In this document: in pieces, positions 1 through 64,000 of the stretch
How the letters are laid out: every line of letters begins with the position of its first letter
How positions within the stretch are numbered: position 1 is the first letter of the stretch
NCBI GenBank assembly: GCA_009835395.1
Contig: VXXM01000039.1
Span: 62,001 to 126,000 of the forward strand
Direction: 5' to 3'
Origin: Acidimicrobiia bacterium
GTDB taxonomy: Bacteria; Actinomycetota; Acidimicrobiia; Acidimicrobiales; CATQHL01
DNA length: 64,000 nt
The notes under the pieces: generated by a model
Database searches by the model: none
The model's input: the letters and a program-made list of their open reading frames with translations, nothing else
Told to the model about the DNA's origin: nothing
Program-made: the position numbers and the translations under genes

Positions 1-230
1 GGGCGTTCGTGAACCGTCCGCCGATCCTTCTGGCCGACGAGCCGACCGGGAACCTCGACGGCGACACCTCCAACGGGATCATGCGCCTGCTTGCCGAGAT
101 CAACAAGCGGGGCACCACGGTCGTGATGGCCACCCACGACCAGCACATCGTGAACGCGGCCCGCCGCCGCGTGCTGCGGTTGGACAGGGGCCGGCTCACC
201 GCCGACGACGCCCAGGGTCGCTACGCCTAG
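1..230 (+). CDS. ftsE: Cell division ATP-binding protein FtsE, C-terminal fragment
   Basis: The 3' end of an ABC ATPase gene whose start lies before the window; the reading frame is open from base 3. The visible 76 or so residues carry the Walker B and D-loop segment ([11 protein letters not shown]) and the H-loop histidine (MATHD), typical of the FtsE/LolD subgroup. FtsE is the cytoplasmic ATPase of the FtsEX complex, which links ATP hydrolysis to activation of cell-wall hydrolases at the septum. The assignment to FtsE rather than another MacB/LolD-like ATPase rests on ftsX following eight bases after the stop. The N-terminal Walker A motif cannot be seen. Confidence 0.9.
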
Positions 231-238
231 AGCACGCC

Positions 239-1132
239 ATGGCGATCTCCCTCGGCTACGTCTTCCGCGAGACGCGGGGCAACCTGCGCTGGAACGTCAC
301 CCTCTTCGCCGCCACGATCGTGGCCGTCTGGGTGTCGCTGACCCTGTTCGGCTCGTCGCTGTTGATCCGCGAGGGCGTCGAGCAGGCCACCGGGCGCTGG
401 CAGGGCGGCATCGAGTTCATCGTGTTCATGAACGCCGATGCCAGCGAGGCCCAGCACGCCGCCATCCGGGGAGCCCTCGACGAGAACCCTGAGATCGACG
501 GCTACGACTACGTCGACCAGCAGGGCGCCTTCAACGAGTTCATCACCGAGTTCGCCGACCGTCCCGAACTGATCGAGAACGTCACGCCGGAGATCCTGCC
601 GCCCTCCTACCGGGTGAAACCCAGCGTTGGGGACGCGGACGTGATCGAGGCCCTGGCGGCGCAGTTCGATGCCCGGCCCGGCGTGCGGCAGGTGACGCTG
701 CCCGTGGAGGTGATCCGCACCCTCCAGCAGAACAGCCAGAAGGTCAGCGTGTTCGTGCTGATCATCGCCATCGTCGTGCTGCTGGCCGCGTTGATGCTGA
801 TCGCCAACACCATCCGGACCGCCATTTTCGCCCGCCGCCAGGACATCGAGGTGATGAAGCTCGTGGGTGCCTCCAACTGGTACGTGCGGCTGCCCTTCAT
901 GGTGGAGGGCACAATCCAGGGGCTGATCGGCGGCGCGCTGGCGATCCCGATGCTGTTCCTCATGAACAACCTCATGGCCGGGTTCGTGCAGGACGACTAC
1001 CTGGAGTTGTTGCGCTCGCTGGTGGTTGACAGCGCCGTGGTGTGGAACACCTCGCTGCTGGTCACCGGGATCGGCGCGGCGGTAGGGGTGGTGGGATCGC
1101 TCTTCGCCGTCGGGCGCTTCCTCGACGTCTAG
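239..1132 (+). CDS. ftsX: Cell division protein FtsX
   Basis: A 297-residue membrane protein with the FtsX plan: a short cytoplasmic N-terminus, one membrane helix at about residues 18-42, an extracytoplasmic domain of about 125 residues, then three helices at about 168-192, 218-246 and 266-292. Between the second and third helices lies the conserved permease motif (around RRQDIEVMKLVGAS). It forms the membrane half of FtsEX and signals to peptidoglycan hydrolases. It starts eight bases after the ftsE stop with only a weak ribosome site, so translational coupling to ftsE is likely. The usual actinobacterial neighbour smpB does not follow; an alcohol dehydrogenase gene does. Confidence 0.95.
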   Translation: MAISLGYVFRETRGNLRWNVTLFAATIVAVWVSLTLFGSSLLIREGVEQATGRWQGGIEFIVFMNADASEAQHAAIRGALDENPEIDGYDYVDQQGAFNEFITEFADRPELIENVTPEILPPSYRVKPSVGDADVIEALAAQFDARPGVRQVTLPVEVIRTLQQNSQKVSVFVLIIAIVVLLAALMLIANTIRTAIFARRQDIEVMKLVGASNWYVRLPFMVEGTIQGLIGGALAIPMLFLMNNLMAGFVQDDYLELLRSLVVDSAVVWNTSLLVTGIGAAVGVVGSLFAVGRFLDV

Positions 1133-1228
1133 CCGCGGCTCCCGGATGTTGGGGCCCGGGCGGGCCCGGTGGTGGCCTTGGGGCTAACCTGCCGGTGAGT
1201 CGGTAGGAGTCACGGAGGGAGGCCCCCG

Positions 1229-2317
1229 ATGGTGCAGAGCGTGCGAGGCGTGATCGCCCGGTCGAACGGCGCGCCGGTCGAGATGGAGACGATCCTGGTG
1301 CCCGACCCGGGGCCCGGCGAGGCTCTCGTGGCGATCCAGGCCTGCGGGGTGTGTCACACCGATCTGCACTACCGCGAGGGCGCCATCAACGACGACTTCC
1401 CGTTCCTGCTGGGCCACGAGGCCGCAGGAATCGTGGAGGCCACCGGACCGGGCGTCGATGAGGTGGCACCCGGTGACTTCGTGATCATCAACTGGCGGGC
1501 CGTGTGCGGGCAGTGCAGGTCGTGCGCCCGGGGCCGGGCACAGTATTGCTTCGCCACCCACAACGCCCACCAGCCGATGACCCTCGCCGACGGCACCGAA
1601 CTGTCGCCTGCGCTGGGCATCGGGGCGTTCGTGGAGAAGACGTTGGTCGCCGCCGGACAAGCCACGAAGGTGTCGCCGGAGGCCAGCGCGGCAGCGGCCG
1701 GACTACTGGGCTGCGGGGTCATGGCCGGACTGGGCGCCGCCATGAACACCGGCGGCGTGGGCCGCGGCGACTCCGTGGCGGTGTTCGGCTGCGGGGGCGT
1801 GGGCGACGCCGCCATCGAGGGTGCCCGCCTCGCCGGCGCCTCGCCGATCATCGCTGTGGACATCGACGACCGGAAGCTGGAGTGGGCGCGCCAGTTCGGC
1901 GCCACCCACACCGTCAACAGCCGCGAGACCGACCCCGTGGAGGCCATCAAGGAGCTCACCGGTGGCCACGGCGTGGACGTCGCCATCGAGGCCATCGGCC
2001 TGCCCGAGACCTACCGGCAGTGTTTCGAGGCGCGCGACCTCGCCGGCACGGTGGTACTGGTGGGTGTCCCGAACCCCACCGCCACCATCGAGTTGCCCTT
2101 CATCGAGGTTTTCGGCCGGGGCGGCGCACTGAAGTCCTCCTGGTACGGGGACTGCCTGCCGAGCCGGGATTTCCCGATGCTCATCGACCTGTACCTGCAG
2201 GGGCGGCTGAACCTGGACGGCTTCGTCAGCGAGACGATCGCGCTCGACGAGGTGGAGGAGGCATTCCACAAGATGGAGCGCGGCGAAGTGCTGCGGTCCG
2301 TCGTCGTCATGGACTGA
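1229..2317 (+). CDS. mscR: S-(hydroxymethyl)mycothiol dehydrogenase (class III-type zinc alcohol dehydrogenase)
   Basis: A 362-residue medium-chain dehydrogenase that oxidises the adduct of formaldehyde and mycothiol, using NAD. The catalytic zinc site is seen as GVCHTD (Cys42) and GHE (His63); the structural zinc lobe has Cys93, Cys96, Cys99 and Cys107; the nucleotide-binding glycine motif GCGGVG is near residue 187. Length and sequence closely follow actinobacterial MscR/AdhE2, including the segments NWRAVCGQC and SSWYGDCLP. Mycothiol is essentially confined to Actinobacteria, which supports the taxonomic reading. Formaldehyde produced by methylated-amine demethylation encoded further along could be its substrate. 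The start has a GGAGGG ribosome site. Confidence 0.93.
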
Positions 2318-2363
2318 GTCGCGCGCACGCCGGGAACATCACCCGGCTGAGGGCACCGCTGGC

Positions 2364-2804
2364 GTGAGTGTCCTGCTGCTGGACGACTCGACCGGTTGGC
2401 TCGGTGACTCGTTGTCCGGCGGCGCCACCGAGGGAGCCGTGCTCGCGGCCTGCGACCTGCCTGCGGACTGGCGCTCTGTGGAGGAGCGACTCGCGGACGC
2501 CTTTCACGTTGCACGCCAGTGCGCCGCGCGGGGGGCGCCGCTCGTGTACGTCGTGCATTCCGAGGACGTGCGTGGCACGAGATCGCCGCTCGCGAGCGCA
2601 CTCGCCACCGCACTGATCGGCTGCGCCAGGGCGGTGGCGTGCGAGTTCCAGCGTGACGGGGCCGCCGCGAACGTCGTCGCGATCCCAACCGATGTGGATC
2701 ATTCGAGCGCGGCGCGGGTCATCGGGGGCCCGCTGGCGGATCCGGTGCTCACGGGCGAGCTGTTGGACCTGGGGAGTAGCAAACTGGGAAAGGTCCAGCC
2801 GTGA
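2364..2804 (+). CDS. Degenerate short-chain dehydrogenase-like subunit
   Basis: A 146-residue protein with a GTG start. The second half aligns by eye with the middle of the SDR fold (a VVHSEDV strand where SDRs have their catalytic serine, then an ALATALIGCARAVA helix and a VVAIPTDV strand), but the N-terminal glycine-rich cofactor motif and the catalytic Tyr-x-x-x-Lys are missing. It overlaps the following full SDR gene by four bases (GTGA), so the two are probably translated together. The best guess is a non-catalytic partner subunit, as known for BbsC in the heteromeric SDR BbsCD; a decayed gene is the alternative. The exact function is unknown. Confidence 0.6.
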   Translation: MSVLLLDDSTGWLGDSLSGGATEGAVLAACDLPADWRSVEERLADAFHVARQCAARGAPLVYVVHSEDVRGTRSPLASALATALIGCARAVACEFQRDGAAANVVAIPTDVDHSSAARVIGGPLADPVLTGELLDLGSSKLGKVQP

Positions 2805-3502
2805 GCCTGTCCGTCGTGACCGGCGCCGCACGCGGGATCGGGCTCGAGATCGCCCGTCGACTGGCGGCGGACGGCCATGCGCTTCTCCTCGTCGACATCG
2901 CGCCGGCCGTGGAGGCCGCGGCGGCCGAACTCGGTGCCGCCTCGGTCTGCGTCGACGTGACGGAGCCGCAGGGCATCGAGGCCATCGCCGCGATGGTGGA
3001 GACCAGGGGCGAGGGGGTTCGATCGATCGTCAACAATGCCGGGATCACGCGCGATGCCCGCCTCACGAAGATGGCCGAGTCGGACTTCCGCGCCGTCCTC
3101 CGGGTCAACCTCGGTGCCGCGTACGCGCTGGTCGATCGGCTGCGCGGCGAATTGATCGACGGCAGTTCGATCACCTCAATGAGCTCCCGCGCCTATCTCG
3201 GCACCTTCGGGCAGATCAACTACGTCGCATCCAAGGCCGGATTGGTGGGATTGACCCGCGCCCTCGCGCGAGAACTCGCCCCGCGGACGCGGGTCAATGC
3301 CGTCGCTCCGGGCTTCACGGATACCGCGATGACGAGGGCGGCGCCCGAAGCCGTCTGGGACAGTGTCGTGCCGTCGATCCCCATGAAGCGAGCCGGCGAG
3401 CCGGCCGAGATCGCAGAAGTCGTCGCCTTCCTCACGTCGCCCGCGGCCTCCTATGTCACCGGCCAGGTGGTGTTCCCCTGCGGGGGGCGCAGCATCGCGT
3501 GA
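2801..3502 (+). CDS. Short-chain dehydrogenase/reductase, FabG-like
   Basis: A 233-residue classical SDR. It has the cofactor motif TGAARGIG at residues 7-14, the NNAG motif, the catalytic serine region (SMSSRAYLG) and the catalytic YVASK. The C-terminal VAPGFTDTAM and the YVTGQVVFPCGG ending resemble beta-ketoacyl-ACP/CoA reductases. It probably reduces a 3-ketoacyl thioester or oxidises a hydroxyacyl thioester with NAD(P). The GTG start lies inside the last codons of the degenerate SDR partner, which suggests a hetero-oligomer. The substrate cannot be read from the sequence. Confidence 0.88.
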   Translation: MSLSVVTGAARGIGLEIARRLAADGHALLLVDIAPAVEAAAAELGAASVCVDVTEPQGIEAIAAMVETRGEGVRSIVNNAGITRDARLTKMAESDFRAVLRVNLGAAYALVDRLRGELIDGSSITSMSSRAYLGTFGQINYVASKAGLVGLTRALARELAPRTRVNAVAPGFTDTAMTRAAPEAVWDSVVPSIPMKRAGEPAEIAEVVAFLTSPAASYVTGQVVFPCGGRSIA

Positions 3503-3600
3503 CCCCCGGAACGGGTTCATGACTTGGCAGGTCAACGACGTGCTCAGTCAGGCGGGAAAGTAGGGTGGCCGGCAGGAACACAGATCGAGGGGGTGCAGGT

Positions 3601-4512
3601 ATGACGTCGATCGTTCGGTTTGTCGACTCTGCCGGTGGTCGCGCGCGGCCGGGGGTGCTCGACGAGGACGGGGTGCACCCCATCGAGAGTGTCGGAACCC
3701 TGGCCGCACTGCTGCATCACTCCACCGCTGAGATTCGCGAGCAGGTGGAGGCGGCATGTGGCAATGCACCCGTCGACGGCGTGCCGCGACTGTTGAGCCC
3801 GATCGACGGGGACACGCCCGTCTGGGGGGCCGGCGTCACCTATCGCGTGTCGCAGGAGGCTCGCATCGAGGAGAGCGGCGATGAGGACGTGTATATCCGG
3901 GTGTACAAGGCCGAGCGTCCGGAACTGTTCCTGAAGTGTGTGGCGCACGAGGTCGTCACCGACGGCGAGCCGGTCGGGCGCCGCCCCGACTCCGAGAACG
4001 ACACGCCGGAGCCCGAACTGGCCCTGATGTTGAACACCGCCGGCGAGATCGTGGCCTACGGCGTGTGCAACGACATGTGCGCCCGCGCCATCGAGGGCGA
4101 GAACCCGCTGTACATCCCCCAGGCCAAGATCTTCGCCGCGTCATGCGTGCTGGCCCCCACGATGCGCCCCGCCTGGGAGGTGCCCGACCCTTACGACCTG
4201 ACGATCAGGTTGCGGCTCAGCCGCGGCGCCGACGTCCTGTTCCGCGGCTCCACCTCCACGTCAGAGCTGGCGCGGACGCTCGAGGAGCTGGTGGATTGCC
4301 TGTTCTGTGCCACGGCCTTCCCCGACGGGGTGGTCCTCTCCACCGGCACGTGCCTGGTGCCGCCGCTGGACTGCCCAAGCGAGGTCGGCGACATCATCGA
4401 GATCGCCATCGACGACATCGGCAGCATGCGCAACGTCGTCACCTCCACCGACGACGTCAAGGGTTGGATGCACCGCCGCCACGCCGACCCGCTGGTGGCC
4501 TACGGAGGCTGA
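3601..4512 (+). CDS. Fumarylacetoacetate hydrolase-family enzyme (2-keto-3-deoxy-acid dehydratase-like)
   Basis: A 303-residue FAH-fold protein. The ATG at 3601 is chosen over an upstream GTG because a GAGGGGG ribosome site precedes it. The hallmark metal-binding glutamates lie in the PEPELALMLN segment, and the downstream NDMCARAIEGENPLYIPQAK motif is characteristic of the subgroup containing 2-keto-3-deoxy-D-arabinonate dehydratase. It likely acts on a 2-keto-3-deoxy sugar acid or a related diketo acid with Mg2+ in the cytoplasm. It stands alone after the SDR pair, and its stop abuts the stop of the convergent TauE gene. The precise substrate is unknown. Confidence 0.85.
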   Translation: MTSIVRFVDSAGGRARPGVLDEDGVHPIESVGTLAALLHHSTAEIREQVEAACGNAPVDGVPRLLSPIDGDTPVWGAGVTYRVSQEARIEESGDEDVYIRVYKAERPELFLKCVAHEVVTDGEPVGRRPDSENDTPEPELALMLNTAGEIVAYGVCNDMCARAIEGENPLYIPQAKIFAASCVLAPTMRPAWEVPDPYDLTIRLRLSRGADVLFRGSTSTSELARTLEELVDCLFCATAFPDGVVLSTGTCLVPPLDCPSEVGDIIEIAIDDIGSMRNVVTSTDDVKGWMHRRHADPLVAYGG

Positions 4513-5229
4513 TCAGACCAACTGGCCGATGATGAGGGCCACACCGCCGGCGAGGGCGACGCTGAGGACCGCCGGCCGGAACCACGCCCGGTCGAGGAAG
4601 GGTCGCACCAGCCGCGAGATGGCGAGCCCGATGAACATTCCCGGGACCAGGTAGCCGATCAGCCTGAGTTCGTGGAGGCCGAAGTTGTCTCGCGCCACCA
4701 GCAACCCGATGCCAACCCCGCCCACGATGGCGATGTACACCGAGGAGGTGGACCGCAGCACGGGCGGGCGCATCTCGCTGAAGCAGATCCCCAGCGGCGC
4801 GCCGGGCAGCGCCGCGGCGATGGCTCCGAAACTGCAGGTCAGACCCCCGGCGATCTCGGTGCGGCGGGTCTGCCGCAGGCGGAATCCCGCCAACAGGACC
4901 AGTGCCGAGCCGGCGACCAGAGCCCCGATCAGGATCGTCCGGATCGTCTCGGGCACGAGCTCCAAGACTGCGAAGCCGGCCGCCAGGCCGACCGGGAGTC
5001 CCCAGAGCGCGTGCTTCACCGCTCGCCAGTCGATGTGCCTGCCCTCCACGATGATGTGGCGTATGCCGATGATCTGCCCCACGATGAGAAGCGGCCCGGG
5101 GATGAACGTGGGGTCGATGGCGACCAGTGCCGGGGCGGCCACCAGCGACAACCCCACGCCCACCGAACCCTGCACGATGGCGCCGCCCGCCACCGCGGCG
5201 ATGGCGAGGATCAACTCGACGGCGCTCAC
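4513..5229 (-). CDS. TauE/SafE-family sulfite or anion exporter
   Basis: A 238-residue integral membrane protein with about seven or eight hydrophobic segments and the internal two-fold repeat of the TauE/SafE family (glycine-rich motif GGAIVQGSVGVGLSL at the start, GGLTCSFGAI in the second half). The GTG start at 5229 overlaps the stop of the Rieske gene by four bases, so it is the last gene of the molybdenum hydroxylase operon. The family exports sulfite, sulfoacetate and other organic anions; an anion-transport role for the operon's substrate or product is an inference. Confidence 0.82.
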   Translation of the reverse strand: MSAVELILAIAAVAGGAIVQGSVGVGLSLVAAPALVAIDPTFIPGPLLIVGQIIGIRHIIVEGRHIDWRAVKHALWGLPVGLAAGFAVLELVPETIRTILIGALVAGSALVLLAGFRLRQTRRTEIAGGLTCSFGAIAAALPGAPLGICFSEMRPPVLRSTSSVYIAIVGGVGIGLLVARDNFGLHELRLIGYLVPGMFIGLAISRLVRPFLDRAWFRPAVLSVALAGGVALIIGQLV

Positions 5230-5672
5230 GGATTCCCGCCGACCGGGTCCCGCCGGGCCCAGATCTCCCCGGCCGCCTCCCGGCAGGGGTACGCCTCGAT
5301 GTCGCCCTTGCGGTCCCGGCGGCCGGCGAGGTTCTCCTTCCAGCCGCGCCCATCGGTGTCGAACGTCCAGAAGTGCGTGAGACAGACGATCTCCTCGCCT
5401 TCCACGGCACCCGAGCCGGCGAGGTGCGACCACTGGTGGGGGCAGCGCGCCTCCATCACGCAGGGCACACCGGCCTCGGTTCGCCAGACCACCACGTCGG
5501 CGCCGTCGAGCGTCGATTCGGTGATCTCGCCGGGAGCGACCGCCTCGCCGGAGGCGACGGCGACCCAGGTGCCTTCGGGCGGGCCGCCTTCGGGCTCCCG
5601 GCGATCGGCGTCGTTGACCTTCACGGCGTCAGGATCCGGCTCGGCGGCGCCCGCCCGGGCGTCACCGGTCAT
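5226..5672 (-). CDS. Rieske 2Fe-2S ferredoxin-like protein
   Basis: A 148-residue soluble protein with one Rieske domain. The cluster ligands are visible as CPHQWSHL and, about 15 residues later, CLTHFW, giving the C-x-H ... C-x-x-H pattern. There is an N-terminal charged extension of about 35 residues and no membrane segment. Its ATG overlaps the upstream large-subunit stop (ATGA). In this position it could carry electrons to or from the molybdenum hydroxylase; Rieske ferredoxins more usually serve ring-hydroxylating oxygenases, and none is encoded here in the same operon. Confidence 0.88.
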   Translation of the reverse strand: MTGDARAGAAEPDPDAVKVNDADRREPEGGPPEGTWVAVASGEAVAPGEITESTLDGADVVVWRTEAGVPCVMEARCPHQWSHLAGSGAVEGEEIVCLTHFWTFDTDGRGWKENLAGRRDRKGDIEAYPCREAAGEIWARRDPVGGNP

Positions 5673-8047
5673 CCCGAAGCCGCGACGATGGCGGCGCGGA
5701 TGCGGTCGGGCGACAGTGGACCGGCCGTCAGGCGCACGCTGAGGGGCGCCAGCGCGTCGGCCACGGCATTGAACACGCACGGCACCGATCCGATGGCCCC
5801 TCCCTCGCCCGTGCCCTTGTGGCCGCCCGGAGTGTCCGAGGGGGTGACCACGTGCCCGTACTCGATGGCGGGGACCTCGGCGGCGCTGGGCACGAGGTAC
5901 TCCGCCAGGGTGGTGGTGAGAGGATTGCCGTCGGAGTCGTAGGCCATCTCCTCCAGCAGCGCGCCGCCGATCCCCTGCACCACCCCGCCGGCGATCTGGC
6001 CCTTCACCACCATCGGGTTGATCATCACGCCGCAATCCTCGCTCACGGCATAGCGCAGCAGGCGGACGGCGCCGGTGGCGACGTCCACCTCGCACGTGCA
6101 CGCATGGGCGGCGTTGGAATAGGTGACCGGAGGCGCCTTGAACCTCGCCGTGTGCTCCAGCCCGCCGCTCACGTCGTCGGGCAGTGCGTCCGGCCGCATG
6201 TAGGCGGCTTGCGCCACCTGGGCGACCGTCATCCGCCGTGCCGGTGTGCCGCGCACGGAGACGGCACCGCCGCCGAGGTCCAGGTCGTCGGGGGAGGCCT
6301 CCATCAGTTCGGCAGCGATTCGCAGCAGCTTCGCCCGTACGCCCGCGGACGCGGCACGTGCCGCGCCCCCGGCGATCACCGCCGAGCGGCTGCCGCCGGT
6401 GCCGAAGCCGTAGGGCGTGCCGTGACCCTGATGGAAGCGCACGTCGCCGGGGTGCACGCCGAGCGCGTCGGCGACGATCTGCGCCATCGTGGTCTCGAGG
6501 CTCTGACCGTGGCTGCCGGTGCCGGCGTAAACGTTCACCGAACCGTCCGGCTCGACGCGCACCGTCGCCCCTTCGGTGGCCAGCGCGCCGAACCCGATGG
6601 CCGAGGGCTCCACGTAGACGGCCAGGCCGATGCCCGGCAGCGTGCCGGCATCCGGCGGTCCTCCGTTGGGGGCCACGGCGTGCCCGATCGCCGCGCGGGA
6701 CTCCCGCTGCGAGGCTCGGTAGCCGTCGTAGTCGATCATCTCGGCGACCTGGTCGAGACACTCGGAGGGGGAGATGCGGTCGTACGTGAGACCTGTCGCC
6801 GTGTTGTGCGGCAGGTCCCCGGCGCGCAGCACGTTGCGGCGGCGCAGCTCCAGTGGATCGATGTCCAGCTCGCGCGCCAGCATGTCCACGATCAATTCCC
6901 GGGCCACGCTCTCGATCTGCCACGGACCGCGGTAGGCGCCCCGCCCGCATGTGTTGGTGTACACGGTCGCCGTGCGCCAGCCGACGTCGGCGATGCGGTA
7001 GGGACCGGGCAGGTGGACGCATGCCATGGTGCCGTTGCCGGGGCTTCCACCGTTGGAGTACGCCCCGTTGTCCTCCAAGTGGTCGATGGTGGCCGCCACG
7101 AACCGACCGTCGGCGGTTGCGCCCAGGCTGACGTCGGCGCGGTCGCGGCGCGCGTGGTTGGACGACGTCAGGTTCTCGCTGCGTCCCTCGATCCAGCGCA
7201 CTGGCCGGCCGAGACGCCGCGCACACACCATGACGGCGAACTCCTCGCGGCCCAGGAAGACCTTCTGGCCGAACGCGCCCCCGACGTCGCCCATGTGCAC
7301 GCGCACCTGGTGCACGGCGAGGCCGAGCGTGCGAGCGGCGGCCAGCGCCGTCTCGTGCGGGCTCTGCGTGGAGATCCACACGTCGAGCGTCTCGTCGAAC
7401 GCCCGCCACTCGGCCAGCAGGCCGCGGGTCTCCATGGGAGCGTTGGCCTGGCGGTTCTGGGTGATCACGGCCTGCACCGAGGTGTCGGCACCGGCCATGG
7501 CCTCGTCGACCTCCGGTGGCCACGCCTCGGCCGAGTTGGAGAGATTGGATCCCAACTCGGGATGCACCAGGTCGTCCCTGCCGGCGGCTGTCTCGAAATC
7601 CAGTACCGGCGCCTGATCGTCGTAGTCGATCTCGATGAGTTCGACGGCGTCGGCGGCGGCCGCCGGGCTCGCCGCCACGATCACCGCCACCGGGTCGCCG
7701 ACGAAGCGCACGTCGCCGTCGGCCAGCAGGTGGTCCGGTGGCCCGCCACCGCCCGGGAGGACGAGCGATCCCCGCAGCGATCCCACGTCGCCGTTGAGGT
7801 CGGCGGCTGTCCAGATGGCCCAGACGCCGTCGAGGGCGGCGGCAGCGGTGACGTCGAGACGGGTGATCCGCGCCCGCGCTCGGGTGCTGCGGGCGAAGGC
7901 CACGTGCCCGGTTCCCGGTGGCGTCCGGTTGGCGACGTAGCGGCCGCCGCCGGTGAGCAGCCGGGGATCCTCCAGGCGTGCGACCGACTGGCCCACGTAG
8001 CGAGCCGCGGCCGGGGTCGGGCCGGCCGAGCCGGTCGAACCGCTCAC
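5669..8047 (-). CDS. Molybdenum hydroxylase large subunit (xanthine dehydrogenase/CoxL family), copy 2
   Basis: A 792-residue molybdopterin-cytosine-dinucleotide-binding subunit. The N-terminal Ald_Xan_dh_C domain starts near residue 15 (YVGQSVARLEDPRLLTGGG), and the large Mo-binding domain follows. The active-site loop reads AYRGPW, not the AYRCSFR of form I CO dehydrogenase, so carbon monoxide oxidation is unlikely. The C-terminal catalytic glutamate lies in GTGEGGAIG. Such enzymes hydroxylate aldehydes or N-heterocycles with water as oxygen donor. It lies 76 bases after a paralogous large subunit and shares that one's FAD and iron-sulfur genes. Confidence 0.9.
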   Translation of the reverse strand: MSGSTGSAGPTPAAARYVGQSVARLEDPRLLTGGGRYVANRTPPGTGHVAFARSTRARARITRLDVTAAAALDGVWAIWTAADLNGDVGSLRGSLVLPGGGGPPDHLLADGDVRFVGDPVAVIVAASPAAAADAVELIEIDYDDQAPVLDFETAAGRDDLVHPELGSNLSNSAEAWPPEVDEAMAGADTSVQAVITQNRQANAPMETRGLLAEWRAFDETLDVWISTQSPHETALAAARTLGLAVHQVRVHMGDVGGAFGQKVFLGREEFAVMVCARRLGRPVRWIEGRSENLTSSNHARRDRADVSLGATADGRFVAATIDHLEDNGAYSNGGSPGNGTMACVHLPGPYRIADVGWRTATVYTNTCGRGAYRGPWQIESVARELIVDMLARELDIDPLELRRRNVLRAGDLPHNTATGLTYDRISPSECLDQVAEMIDYDGYRASQRESRAAIGHAVAPNGGPPDAGTLPGIGLAVYVEPSAIGFGALATEGATVRVEPDGSVNVYAGTGSHGQSLETTMAQIVADALGVHPGDVRFHQGHGTPYGFGTGGSRSAVIAGGAARAASAGVRAKLLRIAAELMEASPDDLDLGGGAVSVRGTPARRMTVAQVAQAAYMRPDALPDDVSGGLEHTARFKAPPVTYSNAAHACTCEVDVATGAVRLLRYAVSEDCGVMINPMVVKGQIAGGVVQGIGGALLEEMAYDSDGNPLTTTLAEYLVPSAAEVPAIEYGHVVTPSDTPGGHKGTGEGGAIGSVPCVFNAVADALAPLSVRLTAGPLSPDRIRAAIVAASG

Positions 8048-8123
8048 AGGCGCGGGGCCGCGGCGCGGAAGTCGGGCGCGTCGGGGTTCAAGACGTCGAG
8101 AAGATCAGCGCGATGGTCGCTCG

Positions 8124-10547
8124 TCAGCCGTCCGCCGCCGCGTCGATCATCTCCACGATGCGTTCGGGGGTGGCGGGCAGGCGGCGGATGCGGATGCCGA
8201 CGGCGTCGTCGATGGCGGCGCAGATGGCCGAGGGCGCCATCATGCGTCCCGCCTCGCCGCCTCCCTTGACGCCGTAGGGCGTATAGGGCGAGGGCGTTTC
8301 GTTGTGACCCACCCGCAGGGTGGGTGAGTCCATCGCGGACGGGATGAGATACTCCGCGAACGACGGCGTCCGCAGTACGCCGTCCTCGTCGTAGAGGAAC
8401 TCCTCGTAGAGCGTGCTGCCGAGGCCCTGCACGGTGCCGCCGATGACCTGCCCGCCGACCGAGCGGGGGTTGACCACGGTCCCGCAGTCGTGCACGGCGG
8501 TGTAGTCCAGGAACTCCACACGCCCGGTCTCGGGGTCGACCTCCACGACGACGACGTGGCTGGCGTGACCCACGAAGGGATAGAAGACGCCCAGGTTGGT
8601 GCGCTCGGGGTTGGGCATTGTGGTGTAGGGGTGGTCCTGCACGTGGCTGGCCTCGAGGCCGGTCTCGATCTCCTCGGGCAGGGAGTGCTTGAACATGTGC
8701 GCCGCCAGGGCGATCTCGGCGAGTTCCTTGCGCTGGTCGGGGCTGCCGCGCACCGCGAATCCGCCGGACTCCCAGACGAGGTCGTCCTCGTTGGCCTCCA
8801 GCAGGTGGGCGGCGATCTTGGCTGCCTTGGTCCTGATGCGCTGGGATGCGACCTCCACGGCGCCGCCGACCATGATGGTGAAGCGGCTGCCGCCCGGCCC
8901 GGTGGCCGGCATGCCCTGGTTCGATCCGGCGTACACCACCGAGACGTCGTCGGGCGCGACGCCAAGTTCCTCGGCCACGAACTGCGCCACCATCGTCTCA
9001 GGGCTGTTGCCCCAGGAGGCGTTGGAGTACAGCGTGGCGGTCACCGCGCCCATGGCGTCCACCTTCAGCGTCACGCTCTCGGGTGCGCTGGTGACCGGTG
9101 CGGCGACCGGCTCGTCGAACCAGAACCAGAACTCGGTGGCGCTGAAGACGCTGCGCTCCTGGCAGGTGCACACGCCGATGCCGATGTGGCGACCCTCGGC
9201 GCGCATCTCCGCCTGGCGCTTGCGCCAGCCCTTGTAGTCCGAGAGTTCCAGCGTCTTTTGGTGGACGGCCTCGTAGTCGCCGCTGTCGTAGCAGTTGCCG
9301 GTGGGGATGAAGTAGGGGAACTGGTCCGGCTGGATGAAGTTCATGCGCCGGATCTCGAAGGGATCCATGTCCAACTCGGCGGCCATGAGGTCCACCATGC
9401 GCTCCAGGATCCAGTTGCCCACCTCGGAGCCGAAGCCCCGGTAGGCGCCCTGCTGGCACTTGTTGGTCAGCACCGCGGTGAGGTCGTAGCCGATGCTGCT
9501 CATGCGGTACGGGCCGACGGCCTGGGCGAGGGAGTTGCCGTGCTGGCCCACGCCGAACTGGATGTAGGCGCCGTAGTTGTCCACCACCTTGTAGCGGGTG
9601 CTGAGCAGCGTGCCGTCGGCCTTGGCCGCCAGCTCCACCTCGTAGTAGCGGTCCGAGCCGTGGTGGTCGCCGTTGGCGATGTTGTCGAGGCGGTCCTGCA
9701 TGAACTTGACCGGCCGCCCGGTGATGCGGGCCATCATCGCCGCGATGGTCGCGGTCTTGACCTCGAAGAACTTGGCCCCGAAGCTGCCGCCGGAGGGATG
9801 GGGCTGCAGATCCAGCTTGTTGCTGGGCACCCGCAGCGTGTTGGCCAGCAGGAAGAGGAAGTGCGTGAACGACATGGAGTTCACGTGGATGGTCATCATC
9901 CCGGTGGCGGCGTCGTAGTCGGCGACCGCTCCGACGGTCTCCAGGGGCTGGCCGCCCGAGCGGCCCCACCACAGCGTGTCGCGCACGATCACATCGGCGG
10001 CGGCGAAATCACCGTCCACGTCACCGAAGGCGAACTTCCGGTGGAAGGGGACGTTGGACTCCAAGGCCTCGTGGACCAGCGGGGCGTCGTCCTCGAGGGC
10101 CTCGAGCATGTCGGTGAGCGGCTCGAGCGGCTCGTACTCCACCTCGATCAGCTCGGCGGCGTCCTCGGCGACGGCGCGGGAGGTGGCGGCCACCACGGCG
10201 ACGCCCTCACCCATGTAGCGCACCTTGTCGACGGCCAGGCAGTACCAGGTGTGCTTGTCCGGCGACGGCCCGAAGTCGGGCATGGGGTTCACGTGGTCCG
10301 TGACGTTCTCGCTGGTGACGATGGCCACGACGCCGGGAACGGCTTCGGCGGCAGAGGTGTCGATGCTGAGGATCTTGGCGTGGGCCATGGTGCTGCGCGC
10401 CACGGCCACCTCCAGCATGTTCGGCACCTCGTAGTCGTCGATGTAGTTGCCGCGGCCGCGCAGGAACTTCGGATCCTCCACGCGGGGGATCGACTTGCCG
10501 ACCCACTCCAGGTGCTCGGGGTGCTGGCGTACTTCGGGGACGGTCAT
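8124..10547 (-). CDS. Molybdenum hydroxylase large subunit (xanthine dehydrogenase/CoxL family), copy 1
   Basis: An 807-residue molybdopterin-binding subunit. It opens with the typical WVGKSIPRVEDPKFLRGRGN segment, has the active-site loop AYRGFG and the C-terminal glutamate in KGGGEAGRM. The AYRGFG loop excludes form I CO dehydrogenase; aldehyde, heterocycle or form II-like oxidation is possible. It starts one base after the 2Fe-2S subunit stop, so the operon order is FAD subunit, iron-sulfur subunit, large subunit 1, large subunit 2. The two large subunits differ clearly, so they may form two alternative enzymes or a mixed complex. Confidence 0.92.
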   Translation of the reverse strand: MTVPEVRQHPEHLEWVGKSIPRVEDPKFLRGRGNYIDDYEVPNMLEVAVARSTMAHAKILSIDTSAAEAVPGVVAIVTSENVTDHVNPMPDFGPSPDKHTWYCLAVDKVRYMGEGVAVVAATSRAVAEDAAELIEVEYEPLEPLTDMLEALEDDAPLVHEALESNVPFHRKFAFGDVDGDFAAADVIVRDTLWWGRSGGQPLETVGAVADYDAATGMMTIHVNSMSFTHFLFLLANTLRVPSNKLDLQPHPSGGSFGAKFFEVKTATIAAMMARITGRPVKFMQDRLDNIANGDHHGSDRYYEVELAAKADGTLLSTRYKVVDNYGAYIQFGVGQHGNSLAQAVGPYRMSSIGYDLTAVLTNKCQQGAYRGFGSEVGNWILERMVDLMAAELDMDPFEIRRMNFIQPDQFPYFIPTGNCYDSGDYEAVHQKTLELSDYKGWRKRQAEMRAEGRHIGIGVCTCQERSVFSATEFWFWFDEPVAAPVTSAPESVTLKVDAMGAVTATLYSNASWGNSPETMVAQFVAEELGVAPDDVSVVYAGSNQGMPATGPGGSRFTIMVGGAVEVASQRIRTKAAKIAAHLLEANEDDLVWESGGFAVRGSPDQRKELAEIALAAHMFKHSLPEEIETGLEASHVQDHPYTTMPNPERTNLGVFYPFVGHASHVVVVEVDPETGRVEFLDYTAVHDCGTVVNPRSVGGQVIGGTVQGLGSTLYEEFLYDEDGVLRTPSFAEYLIPSAMDSPTLRVGHNETPSPYTPYGVKGGGEAGRMMAPSAICAAIDDAVGIRIRRLPATPERIVEMIDAAADG

Positions 10548-10548
10548 G

Positions 10549-11031
10549 TCAGCCCTCCTCTGCGCGCATTTCGGCGGCGGCGTCGAGCACCGCGTCGACG
10601 ATGTACTGGTAGCCGGTGCAGCGGCACATGTTGCTGGAGATCCCCTCCCGCGCCTCCTCGGCGGTGAGGTCGGGGTTGTCGTTGATCAGCTCCAGGCTCC
10701 GCAGCAGCATCCCCGGCGTGCAGAACCCGCACTGGAGGCCCTGGTGGCGCCGGAACGCCTCCTGCAGGGGGTGCATGTCCGCTCCGGGGGCGAGACTCTC
10801 GACGGTCTGGATCTCCGCGCCGTCGGCCTGGACGGCGAACATGATGCACGAGCGCACGCTGCGACCGCCGATCAGCACCGTGCAGGCCCCGCAGGCGCCC
10901 TGCTCGCAGCCGATGTGTGTGCCCACCAGACCCAGGTCGTGGCGCAGGAAGTCCGCCAGGCTGCGCCGCGCCTCCACGCTGGCCGACGTCGTCGCGCCGT
11001 TGATGGTCACGGTGATGTCGTGGGTGCTCAT
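10549..11031 (-). CDS. Molybdenum hydroxylase 2Fe-2S subunit (CoxS-like)
   Basis: A 160-residue protein with two iron-sulfur domains. The plant-type ferredoxin cluster is seen in CEQGACGACTV with a later Cys in VRSC; the second helical cluster domain has CGFCTPGM and CRCTGY. It passes electrons from the molybdenum centre to the FAD subunit. Length and motif order match CoxS/XdhC-type small subunits. The start ATG overlaps the FAD-subunit stop by four bases. Confidence 0.95.
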   Translation of the reverse strand: MSTHDITVTINGATTSASVEARRSLADFLRHDLGLVGTHIGCEQGACGACTVLIGGRSVRSCIMFAVQADGAEIQTVESLAPGADMHPLQEAFRRHQGLQCGFCTPGMLLRSLELINDNPDLTAEEAREGISSNMCRCTGYQYIVDAVLDAAAEMRAEEG

Positions 11032-11900
11032 GCCTCACCTCCTGCCCGCTCGGCGGCCGCTGTCAAGGCCCTCCGGGTCAGAACCCGCGCCAGCTTCTTG
11101 CGGTAGGCGCCCGAGCCGAACGAGTCCGACAGCGGCTCGATGTCGGCTGCGGCCGCTTCTGCCGCGGCTTCGAATGCCTCGACGGTCGGTTCGGCGCCCA
11201 CCAGGATCGCCTCGGCCTCCGGTCGGCGCAGCGGCACCTCCGCCACCCCGCCCAGCACCACCGAGGCCCGATCGATGGCGCCGCCGCTCGAGTGGATCAA
11301 CACCGCCGACAAGGCGATCGGCCAACTCTCCGCGGTCACGCTGAACTCCAGGAACCCGTGACCGGTACCCGCCGGCCAGGCGTCCACCGTCACGCCGGTG
11401 ACCAGCTCGCCCTCCTCCAGAGCCGTCGTGAAGTAGCCCTCGAAGAAGTCCTCCGAGGCAATCTCGCGGCCGCCGCCGGTGCCCTGTGCGGTGACCGTGC
11501 CGCCCTGCGCCTTGAACGCCGCGGGCATCTCCGCGCTCGGATCGGCATGGGCGATGCTGCCCACCACCGTGCCCTGATGGCGCACCGGCACCTGACCCGC
11601 ATTCGAGATCGCATCGGCCAGCACCGGAGCGATCGCCAGCGTGTCGGCACGTAACTCCACCGTGCGCTGGCGGGCGCTGGCACCGATGTGCAGGCCGCCG
11701 CCGTTGGCGCCGCAGCCCGCCAGATCCGGCGCATGGGTGATGTCCACCAGATGCGCCGGCGCGGCCAGGCGCAGATTCATCAACGGGATCAGACTCTGGC
11801 CCCCCGCCAGGATCCGCGCATCGAACCCCAACTCACCCAGCAGCCCCGCCGCCTCCGCAGCAGAGCCCGCCCGGTGATACTCGAAAGGTGGCGACTTCAT
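11028..11900 (-). CDS. Molybdenum hydroxylase FAD-binding subunit (CoxM-like)
   Basis: A 290-residue FAD subunit. The two FAD-contacting motifs are AGGQSLIPLMNLRL near residue 32 and TVVGSIAHADP near residue 105. The ATG at 11900 is preferred over upstream frames because a strong AGGGAGGG site lies just before it and homology begins there (FEYHRAGSAAEAAGLL). It hands electrons from the iron-sulfur subunit to an acceptor. It is the first gene of the six-gene minus-strand operon, with a 256-base gap before the preceding response regulator. Confidence 0.93.
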   Translation of the reverse strand: MKSPPFEYHRAGSAAEAAGLLGELGFDARILAGGQSLIPLMNLRLAAPAHLVDITHAPDLAGCGANGGGLHIGASARQRTVELRADTLAIAPVLADAISNAGQVPVRHQGTVVGSIAHADPSAEMPAAFKAQGGTVTAQGTGGGREIASEDFFEGYFTTALEEGELVTGVTVDAWPAGTGHGFLEFSVTAESWPIALSAVLIHSSGGAIDRASVVLGGVAEVPLRRPEAEAILVGAEPTVEAFEAAAEAAAADIEPLSDSFGSGAYRKKLARVLTRRALTAAAERAGGEA

Positions 11901-12024
11901 AGGCCCTCCCTGGAGATGCTGATCCGGAACGTAGTTGCTGGGGGATGGACGTGCCATCTGCGCCGGCACCGGTCGCCCGGGAATCGCCCGTGTGATCCTG
12001 CGGGCCGAACCTCGGCGTCTCGCC

Positions 12025-12072
12025 GGCTTCCCGCATTCCCGGCCGCCCCCCTTGGCCGGGATGCGGGAAGCC
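12025..12072 (-). terminator. Strong hairpin downstream of the two-component genes
   Basis: A near-perfect inverted repeat: about 19 paired bases with a single extra T in the left arm (12025-12044 against 12054-12072), loop of nine bases. It lies about 85 bases beyond the response regulator stop and about 125 bases before the FAD-subunit start, so it most likely ends or attenuates the two-component transcript. No clear U-run follows on the minus strand. Confidence 0.55.
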
Positions 12073-12156
12073 TCCAGGGAAGACTCTCAGAGGCGGACCG
12101 GGCAGGGAACGACGGCGCGAACCCTAGCCGTTGGCGGCCGGTCGCTCCCCGGAGCG

Positions 12157-12813
12157 CTAGAGGAGGCGTAGGTGCCGTGCCTTGGCGAGGGCCTCGATCC
12201 GGTTGCGGGCCTGCAGCTTCTGCAGCAGCGACTGCACGTAGCTGCGCACGGTGTTCTCGGCGAGATGCAGATCCTCGGCGATCTCCTTGCTGGTGCGCCC
12301 GAGGGCCATGATGCAGAGCACCTCGTACTCGCGCGTCGTCAGCGAGACGCCGCAGCCGTTGCGCCCCGGCAGGTTCTGCGCCCGCTCGGCGGGCAGGTCG
12401 GTGAGCGAGGGATCCACGAACACGTTCCCGGCAAGCACCGTCCGCAGCGCTTCGACGAGATCTCGGGTCCCTTTCAGCACGATGCCCGTTGCACCGGCGT
12501 TCAGGCAGGCTCGCAGAGGCTCGGGATCATCGAAGGCGGTGTGGATCACAACCGTCGAACTCGGCGAGATCGAGAGCAGCGTCCGGCACAGAGGTGGCGC
12601 CAGGTGGTTGCCCAGCTTCAAGTCCAGGATCACGATGTCGGGTCTAAGCAGTCGTGCCTGGGACTCGGCACTCGCCGGATCTGTCGCCTCGCCGACGAGT
12701 TGCAGATCGCTCGTCTCGGCGAGAATCCGGCGAACCCCGTCGATGACGATCGGGTGGTCGTCCACGACGAGGACCCGGGCGGGGGCATGTGCTGCGGATC
12801 CGCTGTCAGCCAT
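12157..12813 (-). CDS. NarL/LuxR-family response regulator
   Basis: A 218-residue two-domain regulator. The receiver domain has the acidic pair in VLVVDDHP near residues 15-20, the phosphoacceptor Asp in DIVILDLKL near residue 59 and the conserved Lys in VLKGT near residue 108. The C-terminal LuxR-type helix-turn-helix occupies about residues 150-215 (LTTREYEVLCIMALG ... KEIAEDLHLAENTV). It is the partner of the histidine kinase 54 bases upstream on the same strand. Its targets are not evident; the molybdenum hydroxylase operon or the amidase/betC genes next door are candidates by position only. Confidence 0.93.
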   Translation of the reverse strand: MADSGSAAHAPARVLVVDDHPIVIDGVRRILAETSDLQLVGEATDPASAESQARLLRPDIVILDLKLGNHLAPPLCRTLLSISPSSTVVIHTAFDDPEPLRACLNAGATGIVLKGTRDLVEALRTVLAGNVFVDPSLTDLPAERAQNLPGRNGCGVSLTTREYEVLCIMALGRTSKEIAEDLHLAENTVRSYVQSLLQKLQARNRIEALAKARHLRLL

Positions 12814-12867
12814 CGCGTTGCTTCGGCGACGCAGTGGCGGAGCGGCGGGGTGCCGGCTCCTGTCCCC

Positions 12868-14022
12868 TCAACGGCCGGCCGGTTCGGTCGGCACCGTCAT
12901 ACGCAGCGTTGTGCCGCCGTCGTCGTTCGTCGTGAGCTCGAGTTCTCCGCCGAGGTGCTCCACCCGGCGCAGCAGCGACGTGAGGCCCCAGTTGTGCTCG
13001 CCCCGCGGGATCGCCTGCAGTTCGAAGCCCTCGGGGAGCCCCGAGCCGTCGTCCTGCACCACGAGGGTCACGTGCCCGTCCTCGAAGTGCAGCGTCACGA
13101 CGACCATGTTGGCGGCGGCATGCTGCTCGATGTTGAACAGCGCCTGGCGCACGCCGGCCACGAGAGCGTTCTCGACCCGCGGCGACATCGCGCGGGCCTG
13201 GCCGCGGACGACGAGATGGGTGGCGAGCCCGGCCCGTGATTCCAGGTCGGCGAGTTCGCGACGCAGGGCCACGGGCACGGTCTCGGGACTGTCCGAGGGG
13301 GCGAGGGCCTCGAACGCCTCTCGCATGCGGCGTGCCGCCAGCCGGGCCTGCTCCTCGATGTTCAGCGCGCTCTCGGCCACCGGTCCGTCTGTGGCCGATC
13401 GAGCCATCTGCGCCGCCGCCACGCCGATGCTGAACAGCAGTTGGCCGACGTCGTCGTGCAGGTTGGAGGCGATGCGGAGCCGCTCGGCGTGCACCTGCTC
13501 GGAGAGCGCCTGGCTGGCTCGCATGGTGAGCGACATCATGGGGGCAAGGTCCACGGCGGTGGCCTGTAGCAGCGTCATGGCCCGGTCGCCCAACGATCCC
13601 ACGGTGCGGGTCGCCGCATAGAGCACGCCGAGAACGTCCCCGTCTCCGAAGACGGGGACGGCGATCATCCCGCCGATCCCCTCGCCGCGGACGATGTCGG
13701 CGAACTCCTGGGAGATTCCCGGATCGTTGAGGTAGTCCGCCACGGCGACGGGGCGCCGCTCCAGTAGCGCCCGGCCACCCAGCCCCTGTCCGGTGGAGAC
13801 GCGCACGCCGCGAAACCTCGGGGTTCGTTCACCGCTGCTGCCCAGCATCACCAGCAATCCGGGATCGGTATGGACGGCGACCGACGCCAACGGCACGCCG
13901 AGCAGCCCATCGACTTCTCGGGCGGCCTGCTGGGCGAACGCCTCGTTGTCCAGGAAGCCGCCGAGGCGGCGCGTGCTCTCGGCGATCCGGCGCCGGTCCG
14001 TGGAGTCTGCGAGGGTCGGCAT
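12868..14022 (-). CDS. GAF-domain histidine kinase (NarL-partner type)
   Basis: A 384-residue sensor kinase without membrane segments. An N-terminal GAF domain spans about residues 30-165. A HisKA_3 dimerisation domain follows, with the phosphoacceptor histidine in ASNLHDDVGQLLFS, and then a HATPase domain with the G-box DDGSGLPEGF near residue 325. The layout resembles DevS/NreB-type cytoplasmic sensors, but no haem or cysteine cluster ligand pattern stands out, so the signal is unknown. It forms a pair with the downstream LuxR-type regulator. Confidence 0.9.
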   Translation of the reverse strand: MPTLADSTDRRRIAESTRRLGGFLDNEAFAQQAAREVDGLLGVPLASVAVHTDPGLLVMLGSSGERTPRFRGVRVSTGQGLGGRALLERRPVAVADYLNDPGISQEFADIVRGEGIGGMIAVPVFGDGDVLGVLYAATRTVGSLGDRAMTLLQATAVDLAPMMSLTMRASQALSEQVHAERLRIASNLHDDVGQLLFSIGVAAAQMARSATDGPVAESALNIEEQARLAARRMREAFEALAPSDSPETVPVALRRELADLESRAGLATHLVVRGQARAMSPRVENALVAGVRQALFNIEQHAAANMVVVTLHFEDGHVTLVVQDDGSGLPEGFELQAIPRGEHNWGLTSLLRRVEHLGGELELTTNDDGGTTLRMTVPTEPAGR

Positions 14023-14055
14023 CGACGACGCTCCGGGGGGCTTCCGGGGCCGGTC

Positions 14056-15585
14056 TCAGTGCCCCGGCGGGCTCGGGAAGCCGCCCACCAGCGTCTCGTA
14101 GGTCTTGGCCGCTGCCAGTGCGGTCGTCTCGTCCCAGTAGCGGGCCACGAAGCTCATCCCCACCGGCAGCCCGTCGCTGAGGCCCGCCGGCACGTTGACG
14201 ACGGGGTGCCCGGTAACCGAGCACGGCAGGGTGTTGGGCACCATCTCCAGCGCCCGCGCCACGTAGTCGGCGATCGAGCAGTCCTCGGAGGGCAAGGCGG
14301 TGGGCATCATCGGAAGCGTCGGGTAGCAGAGCACATCGCAGCTCTCCAGAGCCCTGTCGTACGCCTCGTTGATCAGCGGACGCAGGTTCTGCGCCTTGGC
14401 GTAGGAGGACCCTCCGTGCAGGTTCAGCATGTACTGCCCGAAGAGGGCCACGTACTTGACGGAGTGGGAGACGTCGTCGCCGTGGCGTCGCCAACCCGCC
14501 GCGAAGGCCTCCATGATCTCGGGGTTGTAGCGGCCGCGGTGGTTCAGGCCGTAGCCGTTGCCGCGCAGCATCTGCCAGGCTCCTCCCTCGGTTGCGATCA
14601 CGCTCCAGACCGCCGGCGCCCAGGCGTGCTCGGGAAGGCTTGTCTCCCGCACCTCGGCGCCGGCCGCCTCCAGGCGCGCCAGAGCGCCGCGCACCGTCTC
14701 GTCGACCGCCGCGTCGCTGATCGGGTGGCCGAATCCCTCGGTCACCACGCCGATGCGCAGGTCCGCCGGCTCGCGGTCGAGCCCCGCGGTGTAGTCAACG
14801 CCCGACGGTGCCGACAATTGGCGTTGGTCCACCCCGTCGGGTCCGGCGATGGCCGTCAGCAGCAGCGCCACGTCATTGACGGTGCGAGCGACCGGCCCGA
14901 GATGGTCGAGCGTGTACTCGATTGGGAAGGCCCCCGTATACGGCACGAGGCCGTAGCTGGCTTTGATCCCGACGATGCCCGACCAGCCGGCCGGCATCCG
15001 CACCGAGCCCCCCTGGTCACCGGCGATGGCCATGTCCACCTGGCCGGTTGCCACCAGCACGGCACTGCCGCACGACGAGCCGCCGGCGGAACGGGTGGGG
15101 TCCCAGGGGTTGCGCACCGGGCCGGTCGCGGCGGTGTGGCTGCCGCCGGAGAAGCAGAGGTCCTCGCAGACCGCCTTGCCGGCGATCTCGCCGCCGGCCT
15201 CCAGGATGCGCCGTACCACGCTGGCGTCGCTGCGGGGCACGAACCCCTCCAGGGTCGCCGAGCCGTTCATCATCGGTACGCCCGCCACGTCGACGTTGTC
15301 CTTGATGGCGACGCGCTTGCCTGCCAGGAGGCCCTCGTCGCGCTCGCGCACGGCGCAGCGCCGGTACCACGCACCGAGGGGGTTGTCGGCGGGCTCGGGC
15401 GGCCAGGAGTGGCGCTCGGGAATCGCCGGCGCCTGCTGCTGGTAGAGGTCCTCCACGTCGTCGTAGGCCGCCAGCGCGCCCATCACCAGTTCCCGGTAGG
15501 CCGCCAAGTCGTCCTCGCTCGGCGACAGCCCGAAGCTCTCGGCGATGGCCCCCAACTCGTCGGTGCTCGGAACAGGTATCCCCAT
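14056..15585 (-). CDS. Amidase signature-family hydrolase (Rhodococcus amidase-like)
   Basis: A 509-residue amidase. The Ser-cisSer-Lys triad can be placed at Lys95 (VAIKDN), Ser171 (GGSSCGS) and Ser194 (GDQGGSVRMPA), almost the same numbering as the nitrile-pathway amidases of Rhodococcus, to which PYTGAFPIE and the CFSGGSHT segment are also similar. It hydrolyses a carboxamide to acid and ammonia in the cytoplasm. The ATG at 15585 follows an AGGAGG site. An amide-type ABC transporter and acyl-CoA ligases lie a few kilobases away on the same strand, so the amidase may feed them, but this is inference. It diverges from betC. Confidence 0.9.
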   Translation of the reverse strand: MGIPVPSTDELGAIAESFGLSPSEDDLAAYRELVMGALAAYDDVEDLYQQQAPAIPERHSWPPEPADNPLGAWYRRCAVRERDEGLLAGKRVAIKDNVDVAGVPMMNGSATLEGFVPRSDASVVRRILEAGGEIAGKAVCEDLCFSGGSHTAATGPVRNPWDPTRSAGGSSCGSAVLVATGQVDMAIAGDQGGSVRMPAGWSGIVGIKASYGLVPYTGAFPIEYTLDHLGPVARTVNDVALLLTAIAGPDGVDQRQLSAPSGVDYTAGLDREPADLRIGVVTEGFGHPISDAAVDETVRGALARLEAAGAEVRETSLPEHAWAPAVWSVIATEGGAWQMLRGNGYGLNHRGRYNPEIMEAFAAGWRRHGDDVSHSVKYVALFGQYMLNLHGGSSYAKAQNLRPLINEAYDRALESCDVLCYPTLPMMPTALPSEDCSIADYVARALEMVPNTLPCSVTGHPVVNVPAGLSDGLPVGMSFVARYWDETTALAAAKTYETLVGGFPSPPGH

Positions 15586-15707
15586 CTCAGCCTCCTGGAG
15601 GTGTCTCTCTCCGTAACTTAGGACTCCCCGGACCTGCGCGGTTACCCGCGTTTGCAGGTATTGGGTGCCTGCTGCACCTCCAACCTCCGTCATCCGGGGA
15701 AGGAGCG

Positions 15708-15808
15708 CGTCATTCCGGCGAACGCCGGGACCAGGGCCCGCAACCCCCGGGAGCCTCGTCATTCCGGCGAAGAGCCTGCCCCGGACTCGATCCGGGGCCG
15801 GAATCCAG
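15708..15808. repeat. Two copies of a REP-like palindromic repeat
   Basis: The divergent gap between the amidase and betC holds two copies of an element that starts CGTCATTCCGGCGAA (15708 and 15757). The second copy is complete to about 15808: it encloses a CCCCGG ... CCGGGG hairpin and ends GCCGGAATCCAG, the reverse complement of its start. The same type of element is found within the transporter fusion gene at 23584-23613. Such GTCATTCCGGCGAA...CCGGAATCCAG repeats are known dispersed palindromic elements in several bacterial groups. Confidence 0.65.
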
Positions 15809-15864
15809 GGCCGCCGCGCCCCGGCGACGGTTGGCTGTGCCGGACCGGGTGTATTTTCCCTCCG

Positions 15865-17370
15865 ATGGCGCCGCCCAACATCCTGCTGGTCATGGCTGAT
15901 CAACTGGCGTCGCACTTCACGGGCACGTACGGCCACCCGCTCGTGCGCACTCCCTCCCTGGACGCCCTGGCCGAGCGCGGGACGCGCTTCGACGCGGCCT
16001 ATTGCCCCTCGCCGCTGTGCGCCCCGTCCCGGTTCTCGATGCTGGCCGGCCGGCCGCCCACCGAGATCGGCGCCTGGGACAACGCCGCGGAGTTCCCGGC
16101 GTCGGTGCCGACCTTCGTTCACCACCTGCGCCTGGCCGGCTACCGCACGGTGCTCTCGGGGAAGATGCACTTCGTGGGGCCCGATCAGCTGCACGGCTTC
16201 GAGGAGCGTCTCACCACCGACATCTATCCCGCCGACTTCGCCTGGACCCCCAACTGGGACGCCGCAGGCGAGCGGATCGGCAAGTGGTACCACAACATGG
16301 ACAGCCTCGCCGAGGCCGGACAGGCGCTGGCCACCTACCAGATCGACTACGACACCGAGGTCGGCAACGCGGCGGTGCGGCAGGTCTACGACTTGGCACG
16401 CCACGGCGACGGTCGGCCCTTCCTGCTGGTGGCGTCGTTCATCCACCCCCACGATCCCTACGTGGCTCGCCCGGAGTGGTGGGACCTCTACGACCACGAC
16501 GCCATCGACCTGCCCGAGCCCCTGCCGGAGTTCTTCGAGCCGCACGTCGAGCGCATCCGCCGCGGTATCGAGGCCGACAGCGTGGGCTACAGCGAGGCGC
16601 AGTGCCGCAACGCCCGCCACGGTTACTACGCCAATACCAGCTATTTCGACTCGTGGCTGGGACGGCTCGTCGGGGCGCTCGCCGAAGTGGGCGAGTTGGA
16701 CCGCACCGTGGTCATCGCCACCAGCGACCACGGCGACATGCTCGGCGACCGGGGCACTTGGTTCAAGATGTGCTTCTACGAGCGGTCGGCGCGGGTCCCA
16801 CTCGTGGTGGCCGGTCCCGATGTGGCCAACCGCAGCGTCGGCAACGTCTGCTCGCTGCTGGACCTCTTCCCGACCCTGCTGGATGTCGCCGGCGCCGGAG
16901 CGGAACCCGCCGTCCCGCTGGCGGGTCGCAGCCTCTGGCCCAGCGCCACCGGCGGCGAGGACCCCGTCGACGAGACCATCGGCGAGTACACCGCCGAGAT
17001 GACGTCGCAGCCCATGTTCATGATCCGCCGCGGCCGCCACAAGTACATCGCCTGCGAGACCGACCCGCCCCTGCTGTACGACGTGGCGGCCGACCCCCTG
17101 GAACGCACCAACCTGGCCACCGATCCGGCCCATGCCGCCCTGGCGGCCGGGTTCGCCGCCGAGGTGGCCGGGCGCTGGGACGCCGCTGTCATCAGGGAGA
17201 AGGTGCTGGCCTCCCAACGCGCCCGCCGGCTGCTGCACGAGGCAGCGGGCACCGGCGGGCTTCACTCCTGGGACTATGCCCCGCTGCGAGACGCCGCGAA
17301 CGAGTACGTCCGCAACCACCTGGACTGGGCCGAGGCGGGCCCCCGCAGCCGGTTCCCCCCGGTCGGTTGA
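15865..17370 (+). CDS. betC: Choline sulfatase
   Basis: A 501-residue type I sulfatase that hydrolyses choline-O-sulfate to choline and sulfate. The formylglycine-forming motif C-A-P-S-R is at Cys52; metal-binding residues are visible in VMADQ and in SDHGDMLGDRG. Many segments follow BetC closely (LSGKMHFVGPDQLHGFEERL, YFANTSY-like and the C-terminal RNHL region), making a generic sulfatase less likely. The ATG at 15865 is where homology begins; a longer upstream frame runs through the palindromic repeats and is rejected. It suggests use of an algal or host osmolyte as carbon, nitrogen and sulfur source, matching the methylamine genes further on. Confidence 0.92.
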   Translation: MAPPNILLVMADQLASHFTGTYGHPLVRTPSLDALAERGTRFDAAYCPSPLCAPSRFSMLAGRPPTEIGAWDNAAEFPASVPTFVHHLRLAGYRTVLSGKMHFVGPDQLHGFEERLTTDIYPADFAWTPNWDAAGERIGKWYHNMDSLAEAGQALATYQIDYDTEVGNAAVRQVYDLARHGDGRPFLLVASFIHPHDPYVARPEWWDLYDHDAIDLPEPLPEFFEPHVERIRRGIEADSVGYSEAQCRNARHGYYANTSYFDSWLGRLVGALAEVGELDRTVVIATSDHGDMLGDRGTWFKMCFYERSARVPLVVAGPDVANRSVGNVCSLLDLFPTLLDVAGAGAEPAVPLAGRSLWPSATGGEDPVDETIGEYTAEMTSQPMFMIRRGRHKYIACETDPPLLYDVAADPLERTNLATDPAHAALAAGFAAEVAGRWDAAVIREKVLASQRARRLLHEAAGTGGLHSWDYAPLRDAANEYVRNHLDWAEAGPRSRFPPVG

Positions 17371-17412
17371 GCGGACGCGGCTACCACTGAGTCGCTGGGG
17401 CGGCGCCGCCTC

Positions 17413-19029
17413 TCAGCGGTCGCGAAGCTCGACGCGGCGGATCTTGCCGGAGACCGTCTTGGGGAGTTCTGTGACGAACTCGATGCGACGGGGGTACTTG
17501 TAGGGCGCCGTGGCGACCTTGACGTGGTCCTGCAGTTCCGCGACCAATCCGTCTCCGGGCTCGTGGCCTTCGGCGAGCACCACGAACGCCTTGACGATCT
17601 GGCCGCGGATCTCGTGGGGGACGCCCACGACGGCCGCCTCGGCCACGGCGGGATGCTCCAGCAGCGCCGACTCCACCTCGAAGGGCCCGATGCGATAGGC
17701 GGAGGAGAGGATGACGTCGTCGGCGCGCCCGACGAACCAGAAGTAGCCGTCGGCGTCGCGGATGCCCCGATCGCCGGTCACGTACCAGCCGGCCCGGTGC
17801 GCCTCGGCGTTGCGTTCGGGGTCTCGCCAGTACTCCTTGAACAGTCCGACCGGCCGGGTGGGTTCGACCCGGATGGCGATGTCGCCCTCGGTGCCGTCGG
17901 GCACGACACCCCCGGACTCGTCAATGATCGCCACATCGAAACCGGGCACGGCGAGACCCATGGACCCGGGTCGCACCGGTATGCCGGGAAGATTCGCCAC
18001 GACGTTGACCGTCTCGGTCTGGCCGTAGCCGTCGTGGATGACGGTCCCGGTGGCCTCGTGCCAGACCTTGATCACCTCCGGGTTGAGGGGCTCTCCCGCC
18101 GACGTGCAGTGGCGCAGACCCGAAAAGTCGTAGCCGGCCAGGTCCATCTGGGCGAACGCCCGGTACAGCGTGGGCGGCACGCAGAACGTCGTGACCCCCT
18201 GCTCGGCGATGATGCGCAGCATCCGATCCAGGTCGGGCTTGCCGACGACGTTCCACATCAGCACGGCGGCTCCCATGCGCCACTGCCCGAAGAGTTTGCC
18301 CCAGGCGGCCTTGCCCCAGCCCGTGTCGGACACGGTCCAGTGCAGGTCGTCGGGCCGGAGGTCCTGCCAGAAGCGGGCGGTGACGTCGTGGCCGATCCCG
18401 TAGGAGGCGTGGGTGTGCAGCACCATCTTCGGGTGCGACTCGGTGCCGGAGGTGAAGTAGATGAGCATCGGGTCGTCCGCAGCGGTGTCGTGGACGGGGG
18501 GAGCGGTCGGCGCCGCGGCGACGGCCGCATCCAGGTCCACCCAACCCGTCGCCGCGCCGCCTGCCAGCACGCGTTGCGAAACGCCGGGGCATTCGGGCAG
18601 TGCCGCGCTGACCGCAGCCATCCCGACCGTGTTCGTCACCACCGTCGTGGCGTCGGCCACGTTCACCCGGTAGAGCACGTCGCGCGCGCTCAGCTGCATC
18701 GTGGCCGGCATCGGCACGGCGCCCAGATGCAGGCAGCCCAACAGCACGTCGTACCACTGCACGATGCGCGGCAGCATCAGGAACACCCGGTCCCCGGGCG
18801 AGACGCCGAGATCGGCCAGCACCGCGGCGGTAGCCGTCACCCGGCCGGCGATCGCGGCGAAGTCGTAGCGCTGCGCCGTGCGGCCGTCGGGATCGACGGC
18901 CACCAGCGCCAACCCGTCTGGACGGGCCCGGGCCTGGGCACCCAGCGCGTCTGCCACGTAGTTGAAGCGATCGGGCACTTCCAAGCGGAAGCGCCGCCGC
19001 AGTTCCTCGTACTGGGCGCGTGTGGGCAT
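17413..19029 (-). CDS. AMP-forming acyl-CoA synthetase (medium-chain/aromatic acid type)
   Basis: A 538-residue adenylate-forming enzyme. It has the phosphate-binding loop in a variant form (YFTSGTESHPKMV), the GYGQTE motif near the middle, the TGDRG hinge region and the catalytic lysine near the end (KTVSGKIRR). The sequence resembles the ACSM/benzoate-CoA ligase branch. The start at 19029 follows AGGATGAGG; starts at 19038 or 19065 are possible. It is the last gene of the minus-strand operon headed by an ABC transporter binding protein, so its acid substrate may be the imported compound or a product of it. Confidence 0.88.
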   Translation of the reverse strand: MPTRAQYEELRRRFRLEVPDRFNYVADALGAQARARPDGLALVAVDPDGRTAQRYDFAAIAGRVTATAAVLADLGVSPGDRVFLMLPRIVQWYDVLLGCLHLGAVPMPATMQLSARDVLYRVNVADATTVVTNTVGMAAVSAALPECPGVSQRVLAGGAATGWVDLDAAVAAAPTAPPVHDTAADDPMLIYFTSGTESHPKMVLHTHASYGIGHDVTARFWQDLRPDDLHWTVSDTGWGKAAWGKLFGQWRMGAAVLMWNVVGKPDLDRMLRIIAEQGVTTFCVPPTLYRAFAQMDLAGYDFSGLRHCTSAGEPLNPEVIKVWHEATGTVIHDGYGQTETVNVVANLPGIPVRPGSMGLAVPGFDVAIIDESGGVVPDGTEGDIAIRVEPTRPVGLFKEYWRDPERNAEAHRAGWYVTGDRGIRDADGYFWFVGRADDVILSSAYRIGPFEVESALLEHPAVAEAAVVGVPHEIRGQIVKAFVVLAEGHEPGDGLVAELQDHVKVATAPYKYPRRIEFVTELPKTVSGKIRRVELRDR

Positions 19030-19113
19030 GGTCCTCATCCTGTGGCCACCTCGCTGCCCGGGCAAATGTAGGCAGCGGCCGGTTGGCGGGATGCCGCTAG
19101 TGGGCCGTCGGGC

Positions 19114-20259
19114 TCAAACGGGGAGGCCGAGTTCCCGGCTGATGACGAGGCGCTGGATCTCGCTGGTTCCCTCGCCGATCTCGAGAATCTTGGCGTCGCG
19201 GTAGTAGCGGCTGACCGGGGTCTCGTCTATGAAGCCGTAACCGCCGAAGATCTGCGTGGCCTCTCGGGTTGCGGCGACGGCCGCCTCGGTGGCCGCCAGC
19301 TTGGCCACGGCCGCCTCCTTGCCGTGCGGGGCACCGGCGTCGAAGCGGCGGGCGGCCTCGTAGGTGGCCAGGCGGGAGGTCTCCAGCGCCACGGCCATAT
19401 CTGCACACTTGAAGGCCACCGCCTGATAGGCGCCGATGGGGTGGCCGAAGGCGGTGCGCTGGTTGGCGTAGGCGACGCACTCGTCGAGGCACGCGGCGAT
19501 CAACCCCACAGCGAGGGCGGCGATGGCGATCCGCCCTGCGTCGAGGGTTGCCAGGAACTGATGCGCGCCGCGGCCCCGCTGCCCGAGCAGGTGGTCCTCC
19601 GGCACCGTGCAGTCCTCGAGCGTCACGCCGTGCGTGTCCGAGGCATGCCAGCCCATCTTGCGGTAGGGCGGCTCGACGATCAGGCCGGGTGTGCCCGCCG
19701 GCACGATGACGGTGGAGACCTCTTCCGGTCCGGTGCGAGCGGTCACGGTGACGAGGCTCGTGATCGGCGTGCCGGAGTTGGTGATGAAGGCCTTCGCCCC
19801 GTTCAGCACCCACTGCCCGCCCCCGGGTCCGTCGCGGTGCTCGGCACGGGTCGTCGTGGCGAACACGTCGGAGCCCCCGTCGGGTTCGGTCAGGCCGAAG
19901 GCGGCCAGCGCCCGCCCCGATGCCAGGTCCGGCAGCCATCGCTCCTTCTGGGCGTCGCTCCCGAAGCGGTGAATCGGCTCGGCCCCCAGCAACGTTCCGG
20001 CCTCCAGGGTGATGCCGAGGGACTGGTCGGCACGGCCGATCTCCTCGATGGCCAGGCAGAGCGTCACAAGGCCGGCCCCCGAGCCGCCCCAGCGCTCGGA
20101 CACGAGCAGACCGAAGAGCCCCAACTTGCCCATCTCCTGCACCACCTCGGTCGGGAAGCGGTGCTCGCGATCCCAGGTCTCGGCGTGGGGCGCGATGCGC
20201 TCGGTGGCGAAGTCGCGGACCACCTGGCGGAATTCGTCTTGTTCCGGTGTCAGTTCCAT
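19114..20259 (-). CDS. Acyl-CoA dehydrogenase
   Basis: A 381-residue FAD-dependent acyl-CoA dehydrogenase. The FAD/substrate motif AFGLTEPDGGSD is near residue 135, and the C-terminal signature GGYGFIDETPVSRYYRD is followed by EGTSEIQR, whose glutamate is in the position of the catalytic base of short- and medium-chain enzymes. It introduces the alpha-beta double bond and passes electrons to ETF. It sits between two acyl-CoA ligase genes, 10 bases after the upstream one. A branched- or short-chain substrate is plausible from the neighbouring carboxylase subunit but is not shown. Confidence 0.93.
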   Translation of the reverse strand: MELTPEQDEFRQVVRDFATERIAPHAETWDREHRFPTEVVQEMGKLGLFGLLVSERWGGSGAGLVTLCLAIEEIGRADQSLGITLEAGTLLGAEPIHRFGSDAQKERWLPDLASGRALAAFGLTEPDGGSDVFATTTRAEHRDGPGGGQWVLNGAKAFITNSGTPITSLVTVTARTGPEEVSTVIVPAGTPGLIVEPPYRKMGWHASDTHGVTLEDCTVPEDHLLGQRGRGAHQFLATLDAGRIAIAALAVGLIAACLDECVAYANQRTAFGHPIGAYQAVAFKCADMAVALETSRLATYEAARRFDAGAPHGKEAAVAKLAATEAAVAATREATQIFGGYGFIDETPVSRYYRDAKILEIGEGTSEIQRLVISRELGLPV

Positions 20260-20269
20260 GGTGCCGTCC

Positions 20270-21922
20270 TCAGGCGTGCTCGATCGTGGCCGGCTCGTGC
20301 AGTCCCAACTCCTCGATGGCCATCTCCCGCATACGGAACTTCTGGATCTTCCCGGTCACGGTCATGGGGAAGTCCTGGGCGAACTTGACGTAGCGGGGGA
20401 TCTTGTAGTGGGCGATGCGGCCACGGCAGAACTCCCTGATGTCCTCGGCCGTCGTGGCGGTCTCGTGGCGCAGCTTCACCCAGGCCATCAGCTCCTCCCC
20501 GTAGCGCTCGTCGGGCACCCCGATCACCGACACGTCCGCGACGTTGGGGTGGGTGAAAAGGAACTCCTCCACCTCGCGGGGGTAGATGTTCTCGCCGCCC
20601 CTGATCACCAGATCCTTGATCCGACCGACGATGTTGAGGTACCCGTCGGCGTCCATGATCGCCAGGTCGCCGGTGTGCATCCAACCGTCCGCGTCGATGA
20701 CCTCGGCGGTGCGTTCGGGATCGTTCCAGTAGCCCTGCATCACCGAGTAGCCGCGAGTGAGCAGCTCGCCGGGCGCGCCCCGGGGCATGCATTCCCCCGA
20801 GTCGGGGTCGATGACCTGGATCTCGACGTGGGGATGCACTCTCCCGACCGTGGCGACGCGGGACTCGATGGAGTCGTCGTGCGTGCTCTGAGTCGACACT
20901 GGGGATGTCTCGGTCATGCCGTAGCAGATCGTCACCTCGTCCATGTGCATGTCACTGACGACCCGCTTCATGACCTCCACCGGGCAGGGCGAGCCCGCCA
21001 TGATCCCGGTTCGCAGGCTCGACAGGTCGTAGGCGGCGAAGTCCTCGTGCCCCAGCACGGCGATGAACATCGTCGGCACCCCGTAGAGGCTGGTGCAGCG
21101 CTCGGCCTCGCAGGCCTCCAGTACGGCGGTGGGTCCGAAGCCGGCCGAGGGGATGACCATGCAGGCGCCGTGGGTGGTGCAGGCCAGGTTTCCGAGCACC
21201 ATCCCGAAGCAGTGGTAGAAGGGCACCGGGATGCAGACCCGGTCGTCGGGGGTGTAGCGGCAGCGCTCACCGACGAAGAACCCGTTGTTCAGGATGTTGC
21301 GGTGCGTCAGCGTGGCGCCCTTCGGGAATCCCGTCGTGCCGCTGGTGTACTGGATGTTGATGGGGTCATCGGCGTCCAGGCCGGCGGCTCGCCGGCGTAA
21401 CTCGTCGACGCTGACGTCGCCCGCCCGCTCGAGCAGCGCAGGCCAGTCGCCGGGCCCCCGCTGAAGGTCGTCCAGCCAGATCACCCGCCTGGTGGGCACC
21501 CGGTCGGCCACCTCGCCGTAGAGAGCCTCGTAGTCCGAGGTGCCGTGGGTGCGGGCCGACACAAGCAGCGACACGCCCGACTGGCACAGCGCGTACTCCA
21601 GTTCCGCTGTCCGGTAGGCGGGATTGATGTTCACGAGGATCGCGCCGATGGCGGCCGTGGCGTACTGCACCAACACCCATTCAGCGCGGTTGGGGCTCCA
21701 GATGCCCACCCGATCACCCTGTTGGACCCCCAACGCCATCAGCCCGCGGGCCACCTCGTCGGTGGCCTGCCGGAACTCGCCGTAGCTGAAGCGCAGTCCT
21801 TGATGGCGCGACACCAGCGCCTCGGCATCGGGATGGTTGAGGGCGGTGCCGGTGAGGTTGTCGTAGATGGTGTCGCTGAGGAGCGCAGGGGTGCGCTCAC
21901 CCGCGGCACGGGATGCTGTCAT
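20270..21922 (-). CDS. Fatty acyl-CoA synthetase, FadD-like
   Basis: A 550-residue AMP-forming ligase with the canonical P-loop [11 protein letters not shown] near residue 185, the YGMTETSP adenine motif, the HTGDLA hinge segment and the terminal [10 protein letters not shown] containing the catalytic lysine. The ATG at 21922 has an AGGAGG site about ten bases before it. It belongs to the broad-specificity medium-chain FadD group. It lies between the ABC transporter ATPase gene and the acyl-CoA dehydrogenase, in the same operon as a second ligase, which suggests two acids, for example a parent compound and a chain-shortened product. Confidence 0.92.
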
Positions 21923-21976
21923 GGGCGTTTCTCCTCCTGTCAGTTTCTCGCGCCGTCCCACCGGCGCTCGTCCTCC

Positions 21977-22681
21977 TCAGATGGCCATGTAGCGGCGCTG
22001 CAGGTCCCGGTCGGCGGCCAGTTCGGCGGTGGCGACCTTCGCCACCAACTCGCCCTTCACCATGACGTGCGCCGTCTCGGCCAGGCGCGCCGCGAAGTCC
22101 AGGTTCTGCTCCACCAGCACCAGGGCGATGTGACGCTCGGCGCGGGCGCGTGCGAGCACGGCGGCGATCTCATCCAGGATCGACGGCTGGATGCCCTCGG
22201 AGGGCTCGTCCAGCAGCAGCAGTCGCGGCTCTGTGGCCAGTGCCCGCGCCAGCGCCAGCAGTTGCTGCTGGCCGCCGCTGAGGCCGGCCGCCTTGCTGTT
22301 GGCCATGGTCGCGAGCGTGGGAAAGTCCGCCAGCAGGCGCTCGGTGGTTGCGGCCGCGTCGGCAGGCCGCTGCGCAGCCGGACCCACCCGCAGATTCTCC
22401 CGCACGGTGAGTCCGCCGAAGATGCCCCGGCCCTGCGGCACGTGGCTGACCCCGAGGCGCGCCCGCCGGAACGCCGAGAGCGACGAGACGTCGCTGCCGT
22501 CGATGCTGATGCTGCCGCGCTGCAGCGGGAGCAGCCCGGCGATGCAGCGCAGCAGTGTCGACTTGCCCACGCCATTGCGACCCAACACAGCCGTGCATTC
22601 GCCGGCGGACACCTCCAGCGCCACCGAGTGGAGTACACGCACCGAGCCGTAGCCGGCTTGCACGTCAGCCAGCGTCAGCAT
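21977..22681 (-). CDS. ABC transporter ATPase, UrtE/LivF-like
   Basis: A 234-residue ATPase. Walker A is GRNGVGKST, the signature is LSGGQQQLLALARAL, Walker B is LLLLDEPSEGIQPSI. GRNGVGK and SEGIQPS are typical of UrtE of urea/amide transporters rather than of ordinary LivF. The ATG at 22681 gives the usual family length; an ATG at 22723 would extend the N-terminus by 14 residues. The start overlaps the end of the upstream fusion gene. It is the second cytoplasmic ATPase of the importer. Confidence 0.9.
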   Translation of the reverse strand: MLTLADVQAGYGSVRVLHSVALEVSAGECTAVLGRNGVGKSTLLRCIAGLLPLQRGSISIDGSDVSSLSAFRRARLGVSHVPQGRGIFGGLTVRENLRVGPAAQRPADAAATTERLLADFPTLATMANSKAAGLSGGQQQLLALARALATEPRLLLLDEPSEGIQPSILDEIAAVLARARAERHIALVLVEQNLDFAARLAETAHVMVKGELVAKVATAELAADRDLQRRYMAI

Positions 22682-24641
22682 TGCCTCGCCCGGCGTGCTC
22701 GCCCCGCCCGCCCGGCTGCTCATTGCCGCGGCCCAGGTAGATGTTGAGCACGCGCTCGTCGCGGCTCAATTCGTCGAAGCTGCCCTGCGTGAACAGTCCG
22801 CCCATGTGCAGCACGGTGATGGGCGCATCGAGGCGGCGCACGAACTCCATGTCGTGCTCCACCACGACCACGGTGGCGCGGCTCCGCAGCCGGGCGATGA
22901 GTTGGGTGGTCTGCTCGGTCTCGTCGCGGGTCATGCCGGCGGTGGGCTCGTCGAGCAGGATCACCGAGGGTCCGGTGGCGAGCACCATGCCGATCTCCAG
23001 CCACTGCCGCTGCCCATGAGCCAGCGCGCCGGCCGGCAGGTCGGCGGCCTCCGAGAGCCCCAGTTGGGCGAGGATCCGGCCGGCATGCCGCCGTGCCGCC
23101 GCCCGGTCGCCGCATGCCGCATAGGCGGCCAGCCACAGGTTCTCCCGCGTTGCCAGGGCGCCGTAAACGCTCGGGACCTGCATCTTGATGCCGAGCCCCA
23201 GGCGCGCCCGGCGGTGCGGCCCGAGCCGGGTGATGTCCTCGCCGTTCAACAGGACGGTGCCCCCCGTCACCTGGTGATAGCCGGTCAGAACACCGAACAG
23301 GGTGCTCTTGCCCGCGCCGTTGGGGCCGATGATGCACGAGGCCTGGTAAGGCGCGAAGTCCAGACTGACGTCGTCGAGGGCGGTCACGCCGCCGAACCGT
23401 TTCGATACCCCGCGCACCTCCAGCCGCGCTCCGGCGCCGGCCGCCTCGACGGGCTCGCCGGCATCGGTGTCGATCCCGGCTGCGGATCCCGACTCGAAGT
23501 CACCGCCGAGTTGCGCAGCGCTCCAGCCGTCGCCCCTGATCTCCGAGACCGCGTCCGCGGGTTGGAGCCGGTCCTGTCCCTGCATGGACCCCGGCTGCCG
23601 CCGGAATGACGGGCCGAGGCGCGCAGCCATGACGGCGGGGCGCAGGTGTTCCCGCCACAGGCGGCCCAGGGTGGGCACCACGCCGCCTCGCAGCCCCAGG
23701 ACGATGCCGATCAGCAGGGCGCCGACCACGATGGCTTCCCGGTCTCCGCTGGGGCCGCCGAGCCCTGAGGAGAGCCCTTCCACGATCACCACGCCCACGA
23801 AGGCGCCCCCGACGGAGAACCGCCCGCCGACCAGCGTCCAGATGACCACCAGGGCGGCCGGCTTGAGCGAGAACACCGTGGGGCTCATGAAGCGGCCCCA
23901 GGCCGCGTAGAAGCCGCCGGCCAGACCGGCGATGGCTCCGCCCAGGGTGAATACCAGCAGCTTGTGCCGGCGCACGTCGTAGCCGAGGAGGCTGCTGCGG
24001 GTCTCGTTCTCGCGCACCGCCGCGGCGATGCGTCCGAACGGCCGCCGCCCGGCGAACCGCAACGCCAACGCCAGGACCAGCGCCACGCAGGTGCAGACGG
24101 CGAAGAACTGCACCCGCGTCAGGGTCGTCGGGTCGCCGCCGGGGAGCCGGTAGGTAATGCGGGGAATCCGGGTCATCCCGTTGTAACCCCCGAGAACGGC
24201 GTCGCCGATGCGGTAGGCCGACCCCGCTGTGCTGTTGACGATGGCGAACAGCACCAGCGCCGTGGCCAGCGTCACGATCGCCACGTAGACGTTGGAGAGG
24301 TTGCCGTAGAACATGAAGTAGCCGAGCGCGGCGGCGAAGACGGCTCCGGCAACCGCGGCCACGACGAGCGCCGAGAGGGTCTCGCCGGTGTGTTCGGCGA
24401 GATTCAGGGCGAAGACCCCGTAGCTGTAGCCGCCGATGCCGTACACCGCCGCCTGGCCGAAGCTGAAGATGCCGCAGTAACCCCACACCAGCACCAGCGA
24501 CAGCGCCAGGATCACCTCGATCGCCCAGAGCGTCCACTCGAAGGCAGTGAACTCGGCCACCAGGTTTCCCGCCAGCACCAGCACGCCGCCGGCCACGGCC
24601 GCCACGGCCAGGTCGACGACGCCTGCGCTCCGGGTCCTCAT
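22665..24641 (-). CDS. ABC transporter permease-ATPase fusion (UrtC/LivM + UrtD/LivG)
   Basis: A single 658-residue open frame joins two normally separate proteins. Residues 1 to about 335 form a LivM/UrtC permease with about nine or ten membrane helices and the cytoplasmic loop AVRENETRSSLLGYD. Residues from about 403 form an ATPase with Walker A GPNGAGKST, the UrtD-like AHGQRQWLEIGMVL segment in the signature region, and Walker B VILLDEPTAGM. The linker, about 336-402, is hydrophilic and contains a palindromic repeat in its DNA. The ATG overlaps the upstream permease stop (ATGA). UrtD-like motifs suggest urea or short amides as the transported class, but the downstream ligases suggest organic acids. 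Confidence 0.9.
   Translation of the reverse strand: MRTRSAGVVDLAVAAVAGGVLVLAGNLVAEFTAFEWTLWAIEVILALSLVLVWGYCGIFSFGQAAVYGIGGYSYGVFALNLAEHTGETLSALVVAAVAGAVFAAALGYFMFYGNLSNVYVAIVTLATALVLFAIVNSTAGSAYRIGDAVLGGYNGMTRIPRITYRLPGGDPTTLTRVQFFAVCTCVALVLALALRFAGRRPFGRIAAAVRENETRSSLLGYDVRRHKLLVFTLGGAIAGLAGGFYAAWGRFMSPTVFSLKPAALVVIWTLVGGRFSVGGAFVGVVIVEGLSSGLGGPSGDREAIVVGALLIGIVLGLRGGVVPTLGRLWREHLRPAVMAARLGPSFRRQPGSMQGQDRLQPADAVSEIRGDGWSAAQLGGDFESGSAAGIDTDAGEPVEAAGAGARLEVRGVSKRFGGVTALDDVSLDFAPYQASCIIGPNGAGKSTLFGVLTGYHQVTGGTVLLNGEDITRLGPHRRARLGLGIKMQVPSVYGALATRENLWLAAYAACGDRAAARRHAGRILAQLGLSEAADLPAGALAHGQRQWLEIGMVLATGPSVILLDEPTAGMTRDETEQTTQLIARLRSRATVVVVEHDMEFVRRLDAPITVLHMGGLFTQGSFDELSRDERVLNIYLGRGNEQPGGRGEHAGRGNADAG
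23584..23613 (-). repeat. Palindromic repeat inside the transporter fusion gene
   Basis: On the minus strand this reads GTCATTCCGGC, then an imperfect complementary arm ending GGGTCCA, matching the element found twice at 15708-15808. It is translated as part of the linker (about residues 343-353) between the permease and ATPase halves. It keeps the frame open, as in-gene palindromic elements known from other bacteria do. Confidence 0.6.
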
Positions 24642-25510
24642 ACCAGACCTCCCCGCCGGCGGCCACCGGTAAGTCCCTGGGGCAGGAAGCGCAGGATCAC
24701 TATGGCGGCCACCAGCAGCATCGCCTGGCCGATGACCGGGGTGTAGCTGCGGCTCACGAGGTTCTCGACGGCGCCCAGGGCGGTGCTGGTCCCAACCGTT
24801 CCGGCCAGGAAGGCGGGGCCGCCCACGATGACCGCCATGAAGGACCGGGCCACGTACAGCTGGCCCATCGTGGGGATCACCCCCACCACCGGCGCCAGCA
24901 CCGCCCCGGCGGCTCCCGCCAGCCCGGCGCCGTAGGCGAAGGTCCACGTGGCGACCCGGCGAGTGTTCACGCCCAGGCCGGCGGCCATGTCAGGATTCTG
25001 GGCGGCGGCCCGGGTCAGCAGCCCGTAGCGGGTGCGGCGCGTCACCAGCCAGGTCAGCCCCGCCAGCGTCCAGGGCACCCCGATCAGCACCAGGTTGTAC
25101 TCCGACATCGAGTAGTCCCCCACGCCGAAGCTGCCTAGCGGGGTGGGGATGCCCTCGGTCACCGACCCGTAGACGAGATCGGCCAGCTGCACGAGGACCA
25201 GCGACAGCCCCCAGGTCGCCAGCATGGTGTCGGCGGGGCGCTCGTAGAGGTGGCGGATCAGTGCCAACTCCACCACGAGTCCGAACGCGGCGGTGACCGT
25301 CACCGCGATCAGCATGGCGCCCCAGAGTCCGACGCCGGCCCGCGTGGCGGTCAGGGTGGCGAACGCCCCGAACATGATGAACTCGCCGTGGGCCAGGTTG
25401 ATCACCCGCCGCAAGCCGAACACCACCGCCAGCCCGAGTGACACCAGCAGCAGCACCGAGACGGTGGTGACCAGCGAGAAGCCGGCATTGAACGCCCCGT
25501 CGGCGGTCAT
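24638..25510 (-). CDS. ABC transporter permease, UrtB/LivH-like
   Basis: A 290-residue permease with about eight hydrophobic segments. Family hallmarks are GLRRVINLAHGEFIMFGAF near residue 35 and the cytoplasmic EAA-like loop RAAAQNPDMAAGLGVN near residue 190. The segment DTMLATWGLSLVL resembles UrtB of urea transporters. It begins after a large RNA hairpin that separates it from the binding-protein gene, and overlaps the next gene by four bases. It forms the membrane channel together with the permease half of the fusion protein. Confidence 0.9.
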   Translation of the reverse strand: MTADGAFNAGFSLVTTVSVLLLVSLGLAVVFGLRRVINLAHGEFIMFGAFATLTATRAGVGLWGAMLIAVTVTAAFGLVVELALIRHLYERPADTMLATWGLSLVLVQLADLVYGSVTEGIPTPLGSFGVGDYSMSEYNLVLIGVPWTLAGLTWLVTRRTRYGLLTRAAAQNPDMAAGLGVNTRRVATWTFAYGAGLAGAAGAVLAPVVGVIPTMGQLYVARSFMAVIVGGPAFLAGTVGTSTALGAVENLVSRSYTPVIGQAMLLVAAIVILRFLPQGLTGGRRRGGLV

Positions 25511-25565
25511 GGCTGCGATGTCCTCATCGTCTCATGGCAGCCGCAGGCGAGCACGGGACCGGCGC

Positions 25566-25605
25566 GGGCCGCCCTTCCCCGCTCGCCGGCGGGGAAGGGC
25601 GGCCC
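25566..25605 (-). terminator. Perfect 17-bp hairpin between binding protein and permease genes
   Basis: Two 15-base arms (25566-25580 and 25591-25605) are exact reverse complements, and two further loop bases on each side can pair, giving 17 pairs and a six-base loop. It lies about 17 bases after the binding-protein stop and about 55 bases before the permease start. There is no following U-run, so a partial terminator or an mRNA-stabilising hairpin that raises binding protein over permease output is likely. Confidence 0.7.
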
Positions 25606-25622
25606 AACGGGGCTCGGCGTCC

Positions 25623-27074
25623 TCAGGGAGTGAACTGCTCGTTGGTGTCGGGATTGGCCACAAGGTCGCACTGCTGCTGCTCGAATTCGGGGCCGACCGC
25701 CTCATAGGTGCGGATCACCTCGAATCCGTTGGCACCGTCGGTGACGGCGATGCGGATAGGAACCGTCACGTGGTGGGCGGCGCCGTCCATCACGACCAGG
25801 CCGCGTGGGCTCACGTAGGTGGTGCCCTTCTGCAGTTCGGCGATGACCGCCTCCCGGTCGGTGGAACCGGCTCGCTCCACCGCCTCTGCCCACATATGCC
25901 AGCCGTCCCAGGTGTCCACCGCCAGATCGGTGATGTAGGGATAGTCGCTGCCGTAGGCGTCCTGCCAGGCGGCCACGAACGCGGTGTTCTCCGGCGTGTC
26001 GAGCTCCTGGTAGTACGAGTAGGCCACGTACAGGTTCTCCTGGGCGGCGGGCTCGAGGGCGATGTGCTCGTTGCCCACGCCGAAAGTGGTGGACACGATC
26101 GTCATCTCCTCGGCGAGGCCGCTGGCCGCGAACTGGCTGTAGAAGGAGATGTGGGCACCGCCTACCAGGAAGCTGAATATCACGTCGGGGTCGGCCTCCT
26201 GGATGGCGCTGAGCGTCGTCCCGAACTCGCTCACATCGAGCGGGAAGAAGTCCGTGGCCAGGATCTCGGCGCCCACCGAGGGCGCGTACGCCTCGGCCCA
26301 GTCGGCGGAGATCTGGCCGTAGTTGTAGTCGGCGGCCACGACGTAGACCCGCGGGCCGATGTTCTCCGCCGCCCAGCGCAGCAGCGGCTCCACCTGCTGG
26401 GTCGGCACGGTCCCGGTCACGAACGTGTTGATGTCGCAGACGCCGCCCTCGTAGAGCACGTTGTAGAAGTACAGCATCTCGGCGTCGTCGAACACGGGGC
26501 GGATCGCCTCGCGGGAGGCGCTGGTGATGCCGCCCTGCACGACCGCCAGGTCCATCGAGGCCAGTCGCTCGGCACCGCTGATGTACTCGTTCTGGTCGGA
26601 CTTCGAGTCCACCTCCACCAGTTCCAGCGTGCGCCCCAGCACGCCGCCGCCGGCGTTGATGTGGTCGATGGCCAGGCGGGTGGCGTCCACCATCGGCGTG
26701 CCGTAGATGTTCAGCGGGCCGGTCTCGTCCAGGATGCTGCCCACCCTGATCGGCTCGCCGCCGGCCGGCTCCGCAGGTGGTGCCGGCGGCGGTTCCGGCT
26801 CGGCGGCCGGCGCAGCCGGCGCAGGCTCGGGTGCGGCAGCGGGCTCGGCCGGCTCCGGAGGCGGGGGTGGCTCGGGCGCGGTCTCGGTGGCCGCGGGTGC
26901 GGGTGCCGGTGCCGGCGTGACGGCCGGCTCGTCGTCGCCGTCCCCGCAGGCCGCCGCCAGCAGGACCACGGCGCAGAGAGCGCCGGCGACGAGAGTCAGG
27001 CGGCGCCGGTGGCACCAACCCGGACGGCTCGGCGAGCGGAAACGGATTGGTTCGAGTCGGGCTTTGTCGGTCAT
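25623..27074 (-). CDS. ABC transporter substrate-binding lipoprotein (UrtA/amide-binding type)
   Basis: A 483-residue lipoprotein. A basic N-terminus and hydrophobic segment end in the lipobox LAAAC with Cys43. A Pro/Ala/Glu-rich linker runs to about residue 110, then a type I periplasmic-binding domain starts (IRVGSILDETGPLNIYG). The segments LYFYNVLYEGGVCD and GTVPTQQ resemble the AmiC/UrtA branch that binds urea or short amides. The ATG at 27074 has a GGGGAGAGG site; the frame continues upstream but without homology. It heads the operon with permease, fusion, ATPase, two acyl-CoA ligases and acyl-CoA dehydrogenase. Confidence 0.9.
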   Translation of the reverse strand: MTDKARLEPIRFRSPSRPGWCHRRRLTLVAGALCAVVLLAAACGDGDDEPAVTPAPAPAPAATETAPEPPPPPEPAEPAAAPEPAPAAPAAEPEPPPAPPAEPAGGEPIRVGSILDETGPLNIYGTPMVDATRLAIDHINAGGGVLGRTLELVEVDSKSDQNEYISGAERLASMDLAVVQGGITSASREAIRPVFDDAEMLYFYNVLYEGGVCDINTFVTGTVPTQQVEPLLRWAAENIGPRVYVVAADYNYGQISADWAEAYAPSVGAEILATDFFPLDVSEFGTTLSAIQEADPDVIFSFLVGGAHISFYSQFAASGLAEEMTIVSTTFGVGNEHIALEPAAQENLYVAYSYYQELDTPENTAFVAAWQDAYGSDYPYITDLAVDTWDGWHMWAEAVERAGSTDREAVIAELQKGTTYVSPRGLVVMDGAAHHVTVPIRIAVTDGANGFEVIRTYEAVGPEFEQQQCDLVANPDTNEQFTP

Positions 27075-27270
27075 GGTCCTCTCCCCGGACGATGTGCGCG
27101 ACACGGCGCTTGGATCGCCGCGCGGGAACCGACGCGGTCCCCGTGGGCGCATTCGATCAGTCCGGCGAACGCGGCGACACCCCCATTTGCAGGTTTCTGC
27201 GCTATCCGCGCCGGATAGGGCATGGTCGCCGAGGGCAGCCGTAGGCTGGCCGCGTGCGGCGGGGGATGCC

Positions 27271-28797
27271 ATGAGCGACGTGGCGCGGCGGCTGGCGGAG
27301 GCGCGGGCCGCGACCGAGGGTCCCACCGACGCGGGTGCCGCCAAGCTGGCCCGCCAGCACAAGCTGTACGTCCGCGACCGCCTGGGGTTGCTGTTCGACC
27401 CCGGCACGTTCGTGGAGGACGCCCAGCTGGCCAATGCCACGGCCGACGGGTTGCCGGCCGACGGCATCGTCACAGGACGGGGCCTGGTGGAGGGGCGGCC
27501 GGCGGTGGTCGTGGCCAACGACCCGACGGTCAAGGCCGGTTCGTGGGGCGCCCGCACCGTCGAGAAGATCATCCGCGCCACCGAGGTGGCGCTGGCCAAC
27601 GAGTTGCCGATCTTCTGGCTGGTCGACTCCGCGGGGGCGCGCATCACCGATCAGGTGGAACTGTTCCCCGGCCGGCGCGGGGCGGGGCGAATCTTCCACA
27701 ACCAGGTGAAGCTGTCGGGCCGGGTGCCGCAGATCTGCTGCCTGTTCGGGCCCTCGGCGGCGGGCGGTGCCTACATCCCGGCCTTCTGCGACGTGGTCTT
27801 CATGGTCGAGGCCAACGCCTCCATGTACCTGGGTTCGCCGCGCATGGCCGAGGTCGTGATCGGCGAGGTGGTGTCGCTGGAGGAGATGGGCGGCGCCCGC
27901 ATGCACGCCACCGTCTCGGGTTGTGGCGACAATCTGTTCGGCGACGACGAGTCGGCCATCGACGCCGCCCGGGCGTGGTTCTCCTACCTACCCACGTGCT
28001 GGCGAGAGGCGCCACCGGCGGCGCAACCGGTGCCGCCGTCCCGGACCCTCGACGGCTCGGCGATCCCCGCCGAGGCCGCCCGCGGCTACGACATGCGGCG
28101 GGTCATCGACGGTCTCGCCGACGCCGGCAGCTTCTTCGAGCTGAAGCCCGACTTCGCCCCCGAGCTGATCGTGGGTCTGGCCCGCCTCGACGGCAACGCG
28201 GTGGGCGTCCTGGCCAACAACCCTGCCGTCAAGGGCGGCGTGCTGTTCAGCGACTCCGCCGACAAGGCGGCCCGCTTCATCTGGCTGTGCGACGCCTTCA
28301 ACGTGGCGCTGGTGTACCTCTGCGACGTGCCCGGGTTCATGATCGGCACCGAGGTGGAGCGCGGCGGCATCATCCGCCACGGCGCCAAGATGATCACCGC
28401 CGTCTCCGAGGCCACCGTGCCGCAGGTCTCGGTCATCGTGCGCAAGGCCTACGGCGCGGGGCTGTACGCCATGTGCGGCCCCGCCTTCGACCCCGATGCC
28501 TGCCTGGCGCTGCCCAGCGCCTCCATCGCCGTCATGGGTCCGGAGGCCGCGGTGAACGCCGTCTACGCCAACAAGATCGCCGCCATCGAGGACTCCGCCG
28601 AGCGAGAGGCGTACATCGCGGAACAGCGCCAGGCGTACGAGGAAGACGTCGACCTGCTGCGCCTCGCCTCCGACCTCGTCATCGACGCCGTCGTGGAGCC
28701 GCAGGACCTCCGCGAGGAGGTGATCCGCCGCCTCGCCATGGCCGCCGGCAAGGACCGCCACTTCTCCCACCGCCACCACGGCATCCCCCCGGTCTGA
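27271..28797 (+). CDS. Acyl-CoA carboxylase carboxyltransferase (beta) subunit
   Basis: A 508-residue carboxyltransferase of the propionyl-/methylcrotonyl-CoA carboxylase family. Both crotonase-like halves are present: the N-terminal half with the acyl-CoA oxyanion region PSAAGGAYIPAF and the C-terminal half with the biotin-site region CDVPGFMIGTEVE and KAYGAGLYAM. The biotin carboxylase/BCCP alpha subunit is not in this window. The gene diverges from the transporter/acyl-CoA ligase operon with a 196-base shared upstream region, so it may carboxylate an intermediate of that pathway. Whether the substrate is propionyl-, methylcrotonyl- or another acyl-CoA cannot be told. Confidence 0.92.
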   Translation: MSDVARRLAEARAATEGPTDAGAAKLARQHKLYVRDRLGLLFDPGTFVEDAQLANATADGLPADGIVTGRGLVEGRPAVVVANDPTVKAGSWGARTVEKIIRATEVALANELPIFWLVDSAGARITDQVELFPGRRGAGRIFHNQVKLSGRVPQICCLFGPSAAGGAYIPAFCDVVFMVEANASMYLGSPRMAEVVIGEVVSLEEMGGARMHATVSGCGDNLFGDDESAIDAARAWFSYLPTCWREAPPAAQPVPPSRTLDGSAIPAEAARGYDMRRVIDGLADAGSFFELKPDFAPELIVGLARLDGNAVGVLANNPAVKGGVLFSDSADKAARFIWLCDAFNVALVYLCDVPGFMIGTEVERGGIIRHGAKMITAVSEATVPQVSVIVRKAYGAGLYAMCGPAFDPDACLALPSASIAVMGPEAAVNAVYANKIAAIEDSAEREAYIAEQRQAYEEDVDLLRLASDLVIDAVVEPQDLREEVIRRLAMAAGKDRHFSHRHHGIPPV

Positions 28798-28801
28798 GCC
28801 G

Positions 28802-31747
28802 TCAGGCTTGCCCTTGCCCCGTCTCGGCGGCCTCGGCGTCGTCCTCGACGGTCTTGGTGATGGTGACGGTGTGGATCTCCCCGCTGGCGGAGTCCAGCGT
28901 GACGGTGTAGCCGTGGAGGGTGACGCTCTCGCCCACGGTCAGGATGGGGTAGGCGTCCACCCGCCCGTTGCCCGTGTCGCCGGCGATCTTGAGAGGCAGC
29001 AGCCCCGAGACTCGTGCCGCGTCCACCGTGTAGACCAGCACGCCCTCGGTGGGCAGGCCCGGCAAGGTGCTGGTGGCCCCGTTCGACCAGCGGAACCGCC
29101 AGCCGGCGTCGTAGCCGGTGCGGCGACGGCTCTCGATCACGAGCACCTCGGTGTCCGAGAGCGGTACGGCGGCCATGGCGATGCCCTCGCCGGGGTCGGC
29201 GATGGGGGACAGGTCGACGGTCTGGGCGGGTTCGGTGACGCAACGGATCTGGGTCTCGTCGAGCCAGCCGAGTTGCCAGCGACTCCAGGCCAGCATCTCC
29301 CAGGCGCCCAGCTCGGGGGTGAACTGTGAGCTGGTGGCGCCGTTCGGGAAGCGCACGAGGTGGACCAGGCGCGGGTCCCGGGGCTCGGCCAGGATCCGGA
29401 CACCCAGACCCATCGGGCCGAAGGCGCCGGCCACCCAGATCTTCCCCGCCTCGGGGTCGGGCAATTGGTGGGCGTGGCCGATGGCGTAGTAGTCCACCAG
29501 TCCGAGGTTGTGGATGAGTTCGTGTGCGGCGACGCGACCCCACTGGATCGGCTCGCGCGGCCGGTCCTCGACGGGGAACAGGTTGATCCGCGTGATGCCG
29601 CCGACGGGACCTTCCTCGGTGTGCACGGCCCTGCCCGCGTCGCCGCCGCTGAAGTGCGAGCTGGGCATGACGATCATCACCGAGTCGAATCCCGTGAAGT
29701 CGAAGTCGTCGTCGGCAAGCCGGACCGTCATGTCCGCCACCGCCTGCTGCAAATCGGCCGGGTGCCCCTCCTCGGGATCGAACCGGTTGCGATCGGCCCG
29801 CAGCCACCGGTGCAGCGGCACGAACTCGACGTCGAGGTTCCCGTAGCTCGAGGTCTCCAGGTACTCCTCGGCGACGGGTAGGCCGATCTCGGCCTCTCGT
29901 TGGGTTGTGTGCGCGGCGGTGGCGTCGGGGAAGTCGAGGAACAGAACCGCCACCCGCACGGTCCCGTGCGCGGACACTGCCCACGCCGGCAGCGGGAACC
30001 CTGCGGTCGGCTCGTTGTGGACACCGAGGGGTCTGCACGAGCCGGGGTCGGCTCCGGTCACCGCGCGAACGCCGGATGGGGTCGCCACGACGGGCGCGAA
30101 GTCCCAGCAGGCGATGGTGCCGTCGGTGCGCAGTCCGCAGACGTGTCGACGCCCGGTGCCGATGGCGCTGAACGTGCCCTCAGGAGGATCGGCCAGACCG
30201 CCGTCGTAGCCCCAGCACGCCACGGTGCCGTCGGTCCGGAGCCCGCACGTGTACCACATGCCCACGGTCACGGCGCTGAACTCCCCGTCCGGCGGGTCGC
30301 TCTGGCCGGCCCAGTTGCCGCCCCAGCAGACGATGGCTGCGTCCGCTCGCACGCCGCAACTGTGCTCGTCCCCGGTCGCCACCGCCGTGAACCGCCCTTC
30401 GGGCGGACTGGCCTGGGAATGGTTGTCGTTGCCCCAGCAGCTGACGGTGCCGTCGCTGCCCACGGCGCAGGAATGCAACCCGCCGGAGGCCACCTCCGTG
30501 TACTCGCCGTCGGGGGCGTCGAGTTGCCCGTCATCGTTGTGTCCCCAGCAGGTCACGGCTGCGTCGCTGCCCACGGCACAGGAATGCAGCCAGCCGGCGC
30601 TCACGACGCTGTACTCCCCCTCGGGGACGTTCGCCTGGCCGTAGGAGTTCTCGCCCCAGCAGGCGAGCGTGGCGTCGGCGGCCAGCGCGCACGAGTGCCA
30701 GGTTCCGGCGGAGACCGCGGTGAACTCGCCGGTCGGTGCGCTGGTCCGCCCCGACGTGTTGTTGCCCCAGCAGGCAATCGTGCCGTCGCTGCCCAGCGCG
30801 CACGAGTGCTCGGCTCCGACGTTCAGCGCGCTGAACCGGCCGTCGGGGGCCGCCGTGAGGCGGTGCAGGTTGCCCCAGCATTCGATCGTGCCGTCGGCGC
30901 GGAGGCCGCAACTGTGCAGACCGCCGGTGGTCACGGTGCTGAACTCCCCGGGGGGCGCGTTGGTCTGGCCGTAGTTGCCGTCGCCCCAGCAGACGACGGT
31001 GGCATCGGTCCGCAGCCCGCACGTGTGCCAGATGCCGCCGCTGACGGCGCTGAACTCTCCGGCGGGAGCGTCGGTTTGGCCGACGAAGTCGGCACCCCAG
31101 CAGGTCACGGTGCCGTCGCTGCCCAGGCCGCAGGAGTGCTGGTCACCGGTGGCGACGGCGCTGAACTCTCCGGGGGGCGCGTCGGTCTGGCCGTAGGTGT
31201 TGTCGCCCCAGCAGACGATGGTGGCATCGGTTCGCAGCCCGCACGAGTGTCCGGCTCCGCCGGCGACGGCGCTGTAGGTCCCGCGCGGCACGGCCCCCTG
31301 GCTGGACGCATTGCTGCCCCAGCAGACGACGCTCTCGTCGAGCCTCACGGCGCACGAGTGGTACGCCCCGGCGCTGATCGCCAGGAAGTGGCCGTCGGGC
31401 GCGCCCGTCTGGCCGTGGGTGTTGTCGCCCCAGCAGGTGATGGTCATGTTCGACTTCAGGCCGCAGCTGTGGCGGGCCCCGGCCACGACGTCACTGAACT
31501 GGCCCGCTGGGGGTTCCGCCTGCCCCCAGCCGTTCTCGCCCCAGCAGGCCACGCTGCCGTCGGCGTATACCCCGCAGGAGTGATAGAAGCCAGCGGCCAC
31601 GCTGACGAACCGGGGCACCGCCTCGACGGGCTCGGCGGCGGCCTCATCCTCTTCAGCCGCCTGCGCGGCAACCGCTGTCGAGAGCGCGGCGACGCCGAGC
31701 GCCGCGGCGAGCGCCACGACAGCGCCCCGTGCGAGCCGTCTCGTCAC
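28802..31747 (-). CDS. Secreted RCC1-repeat protein with C-terminal M6-like metalloprotease domain
   Basis: A 981-residue secreted protein. A signal peptide covers about residues 1-30. Fourteen tandem RCC1-like repeats of about 37 residues follow (about 47-560), each with an HSCG and a CWG block and so two cysteines. The C-terminal part carries a zinc site HELIHNLGLVD at residues 742-752, matching H-E-x-x-H-x-x-G-x-x-D of M6 and related metalloproteases. This part is paralogous to the protein encoded at 36408-37982. The repeats probably fold into beta-propellers that bind a surface or partner. No cell-wall anchor was recognised. Confidence 0.85.
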   Translation of the reverse strand: MTRRLARGAVVALAAALGVAALSTAVAAQAAEEDEAAAEPVEAVPRFVSVAAGFYHSCGVYADGSVACWGENGWGQAEPPAGQFSDVVAGARHSCGLKSNMTITCWGDNTHGQTGAPDGHFLAISAGAYHSCAVRLDESVVCWGSNASSQGAVPRGTYSAVAGGAGHSCGLRTDATIVCWGDNTYGQTDAPPGEFSAVATGDQHSCGLGSDGTVTCWGADFVGQTDAPAGEFSAVSGGIWHTCGLRTDATVVCWGDGNYGQTNAPPGEFSTVTTGGLHSCGLRADGTIECWGNLHRLTAAPDGRFSALNVGAEHSCALGSDGTIACWGNNTSGRTSAPTGEFTAVSAGTWHSCALAADATLACWGENSYGQANVPEGEYSVVSAGWLHSCAVGSDAAVTCWGHNDDGQLDAPDGEYTEVASGGLHSCAVGSDGTVSCWGNDNHSQASPPEGRFTAVATGDEHSCGVRADAAIVCWGGNWAGQSDPPDGEFSAVTVGMWYTCGLRTDGTVACWGYDGGLADPPEGTFSAIGTGRRHVCGLRTDGTIACWDFAPVVATPSGVRAVTGADPGSCRPLGVHNEPTAGFPLPAWAVSAHGTVRVAVLFLDFPDATAAHTTQREAEIGLPVAEEYLETSSYGNLDVEFVPLHRWLRADRNRFDPEEGHPADLQQAVADMTVRLADDDFDFTGFDSVMIVMPSSHFSGGDAGRAVHTEEGPVGGITRINLFPVEDRPREPIQWGRVAAHELIHNLGLVDYYAIGHAHQLPDPEAGKIWVAGAFGPMGLGVRILAEPRDPRLVHLVRFPNGATSSQFTPELGAWEMLAWSRWQLGWLDETQIRCVTEPAQTVDLSPIADPGEGIAMAAVPLSDTEVLVIESRRRTGYDAGWRFRWSNGATSTLPGLPTEGVLVYTVDAARVSGLLPLKIAGDTGNGRVDAYPILTVGESVTLHGYTVTLDSASGEIHTVTITKTVEDDAEAAETGQGQA
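30085..31610 (-). repeat. Coding tandem repeat, 14 RCC1-like units of about 111 bp
   Basis: The DNA encoding the 14 RCC1-like units shows repeated blocks around the sequence for C-W-G (CCCCAGCA on the plus strand) spaced by about 111 bases. Units are diverged, so this is an old protein repeat rather than recent satellite DNA. Boundaries are approximate. Confidence 0.75.
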
Positions 31748-31907
31748 TACTGCACCCCCGCGATGGCACTTGGCGATCCCTCAACCGCGCCCGGAATGCT
31801 GATCCGAACGGCCCGTGCTGCGCAACTCGAGACCGGCGCGGCGAAACCGTCCGATCCGCACACGCCATTCGATTGCCGGGGTCGGCGCCGGGACGTACTC
31901 TTCGCGC

Positions 31908-32753
31908 ATGGGCGCTGATCCCGCCGTCGACCTGATGGGAGCCGCCGAATCGAACGCGACGGCGCCCGGGCCACCCAAGAAGATCAAGCGGGACCACTAC
32001 GAGCGCGAATTGGCCCGCCTGCAGGAGGAACTGGTGGTGCTGCAGCGCTGGATCCGCCTCAAAGGGCTCAAGGTGGTCGTGATCTTCGAGGGGCGGGACG
32101 CGGCCGGCAAGGGCGGGGTGATCAAGCGGATCACCGAGCGCCTCAACCCCCGGGTGGTGCGGGTGGTCGCCCTGGGCACGCCCAGCGACCGGGAGAAGAC
32201 CCAGTGGTGGTTCCAGCGGTACGTGGAGCAGTTGCCGGCGGCGGGGGAGATGGTCTTGTTCGATCGGAGTTGGTACAACCGGGGACTGGTGGAGCCCGTG
32301 ATGGGGTTCTGCACCGAGGAGGAATACCGCGACTTCCTGCGGTCCTGCCCCGAGTTCGAGCGCATGCTGGTGCGGTCGGGGATCATCCTCATCAAGTACT
32401 GGTTCTCGGTCAGCGACGCCGAGCAGGAGCGCCGCTTCCAGAACCGGCTATCCGATCCGAAGAGACGTTGGAAGCTCTCGGCAATGGACCTGGAGGGCAG
32501 GGCCCGCTGGGTGGAGTTCTCCAAGGCCAAGGACACGTTGTTCGCGCACACCGACATCAAGCAGGCACCGTGGTTCGTGGTCAACGCCGACTCCAAGAAG
32601 GCAGCCCGGCTGAACTGCATCTCCCACCTGCTGTCCATGATCCCCTACGAGCCTGTGCCGTGGGAGGAGGTCCAGTTGCCCGAGCGCCAGGAGCGGGTCG
32701 GCTACGTGCGCCCGCCCATGTCGGATCAGACCTTCGTGCCCGAGGTCTACTGA
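31908..32753 (+). CDS. ppk2: Polyphosphate kinase 2
   Basis: A 281-residue PPK2-family kinase that transfers phosphate between polyphosphate and nucleoside diphosphates. The P-loop is GRDAAGKGG near residues 62-70; the Walker B/lid region is FDRSWYNRG near 127-135. One-domain length fits class I PPK2. The ATG at 31908 is chosen since the longer upstream frame lacks homology and overlaps the promoter region shared with the divergent secreted protease. It stands alone as a single gene. Confidence 0.95.
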   Translation: MGADPAVDLMGAAESNATAPGPPKKIKRDHYERELARLQEELVVLQRWIRLKGLKVVVIFEGRDAAGKGGVIKRITERLNPRVVRVVALGTPSDREKTQWWFQRYVEQLPAAGEMVLFDRSWYNRGLVEPVMGFCTEEEYRDFLRSCPEFERMLVRSGIILIKYWFSVSDAEQERRFQNRLSDPKRRWKLSAMDLEGRARWVEFSKAKDTLFAHTDIKQAPWFVVNADSKKAARLNCISHLLSMIPYEPVPWEEVQLPERQERVGYVRPPMSDQTFVPEVY

Positions 32754-32760
32754 GCGGCTT

Positions 32761-33273
32761 CTAACCCGACAGCGCCGCCACGAGCTCGTCGAACGCCTCG
32801 TCGGCGATGGCGACCATCTCGTCGTCGGTCCGGTCCTGGATGGGGTGGCGGGTGAACACGGTGGCGGCGTCGAAGCCGAGCGCCTCGGATTGCGTGCTGG
32901 CTGCCGAGGCGAAGTGCTCGGACAACACGAAGACGGCCGGAGTGCCGCGGCGCTCCAGGTCGCTGACGTCGTGCACACTGCACGACACGCAGGATCCTCA
33001 ATCGGCCAGAGCTTCGATCACCGCATCGCAGTTCGTGGCGATCTCGTGGCGCAGGTCCACAGGTGCCGGCTTGGTGTAGGCGGGCTTCGTGTAGCGGTTC
33101 ACGGTGGCGCCCAGTTCGGTGAGACGTTCGCCGATCCGGTCGAGGAACAGGTTGCCCCGGGGCTTGGAGATGTCGAGCAGCCCGACGGTGCATCCCGCCA
33201 GCGACTCGGGCCGGGCCACCTGCTGCCGGCTCGCCGGTGCGGTCTCGGCGGTGGGGTCGAGGACGGTGGTCAT
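32761..33273 (-). CDS. UGSC-family selenoprotein with in-frame UGA
   Basis: The frame from ATG 33273 (AGGAGG site eight bases upstream) runs to a TGA at 33000-32998 and continues without a break to 32761. Reading the TGA as selenocysteine gives 170 residues with Sec92 in the motif U-G-S-C, followed by VSCSVHD. UGSC is an established bacterial selenoprotein family thought to be a redox enzyme. Regions on both sides belong to the same domain: the first half has GLLDISKPRGN, and the second half VFVLSEHFASAA, so a true stop would leave two fragments. It is the last gene of an operon with a CPTC thioredoxin-like protein. Selenocysteine machinery genes are not in the window. Confidence 0.88.
32942..32979 (-). 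promoter_or_regulatory. Candidate bacterial SECIS hairpin
   Basis: Downstream of the UGA in the mRNA, bases 22 to 56 after the codon can fold into an imperfect hairpin: an outer GUGC/GCAC stem, bulged middle pairs, and an apical GCG/CGC stem with the eight-base loop ACCUGGAG. Position and size suit a bacterial SECIS element that binds SelB. The fold was drawn by hand and its energy was not calculated. Confidence 0.35.
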
Positions 33274-33313
33274 AAGGCAGCCTCCTGACGGTGGGGGAGC
33301 GGTGGGTCGGGAG

Positions 33314-34750
33314 TCACGGGACGATCTCGCGGGTGACGGGATCACTGCCGCGGGGACCGTTGACCCAGCCGGCCATGATCGCGGTGAACGGGCCGGCGGG
33401 GCCGCCCGCGTGGACGACGAGCAGACCCCCCGGACGGAACTTACCGATGCGCCGCCCGGCGGCTTCAGGCGGGAGCCCGGCTTCGATCCCCCCCGAACCG
33501 GCGAGCAGCTCGTCGCCGTCGACCAGCAACTCCTCGCTGAGTTCGGCCATGAAGCGGTCCCTGCTCCAGCCGGCCTCGGCGAAGCGGGCCATGTGCTCGG
33601 GCGGGATGACGATCATTCCGTCCAGGGCCAGCATCACCCGGGGTGACGCCGTTGCCCGCAGCGCCAGCGCCAGGTGCTTGGTGAGTGACTCGGGGCTGCG
33701 GGAGCGCTCGTCGAAGAGGACCCGGGGCGACTCGCCGGCGAATACGGTGACCGTGGACTGGTCGGGCCGCCAGCCGCGGCTCTGTGCCAGTGAGGTCCAC
33801 GGCGAGGAGTCCTCGGCCTCGGCGATGCAGAAACCGACCTTGGCCGGCGAACCGAGGGTGGCCCGGTCCGCGCCGCCGGGGCGCCCGCCGCCGACGTTGC
33901 GCACGACCAGCTGCACGGCCCGGCCGATCGTCGAGTTCGCCCGGTTCCCCTGACCGAGGGCGTTGATGCCGGTGTTCATGCCGATGCGCCCCGCCACCGG
34001 GCCGTTGACGATGAGGACCGGCCCCACGCTCATGGTGGTGGCCAGAACGCCGTGCATGTTGAACTCGTCGGTGCAGACCGCGTCGACGGCGGCGATCACG
34101 ACCGGCAGGTACTCGGGCCGGCAACCGGCCATGACGGCGTTGACGGCAACCTTCTCGACGGTGCAATCGGCGAGGTCGGGCGGCACGGTGGCCACGATGT
34201 CGTCGGGCCGCCGGGTCGTGCCCTCCAGCATGCGCAGCACCCGCTCGGCGGTCGGCGGCACCACCGGGAGCCCATCGGACCAGCCCCGGTCCCACAGCGC
34301 CTCCCACTCGTCCTCCCCGGAGGCCAACTCGACTCGTCGACTGCGGAGCCCCGAACCGCCGAAGCGTGCGGCCAACCGGTCCGTGTGCGCCGGGTCGACG
34401 CTCAGGGAGCCACAGCCCGGGCGATGGTCGGGAAGGCCGTCGCCCAGGGCGTCGAGACCCGACAGTTGCTCCCAGTCCTCGCGCGACCAGCCTTCGGCGC
34501 GCCCGGTCTCGGCGCCGCTCGTGACCCGCAGCAGTGTGGGAACCGTCTCGATGCCGTTGTGCCAGGAGAGAGCCAGGTCAGCGTCGTGGAGCACCCAGCA
34601 GGCGTCGGCGGGGAACGCCGGGTCGTCCTGCGTGATGACCGTCAGGCCCGCTCGTTCGTGCAGGTCGTCCAGCACCGGCAACACAAGCTCGCACGTCGGG
34701 CAGTCGCGCTTGACGACCGCCACCAGCCCCTCCGGCAGGGGCGGGTTCAA
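33314..34750 (-). CDS. Thioredoxin-like CPTC protein linked to the UGSC selenoprotein
   Basis: A 478-residue protein with a TTG start at 34750, chosen because an AGGGAG site precedes it and the frame upstream overlaps the neighbouring gene. The N-terminal domain, about residues 8-90, is thioredoxin-like with the redox pair Cys17-Pro-Thr-Cys20. The larger C-terminal domain, from about residue 130, is a conserved uncharacterised family with DGLPVVPPTAERV, AVNAVMAGCRPEYLPVV and GNRANSTIGRAVQL motifs. It lies 40 bases upstream of the selenoprotein gene. A thiol-disulfide partner role for the selenoprotein is the most reasonable inference; its enzyme reaction is unknown. Confidence 0.75.
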   Translation of the reverse strand: MNPPLPEGLVAVVKRDCPTCELVLPVLDDLHERAGLTVITQDDPAFPADACWVLHDADLALSWHNGIETVPTLLRVTSGAETGRAEGWSREDWEQLSGLDALGDGLPDHRPGCGSLSVDPAHTDRLAARFGGSGLRSRRVELASGEDEWEALWDRGWSDGLPVVPPTAERVLRMLEGTTRRPDDIVATVPPDLADCTVEKVAVNAVMAGCRPEYLPVVIAAVDAVCTDEFNMHGVLATTMSVGPVLIVNGPVAGRIGMNTGINALGQGNRANSTIGRAVQLVVRNVGGGRPGGADRATLGSPAKVGFCIAEAEDSSPWTSLAQSRGWRPDQSTVTVFAGESPRVLFDERSRSPESLTKHLALALRATASPRVMLALDGMIVIPPEHMARFAEAGWSRDRFMAELSEELLVDGDELLAGSGGIEAGLPPEAAGRRIGKFRPGGLLVVHAGGPAGPFTAIMAGWVNGPRGSDPVTREIVP

Positions 34751-34859
34751 CTCGTCTCCCTGATGCCCGGCGGGACAGTGGGGCCCATCGGCCAAGTCTC
34801 GCACCCGCGACGGCGCCTCGCGCCGACGGCAGGGCTCGGTGGGATCTCGCCGAGGGGGC

Positions 34860-35183
34860 TCAGTCGATGGTGAGTTCGCCCATCCGGGACCAGCCGCTTG
34901 CGCCTTCGATGGTGGTGTTGATGATGCGCGGCGTCTCTGCGAGCGCCTGGGGCATGTCCGCCATGGCTTGCCTGAAATGATCGCTGTTGACGTGCGGCCC
35001 CGCGCCGGCGGGCTCGAATGCTTCGACCAGGATGAACTCGTTCGGGTCGTCGACGCTGCGCGACCAGTCGAAGAACAGGTTGCCGGGCTCGGCCCGGGTG
35101 GCCTCGGTGAAATCACCCACCAGATCGAGCCACCGCTCGGTCCACTCCGGCTTCGTCCTGAATCGCACGACGATGAAGATCAT
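34860..35183 (-). CDS. Antibiotic biosynthesis monooxygenase (YgiN-like) domain protein
   Basis: A 107-residue single-domain ferredoxin-like fold protein (IFIVVRFRTKPEWTERWLDLV at the start, a FILVEAFE strand and the HFRQAMADM helix). YgiN-type proteins act as quinol monooxygenases or bind small aromatics as dimers. It lies between the bicupin and the thioredoxin-like gene on the same strand, so it belongs to the selenoprotein operon. Substrate unknown. Confidence 0.8.
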   Translation of the reverse strand: MIFIVVRFRTKPEWTERWLDLVGDFTEATRAEPGNLFFDWSRSVDDPNEFILVEAFEPAGAGPHVNSDHFRQAMADMPQALAETPRIINTTIEGASGWSRMGELTID

Positions 35184-35192
35184 GGTCGGATC

Positions 35193-36287
35193 CTAAGCGG
35201 GCTCACCGGTCGAGGCTGCGGCGTCGCTCCCCAGCGGCGACCAGGCCAGGAGGGAGGAGTCGCCCTCGAACACGTTGGCGACCAGCGGGTGACCGGCGGC
35301 CGCGGCGGCCGCCTTGTACTGCATCCAGGACATGACGGCGCTGACAGGGGTGCCCGGGCCGTCGTCGAACTGGATCGGGCCGTAGATGTTCGCCGTGTAG
35401 ATGAGGTCCTCGTCGCCGAGGCGCCGGGTGGAGTCGTGGCGGGCGCCGGCCGGCTCGTAGAACCAGACGCCCCGCCCGTAGCCCTCCGGAGGTCCGGCCC
35501 GGTAGCCGATCCGCCCGCTGAGCACCATGAAGTCCGCTGCGCCGAGGTGGTAGTGCGGCCCGGCGACGCCGTTGTGGCGGAAGATCATCGACACGTGGCC
35601 GGTCTCCTCGCTCACCCGCAGGATCTTGCGGCCGAAGCCGGGGTTCGCCGGGACGCGGGAGAACTCCAGGGCCCGGGTGTCGACGAAGTGCGGGTCGGTG
35701 TCTGCGCCGTCGGCTGCGATCTCCTCGGCCGCCAGCAGCTGGCGCGCCGCCTCATCGTCGGCGATCGCCAGCGGTGCCGAGCCGGCGGGGAACGGGCGCG
35801 GTCGCAGGCATTCGGCGAGGGTGTTCGGCACCAGTGTGAGCCCGGCGTGGCGCGCCGCCGCCTGGATGTCGAGGCTCGTGAGCACGCCGGTCACGCTCCG
35901 GCCGTCCGCGTCGAGGAACGCCACCGGCCCGTGGAGGTTCACGAGAAGTTCGGTGTCGGAGTCGACGAGGAGGCCCTCGACCCGGGAATTCGCGGGGATG
36001 TACCCCCACGTGCCGGGCCCGACCGTCGCCGTCAGCGGCCCGTGCGTGTAGTGCATGCGCCCCGACAGCACCAGCAGATCGGCCGCACCGAGGTGCACCA
36101 GCGGCGCAAGCGCGGTCCCCGCATCCAGCGCGACGACGGCGGAGATCATGCCGGTCTCCCCACTCGCTCGCAGCGGCTTGAATCGCAGGCCGGGGGCCTG
36201 CGGGATGCGCAGCCAGGGCAGCGCGTTGGTGTCGACCCCGCCCTCGACACCGGTGGGCGCGAAGTCGGGGTTGTAGCCGTTAGGCAT
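35193..36287 (-). CDS. Bicupin, ChrR/dihydroxyacetophenone dioxygenase-like
   Basis: A 364-residue protein made of two homologous cupin domains, about residues 20-150 and 205-345. The second has an intact-looking metal motif, GPHYHLGAADFMVLSGR; the first keeps LVHLGAADLLVLSGR but has lost one of the histidines, so probably only the second binds metal. The fold resembles ChrR-type cupins and 2,4'-dihydroxyacetophenone dioxygenase. It begins the four-gene run ending with the selenoprotein, nine bases before the monooxygenase-fold gene. An oxidative cleavage of a small carbonyl compound is possible but unproven. Confidence 0.75.
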   Translation of the reverse strand: MPNGYNPDFAPTGVEGGVDTNALPWLRIPQAPGLRFKPLRASGETGMISAVVALDAGTALAPLVHLGAADLLVLSGRMHYTHGPLTATVGPGTWGYIPANSRVEGLLVDSDTELLVNLHGPVAFLDADGRSVTGVLTSLDIQAAARHAGLTLVPNTLAECLRPRPFPAGSAPLAIADDEAARQLLAAEEIAADGADTDPHFVDTRALEFSRVPANPGFGRKILRVSEETGHVSMIFRHNGVAGPHYHLGAADFMVLSGRIGYRAGPPEGYGRGVWFYEPAGARHDSTRRLGDEDLIYTANIYGPIQFDDGPGTPVSAVMSWMQYKAAAAAAGHPLVANVFEGDSSLLAWSPLGSDAAASTGEPA

Positions 36288-36407
36288 CTCCGTACTCGTT
36301 TCTGTTCGCTGAGGGCCTGCCGGAGTGGACCCGGCTCGTCACGCTCGCGAACTGGGTCTGCTGCTGTCCGGACCCGCCAAGATCTGGGCCTCTTGCCCGC
36401 GTAGGAC

Positions 36408-37982
36408 CTATTCGGCCGATCGGGTGATTTTGACGGTGTGGCTGGTGGCGGTGGTGGATTGGAGAGTGATCGTTATACCGCGGATGGAAACGCTCTGACC
36501 CTCAGCCAGGATCGGGTAGGCGTCGATCTGTCCGTCGCCGGTGTCTCCGGCCACCTTGAGCGGCAGTTCGCCGGGCTCCAGCGCCGTGTCCACCGTATAC
36601 ACCAGCAACCCCTCGATGGGAAGCCCCGGATATGTCGTATGGTTGCCGCTCGGCCAGCGAACTTCCCGGCCCTTGTCGTAGGCGATCTTTCGCCTGCTCT
36701 CGATGGCGATCACCTCGGTCTCTGATAGCGGTATGGCTACCATGGCGATCCCGTTGCCAGGGGCGGCCACCGGGTTCAGGCTGACTGTGGCGTTCGCTTC
36801 GGTCACGCAGCGGATCTGTCTGTCATCCAGCCAGCCGAGTTGCCATCGGCTCCAGGCCAGCATCTCTTCAGACCAGATCACGTCGTCGTACCTCGTTGAG
36901 CGAGACCCGTTGGAGAAGTGAAAGACGTGGGCAAGCCGATGATCCCGCTCGTCGGCAAGGAATGCTGCCCAGAGTCCCATGCGCCCGAAGCTGCCGTACG
37001 CCCAGATCTTTCCTGCAGGGGGCTCAGGTAGCCGGCGGCTCAAGTCGTAGGAGTAGTAGTCCACGAGACCAAAAACGTGTAGGAGTTCATGGGAGGAAGT
37101 GAGGGGCCATCTGCGAGGACCACCCTTGGAACTGTCTTCACGGAATATGTTGATCCGCACGGTGGCAGGAACGACTCCCTCCTGGGTGTCGACAGCCCCT
37201 AGAGCCGTCCCGCCGATGAAATGCGAACTGGGCATGACAATCATCACGACATCGTGTCCGGTGAAGTCGAACTCAGGGTCTGCAAGAGGCACAGCGACAT
37301 TCTGGACATCTCCAAGCGTCGCGAATCCCTCAAGTCTGGACTCCTCCAAGTGGTCTTCGTAGCTCTGCTCGGCTCGTAGCCACTGGGGCAGGATCGTGTA
37401 CTCGATGTCGAGCTTTCCGTAGCTCATGGCCTCGAGGTACTTCTCGGTATAAGCAAGGTTGCTCTCAGCCTCGATGGCCGTGGTATGCGCTGCGATGGCA
37501 TCGGGGAAGTCCAGGAACAGCACCGCAATCCGCACCGTCCCAACGGACCGGAGCGCCCACTCGGGCAGCGGGAACCCCACCGTTCCTGTGCCGGGGGGCC
37601 GGCAAGCGTCCGGATTCGTGCTGGCCACGTGCGTGGATGTGATCTGTGTCGTTTGCGTGTCGTCGTCTACGCGTGCTGTGGCCGGTGGAGGCGTCGTCGA
37701 GACGAGCGAACTGACGAGCCAGCGCCCGACTTGGGCGTTGGCGGGGAAGAAGCGCCGTGATGGCAGCATTCGGTCGCTCCAGGACTCGTTGGTGCGGCGC
37801 TGTTGGAGGCCGAATTCGATTCTTCCGTCGGTGAGTCTGCGTGCGACGACGCGCACCTCGATATCAGTCGGGTCGGGCTCGACCTCTTGGCCGAAGACGC
37901 TGCTCGCGGCCGTGGCGACGCACAGAGCCATGAGCAGGACCGCTGCCGCTATCCCGGCCACTGATCGGCGCTCGCCCGGCAC
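36408..37982 (-). CDS. Secreted M6-like metalloprotease, paralogue without RCC1 repeats
   Basis: A 524-residue secreted protein. The GTG at 37982 gives a signal peptide ending near SSVFGQ; the gene starts five bases after the preceding stop. The zinc motif HELLHVFGLVD lies at residues 298-308. From about residue 125 on, it is clearly paralogous to the C-terminal half of the protein at 28802-31747 (shared blocks include VLFLDFPDA, MIVMPSSHF and EEMLAWSRWQLGWLD). Instead of RCC1 repeats it has a unique N-terminal domain of about 90 residues. It likely cleaves extracellular proteins. Confidence 0.82.
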   Translation of the reverse strand: MPGERRSVAGIAAAVLLMALCVATAASSVFGQEVEPDPTDIEVRVVARRLTDGRIEFGLQQRRTNESWSDRMLPSRRFFPANAQVGRWLVSSLVSTTPPPATARVDDDTQTTQITSTHVASTNPDACRPPGTGTVGFPLPEWALRSVGTVRIAVLFLDFPDAIAAHTTAIEAESNLAYTEKYLEAMSYGKLDIEYTILPQWLRAEQSYEDHLEESRLEGFATLGDVQNVAVPLADPEFDFTGHDVVMIVMPSSHFIGGTALGAVDTQEGVVPATVRINIFREDSSKGGPRRWPLTSSHELLHVFGLVDYYSYDLSRRLPEPPAGKIWAYGSFGRMGLWAAFLADERDHRLAHVFHFSNGSRSTRYDDVIWSEEMLAWSRWQLGWLDDRQIRCVTEANATVSLNPVAAPGNGIAMVAIPLSETEVIAIESRRKIAYDKGREVRWPSGNHTTYPGLPIEGLLVYTVDTALEPGELPLKVAGDTGDGQIDAYPILAEGQSVSIRGITITLQSTTATSHTVKITRSAE

Positions 37983-37987
37983 CGCTG

Positions 37988-39837
37988 CTACCCGGGCTCG
38001 CCTAGGGGGAGGTCGGGCACTGTCTCGTCGTAGAGCCAGGACTCGACGATTGTGACGGCGTCGGATCCGGCGAATTCGTCCACGATCCCGAGGAACTCCT
38101 CGGTGTTGGTCGTGCCGCCGGCGGAGCGCTCGTAGTGGGTGCGAAGGATCTGGAGGAACGTCTCGTCGCCGGCGTGGAGGCGGAGCGCGTGCAGGGTCAT
38201 GGCGCCTCGAAGGTAGACCGACGCTCCGAAGAGTTCCTCGATGGTGATTCCCTTCGGCGGTGTTCCCGCGAAGGAGGGGAGCGCTGCGTGCACCTGCTGC
38301 ATGAAGGTGTTGAAGTCGTCGCCGTCGTGCTCGATGTCGAACATCAGGTGCAGGTAGGTGGCGAAGCCCTCGTTGAGCCAGATGTCTCCCCAGTCCTCCA
38401 GGGCGACGGAGTTGCCCAGCCACTGGTGCGCGGCCTCGTGGACGATGATGTCGGCGGTCAGGTAATCGGGCCCGTGCACGGGCAGCGTCTGGTTCTCGAG
38501 AGCCAGGTCGAGATCGAAAGGCAGCACGAGCGTGCCGTAGGCGTCGAACGGGTAGGGGCCCAGCAACTCCTCCAGGAAGCGGAGCGCGTCCGGGGTCACC
38601 GCCAGGGCCTCGGCGATCTCCGGCGGCGCGTCGCCGGGGACGTAGTCGCGCAGCAGCGGACCGTCGGGCTGCAGGCGGCCGTGCTCGACCCGCTCGAAGT
38701 CGCCGATGTAGACGGCGGCGAGGTAGGTGGCCATCGGGTCGTCCATCCGCCAGGTGGTCGTGGTGCGAGCGCCGTCGGTGGTCTCGTCGATCAGCAGCCC
38801 AGTGGCGGCCGCCGTGGTCGAGTCGGGCACCGTGATGCGCAACTCGAACGTCGCCTTGTCGGAGGGATGGTTGTCGGACGGGAACCAGGTCATCGCCCCC
38901 GACGGCTGGCTCAGCGTGTAGATCACGCCGTCGACCGAGTGCTAGCCGAGCGTGGCGAACGGCACGCCCGGGTCGTCGATCGGCTCGGGGTCCCCGAGTA
39001 GCCGACGCTGACGGAGAACTCCTCGCCCTGCACCAGTGCGAGCCCCGGTCGGACGGTCAGCTCGCTGCCGGCGCGTGAGAACTCGGCGGCGACGCCGTCG
39101 ACGGTCACATCCTGTACTTCGAGCCCGGACAGGTCGAGATTGAAAGCCGGCATGTCCTCGGTTGCCAGTGCCGTGATCGTCGTCCGCGCCGAGAGGGCGT
39201 TCGCCCCCGGGTCGACGTCGAGTTCGATGCGGTAGTGGAGGACGTCATGGCCGCCATTGCCGAGCAGCGGGTAGAGGCTGTCGCCCAGTCCCGCTGCAGC
39301 GCCGGCTGACCCGGTCGACGGAGCCGTCTCCACCTCGGCCTCGACCGGTGCGTCGGCACTCGCCGGTGTCTCGACGTCGATCGGCGTGTCGGTTTCCTCT
39401 GGTGGCTCGACGTCGGCCGGTGCCTCGGGGTCAGCCGACGATCCGTCCCCCGCCTCCGGATCGGCCGCGGCGCCGGTCGTCTCAGCGTCTGGCGGATCCC
39501 CAGGAGTGGAGGTCTCGGCAGCCGAGACGACCGCGGTCGAGGTGGTCGTGGCGGACTCCGCCGGCGCCGTGCCGGCGGTTGTCGAGGTCGCTGTGCCGGT
39601 GGTCGAGGTCGGCGACGGGACAAGGTCCGGCGCGGCGGTCTCCGGCGCAATCCCGGTGGCGGAGGTGGGCGGGATTGCCGCGGTTGTGGCCGGAGCCGGC
39701 GGAGCGATGGTCGGGGCGGGGGCGGCCGTCGATGCCGTCGAGGTCACAGCGACTGCATCGGTTGCGTCGCCGGTCGCGCCTCCGCAGGCCGCCGCGATGA
39801 TCGCCGCCGCCGGTAGGGCCAGGAGTCGCCGGCGCAT
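37988..39837 (-). pseudogene. M1-family aminopeptidase lipoprotein, broken by a frameshift and a stop codon
   Basis: The 5' part (39837 to 38923) encodes a lipoprotein signal with Cys18, a long Ala/Thr/Pro/Glu-rich linker and the start of an M1 N-terminal domain. The 3' part (38926 to 37988) encodes the rest, with the zinc site HEAAH, the downstream NEGFATY glutamate and an ALENQ exopeptidase-like motif. In between, the coding frame shifts at about 38985-38996, where one C is missing from a run of C, and the resumed frame (PEPIDDPGVPFATLG) meets a TAG at 38944-38942 where M1 proteins carry Trp. Two independent lesions suggest a recent pseudogene, though consensus errors are possible. Confidence 0.75.
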
Positions 39838-40229
39838 CGCCGCAGGATACGGAGAACGGACCGGCTGACCCCGAGGCGCCGGGCGGCGGCGTACAGCAGC
39901 CACAGCGCGCACCAGGCCACGACGGCGACCAAAATCATCGTCTCGTCGCCGGGCCGCAGCCCGGGAGCGTGGAACGGTTCCACGAAGTACCGGGAGACGA
40001 ATCCTCCCCGGTACGGTGTCTCGCCCGCCAGGCGCCAGAAGTGCTTCTCCCACACTGTCAGCGGGCACGCCTGTCCGGCGAGGTTGATCGCGGCGGTCGG
40101 GGCCAGCACCAGCAGGTACCACCGCATCAGCCGGGGCTTCCATGCGGACAGCGGCGCGCCGACGATGAGGAAGACGATCCCCAGCCCATGCACCAGGGCG
40201 ATCGCGATCGCAGGCGCCCAAGCCCACAT
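39744..40229 (-). CDS. DUF2784 membrane protein
   Basis: A 161-residue protein with three or four membrane helices (about 4-24, 34-55 and 98-118). The conserved segment ACPLTVWEKHF and the following PYRGGF match the DUF2784 family of unknown function. The last 40 or so residues are arginine-rich, overlap the start of the M1 lipoprotein gene by about 94 bases and show no conservation, so the true end may have been altered by a mutation. Confidence 0.7.
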   Translation of the reverse strand: MWAWAPAIAIALVHGLGIVFLIVGAPLSAWKPRLMRWYLLVLAPTAAINLAGQACPLTVWEKHFWRLAGETPYRGGFVSRYFVEPFHAPGLRPGDETMILVAVVAWCALWLLYAAARRLGVSRSVLRILRRCAGDSWPYRRRRSSRRPAEARPATQPMQSL

Positions 40230-40345
40230 GGTCTCAAACTACTGCGCCCGACCCGGGTCGACGTTTCGAGCTCGTGGTCAGGTGAACGAGCCGGCGATCT
40301 CGTGCAACACTGGTCGCAGGCAGATCGTGGGGGCGAATCCGGTGA

Positions 40346-40363
40346 GCCGGGCAGGCACCCGGC
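40346..40363 (+). promoter_or_regulatory. GC-rich hairpin in the leader of the UPF0261 gene
   Basis: In the 180-base divergent gap, a perfect six-pair stem GCCGGG/CCCGGC with a six-base loop lies about 47 bases before the UPF0261 start. Nearby bases (AATCCGGTGA) recall a riboswitch-like leader, but no known consensus could be matched. The role is unknown. Confidence 0.3.
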
Positions 40364-40409
40364 GCGCCGAGTTCCGCACCTCCCGGGTGGATCCAGAGAG
40401 AGGTCCGGC

Positions 40410-41630
40410 ATGAGCAGCAGTCCCAATCCGAAGACGGTCGTCATCATCGGCGCGCTGGACACCAAGGGTGTGGAATTCGCCTTCGTCAAGGGGCTCATCG
40501 AGGCCGAGGGAGTGGACACGCTGGTGGTCGACTTCGGGACGATGGGCGAGCCCGAGTTGGAGCCCGACGTCACGCGAGCCGAGGTCGCCGCGGCGGCGGA
40601 CGGCGACATCGCCTACTTCGCCTCGGGTGAGCACAAGGACGAGGCGATGCAGACCATGGCCGCCGGCCTGGCGGTCGTGGTCCGCCGGCTCTACGACGAA
40701 GGGCGCCTTGGGGGGATCATCGGCATGGGCGGCACCGGCGGTACCTCCATCGCCACGACCGGGATGCGCGTCCTGCCGGTGGGTGTGCCCAAGGTGATGG
40801 TGTCCACCGTGGCCGGTGGCGACGTCAGTGCCTACGCCGGCGCCAGGGACATCACCTTCATCCCGTCAATCGTGGACGTGGCCGGCATCAACAGCATCAG
40901 CAGGGCCATCTACGCCAATGCCGCGGGGGCGATCGCCGGCATGGTGCGCTTGGAGCACCCGCCGGCGGGGGAGGAGCGTCCGCTCGTCACCGCCTCCATG
41001 TTCGGCAACACCACGACCTGCGTGGAGCGGGCTCGCGGGGTGGTCGAGGCGGGCGGCTACGAGGTCTTGGTCTTCCACGCCACCGGCATCGGCGGCAACA
41101 CCATGGAGGCGCTGATCGCCGACGGCTACATCGCCGGCTCGCTGGACATCACGACGACCGAGTTGGCCGACTACGTGTGCGGGGGCGTCTTCAGCGCCGG
41201 CCCCGAGCGTTGCAAGGCCGCCTCCGGCGCAGGCATCCCGGCGATCGTCGTGCCCGGATGTGTCGACATGGCCAACTTCGATGGCATCGAGACCGTTCCC
41301 GAGCGCTACAGGGGGCGGAACCTGTACCAGTGGAACCCCAACGTCACCCTGCTGCGCACCAACGTGGAGGAGAACGTCCGGATCGGCGAGATGTTGGTGG
41401 CCGCCGTCAACCTGGCCACGGCGCCGACTGCCGTCCTGCTGCCCATGCGGGGCGTTTCGATGCTGGACAGCGAGGGGGAGAGGTTCTGGGATCCCGAGGC
41501 CGACGGGGCATGCTTCGACGCCGTCCGCAACGGCCTCCGGGTGGACATTCCCGTCCACGAGATAGACCACAACATCAACGATCCCGAATTTGCCGACATT
41601 GCGGCCAACACGCTGTTGGAGATGCTGTGA
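40410..41630 (+). CDS. UPF0261 (Tm-1-like ATP-binding domain) protein
   Basis: A 406-residue member of UPF0261. The N-terminal [14 protein letters not shown] and the glycine-rich [17 protein letters not shown] segment are family hallmarks. It matches the N-terminal half of the tomato Tm-1 virus-resistance protein, which binds ATP. The start has an AGAGAGG site. It is directly followed by its usual partner, a TIM-barrel protein, corresponding to the C-terminal half of Tm-1. The native bacterial function of the pair is not established. Confidence 0.9.
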
Positions 41631-41655
41631 GGCACAGGCGGAGAGGAGCGGGTCA

Positions 41656-42486
41656 GTGGCACTAGCACGCAGCGAGATCCTCCGGCGAGTCCGGGCGGAG
41701 GTGGCCGCCGGCCGGCCCGTGGTCGGCTGCGGCGCCGGCACCGGCATCTCCGCCAAGTGCGCCGAGGCGGGCGGGGCGGACCTGATCATCATCTACAACT
41801 CGGGGCGGTACCGCATGGCCGGCCGCGGCTCGCTGGCCGGCCTCATGCCCTACGGGGACGCCAACGGGATCGTGGTCGAGATGGCCGCCGAGGTCCTGCC
41901 CGTGGTGACCGACACGCCGGTGCTCGCGGGGGTCTGTGGGACCGATCCGTTCCGCCTCATGCCGGTGTTCCTGAAGCAGCTGAAGGAGATCGGCTTCTCA
42001 GGCGTCCAGAACTTCCCGACGGTGGGGCTCATCGACGGTTCCTTCAGGAGCAACCTGGAAGGCACCGGAATGGGCTACGGCAAGGAGGTCGACGCCATCC
42101 ACCAAGCGCACCTGCTGGACCTGTTCACCTCCCCGTACGTCTTCGACGAGGCCCAGGCCGTGCTGATGGCCGAGGCGGGCGCCGACATGCTCGTGGCCCA
42201 CGTCGGGCTCACCACGTCGGGCTCCATCGGCGCCACCGACGCCATGACCCTCGACCAAGCCGTCGAAACCGTGGAGGCGATCGCCGGTGCTGGCCGCGGG
42301 GTCCGCGACGACCTCCTGGTCATCTGCCACGGCGGGCCCTTCGACGAGCCCGCCAACGTGGGCGACGCGCTGGGGAGGCTTCCTTCGAGCGTGGGGTTCT
42401 TCGGCGCCTCGAGCATCGAACGCCTCCCCACCGAGCGCGCCATCACCGAGCAGGTGAGGGCGTTCAAAGCCCTCGACCTGGCCTGA
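41656..42486 (+). CDS. TIM-barrel, phosphoenolpyruvate hydrolase-family protein (Tm-1 C-terminal type)
   Basis: A 276-residue TIM-barrel protein with a GTG start after a GGAGAGGAG site. Family features include [21 protein letters not shown] near the start, the [10 protein letters not shown] segment and [10 protein letters not shown]. The family is annotated as phosphoenolpyruvate hydrolase-like or IGPS-like TIM-barrel. It lies 25 bases after the UPF0261 gene, the conserved arrangement that is fused in plant and fungal Tm-1 homologues, so the two likely form a complex. Substrate unknown. Confidence 0.88.
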
Positions 42487-42539
42487 GAGCCGCCGTTTCC
42501 GGGGAGGTCCGACCTCTCAGGTCGCTGACAGCGCGGTCC

Positions 42540-43712
42540 TTACCGGTAGGGCGGCACGTAGAGGAGTCCGCCGTTGGTCCACAGGTCGTTGACCGAGCCG
42601 TTAAGCGGCAGGCCGAGCGGCTCGAGGTGGCGTCGGTAGATCTCCTCGTAGTTGCCGACCTGGGCCACGACCTGCACGGCGAAGTCAGAGGGCAGACCCA
42701 GGCCCGGGTCGAATCCCTCCTCGCCCAGGAACCTGGCCAGCGCCGGGTTCGTACCGGTCGCCGAGGCGATGTTGCCCGAGTCGAGGCCGAACTCCCAGGC
42801 CTGGATGGTGGCCATGACGGCCCACTGCACGACCTGTGCCCACTCGGTGTCCCCGTCGAGTACGACGGGGCCCAACGGCTCCTTGGAGATCGTCTCGGGC
42901 AGGATGAACTGCTCCTCGCCGCCCTCGCGCCCGATCTCGAACTTGAACACCGCCAGCGCCGACTTGTCCGACGTCATCGCCTCGCACTGCCCGGCGGTGT
43001 AACCGACGCGGGCCTCGGTGGCCTCGCCGAACGTGACCGGGTTGAAGGGGATGCCCCGCGAGCGCATCACGTCGGTGAGGTTCAACTCGGTGGTGGTGCC
43101 CTGCGCCACGCAGATGTTGGCGTCCGCCAGATCCTCGAGTCCGCGAATCCCGCTCGAGGCGGGGACCATCACGCCTTGGCCGTCGTACAGCGTGGTGTAG
43201 ACGAAGTTGGAGGCCTCCTTGCCGTCGCGGCTGGCGGTGAAGGTGACGTTGCGCACCAGCACGTCGATCTCGCCGGACTGCAACGCCGTGAACCGGTCGG
43301 CGGTCTGCACGTTCACGAAGTCCACGGCGCTGGCGTCGCCCAGCACGGCGGCGGCGATGACCCGGCAGAAGTCCGCGTCGAAGCCCTCGTGCTCGCCGTC
43401 GGGCGTCAGGAAGCTGAACCCCGGCAGGGCGTCGCGCACGCCGCAACGCACCGAGCCACGCGCCCGCACCTCGGCCAGACGTCCGCCCGCCTGCGACAGG
43501 GCCACCGTCTCCTCGGCCGCGGCGGTCGTCTCGGGTGGCACAGCCGGCGCCTCGGTAGCCGGAGGTGGCTCCGGCGCGGAGGGCTCAGCCGGCGCTTCGG
43601 TTGCCGGCGGTGACGACGGAGCGGTCATCTCACCGTCGTCTCCTCCGCAGGCCGCGGCAAGCAGAGTCACGGCGACAACCGCCGCCAAGGGCGCGAGATT
43701 TCGAGTGATCAT
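42540..43712 (-). CDS. Amino-acid ABC transporter substrate-binding lipoprotein (AapJ-like)
   Basis: A 390-residue lipoprotein with lipobox LAAAC (Cys22), a Pro/Ala/Glu-rich linker to about residue 65 and a type II binding domain. Motifs such as RCGVRDALPGFSFLTPDG and GFDADFCRVIAAAVLGD follow general L-amino-acid binding proteins AapJ/BztA. No permease or ATPase gene is adjacent, so it is an orphan binding protein here. The ATG at 43712 has a GGGAGG site. It is divergent from the Rieske oxygenase gene with an 85-base gap. Confidence 0.9.
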   Translation of the reverse strand: MITRNLAPLAAVVAVTLLAAACGGDDGEMTAPSSPPATEAPAEPSAPEPPPATEAPAVPPETTAAAEETVALSQAGGRLAEVRARGSVRCGVRDALPGFSFLTPDGEHEGFDADFCRVIAAAVLGDASAVDFVNVQTADRFTALQSGEIDVLVRNVTFTASRDGKEASNFVYTTLYDGQGVMVPASSGIRGLEDLADANICVAQGTTTELNLTDVMRSRGIPFNPVTFGEATEARVGYTAGQCEAMTSDKSALAVFKFEIGREGGEEQFILPETISKEPLGPVVLDGDTEWAQVVQWAVMATIQAWEFGLDSGNIASATGTNPALARFLGEEGFDPGLGLPSDFAVQVVAQVGNYEEIYRRHLEPLGLPLNGSVNDLWTNGGLLYVPPYR

Positions 43713-43797
43713 GCCAACCTCCCGCTCGACAGTCTCGCCGGAGATGTGCCGCATTCGCGCTGTCGACGGGCGGGGCGGAGCCGCTAGAACATTGGGG

Positions 43798-45132
43798 ATG
43801 GCTTCGTCGACCGCGGTGCCTACGTGGGCCGACGGCGGGTTCTGGGAGGGAATCCGCCGGGACGTCGCTTCGGCGTTCGGCATGCCGCCCGCGGCCTATG
43901 CGGACGGGGACTTCTTCGCAGCCGAGCAGCGGCGGCTGTTCGGGCGGGCCTGGGTGGGTGTGGCGCTGGCAGCGGAGTTGGCTGCGCCGGGCCGCCTGCT
44001 GGTGCGCTCAGTCGGCGGCCGCTCGGTGGTGCTGACGCGGTCGGGCGACAGGATTCGGGGTTTCCTGAATTCGTGCCGTCACCGGGGAACCGAACTGGCC
44101 GAGGCCGACTGCGACATCGGGAGCACGATCCGCTGCCCGTATCACCGCTGGGGCTACGGCACCGATGGCCGCCTCGTCTCGGCGCCACTGTTCGACAGCG
44201 TCCCCCGGGAGGACTTCGACCGCGCCGATTGGGGGCTGGTGCCGGTGCGAGTCGAGACGTGGGGCCCCGTCGTGTTCGCCTGCCTCGACGAGCGCACGCC
44301 TCCGCTCGGCGAGTGGCTCGGCGACCTGGCGGACCGCATGTCGGGCTACGGCCTCGAGGAGTGGCGGCCGATTGCGCTCACGGCGTCGCCGCATGATGGC
44401 GACGCCTCGGCTGCGGCCACTTCCACGTCCACGTGCACTTTCGACGTGGCGGCCAACTGGAAGCTCGTGGCGGAGAACTTCGCCGAGTACTACCACCTGG
44501 GTTGGGTCCACCCGCAACTGGCGAAGGTGTCGCGCGTCAAGGATCACTACCGCTACCAGGGCCCCGGCATGTACTGCGGCCAGACCACGACGCCGGTCTC
44601 GGGGGATCAGCGCGACGACTGGTTGACGCTGCCGCCGGCCTCGGGGTTGGACCACTCCGACGCCACCAGCGGCCGGTTCGTGACCCTGTTCCCCAACGTG
44701 CTGCTGTCTGTGCTGCCCAACCACGTCTTCGTCGTGTTGCTGGAGGCGGTGACCGCCGGCCGCACCATCGAGCACTGCGCCTTCCTGTTCCCGCCGGGCC
44801 CCGCGACCGACCCTGTGCCGCCGGCAGCCGTGGTGCGCGCCTTCGAGGTCACGCGCCGGTTCTGGATCGAGGTGAACGACGAGGACATCGACATCTGCGA
44901 GCGGGCGCAGCGGGGCCTCAGCCGGGGCGGTGTCCCGCCGGGTCCGCTGGCGCCGCGCTTCGAGGAGCCCGTCAACCGGTTCCACAAGATGGTGGCGGAC
45001 CTGATGACCCTGGAGTCGATGACCGATCTGTCGGTGCCACCGGGTGACCGGCCCGGGACCGCGGACCGCTACGGCACCGCCCTGAATCCTGCGCCGCCGC
45101 ACGTCGAGGCGTCCGCTCCCGAATCCGGCTGA
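43798..45132 (+). CDS. Rieske non-haem iron oxygenase alpha subunit
   Basis: A 444-residue oxygenase. The Rieske cluster ligands are Cys93 and His95 (CRHRG) and Cys113 and His116 (CPYHRWGY). The catalytic domain carries NWKLVAENFAEYYHLGWVH, containing the bridging acidic and iron-ligand histidine positions. The sequence resembles the quaternary-ammonium branch (choline, glycine betaine or carnitine monooxygenases), and the next gene is a dimethylglycine-dehydrogenase-like flavoprotein, so an N-demethylation or C-N cleavage step is likely. No reductase subunit is adjacent. Confidence 0.85.
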   Translation: MASSTAVPTWADGGFWEGIRRDVASAFGMPPAAYADGDFFAAEQRRLFGRAWVGVALAAELAAPGRLLVRSVGGRSVVLTRSGDRIRGFLNSCRHRGTELAEADCDIGSTIRCPYHRWGYGTDGRLVSAPLFDSVPREDFDRADWGLVPVRVETWGPVVFACLDERTPPLGEWLGDLADRMSGYGLEEWRPIALTASPHDGDASAAATSTSTCTFDVAANWKLVAENFAEYYHLGWVHPQLAKVSRVKDHYRYQGPGMYCGQTTTPVSGDQRDDWLTLPPASGLDHSDATSGRFVTLFPNVLLSVLPNHVFVVLLEAVTAGRTIEHCAFLFPPGPATDPVPPAAVVRAFEVTRRFWIEVNDEDIDICERAQRGLSRGGVPPGPLAPRFEEPVNRFHKMVADLMTLESMTDLSVPPGDRPGTADRYGTALNPAPPHVEASAPESG

Positions 45133-45143
45133 GCGGGTCGGAC

Positions 45144-47780
45144 GTGGCAGACCAGGCGCAGGCTGTCGTCATCGGCGGCGGCGTCGTCGGTGCCAGCGTG
45201 CTCTACCACTTGACGCGGGCCGGCTGGACCGATGTCGTGCTCCTCGAGCGCTCGGAGTTGACGGCGGGCTCCACGTGGCACAGCGCCGGCGGCATGCACG
45301 CCCTCAACGCCGATCCGACGGTGGCGAAGCTGCAGCACTACACGATCGAGTTGTACCGGGAGATCGAGGCGGCCTCCGGGCAGGACTGCAGCATCCACGT
45401 CACCGGCGGCGTGAGCCTCGCCGACACGCCCGAGCGTCTGAACTGGCTGAAGACGGTTCACGCCCGCGGGCGCTACCTCGGCATCGAGACGGAGATGATC
45501 TCCGCGGCCGAGGCCGCCCGTCGCCTTCCCATCGTGGATCCGACGCACTTCGTCGGCGCCATGGCCGACCGGGATCACGGCCACGTCGACCCGGCCGGCG
45601 TCACCCACGCCTACGTCAAGGCGGCCGTCGCCGCCGGAGCGCAGGTCCGCCGCCACACGTGGGCGCGGTCGATCGTGCGCTCGCCGTCGGGCAAATGGCG
45701 GATCGGTCTCCACGACACCTCCGACGGCAACCTCGGTGGGGACGGCTCGGAGTCGGCGGATGCGGGCTTCATCGAGACCCCGCACGTGGTGAACGCGGGC
45801 GGACTGTGGGCGCGCGAGGTCGGGCGCATGGTGGGACTCGAACTGCCGGTGCTGGCGATGGAGCACATCTACGTGCTCACCGAGCCGATCCCCGAGGTGA
45901 TCGCCCACAACCGGCGCACCGGCGAGGAGCTGATCCACTGCATCGACTTCGGCGGCGAGATCTACCTCCGCCAGGAAGGCCAAGGCCTGCTGCTGGGCAC
46001 CTACGAGCAGTCACCCGCGGTCTGGCAGCCTCGCCAAACTCCGTGGGACTTCGATCGGCGGCTGCTGCCACCCGATCTGGAGCGCATCGCCCCGTCGCTG
46101 CGAACCGCCTTCGCGCACTTCCCGGTGCTGGCCGACGCCGGGATCGCCCAGGTGGTCAACGGCCCGTTCACGTTCGCCGCCGACGGGAACCCGCTGGTCG
46201 GACCCGTGCGCGGGCTGCTGGGCTACTGGTCGGCATGCGCCGTGATGGCGGGCCTCTCTCAGGGCGGCGGTGTCGGCCTTGCACTGGCGAACTGGATGAC
46301 GAGAGGCGACCCCGGCTTCGACGTGTGGGCCATGGATATCGCCCGCTTCGGCGACTGGGCGACACGTCCCTACGTCGCCCGCAAGGTGATCGAGAACTAC
46401 CGCCGCCGCTTCAGCATCCGCTTCCCGAACGAGTACCTGCCCGAGGGGCGACCGCTGGCGACCACGCCGATCTATGACACTCTGCGCGCTCGCGGCGCCG
46501 TCTTCGGGGACTCCTTCGGCGTCGAAGTGCCGCTGTGGTTCGCGCCCCGGCCCGGGACCGCCGAGGAGATCACGTTCGGGCGCTCGAACGCCTGGCCCCA
46601 CGTGCGTGAGGAGGTCCAGGCCGTGCGTCACGGCGTCGGCCTCATGGAGTCCTCCGGCTTCGCCAAGTTCCTCGTCGAAGGACCCGGAGCGCGGGCCTGG
46701 CTCAACCGCCTGATGGCGGCTCGCCTGCCCGCGCCCGGCCGGATCGCGCTGGCGCCGATGTGCGGCACCGGCGGCAAACTCGCCGGCGACCTCACCGTGG
46801 CCTGCCTCCCACCGGCCGCCGGGGAGCGAGACGGCCCCGCGGAGACCGTCACCGCTGGCGCCACGGCCAACACCGCTGGCGGGGAGCGCTTCGTGATCTT
46901 CGGCTCCGGGGTCGCCGAGCGGTACTACGAGCGCTGGTTCGACGCTGCGCTGGCCGACTGGACGCGATCCGGCCTCTCCCGCAGCGAGCCGAGCCCCTCG
47001 GTCGGCTACCGGACCCTGGGTGTGGAGTTGTGTGGGCTGGCGATCGCCGGGCCGGCGTCGCGGGCACTGCTGGCCCAGGTCACCGATGCCGACGTCTCCG
47101 AGGCGGCGATGTGCTTCGGCAGCATGACCGAGATCGACATCGGCATGGCGCGGGTCTGGTGCGGTCGGCTCAGCTACACCGGCGCCCTCGGCTACGAACT
47201 GTGGGTGCCGGCCCGCTACCAGCGCCACGTGTTCGGCCAATTCGTCGACCACGGCGCCGCACACGGCCTGCGACTGTTCGGCAGCCACGCCCTGAATTCG
47301 CTGCGCCTCGAGAAGAGCTTCGGGAGTTGGGCGCGCGAGTACCGCCCCGACTACGACCCGTTCGAGGCCGGGCTCGGCCGCTTCGTGCGGCTCACGAGAC
47401 CCGACGACGACGGCGCGGATTTCGTCGGCCGCGCCGCGCTGGTCGCCCGCTACGGCCCGTCCGGGGTGCGGGCCGGCAGCGACGGCCCAGCCGAGGGCAT
47501 GCTCGCGCTGCGCACTTGGACCGTCGAGGTGCCGCCGGGTCCCGTGGGCGTCGACGCCACCGGCGACGAGCCCATCTGGTGCAACGGCAAGCCGGTCGGC
47601 TGGGTAACCTCCGGCGGCTACGCCCACCACAGCGACAAGTCGGTGGCGATGGGCTACGTACCCGCGGCCCTCGCAACCAAGGAGACCGACTTCGAGATCG
47701 AACTCCTCGGCACCAGGCGTCGGGCGCACCTGGTGGATCGATGCCTGTGGGACCCCGACGGCATCGCGATGCGCGCCTGA
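45144..47780 (+). CDS. Dimethylglycine/sarcosine dehydrogenase-like flavoprotein with GcvT domain, copy 1
   Basis: An 878-residue protein. The N-terminal FAD domain begins with GGGVVGASVLYHL and has GSTWHSAGG, in which His46 aligns with the histidine that covalently binds FAD in dimethylglycine dehydrogenase. The C-terminal half is an aminomethyltransferase (GcvT) domain that would pass a one-carbon unit to tetrahydrofolate. A variable insertion rich in Ala/Gly interrupts the GcvT part near residues 550-575. It starts with GTG 11 bases after the Rieske oxygenase, so the two form a two-gene operon for methylated amine breakdown. The exact substrate is unknown. Confidence 0.88.
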   Translation: MADQAQAVVIGGGVVGASVLYHLTRAGWTDVVLLERSELTAGSTWHSAGGMHALNADPTVAKLQHYTIELYREIEAASGQDCSIHVTGGVSLADTPERLNWLKTVHARGRYLGIETEMISAAEAARRLPIVDPTHFVGAMADRDHGHVDPAGVTHAYVKAAVAAGAQVRRHTWARSIVRSPSGKWRIGLHDTSDGNLGGDGSESADAGFIETPHVVNAGGLWAREVGRMVGLELPVLAMEHIYVLTEPIPEVIAHNRRTGEELIHCIDFGGEIYLRQEGQGLLLGTYEQSPAVWQPRQTPWDFDRRLLPPDLERIAPSLRTAFAHFPVLADAGIAQVVNGPFTFAADGNPLVGPVRGLLGYWSACAVMAGLSQGGGVGLALANWMTRGDPGFDVWAMDIARFGDWATRPYVARKVIENYRRRFSIRFPNEYLPEGRPLATTPIYDTLRARGAVFGDSFGVEVPLWFAPRPGTAEEITFGRSNAWPHVREEVQAVRHGVGLMESSGFAKFLVEGPGARAWLNRLMAARLPAPGRIALAPMCGTGGKLAGDLTVACLPPAAGERDGPAETVTAGATANTAGGERFVIFGSGVAERYYERWFDAALADWTRSGLSRSEPSPSVGYRTLGVELCGLAIAGPASRALLAQVTDADVSEAAMCFGSMTEIDIGMARVWCGRLSYTGALGYELWVPARYQRHVFGQFVDHGAAHGLRLFGSHALNSLRLEKSFGSWAREYRPDYDPFEAGLGRFVRLTRPDDDGADFVGRAALVARYGPSGVRAGSDGPAEGMLALRTWTVEVPPGPVGVDATGDEPIWCNGKPVGWVTSGGYAHHSDKSVAMGYVPAALATKETDFEIELLGTRRRAHLVDRCLWDPDGIAMRA

Positions 47781-47918
47781 GAAGCGGGTCACGCGAAAAG
47801 GTAGGGTGCGGCCGTCGCGGCCGCTGCGCGGTGCGTGCTCACGGGGTGCCGGCCCACTCGACCGGTGGGAGCACGTCGCGACGGAGTTGACCTGGTAATC
47901 GCCGAGAGGAGAATTGCG

Positions 47919-49142
47919 ATGGGGGATCTCAAGTCAGCCGCCGATGCGGTATTGGATGGTGTTGTTTCGGGGTCGCCGCGTGTTCCCGGCGTCGCTGCGG
48001 TCGCCACCGATCGCGACGGCGTCATCTACGCCGGCGCACAGGGCGAGCGCGTCCTCGGGGGAGACCCCTTCACGACCGACACGGTGGTTGCGATCTTCTC
48101 GACCACCAAGGCCATCGGCGGCACCGCCTGCCTCCAGCTGGTCGAGCAGGGCGACCTGGACCTGGACGCCCCGGCGAAGGAGTATGCACCCAGGATCGGC
48201 GGGCTGGACGTGCTCGAGGGATTCGACGACGACGGGACGCCCCGGTTGCGCCCGCCCCGCGGCGATGTCACGACACGCCAGTTGCTGTGCCATACCGCCG
48301 GGCTCACCTACGACTTCTTCAACGAGACGTACACGAGGCTGGCCAACGAGCAGGGCCAGCCGTGGGTGGTGGATGCCTCCTACGCCTCCATCGAGACGCC
48401 CCTGCTCTTCGACCCGGGCGAGCAGTGGGAGTACGGCTCCAACATCGACTGGGCCGGCCTGGTGGTGGAGGGCATCACCGGCAAGCGGCTGGGCGAGGTC
48501 TTCGAGGAGAGGATCCTGGGGCCCCTCGGGATGGACTCGACCGCCTTCTCGATGACTCCGTCGATGCGTGAGCGCCTGGCCACGATCCACGCACGCGAGG
48601 ACGCCGACGGGTCGCTGATCCCGCTGGCGGGCGTGGAACTGCCCCCCGACCCCGAGATCCACATGGCCGGCCACGGCCTCTACGGCACGGCGGAGGACTA
48701 CGCCAAGTTCATCCGCATGTGGCTCAACGACGGCGCCGGCCCCAACGGCGAGCAGATCCTGCGGCCCGAGACCGTCGAGATGGCGGTGCAGAATCAGCTG
48801 CCCGATGGCATGTTCATCAAGATGCTGCCCGGCGTCGGCGCCACCGAGGTGGCCAAGACGGTGCTTCCCATCTCGAACCCGCGCCTGTCCAACGACGCCG
48901 AGTTCTTCCCGGGCATGCCGAAGACGTGGGCGCTCACCTTCATGATCAACGAGGAGCCTGCCCCCACGGGCCGGCCCGCGGGTGCGCTGGCCTGGGCGGG
49001 TCTGGCCAACCTGTACTACTGGATCGACCGTGCCAACGGGGTGGGCGGCTTCTGGGCGACCCAGATCTTCCCCTTCGTCGACCCCACGTCGGTGGGCGGC
49101 TTCCTGGACTTCGAGAAGGCGGTCTACGACAACGCCGTCTAG
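47919..49142 (+). CDS. Serine hydrolase, class C beta-lactamase/esterase fold
   Basis: A 407-residue cytoplasmic-type protein without a signal peptide. The active-site S-T-T-K (around residue 63), the Tyr-Gly-Ser-Asn second motif and an HMAGHGL third-motif region mark the serine beta-lactamase-like/EstB family. These are usually esterases or peptidases rather than antibiotic-resistance enzymes. The ATG at 47919 follows a GAGAGGAG site. It lies 138 bases after the flavoprotein gene and is probably a separate unit. Confidence 0.88.
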
Positions 49143-49193
49143 TCCGGCGTCACCGCTCTGGAAGGTCCGGCCGACCCGGGCGGCAGCCGCGGG

Positions 49194-49799
49194 TCAGACC
49201 CGCGATCGAGTGAATCGTCGCCTTCGGGTGGAACGGAGCACGTGCCGGGCGTAGAGCCGGATCGTTCGGAACAGGCTGGTGAGGTCGAGGGTGCTGAACA
49301 CGGTGTCCGCCAGTCCGAACGGCAACATGGTGGGGATGGGCCCGCGCGCATACTCCAGGATGTAGGCGCCGTCGACCATGCGGAAGCCCTTCGCTTCGCC
49401 TCTCCGCAGATGCACCGAATCGCCCTGGCGGTACTCCGTCCTCCGGAGATCTCCCTCGCCGTAGTACCACATCTCCCCATCGAGGACGACGCTGTGGTCG
49501 TCGACGAAGCGATACCGGCCGGTGTGCCCGCCGCTGCCGATGGGGCTGCCGAAGAAGATCACGTACTCGCGGAGCGAGGCGTACAGCATGGCGACCTGTC
49601 CCATGGTGCCGCCGGCGTTGGAGTAGAACCACGTGGGCTCGGTCTCGATCAGGCCGGGATACCGTTCGGCGAGTTCTCGAGTGATCGCGGGGATCATCTC
49701 CTCCAGCGGCAGATCCAGATGGGAATGGGCCACTTCCCGGAGGACTTCGGGCTCGAAGACGTACCTATTCCCCGGATTGCGACGCTGCAGCGAGATCAC
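49194..49799 (-). CDS. ERG2/sigma-1 receptor-family protein (sterol C8 isomerase-like)
   Basis: A 201-residue protein with strong resemblance over nearly its whole length to fungal C-8 sterol isomerase ERG2 and the animal sigma-1 receptor. Shared blocks include NAGGTMGQ, EYVIFFGSPIG, GHTGRY, and the C-terminal LADTVFSTLDL and LYARHVL segments. The two acidic residues important for ligand binding in sigma-1 (Asp126 and Glu172) appear conserved as Asp100/101 and Glu149 (LEYARG). The N-terminal membrane helix of the eukaryotic proteins is absent. The GTG start overlaps the START-domain gene stop (GTGA), so translation is coupled. No other sterol gene is in the window. Confidence 0.88.
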   Translation of the reverse strand: MISLQRRNPGNRYVFEPEVLREVAHSHLDLPLEEMIPAITRELAERYPGLIETEPTWFYSNAGGTMGQVAMLYASLREYVIFFGSPIGSGGHTGRYRFVDDHSVVLDGEMWYYGEGDLRRTEYRQGDSVHLRRGEAKGFRMVDGAYILEYARGPIPTMLPFGLADTVFSTLDLTSLFRTIRLYARHVLRSTRRRRFTRSRV

Positions 49800-50281
49800 G
49801 GGTTGCGAGGATAGGGCCCGACGTCCTCGCCTGAGAATCCAGAACCACGAATAGAGAAGCGCTTGACCAGGTTGTCCAGGGTGGTGGCAATGGAGTCTTC
49901 GATGAGCTGATCCCTGACCAACCACCTACTCACGGGCTGGAATCGCATGGAGGTGTAGTCGGCCGACTCGGTTACCCGAGTGCCGTCCTCGCCGGGCTCC
50001 AACTCGTAGCGCCAGAGGTTCTTGCCCAGATGACACCAGGCGATAAGCCGGTTTTCCTCGTATTCGACCACCCTGCTGGTGATCCTGTAGGGCACGCCGA
50101 ACACCTTCATGGCCATCGTGAACTCCGACCCCAGTTGCATGTGTCCCCGACCGGCGACGAGCCTCTGAACGGTCCCGGAGCCGTCCATCTCGACATGGCG
50201 GGCCGGGTCGGCCAGCAGGGCGAAGATCTCCTCGGGGGCAGCGGGGACCACTCGGCTGGCAGTGAAGAGCTGTCTGCTCAC
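49796..50281 (-). CDS. SRPBCC/START-like lipid-binding domain protein
   Basis: A 161-residue single-domain protein of the SRPBCC superfamily (polyketide cyclase/START-like): it begins with the FTASRVVPAAPEEIFALLADPARH pattern and ends in a long amphipathic helix. The family binds hydrophobic ligands in a deep cavity. It is translationally coupled to the ERG2/sigma-1-like gene, so a shared sterol-like or isoprenoid ligand is a reasonable inference. No signal peptide. Confidence 0.82.
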   Translation of the reverse strand: MSRQLFTASRVVPAAPEEIFALLADPARHVEMDGSGTVQRLVAGRGHMQLGSEFTMAMKVFGVPYRITSRVVEYEENRLIAWCHLGKNLWRYELEPGEDGTRVTESADYTSMRFQPVSRWLVRDQLIEDSIATTLDNLVKRFSIRGSGFSGEDVGPYPRNP

Positions 50282-50348
50282 GGCAGCACGGCTCTCAGCA
50301 TCGTGTATGGATCAGGGTGGCAAGCCTCGAAGCCCGGATGAGGCGAGC

Positions 50349-51281
50349 CTAGATCTTCGGCCGGGTTCGTTGGCGCTGCCAGGGACGACCGACCCGATCG
50401 CGGGCCAAATCGGCCCGGGCGTGGGTGATCACCGCACCCACGATCAGCAGCCCGCCGACCACGGTGAGAACCGGCGGCGCCTCGCTCACCACGATCCACG
50501 CCGCCAGAATCGAGCAGGGTGTCTCGGTCGTGGCCAGGAGCGCGGCTTCCGCCGCCCGGAGGCGCCGGACCCCCTCGGTCCACAGGATCAGCGACACGGC
50601 GAACACCAGCCCGAACGCCACGGTCAGAGGCATCTCGGAGGCGGCCATCCCGAGCGGGTCGGCCACCGCGAGCGCCACCGGGAACAGCGCAACTCCCGAT
50701 CCCGCCTGTGCCAACAGTGCATCGGTGCCCGGGAAGCGGCGGATCAGCACGATCAGCGAGGCCAGCGTGAGCGACAGGGCCACGGCCAGCAGATCCCCCT
50801 CCAGGTTGCCGGCCCCGAGGCTCCCGGCCACGGTCAGGACCACACCGCCGAACGACACCGCCGCGGCGATGACCGTCGACCGCCGCAGACCCTCACGCAG
50901 GATCAGCCACCCGAGCCCCGCGGCCATGAACGGGATGGTCGCCATGATCACCGACACGTTGGCCACGGCCGTCTTCTGGATCGAGGTGACCAGCAACACC
51001 ATGGCCGTGGCGTTGAGAGTGAGCAGCACCAGCGTCTTGGCGGCTGAGGCCGGGTCGAGCCGGACCCGGAAATGCTCGGCGTCGCGTCGCCGGCGCCACC
51101 AGACATAGGCCACGATGACCGGGGTCGCGGTCAGGCCGCGCCAGCTTGCGATCTCCCAGGCGCCGCCCTCGATGCTGCGGGTGAACACGCCCGACATGCC
51201 GAAGCCCAGCCCGGAGGCGAGCATGACGGTCGCGCCCACCCGGCGCGACCGCGATCGGGCCGGGTGCTGGTCCGCCGTCAA
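50349..51281 (-). CDS. EamA-family (DMT superfamily) transporter
   Basis: A protein of up to 310 residues with ten hydrophobic helices arranged as two EamA repeats (about residues 15-150 and 160-292). EamA proteins export or import small metabolites such as amino acids. The start is uncertain: TTG at 51281 gives a basic N-terminal tail, and an ATG at 51224 would begin nearer the first helix. It lies between sodC and the START-domain gene on the same strand. Confidence 0.85.
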   Translation of the reverse strand: MTADQHPARSRSRRVGATVMLASGLGFGMSGVFTRSIEGGAWEIASWRGLTATPVIVAYVWWRRRRDAEHFRVRLDPASAAKTLVLLTLNATAMVLLVTSIQKTAVANVSVIMATIPFMAAGLGWLILREGLRRSTVIAAAVSFGGVVLTVAGSLGAGNLEGDLLAVALSLTLASLIVLIRRFPGTDALLAQAGSGVALFPVALAVADPLGMAASEMPLTVAFGLVFAVSLILWTEGVRRLRAAEAALLATTETPCSILAAWIVVSEAPPVLTVVGGLLIVGAVITHARADLARDRVGRPWQRQRTRPKI

Positions 51282-51288
51282 CTCAGCT

Positions 51289-51328
51289 CAGAGGAAGCGC
51301 AGCAATGCATAGGCCCCGGCTTCCTCTG
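51289..51328 (-). terminator. Inverted repeat downstream of sodC
   Basis: A perfect ten-base inverted repeat (CAGAGGAAGC at 51289-51298 and its complement at 51319-51328) with a 20-base loop lies about 58 bases beyond the sodC stop and just before the EamA start. It may end the mttB-to-sodC transcript. There is no clear U-run. Confidence 0.4.
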
Positions 51329-51385
51329 CGTCCGACCTCCCCAGCCCATTCTGCGCCGCTGATCTGAGCTGCGGTCAGATACTGC

Positions 51386-52027
51386 TCAGCCGGCCGGGAG
51401 GTCCTCGCCGGGTCCCGCCTCGGCGGGACCGTCGTCTGCGGTCGCGCCGCCACCGGCGGGCTCGGGCTGGCCGGGGCGAATCACGCCGCACGCCACACGG
51501 TCACCCGCACCGGGGGACTCGCCGTAGCTGTCGGGCTCGGCGTGAACGATGATCGCCGAGCCGTCGACGTCGAAGATCGAGTTCTCGGCGCCGGGCGTCA
51601 ACGTCACCGCCGAGGTAAAGGTATCGGCACGGGCGGTGCCGTCGGCAGCGGCGTAGATGTTGGGCAGATCGCCGGCGTGCCAGCCGCCCTCCACCATGAA
51701 CCCGTGACCGATTCCCTCTGGATTGAAATGGTCACCTGCAGCACTGAAGTCGGGCTCGCAAGCACCGACGGCGTGGATGTGGAATCCGTGACCGCCCGGA
51801 GACAGGCCGGTCAAGTCGGCCTGCACCAGCACTCCGTTGGGGCCCTCGATGAGCGTGACGGTCCCCATGGCCTGGCCATCGGGACCCATCAGCTGGGCCG
51901 TGGCGGTGAGCGGCGCGCCTGCGTCGGTCTCGTCGGCATCGTCCTGTTGTGACGTGACTCCGGAGGCCGCGAGGATCAACGTCGAAGCCACGATCAGGGG
52001 GAGTGCAAGGAGGTGTTGGCGTGTCAT
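51386..52027 (-). CDS. sodC: Secreted Cu/Zn superoxide dismutase
   Basis: A 213-residue exported enzyme. A signal peptide (LLALPLIVASTLILAASG) precedes the dismutase domain. Copper and zinc ligands are visible in GGHGFHIHAVGAC, HFNP, HAGDLPNI and IIVHAEPDSYG, and the two cysteines for the conserved disulfide are present (GAC and VACGVI). A disordered Gly/Pro/Glu-rich tail follows. It protects the cell surface from superoxide. Its ATG overlaps the threonine-synthase-like stop by four bases, an unusual operon partner. Confidence 0.92.
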   Translation of the reverse strand: MTRQHLLALPLIVASTLILAASGVTSQQDDADETDAGAPLTATAQLMGPDGQAMGTVTLIEGPNGVLVQADLTGLSPGGHGFHIHAVGACEPDFSAAGDHFNPEGIGHGFMVEGGWHAGDLPNIYAAADGTARADTFTSAVTLTPGAENSIFDVDGSAIIVHAEPDSYGESPGAGDRVACGVIRPGQPEPAGGGATADDGPAEAGPGEDLPAG

Positions 52028-53343
52028 GGAGCGGACGCTACTCCGGCGGGCGGTGTCCCCGGCGCCGTCGGCGCCCAACCTGTCTCACGGGCACCAACAC
52101 GCACGCCCGAGTCCGCTGATTCGCGCTGGGACGACAACGTGCCCCAGTCCACCGACTGAGGCAGACGAGGCAGCGGTTCGGACCCGATGACCTCGACGTA
52201 CTTCTGCGCTGCGCCGGTGTTGAATATCACGACACGCTCGTCGGGGTGGATCGCCTTCTCGGCGACGAGAAGCTCGAGTACTCCGAGGCAGGCACCGGCC
52301 TCGGGGGCGAACGCGATGCCTTCCAGGGCGGCGCCCCGCCGAGCCCATGAGAGGAGTGATCGCTCCGGGCAGGCTCGAGCCTGCCCGCCGGACTCGTTGA
52401 CGGCGTCGATGATCATGAAGTCGCCGACCGCGGCCGGCACCCGCAGCCCGCTCGCCGCGGTGGCCGCGTCGGGGAAGGGCTCGGCGAACCGCTCGCCCGC
52501 CTCCCAGGCCGTGCTGATCGGCGCGCATCCGTCGGATTGGCACGAGATCATGCGGGGCCGGCGCGCGTCGGCGAGCCAGCCGATCTCGGCCAGCTCGGCG
52601 AAGGCCTTCCACATGCCGATGAGGCCCGTGCCGCCGCCGGTCGGGTAGAGGATCACGTCGGGGAGCGACCAGTCGAACTGCTCGGCGAGCTCGAGGCCCA
52701 TGGTCTTCTTGCCCTCGATCCGGTATGGCTCCTTGAGGGTCGACACGTCGAACCAGCCCATCTCCGCGGTTCCCTCGCGCACGACGGCGGCGCAGTCGGT
52801 GATGAGGCCGTCAACCAACCAGGCCCGGGCCCCGTAGTAGGCGGCCTCGAGTTGGTTGACGATCGGCGTGTCGGCGGGCATGAAGACGAACGCCTCCATG
52901 CCGACCCGGGCTGCGTAGGCGGCCATTGCGCCGCCGGCGTTGCCACACGTCGGGATGGCCACCCGCTCGACGCCGAGTTCGTTGGCCCGGCTGATCGCCA
53001 TGGCGAGGCCCCGGCTCTTGAACGAGCCGGTGGGGAGCTGGGATTCGTCTTTCACCCACAGGTCGTTCAGTCCGAGCGCAGCACCGAGTTGCTCGCAGCG
53101 GAGCAGCGGCGTCATGCCCTCGCCGAGCGACGCGATCTTGGATTCGTCCTCGACGGGCAGGAGTTCCCTGTAGCGCCACATGGTCGGCGCTCGACCGGCG
53201 ACCGCCCCCTTGGTCATGGCCGCGTCGACGGCTTGGAGGTCGTAGCGGACCCAAAGCGGCCGACCCTCGTGGAGGGTCTGGAGTTCGTTGTGGGGCAGGT
53301 GGGTGCCATCGATGGCAGCCTCGAGGTGGGTGACGTAGCTCAC
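52024..53343 (-). CDS. Threonine synthase-like PLP enzyme
   Basis: A 439-residue fold-type II PLP enzyme. The PLP lysine lies in LPTGSFKSRG, and the phosphate-binding loop is TCGNAGGA and the downstream PTGGGTGL. It is of the ThrC type, with an N-terminal extension of about 70 residues before the core. The GTG at 53343 is preferred over one at 53358 because GAGGAGAGA precedes it. Its location after a dimethylglycine-dehydrogenase-like gene makes a biosynthetic threonine synthase doubtful; an ammonia-lyase-like or phosphono/hydroxy amino acid role is possible. Confidence 0.8.
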   Translation of the reverse strand: MSYVTHLEAAIDGTHLPHNELQTLHEGRPLWVRYDLQAVDAAMTKGAVAGRAPTMWRYRELLPVEDESKIASLGEGMTPLLRCEQLGAALGLNDLWVKDESQLPTGSFKSRGLAMAISRANELGVERVAIPTCGNAGGAMAAYAARVGMEAFVFMPADTPIVNQLEAAYYGARAWLVDGLITDCAAVVREGTAEMGWFDVSTLKEPYRIEGKKTMGLELAEQFDWSLPDVILYPTGGGTGLIGMWKAFAELAEIGWLADARRPRMISCQSDGCAPISTAWEAGERFAEPFPDAATAASGLRVPAAVGDFMIIDAVNESGGQARACPERSLLSWARRGAALEGIAFAPEAGACLGVLELLVAEKAIHPDERVVIFNTGAAQKYVEVIGSEPLPRLPQSVDWGTLSSQRESADSGVRVGARETGWAPTAPGTPPAGVASAP

Positions 53344-53354
53344 CGGCTCTCTCC

Positions 53355-55775
53355 TCACGCCCGCGGGCGTTTGTGGGCGGGGTCGAACATGGGCTCGGTC
53401 CGCACGACCGCGGGGGAGCGTACGCCGATGATGTCGACGGCCAGCTCGGTGCTCGCTTCGGCGCGCTCGGGGGCGACGTAGCCCATGGCGATGTTGGTGC
53501 GCATCGTGTGCCCGTAGCCGCCGCTGGTGACCACGCCGACCAGGTCGTCGCCGGCCCAGATGGGATCACCGGTGTGGGCGGCCGCCTCGTCGTTGGTGAC
53601 CTCGAGGGCGACGAACCGGCGCCGGTCGCCGGCCTCGCGCTGGGCGACGATGGCATCGCGACCCCGGAAGTCCTTGTCGAGGTCGACGAAACGGTCCAGC
53701 CCGGCCTCGAGCACCGTGTACTCGGTGTGGAGATCCTGCTTCCAAGCCCGGTAATTCTTCTCGAGGCGCATCGACTCGGTGGCCAGCAGGCCGAAGTCCA
53801 CCATGCCGAGCGGCTCACCCGCCGCCGACAGCGCCTCGTACACGGCAACCGAGTGCTCGATCGGGAAATGGAGCTCCCAGCCGAGCTCGCCGGTGAAGCT
53901 CAACCGGAGCGCCTGCACCGCGAGGCCGCCGATGGTGATCTCGCGGGTCGACAGCCAGGGGAACGACTTGTTGTCGAGCGGGTGATCGGTGACCGCGCCG
54001 AGCACGTCGCGTGACCGGGGACCGGCCACCATGAGGGCGTTGTGGGTGTCGCTGAGGTTGGTGATCGTCACGGCGGCCGGAGGTTCGGCCTCGTTCAGGA
54101 GGTCGAGGTCGTGCCACTCGGCCGGTGCCGCGCTGAACAACCGGAAATGGTCCTCGGCGAGCCGCAGCATCGTGAACTCCGACCGGAACCGTCCCTTCTC
54201 GTCGCTCACGTAGGCAAGGGCGCTGCGGCCGATGGCCGGCAGGCGACCGGCCGTCAGATGGTTGAACCACTCGTCAGCCCCCGCTCCGGTGACCTCGAAA
54301 CGGGTGAAGCCCGAGATCTCCACGACGCCGACGTTGTCGCGCACGGTACGGGCCTCGGCGCCGACCTGGTCGTGGAAGGTCGAGAAGCGGAACTCCGGCA
54401 CATGCTCGAAGTCGTTGTGCGCCGGGTGGAAATAGAGCACCCGCTCCCAGCCGTTGAGCGCGCCGAACTCGGCTCCCTTGGCCGCCAGCACGTCGTACAG
54501 CGGTGTGCACTTCGCCTTGCGGCCCGCGGGCCGGTGCTCGTCGGGACGGTGGAAGACGAACTCGCGCTGGTACTCCTCGACCGCCTTCGCCGAGGCGTAG
54601 GCCTCATCCGCGTACCGGGTGAAGCGGCGGGGATCCAGGCACCAGGAGTCCCACTCGGACTCGCCGTCGACGATGATCTCGGCCAGGACCTTGCCGAGGC
54701 CTCCGCCTTCGCCGATGCCGGCTCGGATGCCGAGCATGGCGTAGCCGTTGCGTATGCCCGGCAGTTTGCCGACGAGCGGGACGCCGTCGCCGGAGTAGGT
54801 GATCGGGCCGTTGATCACCGAGGAGATCCCCGCGGTCTGCAGCACGGGGAGGCGTTCCATGACCCGCTCCATGTTGTCGGCGATGCGGTCGAGGTCGGGC
54901 GGCTCGAGCTTGCCGGCGAAGGCGTCGGGGATGTGTTGGCGGCCCCAGGTCTTGCAGCCCTGCTCGTAGATGCCGACCAGCAGGCCGTCGTGTTCCTGGC
55001 GGCTGTAGAAGTCGTCGCCCGGGTCGCGGATGAGCGGCACCCGCCTCTCGAGGGCCTTGAGTTCGGGCAACTCCTCAGTGAGGAGGTACTGGTGCTCCAT
55101 CGACGACACCGCGGACTCCAACCCGTAGAACCTGCCGACCTGGTGGACCCGGTACCCGGCGGCGTTCACGAAGCTCTCAGCTTCGATGTCGCCCTTATTG
55201 GTGCGCGCGAGCCAGCCGCCGGCGGTGGATTCGAGGCCGATCACCTCGGTGTGGCGGAACACCTGGCCGCCGTTGCGGCGACCGGCCCTGCAGAGGGCGT
55301 TGACCAGGCCCGTCGGGTCGATGTCGCCGTCCACGGGGTCCCACAGGCCACAGGTCAGGCCGGCGACGTCGAGCAGCGGATGCGCTTCGGCCATCTCCGA
55401 GGGGCCGAGGACCTCGAAGTCGACGCCCATCCCCTTGGCCATGCCGACGAAGTGGCGGTAGCCGTCGAGATCGGACTGGTCGTAGCCGAGCCGGATCCCG
55501 CCGTCGTCGCGGTGGTACGTGATCGGCGCCTCGGGGTCGGCGGCCAGTCGCGTGTACAGCTCAACGGAGTACTTCTTCAGGCCGACCATCGTCTGGACCG
55601 CGCCGAACTGGGTGACCTGACCGGCGGCGTGCCAGGTGGAGCCCGACGCCAGCTCGTCGCGTTCGAGGAGCACCACGTCGGTCCAGCCGTGCTCGGTGAG
55701 GTGGTAGAAGGTGCTGGCGCCGCCGACGCCACCGCCGATCACGACAACTCGTGCCCGGCTCGGAAGGTTGCTCAC
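53355..55775 (-). CDS. Dimethylglycine/sarcosine dehydrogenase-like flavoprotein with GcvT domain, copy 2
   Basis: An 806-residue protein with the same architecture as the one at 45144: FAD domain (GGGVGGASTFYHL, with the covalent-FAD histidine candidate His49 in GSTWHAAG), FAO_M linker and C-terminal GcvT folate-binding domains. Compared with copy 1 the GcvT half is uninterrupted. It is 73 bases downstream of an MttB-family methyltransferase, suggesting sequential demethylation of a methylated amine. The GTG start is at 55775. Confidence 0.9.
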   Translation of the reverse strand: MSNLPSRARVVVIGGGVGGASTFYHLTEHGWTDVVLLERDELASGSTWHAAGQVTQFGAVQTMVGLKKYSVELYTRLAADPEAPITYHRDDGGIRLGYDQSDLDGYRHFVGMAKGMGVDFEVLGPSEMAEAHPLLDVAGLTCGLWDPVDGDIDPTGLVNALCRAGRRNGGQVFRHTEVIGLESTAGGWLARTNKGDIEAESFVNAAGYRVHQVGRFYGLESAVSSMEHQYLLTEELPELKALERRVPLIRDPGDDFYSRQEHDGLLVGIYEQGCKTWGRQHIPDAFAGKLEPPDLDRIADNMERVMERLPVLQTAGISSVINGPITYSGDGVPLVGKLPGIRNGYAMLGIRAGIGEGGGLGKVLAEIIVDGESEWDSWCLDPRRFTRYADEAYASAKAVEEYQREFVFHRPDEHRPAGRKAKCTPLYDVLAAKGAEFGALNGWERVLYFHPAHNDFEHVPEFRFSTFHDQVGAEARTVRDNVGVVEISGFTRFEVTGAGADEWFNHLTAGRLPAIGRSALAYVSDEKGRFRSEFTMLRLAEDHFRLFSAAPAEWHDLDLLNEAEPPAAVTITNLSDTHNALMVAGPRSRDVLGAVTDHPLDNKSFPWLSTREITIGGLAVQALRLSFTGELGWELHFPIEHSVAVYEALSAAGEPLGMVDFGLLATESMRLEKNYRAWKQDLHTEYTVLEAGLDRFVDLDKDFRGRDAIVAQREAGDRRRFVALEVTNDEAAAHTGDPIWAGDDLVGVVTSGGYGHTMRTNIAMGYVAPERAEASTELAVDIIGVRSPAVVRTEPMFDPAHKRPRA

Positions 55776-55848
55776 GCTTGGCCCCGCAGTTGTGCAATGG
55801 GAGCCTCGGCCCCGGGTTCGATGTCGAGCGCCAGGAGAACCGAGGCAC

Positions 55849-57429
55849 TCATGCGGACTCTGTCCGCTGTGGGCGGGCGGGCGTCATGTCGCGCGGGTCG
55901 AGCACAATCGGGAATCGGCCCCGGATCTCGGCGTCCTGCTCGGCGGTGAGGTACATCGGGTGGTGCTGCATCAGCTCATCCAGCCGTCGCTGGGCCACGG
56001 TTCGCACATCGGGAGCGCCCTTGGACTCCCACTCTTCGGGGGTGGAGCGGTCGCCGATGTTGGGGTAGAGGTACTCGGTCTGCATCATCGACAGCGTCTG
56101 CGCGGTGCCGAGGAAGTGTCCCTCACCGAAGCAGACCGACTCGATCACGTCGAGTGCCAAGGTTTTCTCGGTGACCTCGACTCCCCGGACGGCCCGGAGG
56201 GCGTAGCCGAGGAGTTCGTCGTCGATCACGAACTGCTCGAAGGAGGCGCCCAGCAGGCTGGCCAGCATGCCCGACGACTCGTAGACCAGGTTGGCGCCGG
56301 CGGTGCCGGCCAGCACGGTGGTGATGCCCTTCTCGTAGCCGGTCTGGGCATCCGGGAGCTTGGAGTCGGCCATGCCCGCGGCGACGCCGCACGGGAGCCC
56401 GAATCGCTTCGCCACCTGAGCGGCCGCCGCGTTGAGCACGGCCGTCTCGGCCGATCCGCCGACCATCGACCCGGTGCGGAGGTCGGACACGAACGGCCAG
56501 TTGGAGAAGATCATCGGGTGACCCGCTCGGATGAGGTTGACGAGCGCCAGCGACGCCAGCGTCTCGGCGGTGGTGATCACAAGCGTTCCCGCCAGTGGTG
56601 CTGGTGAGGTGGCACCGGCCTGCCCGGCGGTGATGGCGTTGATCGGCATGCCGGCCTCGACCGCCGAGATGAGGGTCTCGCAGGCGTCGGCGCCGTAGCG
56701 CAAGGGCGGGACGATCGGGCTGGAGTGCAGCTTGCAGAACGGGCGGCGGGCGAACTGGCCACGTCCGCCGGCGGCGATATCGAACATCTCGACGACGGGC
56801 TTCACGTTCTCGGGAACGGTGATGGCTGTGCCGACGTGCTTCGTGGTGGCGGCCAGCAGGCAGTAGGCGGTGTTGATGTCGAGGTCGTAGGGGTCGGGGA
56901 GGTCGGTTGCGATGACGCACCGGGTGAACCAGTGCACGTTGGCGAGTTGGTCGGCCAGGCGGGTGAAGTCGTAGAGATCGACCAGGGTCGATGGCCGGTA
57001 CGTGTCGCTGCGGTGGTCGAACACCGAGACCGCGGCCCCGCCCGTGCCGAAGTGCACGCGATCGCCGCTGATGTCGAGGTCGTGGCGCGGGTCGCGGCCA
57101 TGGAGTGTGAAGTCCTTCGCCGCGCCGTCGATCAGGGCCTCCATGAGAGGCCGGGGAAGGCAGAGGCGACCGGCGTCGTTCAGCTCGGCGCCGGCGTCGA
57201 GGGCCGCCTCGAGCAGGCGCGGGACGGGGTCGGCCACGCCCACTCGGGCGAGCACGTCGAACGCGCCATCGCAGACCCGCGTCACCTCATCGTCGGTCAG
57301 TGGTCGGTAGGCACCTCCCCGGAGACCGGGTCGTATGGGTGCCTTGACGCGCTCGGGTCCGTCGGCGCGTTCGCGGCGCTTGGCCTCGCGGGCCTGACCA
57401 CGGCGATGGGGACGATCCGGCGTACTCAC
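55849..57429 (-). CDS. MttB-family (trimethylamine methyltransferase) protein, non-pyrrolysine type
   Basis: A 526-residue TIM-barrel methyltransferase of the MttB superfamily. Family features include the HFGTGGAAVSVFD segment near residue 115 and the central AITAGQAGATSPAPLAGT block. There is no in-frame amber codon, so it is not a pyrrolysine enzyme; relatives of this kind include glycine betaine methyltransferases (MtgB). No corrinoid protein gene is next to it. It starts with GTG and has a basic, Arg-rich N-terminus of about 35 residues. It likely begins the run of methylated amine genes down to sodC. Confidence 0.88.
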   Translation of the reverse strand: MSTPDRPHRRGQAREAKRRERADGPERVKAPIRPGLRGGAYRPLTDDEVTRVCDGAFDVLARVGVADPVPRLLEAALDAGAELNDAGRLCLPRPLMEALIDGAAKDFTLHGRDPRHDLDISGDRVHFGTGGAAVSVFDHRSDTYRPSTLVDLYDFTRLADQLANVHWFTRCVIATDLPDPYDLDINTAYCLLAATTKHVGTAITVPENVKPVVEMFDIAAGGRGQFARRPFCKLHSSPIVPPLRYGADACETLISAVEAGMPINAITAGQAGATSPAPLAGTLVITTAETLASLALVNLIRAGHPMIFSNWPFVSDLRTGSMVGGSAETAVLNAAAAQVAKRFGLPCGVAAGMADSKLPDAQTGYEKGITTVLAGTAGANLVYESSGMLASLLGASFEQFVIDDELLGYALRAVRGVEVTEKTLALDVIESVCFGEGHFLGTAQTLSMMQTEYLYPNIGDRSTPEEWESKGAPDVRTVAQRRLDELMQHHPMYLTAEQDAEIRGRFPIVLDPRDMTPARPQRTESA

Positions 57430-57462
57430 TCGCTTCTCCGCGCTGTATCTCGGCGATCCTGA

Positions 57463-57864
57463 TCAGTCCAGGTGAGCCCCCGGCGATTTCAGCTCGCGCA
57501 GGAGGTCGGCGATCTCCTCGACGGAAGTCTCCTCTGCGGCCACGCGCATGACGAGCTCGTACACATCGTCGTTGGGAGCCGCTGCCACGGAGGCTCCGTT
57601 GAGTTCGAGGAACACCGCCGTGGCGAGCCATCCCAGGCGCTTGTTGCCGTCGATGAGGGCGTGGTTGTTTACGACGGAGTGCAGTAGTGCGGCCGCCTTG
57701 GTCCAGATGTCGGGATAGGCGTCAGAGCCGAATGCGCTCCCCTGGGGGCGCGCCGCTGCGGCGGTCAGCAGTCCGACATCGCGGATCGGCGGGGGATCTC
57801 CGAGCAGGCGGCGTGCGAGTTCGATCAGGTCGTCGGGGTCGAGGAACTCGACCGGACCGGTCAC
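57463..57864 (-). CDS. Doc-family toxin (Fic fold)
   Basis: A 133-residue Doc/Fic protein. The active-site motif HALIDGNKR near residue 68 matches the H-x-x-x-(D/A)-(G/A)-N-(K/G)-R loop of Doc toxins, which phosphorylate elongation factor Tu, or Fic AMP-transferases. The ATG overlaps the stop of the upstream antitoxin gene by four bases. Together they form a type II toxin-antitoxin pair. Confidence 0.9.
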   Translation of the reverse strand: MTGPVEFLDPDDLIELARRLLGDPPPIRDVGLLTAAAARPQGSAFGSDAYPDIWTKAAALLHSVVNNHALIDGNKRLGWLATAVFLELNGASVAAAPNDDVYELVMRVAAEETSVEEIADLLRELKSPGAHLD

Positions 57865-58058
57865 TCTCCCAGGCGCCGCAGCGCCTCGGCGTGGCGGTCC
57901 ATCACCAACTCGGCCGCAGCGCCGACGCGGTCCTGATGGTCGCGGCGCGCCACGAACTCGCGCACGGCCCGGCGGGCCGCCTCCTGCATCGATACGCCGT
58001 CGAGGGCGGCGCGCTCGCGCAGGGCGTGGCGTTCCTCATCGGTCAGCCGCAATGTCAT
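57861..58058 (-). CDS. Antitoxin, ribbon-helix-helix type
   Basis: A 65-residue protein (up to 69 if the GTG at 58070 is used). The N-terminal MTLRLTDEERHALRERA and the following ALDGVSMQEAARRAVREFV are typical of ribbon-helix-helix DNA-binding antitoxins; the C-terminal helix would neutralise Doc. Its start lies next to a short inverted repeat that is a likely operator. Confidence 0.85.
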   Translation of the reverse strand: MTLRLTDEERHALRERAALDGVSMQEAARRAVREFVARRDHQDRVGAAAELVMDRHAEALRRLGE

Positions 58059-58072
58059 AGCCACAAGCACAT

Positions 58073-58089
58073 GGTATCACAGCGATACC
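58073..58089. promoter_or_regulatory. Inverted repeat, likely toxin-antitoxin operator
   Basis: GGTATC-ACAGC-GATACC, a perfect six-base inverted repeat with a five-base spacer, lies just upstream of the antitoxin gene. Its size and position suit the operator bound by the ribbon-helix-helix antitoxin for autoregulation. Confidence 0.6.
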
Positions 58090-58198
58090 GCAGATGCTCA
58101 GTCCTGCGGCTTGGTAGAGGATGTGACCATAGGCTGAGAACCGGACGAACTCTGGCTCACGTCGTGGAGTTGGGTTCGACGTTGGACGGGGAGGTCAG

Positions 58199-59356
58199 AT
58201 GGGAAGGGGGCTTGTTATCGCGGCTGCCAGCCTCACTCTGGCGCTCTGGGGTTCTGCCTGCGGTGATGCAGACCGGGTGACGGTTCCCGAGCCTCTCGGC
58301 GAGGCGGGTTCGGTGGCGGCGCCTACGGCTCAGGAGAACGACGCGCCGGTGGAGGAGGCGCAGATTCGCCGGCTCTTGGAGGAGTTCGTAGACGGCGGGC
58401 AGAGCGTCGGCGTCGTGGCCGGCTTCGTGCGCGACGGCGAGCGCATCGTGGTCGGTCACGGCCGGTTGTCAGCGGAGGATCCCGGGGCGCCCGACGGTGA
58501 CACGGTGTTCGAGATCGGCTCGGTCACCAAGGTGTTCACGTCGATCGTTCTGGCCGATCTGGAGCTGAGTGGGGATCTGGCGCTTGACACGCCGGTGCAG
58601 AGCCTCGTCGGCGACGAGGTTCGGGTGCCGGTGCGAGACGGCGCCGAGATCACGCTCGGGCACCTGGCTACTCACAGTTCCGGACTGCCTCGGCTGCCCG
58701 ACAACCTGGCGCCGGCCGATTGGGCCAACCCGTACGCCGACTACACCGTTGAGCATCTCTACGAGTTCTTGGCCGGCCACAAGTTGGCTCGAGACATTGG
58801 CGAGGCCGTCGAGTACTCGAATCTCGGCTACGGCCTGCTGGGCCACGTCCTAGCCCTCCGAGAGGGAGTCGACTACGAGACGCTGATCACCCAGCGGATC
58901 CTCGAACCGCTGGAGATGTCGGACACAGCGGTCGAGTTGACACCGCCGTCGCGGGAGCGACTCGCCCCCGGTCACGACGAGGAACTCCAGCCGGTGCCCA
59001 ACTGGGATATCCCGACTCTCGCCGGCGCTGGATCCCTGCGTTCGACCGTCAACGATCTTCTGATCTTCCTGGAAGCCAATCTCGGGTTGCGCCAGACGCC
59101 GCTGCGCGAAGCGATGGCCCACACGCACGTCCCGCAGGTCACCGATCCGGCGCTGGGGATGGACATCGGGCTGGGATGGATCATCGCCGACGAGGGCGAC
59201 CGCCGGTTCGTGTGGCACAACGGCGCCACCGGCGGCTACAGCTCGTTCATCGGCTTCGATCCCCAGGCCCGCGAGGGGGTAGTCGTTCTCTCGAACTCGG
59301 TGATCAGCGTCGACGGTCTCGCCTACCGCCTGCTGACCAGCGACTTCGACGAGTGA
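58199..59356 (+). CDS. Serine hydrolase lipoprotein, class C beta-lactamase fold
   Basis: A 385-residue lipoprotein: signal peptide with lipobox ending in Cys21 (LWGSAC), a short linker, and a serine hydrolase domain with the catalytic S-V-T-K near residue 110, Tyr-Ser-Asn and HNGATGG motifs. The three motifs are complete, so it is probably active as a peptidase or esterase at the outer face of the membrane. The ATG follows GGGGAGG. It is only distantly related to the hydrolase at 47919. Confidence 0.9.
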   Translation: MGRGLVIAAASLTLALWGSACGDADRVTVPEPLGEAGSVAAPTAQENDAPVEEAQIRRLLEEFVDGGQSVGVVAGFVRDGERIVVGHGRLSAEDPGAPDGDTVFEIGSVTKVFTSIVLADLELSGDLALDTPVQSLVGDEVRVPVRDGAEITLGHLATHSSGLPRLPDNLAPADWANPYADYTVEHLYEFLAGHKLARDIGEAVEYSNLGYGLLGHVLALREGVDYETLITQRILEPLEMSDTAVELTPPSRERLAPGHDEELQPVPNWDIPTLAGAGSLRSTVNDLLIFLEANLGLRQTPLREAMAHTHVPQVTDPALGMDIGLGWIIADEGDRRFVWHNGATGGYSSFIGFDPQAREGVVVLSNSVISVDGLAYRLLTSDFDE

Positions 59357-59614
59357 ACCTGTCAAGGTCGATCGCGGAGCGCAGACATAGGACGATATTG
59401 CGCCCAGAGTGGAGCTGGAGTCCACGACTGTCTGGCCCCGAAATGCGGGTTGACCTGGGACTATAGGAGAACGAGGGAATTCGGTTATCACTGCTGGTAT
59501 CGCGAGTGAATCGCAGCCTGTAGCTCACCGAGATACCTGAGCAGTGGTCTTGCGGTGGCGAACGACCAACTGCTGGCCGAGGCTAACGCGCTCGGAACCT
59601 CGCGGCGCACTCTG

Positions 59615-60691
59615 TCACCGGTTCTTGCGCCGAGGCCTGCGCCGATCCCAGATCTCATCAATGTCCAACTCCGGCAGTTCCTTCTTCAGCAGGTCGAGAG
59701 CCTTCGGGCTGTACCGCTTGAAGACGGCTCCGCCGATACGGATCACCTTGAAGTGCTCCGGGTCCGATTGAAGATCGAGCTCTTGGATCACCGTTAGCAG
59801 CTTGTTCCTGCCGACGCCTGTCTTGTTCGCGAGATCCTGGAGGCCGAGGCTGTAGAAGTCCAGTTCGTTGACTCGCTTCAGGGCGACGACTGCGGCGTTG
59901 GGCTCCTCCATCGCAGAAACCGCTCGGATCGGTGTCGTGTCCTCGCCCTTCACGATGCGCAACGAGAACGGAATCCCGCCGCCGTCGAGGTCGAGGCGCA
60001 GCGCAGCGATGCCGGGGAAGATCTCTCTCCAGTGCCGACCAGATCCGATCTGGTCAAGGATCTTGTCGAGTTCTCCGTTGCTCGGCTGCAGTCGCTCGCC
60101 GTTGATCGACCCTTCCATAATCGCGAGTCCACGTGCCTGGGACCTGGCCTCGACCCGTCGGCGCCTTCCGGGTTCCAGCAGCGCGGAGATCTGTTCGACC
60201 TCGCTCGCCACGAGTAGATCAAGTTCCTGGGGAGGGTTCGCGGTGACCGGAAGCACCCGGTCGGGGAGGTGGTCAGACAGCGACTCGTCGAATACCGACT
60301 CGAGGAGGTCGGCGAACAGAGTGACGCCCGCTTGCGTATGGAGGTAGAGCTGCTGCTCAGAGATCTCGAGCAGGTAGTGGTGAGCAGCGTCCCGCAGGGC
60401 GTTGATCGTTTGAAGGGTGAGGGCCTGCTCTTCGGACAGGAAGCGCCTCTCGCCATCGCTCAAGCCTCTGCGGACGCACGCATCAAAGCCGATCGTCTGC
60501 TTCGCGCGGCGCTCTCGAATCCGCCCGCCGCGGTGCACGATCGACGCCTTCAGCAGCATCTCGAATGCGTGATCCATCAGAATCAGCACCGAGTCGGCCC
60601 GTGCGCGCTCGACGGGCCGATTGAAGAACTCGATCGACAAGACCAGCGAGTCCACCGCCTTGTTCCGCAGCAGGCGCGCTTCCTTCCTCAC
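59615..60691 (-). CDS. DUF3644 domain protein
   Basis: A 358-residue protein. The N-terminal segment ADSVLILMDHAFEMLLKASIV matches the DUF3644 family. The C-terminal part, about residues 250-335, contains a predicted winged-helix-like region (DLANKTGVGRNKLLTVIQEL). The start codon is GTG at 60691. Function is unknown; the family is often found in variable genome regions. It lies between a convergent lipoprotein gene and a divergent gene-poor stretch. Confidence 0.75.
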   Translation of the reverse strand: MRKEARLLRNKAVDSLVLSIEFFNRPVERARADSVLILMDHAFEMLLKASIVHRGGRIRERRAKQTIGFDACVRRGLSDGERRFLSEEQALTLQTINALRDAAHHYLLEISEQQLYLHTQAGVTLFADLLESVFDESLSDHLPDRVLPVTANPPQELDLLVASEVEQISALLEPGRRRRVEARSQARGLAIMEGSINGERLQPSNGELDKILDQIGSGRHWREIFPGIAALRLDLDGGGIPFSLRIVKGEDTTPIRAVSAMEEPNAAVVALKRVNELDFYSLGLQDLANKTGVGRNKLLTVIQELDLQSDPEHFKVIRIGGAVFKRYSPKALDLLKKELPELDIDEIWDRRRPRRKNR

Positions 60692-61355
60692 CCATCCAGT
60701 ATCACCAACTCAGCGAGTGGCTTGTTGTATCTGGCCAAGGATCATGACGGTGGTGCCCGGGTGACCGGTGCTGAACGGGAGTCACCGGCGGCCGCCTCGG
60801 GTTCTCGACCAGCAGGATCTGCCTAAGCCGTCAACCGCTCGGGCAGGAGGGCGTCCTCTCACGGCGCAACGTCGGTCGCTCGATGTATCGCCCTCTTGCA
60901 ATGCAGCGGTGCTGGACTCATGAGTCGCTGTCGACTTCGACTCGGACACACCCCGCACCTCAGCACGGCCCCGAGCCGGCCGACCTGGCGGTATGCGCGA
61001 ACCAACCAACGAGAAGCACCTGTGGGGCGGGGCGTGACCCGCGACTTAGGTCTATCGCCGCGGGAAGTTGTTCTCGAGTGGCCCGATGGTGTCGCGTTCG
61101 TGGGCGTGATTTGGGAGGGGTAGGACTCCACATCTTCTACGACTGCCCGAGAGCGTCTAGCGCATCTGCCCTTCGCCGGAAGTCGCAGTGAGCTTGCGCT
61201 CCTGCGGGTCCTGACACGAGGTTGGAAATCCCATGCATCTTCCTAGTATTCGTACGTGCGTTCGCTATCCGTCGCACACATATGAAGAAGAGCGAGGAGA
61301 TCAGGCCGTGTCGCTGGCAACGCCGCAGCCTTCCCTCGGTGAAGGGTGACAGCAG
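60692..61355. other. Gene-poor stretch without a recognisable gene
   Basis: About 660 bases between the DUF3644 gene and the large protein at 61356. Only short overlapping frames with no recognisable motif are present, no RNA gene was recognised, and the sequence looks less GC-rich than the rest of the window by eye. It presumably holds the promoters of both divergent genes. Confidence 0.5.
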
Positions 61356-63332
61356 TTGAACGAGCCCGGGTTGACACTCGTTGAGGCAACGAATGATCGC
61401 GTCCTTGTCGCCCTGCCGCGCCCGGTCCACCGAGCCCTGCACCTCTCCAAGTACGTTCCGAGACCTCTGAGCCGCCTGCCGTCGCTCAGCCTGCCCGTTG
61501 AAACGCCGGCGCACGCGCCGGGGGCGCTTGCCGCGGCACTCGGTGCGATACCGCACCAGTACTGCGTCCGCGAAGTCGCGGTGCCCCAGATCCACCCCGG
61601 GATCGGGCCTTCCCAACCGTGGTCCCAGCCGGAGGGAAGCGCCCTCCTCGTTCCGGCGTCAACTGCGTGGGATCTCTCCTTTCGACGCAACCTGCCAACT
61701 GCACTACTTCTGGTTCCACATCAGTTGCCGATACCCGCGAGTGGCGTGCGTCTCCAACTCGCAGCTCAGTCAATCTTGGAGAGAACACAGCCCGAGACCC
61801 TCTTGCGAATCGCGCTGCACTGGGCATTCGCGTGCGATGTGTCTCACCGCCCTTGGGCGGCACACAACAGCACGCTTCTTCAGCATTCCCTGTCGGTGCC
61901 TGCGGAGAATGCGGCGCGCGTCGCAGATGCGCGAGACCGACTGGTCATTCCACAGGTGGTGCGCTTGGTTGCGATCGCCGCGGCGCTTCGGCTCTCCGCT
62001 GGGCCCTCCCTCGGGACCTTCGAGTACCAGGACGATCCGCCACCGCTGAGGACTCTTGTAGACGCCTATTTCCCCAGCCTGGCCGAGGCAGTCGCCCCGA
62101 CACCTGCAGAGGTTCGCACAGCGCTGTGGCTCCGGTCGTTCGAGTCGTCGTTCGAGGACGTCGGAGGCGACGCAGTGTCGCTGATGATGGCGCAGACCTT
62201 CGGCAAGCAGAGCATCGGGGAACCCCACGACGGTCTGGCCCGCTGGCTCTACTGGGTGAGCATGCCCGACGATCATCCACGCGGGACGTGGGCGACGAAA
62301 GACGCTCCCTCCGAGTTGCGCCGCGAGTTGCGCCCCACAGGCGAGTTGGATCTTCGCTCCGTCGCGTACCTCGTCCATACGATCCTGCCATTCCTGATGG
62401 AGTCGCAGGACACTGCGAATCAATTGTGGACGATCCCCACGCTCGCCAACATCACACACGGCGCGCAGCAACTCGACTTGTCGGGAGCTTGGAAGTTCTT
62501 CGGGAACAATCTCGTGCGGCAGGCCGACGACACAGACGACCTGCGCAGCCTGGCGGAAGCCGCGTTGCATCTCGGAGCTCCAGAAGCGGAGCCGCTTATC
62601 CTGCGGAAGGCGATCGAGCAATGGCTCATCGACCGCCCGTTCCTCCGATTCGATGACGGTGTGATCATCCCGATCGGGTTGCCGGAGATGGTGCACGGAG
62701 TGATCAGCGCGCTCGAAACATACAAGGGCCGGGGCGAGACCGGAAAGACAGGGCGACAGCGGATTGGGAACCTCTTGGGCGGATGCTTCGAGGCGTACGT
62801 AATGGAACTCGCGCATCGTCTCGACAACGACCACAGGGTGCTTGACCACACGGTGATCGATTCGGTGATCGGATCCGCCGGAAAACGGGGCGACCTGGTA
62901 GTCGCCGACGGACACGGATGGTATGTCGTCATCGAGGCGACGAAACGCAGCCTCCGCGGGGATATCCGCTACGGAGACGAAGAAGCGCTAGCGCGCTGGG
63001 CTGACGAGCACGTCGAGAAACTGGCACAAGCGCAATCGACAGAGCGATCTCTCCACGAGATCGCCGCTGCGGCACATTGCGCGCCGCCGCGCGAGTCAGC
63101 GTGTCTCGTCGTCTGCGATCTCCCGCTCCCGCAGACCTTCGGCTTGAACGCGATCTTTCACAGACGAACTGGGCTGCGCCATCGCCCCTTCATCTGCAGC
63201 ATCTCCGAGTTCGAGATACTCATCGAGTTGGGGGGCGCGGGGTTCTCGGTGCCGTCACTCGTGGCTGCATGGCAGCAGGGCCAAGAAGACATTCCCCTAG
63301 GCCACTTCCTGGCACGGTGGCCGCGGTTCTAG
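61356..63332 (+). CDS. Large uncharacterised protein with a possible nuclease-like C-terminal domain
   Basis: A 658-residue soluble protein, with a TTG start preceded by AAGGGTGA. No family was recognised. The N-terminal half is helical and hydrophobic-patterned without clear membrane segments. From about residue 475 a domain has an acidic FEAYVMELAHRL helix, then KRGDLVVADG and YVVIEATKR strands, an arrangement that recalls PD-(D/E)xK nucleases (E, D, E-x-x-K), but the lysine spacing is not canonical. Coding bias of the frame supports a real gene. A role in defence or DNA processing is only a guess. Confidence 0.6.
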   Translation: MNEPGLTLVEATNDRVLVALPRPVHRALHLSKYVPRPLSRLPSLSLPVETPAHAPGALAAALGAIPHQYCVREVAVPQIHPGIGPSQPWSQPEGSALLVPASTAWDLSFRRNLPTALLLVPHQLPIPASGVRLQLAAQSILERTQPETLLRIALHWAFACDVSHRPWAAHNSTLLQHSLSVPAENAARVADARDRLVIPQVVRLVAIAAALRLSAGPSLGTFEYQDDPPPLRTLVDAYFPSLAEAVAPTPAEVRTALWLRSFESSFEDVGGDAVSLMMAQTFGKQSIGEPHDGLARWLYWVSMPDDHPRGTWATKDAPSELRRELRPTGELDLRSVAYLVHTILPFLMESQDTANQLWTIPTLANITHGAQQLDLSGAWKFFGNNLVRQADDTDDLRSLAEAALHLGAPEAEPLILRKAIEQWLIDRPFLRFDDGVIIPIGLPEMVHGVISALETYKGRGETGKTGRQRIGNLLGGCFEAYVMELAHRLDNDHRVLDHTVIDSVIGSAGKRGDLVVADGHGWYVVIEATKRSLRGDIRYGDEEALARWADEHVEKLAQAQSTERSLHEIAAAAHCAPPRESACLVVCDLPLPQTFGLNAIFHRRTGLRHRPFICSISEFEILIELGGAGFSVPSLVAAWQQGQEDIPLGHFLARWPRF

Positions 63333-64000
63333 ACGCCGCTGGGCCGCCATTCGCGACGCAACTCGGCCTGAAGCCGAATAGCGCCCTTACCGTTGGAGAA
63401 CGCCGCCACGGTCCTCGCAAGCCGCTCAGGACACCGATCGTCCGTACCAGCAACGGTGAACCTCGACACTCACCGGAGGCGTCCGAGCAGCGCCAACGGC
63501 GTGGAACCAGCAACTGGCCAACTTGACGGCACGTTCGAGCCGGAGGAGCAGACGCCACCCGAACCTGCAGGAAGACTCAGTTCGCAGGTTTCGACGAGGT
63601 AGGGGCACTTGCCAAGACCTTCCACGGCACCAACTTCGTTGGTCTGCGTCTCTCGAAGTCACCAAGCGCCCCGCGGTTCTACACCGTCCCTCGGCCACAG
63701 ATCTCCTCAAGTCGCTGCTCTCATACCGATGGTTGCCGGCCAAAACTGTTCTCTCCCCGACGCGTAGGCGTCGCCGGACATCCGGCTGATCGCCGCATTC
63801 ACCGTTGCTGACCGGGCAACGACATGATGTGGAGTAGGGCTCAACGCAACGGAGGCCTTCGGGTTGTGTGGAGCCGGGCTACACGCACCGAATACTGGAG
63901 GAGGCGGGATCGTATTGGACTGTGCTCGTAGACTCTGCAGCCGAGCAAAGGGCCGAGACCTAGCCGATCACCACCGCTGATGCCTCGACGACTTCCTATC
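63333..64000. other. Terminal stretch without a confident gene
   Basis: About 670 bases to the window edge. Short pieces look protein-like in different frames, for example AGFDEVGALAKTFHG at about 63584-63628 and YTHRILEEAGSYWTVLV at about 63880-63930, but each is soon interrupted by stops. This fits decayed genes or shadow frames. No RNA gene or mobile element was recognised. Confidence 0.4.

What the first reader, a model, noticed from the sequence alone, without database searches (positions are those of the whole stretch)
49194..50281. Bacterial homologue of the sigma-1 receptor and ERG2 sterol isomerase, coupled to a START-like protein
The 201-residue protein matches eukaryotic sigma-1/ERG2 along almost its full length, keeps both acidic ligand-site residues, and lacks the N-terminal membrane helix. 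This family is regarded as essentially eukaryotic, and no sterol pathway gene is next to it. Four-base overlap with a lipid-binding-fold gene suggests that the two work on the same hydrophobic ligand.
Basis: partly seen in the sequence, partly recalled or inferred. Interest (0 to 1): 0.88.

Follow-up and report, generated by a model that had tools for sequence, protein, structure and literature searches.

The report
Bacterial ERG2-type sterol isomerase gene
A bacterium related to sponge symbionts carries an intact gene for ERG2, an enzyme family that yeast uses to make its membrane sterols; such genes are already known from sponge bacteria, and the lipid-binding gene that overlaps it looks like an accidental neighbour rather than a partner.

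Summary
In detail: window 49194-49799 (-) encodes a full-length ERG2/sigma-1 protein (Pfam E 3.8e-60; predicted fold matches sigma-1 at TM 0.84-0.89). It is neither contamination nor an isolated oddity. It sits in a well-supported bacterial clade spanning five phyla, largely from Ircinia sponge-symbiont MAGs. There ERG2 usually follows a sterol methyltransferase directly, often in a cluster with a squalene-epoxidase/oxidosqualene-cyclase fusion, CYP51, ERG24, SdmA and SdmB. The window's genome also has an epoxidase-cyclase fusion, a sterol methyltransferase and two ERG24-family reductases on other contigs, so "no sterol pathway gene" is true only locally. No convincing CYP51 was found, so the substrate is uncertain. 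START coupling is not supported: no relative outside the genus has it, three congeners carry START without ERG2 beside it, and the four-base overlap lies in an insertion junction that extends START by 18 codons. The sigma-1 glutamate is kept (E149), the aspartate is not (S103), as in yeast ERG2. ERG2 in sponge steroid clusters and the epoxidase-cyclase fusion are published (PMC9531527, PMC7074536). Verdict: new member of a known kind, most likely a sterol C8 isomerase. A second bacterial ERG2 clade without the sponge-type cyclase is the more open question.

The parts
49194..49799 (-). ERG2/sigma-1 family protein, 201 aa, probable sterol C8 isomerase; E149 = sigma-1 E172
49765..49852 (-). 88-bp junction stretch with no match to congener START or to the G423 ERG2 remnant; it supplies the 18-residue START tail, the GTGA overlap and the first ERG2 residues
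   Evidence: the first 10 ERG2 residues have pLDDT below 50
49796..50281 (-). START-fold (Polyketide_cyc2) protein, 161 aa here against 144 aa in congeners; neighbour, not a conserved partner

Best explanation
The gene encodes a bacterial sterol C8 isomerase of the ERG2 family: it moves the ring-B double bond of a sterol from delta8 to delta7 inside a sigma-1-like barrel, with E149 as the conserved acid. It belongs to a sterol gene set that circulates by horizontal transfer among sponge-symbiont bacteria. In this genome it is separated from that set and sits behind a START gene. It would act on sterols made by the genome's own epoxidase-cyclase fusion, methyltransferase and ERG24-family reductases, or on sterols shared with host or neighbours. 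Shown by computation: family, fold, clade, gene context in relatives, sterol genes elsewhere in the genome, junction scar, purifying selection. Inferred: catalysis, substrate, and that this genome lives in a sponge.
For: Family and fold. Clade of 16 rows, support 95/98, across Actinomycetota, Pseudomonadota, Acidobacteriota, Verrucomicrobiota and Rhodothermota. ERG2 directly downstream of a sterol methyltransferase in 11 of 15 close relatives; the epoxidase-cyclase fusion at 65-73% identity in 12 of those 15 genomes and in none of 11 distant ones. Cluster genes identified as SMT, SdmA, SdmB, CYP51 and ERG24 family. Own genome: 1124-aa SE + cyclase protein with DCTAE motif, methyltransferase with Sterol_MT_C, two ERG4_ERG24 proteins. 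ERG2-type motif around FVDD as in yeast ERG2 (yeast sequence from memory). Pairwise dN/dS 0.16-0.28.
Against: None of the papers read reports an assay of a member of this clade. The own genome has no convincing CYP51 (best 32 bits), nor do six of seven congeners, and C14-demethylation normally precedes C8 isomerisation. The family's usual start codon is lost, so expression depends on the upstream GTG. Only 2 of 8 sampled genomes of the genus carry ERG2, and one other has a truncated remnant, so it is dispensable in the genus.
Confidence: 0.75

Rival explanations
1. It is a sigma-1-like, non-catalytic ligand-binding protein that senses or carries a hydrophobic amine or steroid.
For: Sigma-1 structures are the closest solved folds, and the glutamate is conserved.
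Against: The sigma-1 aspartate is not kept and the local motif is of the yeast ERG2 type. Close relatives sit in biosynthetic sterol clusters. Fold alone cannot separate the two, since no ERG2 enzyme appeared among the solved hits.
Confidence: 0.1
2. START and ERG2 form a two-gene unit that handles one hydrophobic ligand.
For: Four-base overlap, so the two may be translated together today.
Against: No START homologue in 26 relative loci. START stands without ERG2 beside it in three congeners. The overlap lies in an 88-bp stretch unmatched on either side, and START is longer here by 18 residues.
Confidence: 0.06
3. It is a transferred gene on its way to decay, expressed poorly or not at all.
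For: Lost native start codon, separation from the sterol cluster, patchy presence and a truncated remnant in the genus.
Against: Frame intact over the whole domain, short end branch in the tree, dN/dS 0.16-0.28; these average over a history that may pre-date the insertion.
Confidence: 0.09

Closest known systems
Clusters of steroid genes in Ircinia sponge symbionts (PMC9531527)
   Same: Several published clusters include ERG2; jk18x bins behind many relatives found here come from that study
   Different: Here ERG2 stands alone beside a START gene, and other sterol genes lie on other contigs
msb locus of a Melophlus sponge symbiont (PMC7074536)
   Same: Bifunctional squalene epoxidase/cyclase MsbE with sterol reductase, C30-demethylase, oxidoreductase and Rieske genes
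   Different: ERG2 is not mentioned in that paper's main text
Yeast ERG2 sterol C8 isomerase
   Same: Full-length homology, 38% identity, similar motif in place of the sigma-1 aspartate (yeast sequence from memory)
   Different: No N-terminal membrane segment here
Sigma-1 receptor (5hk1, 7w2b)
   Same: Fold and conserved glutamate
   Different: No membrane helix; aspartate replaced by serine

Membership tests
ERG2/sigma-1 family (PF04622) | Profile match over the domain | tested here: met
   203 bits, profile positions 17-205 of 210
ERG2/sigma-1 family (PF04622) | Barrel plus C-terminal helices as in sigma-1 | tested here: met
   TMq 0.84-0.89, about 1.5 A, first 42 hits all sigma-1
Sigma-1 receptor | Both ligand-site acids, D126 and E172 | tested here: not met
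   E149 kept; D126 aligns with S103
Sigma-1 receptor | N-terminal membrane helix | tested here: not met
   No hydrophobic N-terminal stretch
Sterol C8 isomerase (ERG2) | Gene context with sterol biosynthesis | tested here: met
   Clustered in relatives; in the own genome on other contigs
Sterol C8 isomerase (ERG2) | A full upstream pathway in the same genome | tested here: inconclusive
   Epoxidase-cyclase, SMT and ERG24 family present; no convincing CYP51 or SdmA found in a 94%-complete MAG; SdmB not searched
Sterol C8 isomerase (ERG2) | Delta8-delta7 isomerase activity | not testable with these tools
   Needs an assay

The most novel reading that the evidence does not exclude
ERG2 proteins of a second bacterial clade (actinobacteria and spirochaetes), most of which keep both sigma-1 acids and whose genomes gave no sponge-type oxidosqualene cyclase, act on sterols taken from other organisms or on a non-sterol ligand, so the family has a non-biosynthetic role in bacteria.
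Probability: 0.2. Interest if true: 0.7.

Novelty: new member of a known kind. Interest (0 to 1): 0.4.

Why it matters
ERG2 is a target of antifungal compounds and a relative of a human receptor. Bacterial members clustered with sterol genes offer proteins without the N-terminal membrane helix for work on mechanism and structure, and they bear on whether sponge sterols used as biomarkers are partly bacterial. The gene itself is not a new kind of system.

Tried and rejected
Eukaryotic contamination: rejected by bacterial gene context and by a clade of bacteria across five phyla. START as a conserved partner: rejected. Carriage by mobile elements: no homologue in plasmid or phage records or viral contigs, and only weak short repeats around the junction. 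NCBIfam has no hit for the protein. The PNAS paper on bacterial steroid evolution is not held, so its account of bacterial ERG2 is unread. SdmB was not searched in the own genome. The places of yeast ERG2 and of L025 in the tree are unsure, since two long branches meet; the relation of bacterial to eukaryotic ERG2 is therefore left open.

Full report
What is there. The ORF at 49194-49799 (-) encodes 201 residues with a GTG start that overlaps the stop of the upstream gene by four bases. Pfam gives ERG2_Sigma1R at E 3.8e-60 over nearly the whole model, and the family occurs once in the genome. The solved relatives found by sequence are sigma-1 receptors. The AlphaFold2 model (pLDDT 85, pTM 0.83) has sigma-1 structures as its first 42 hits, at TM 0.84-0.89 and about 1.5 A. 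There is no N-terminal membrane helix. The sigma-1 glutamate corresponds to E149, kept in every row aligned; the aspartate aligns with S103, where yeast ERG2 (sequence from memory) has phenylalanine.

Relatives. A scan of one genome per bacterial and archaeal species found 26 relatives: 15 at 66-75% identity in MAGs labelled as several phyla, and 11 at 39-45% in actinobacteria and spirochaetes. The record titles name no host, but the jk18x bin names, and one bin by its exact name (jk18x7bins.13, L008), occur in the Ircinia sponge study. In a maximum-likelihood tree the window and the 15 close relatives form one clade, support 95/98, across five phyla. The window pairs with L002 (94/80), an Acidimicrobiia MAG; its contig has the same length and match coordinates as one in G427, a genome of the window's own genus. 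This pattern fits horizontal spread among bacteria and not contamination from a eukaryote. In the phylum 5 of 396 sampled genomes have the family.

Context in relatives. ERG2 lies directly after a sterol methyltransferase gene in 11 of the 15 close relatives, at distances of a few bases. Ten of the loci hold, within the stretch fetched, a fused squalene epoxidase/oxidosqualene cyclase and an ERG24-family gene. Most of these also have a P450 whose best solved matches are CYP51, and homologues of SdmA and SdmB. Twelve of the 15 genomes carry the fusion at 65-73% identity; the 11 distant genomes gave nothing comparable. In yeast, side-chain methylation by Erg6 is followed by Erg2 (established knowledge), so the gene order mirrors successive steps.

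The window's own genome. It holds a 1124-aa protein with SE and both SQHop_cyclase domains and a DCTAE motif, as in oxidosqualene cyclases; a separate squalene-hopene cyclase; two ERG4_ERG24 proteins; and on contig C25 a methyltransferase with the Sterol_MT_C domain beside a KshA-like Rieske oxygenase and near a GPP34-P450 fusion. All eight sampled genomes of the genus have the epoxidase-cyclase fusion. No convincing CYP51 was found: the best match to a cluster CYP51 is 32 bits, and of seven congeners only G427 has a clear one, with two others at 63-76 bits and 24-25% identity. The SdmA query found Rieske proteins up to 80 bits and 34% identity, not a clear orthologue. The pathway here is incomplete in the assembly or unusual, and the substrate of ERG2 is uncertain.

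The START gene. No homologue occurs in the 26 relative loci. In congeners G423 and G422 START is 144 aa and is followed by unrelated genes; in G425 a partial START is followed by the EamA gene; G428 keeps only a 36-bp match to the START end between the two genes that flank the pair in the window. In the window, homology to congener START ends at 49853-49856, and homology to a truncated ERG2 remnant in G423 begins at 49764. The 88 bases between them supply the 18-residue START tail, the GTGA overlap and the first ERG2 residues. Those ERG2 residues have pLDDT below 50, and the codon at the family's usual start is AAT here. The overlap is best read as a by-product of an insertion. The frame is intact and pairwise dN/dS with relatives is 0.16-0.28, so the protein has been constrained for most of its history; this does not date the insertion.

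Mechanism. Most likely a sterol C8 isomerase that moves the delta8 double bond to delta7, with E149 as an acid/base residue. This is inferred from family, motif and gene context, not measured.

What is known. The Ircinia paper reports steroid gene clusters with ERG2 in several of them (PMC9531527). The Melophlus paper reports a bifunctional squalene epoxidase/cyclase (PMC7074536). Bacterial sterol methyltransferases, some from such clusters, have been assayed (PMC10070321). A recent paper mentions a C-8 isomerase in Methylotuvimicrobium, without naming its family in the passages read (PMC13277303). The finding is therefore a new member of a known kind. More open is the second bacterial clade: actinobacterial and spirochaete proteins that mostly keep both sigma-1 acids, in genomes without the sponge-type cyclase.

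Noticed in passing
L017-L024, L026: A second bacterial ERG2 clade (actinobacteria, spirochaetes) keeps the sigma-1 aspartate and glutamate in the rows shown, lies beside a short-chain dehydrogenase gene in some loci, and its genomes gave no sponge-type cyclase.
   Followed up: partly
L055, L056, L057: Three genomes of one other genus of the phylum carry divergent ERG2 genes next to P450 genes. The tool does not name the genus; from neighbouring genes I guess Mycobacterium.
   Followed up: partly
L048:12685-14847: A P450 fused behind a GPP34 (Golgi phosphoprotein 3) domain, near the sterol methyltransferase on contig C25 of the window's genome.
   Followed up: no
L085:5461-5560: A truncated, frameshifted remnant of an ERG2 gene in congener G423.
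   Followed up: yes
window 43207-57429: Neighbours are a ring-hydroxylating oxygenase, two DAO-GCV_T proteins, a trimethylamine methyltransferase family protein, a beta-lactamase-family protein, EamA, Cu/Zn superoxide dismutase and a threonine-synthase-like protein; none points to sterols.
   Followed up: partly
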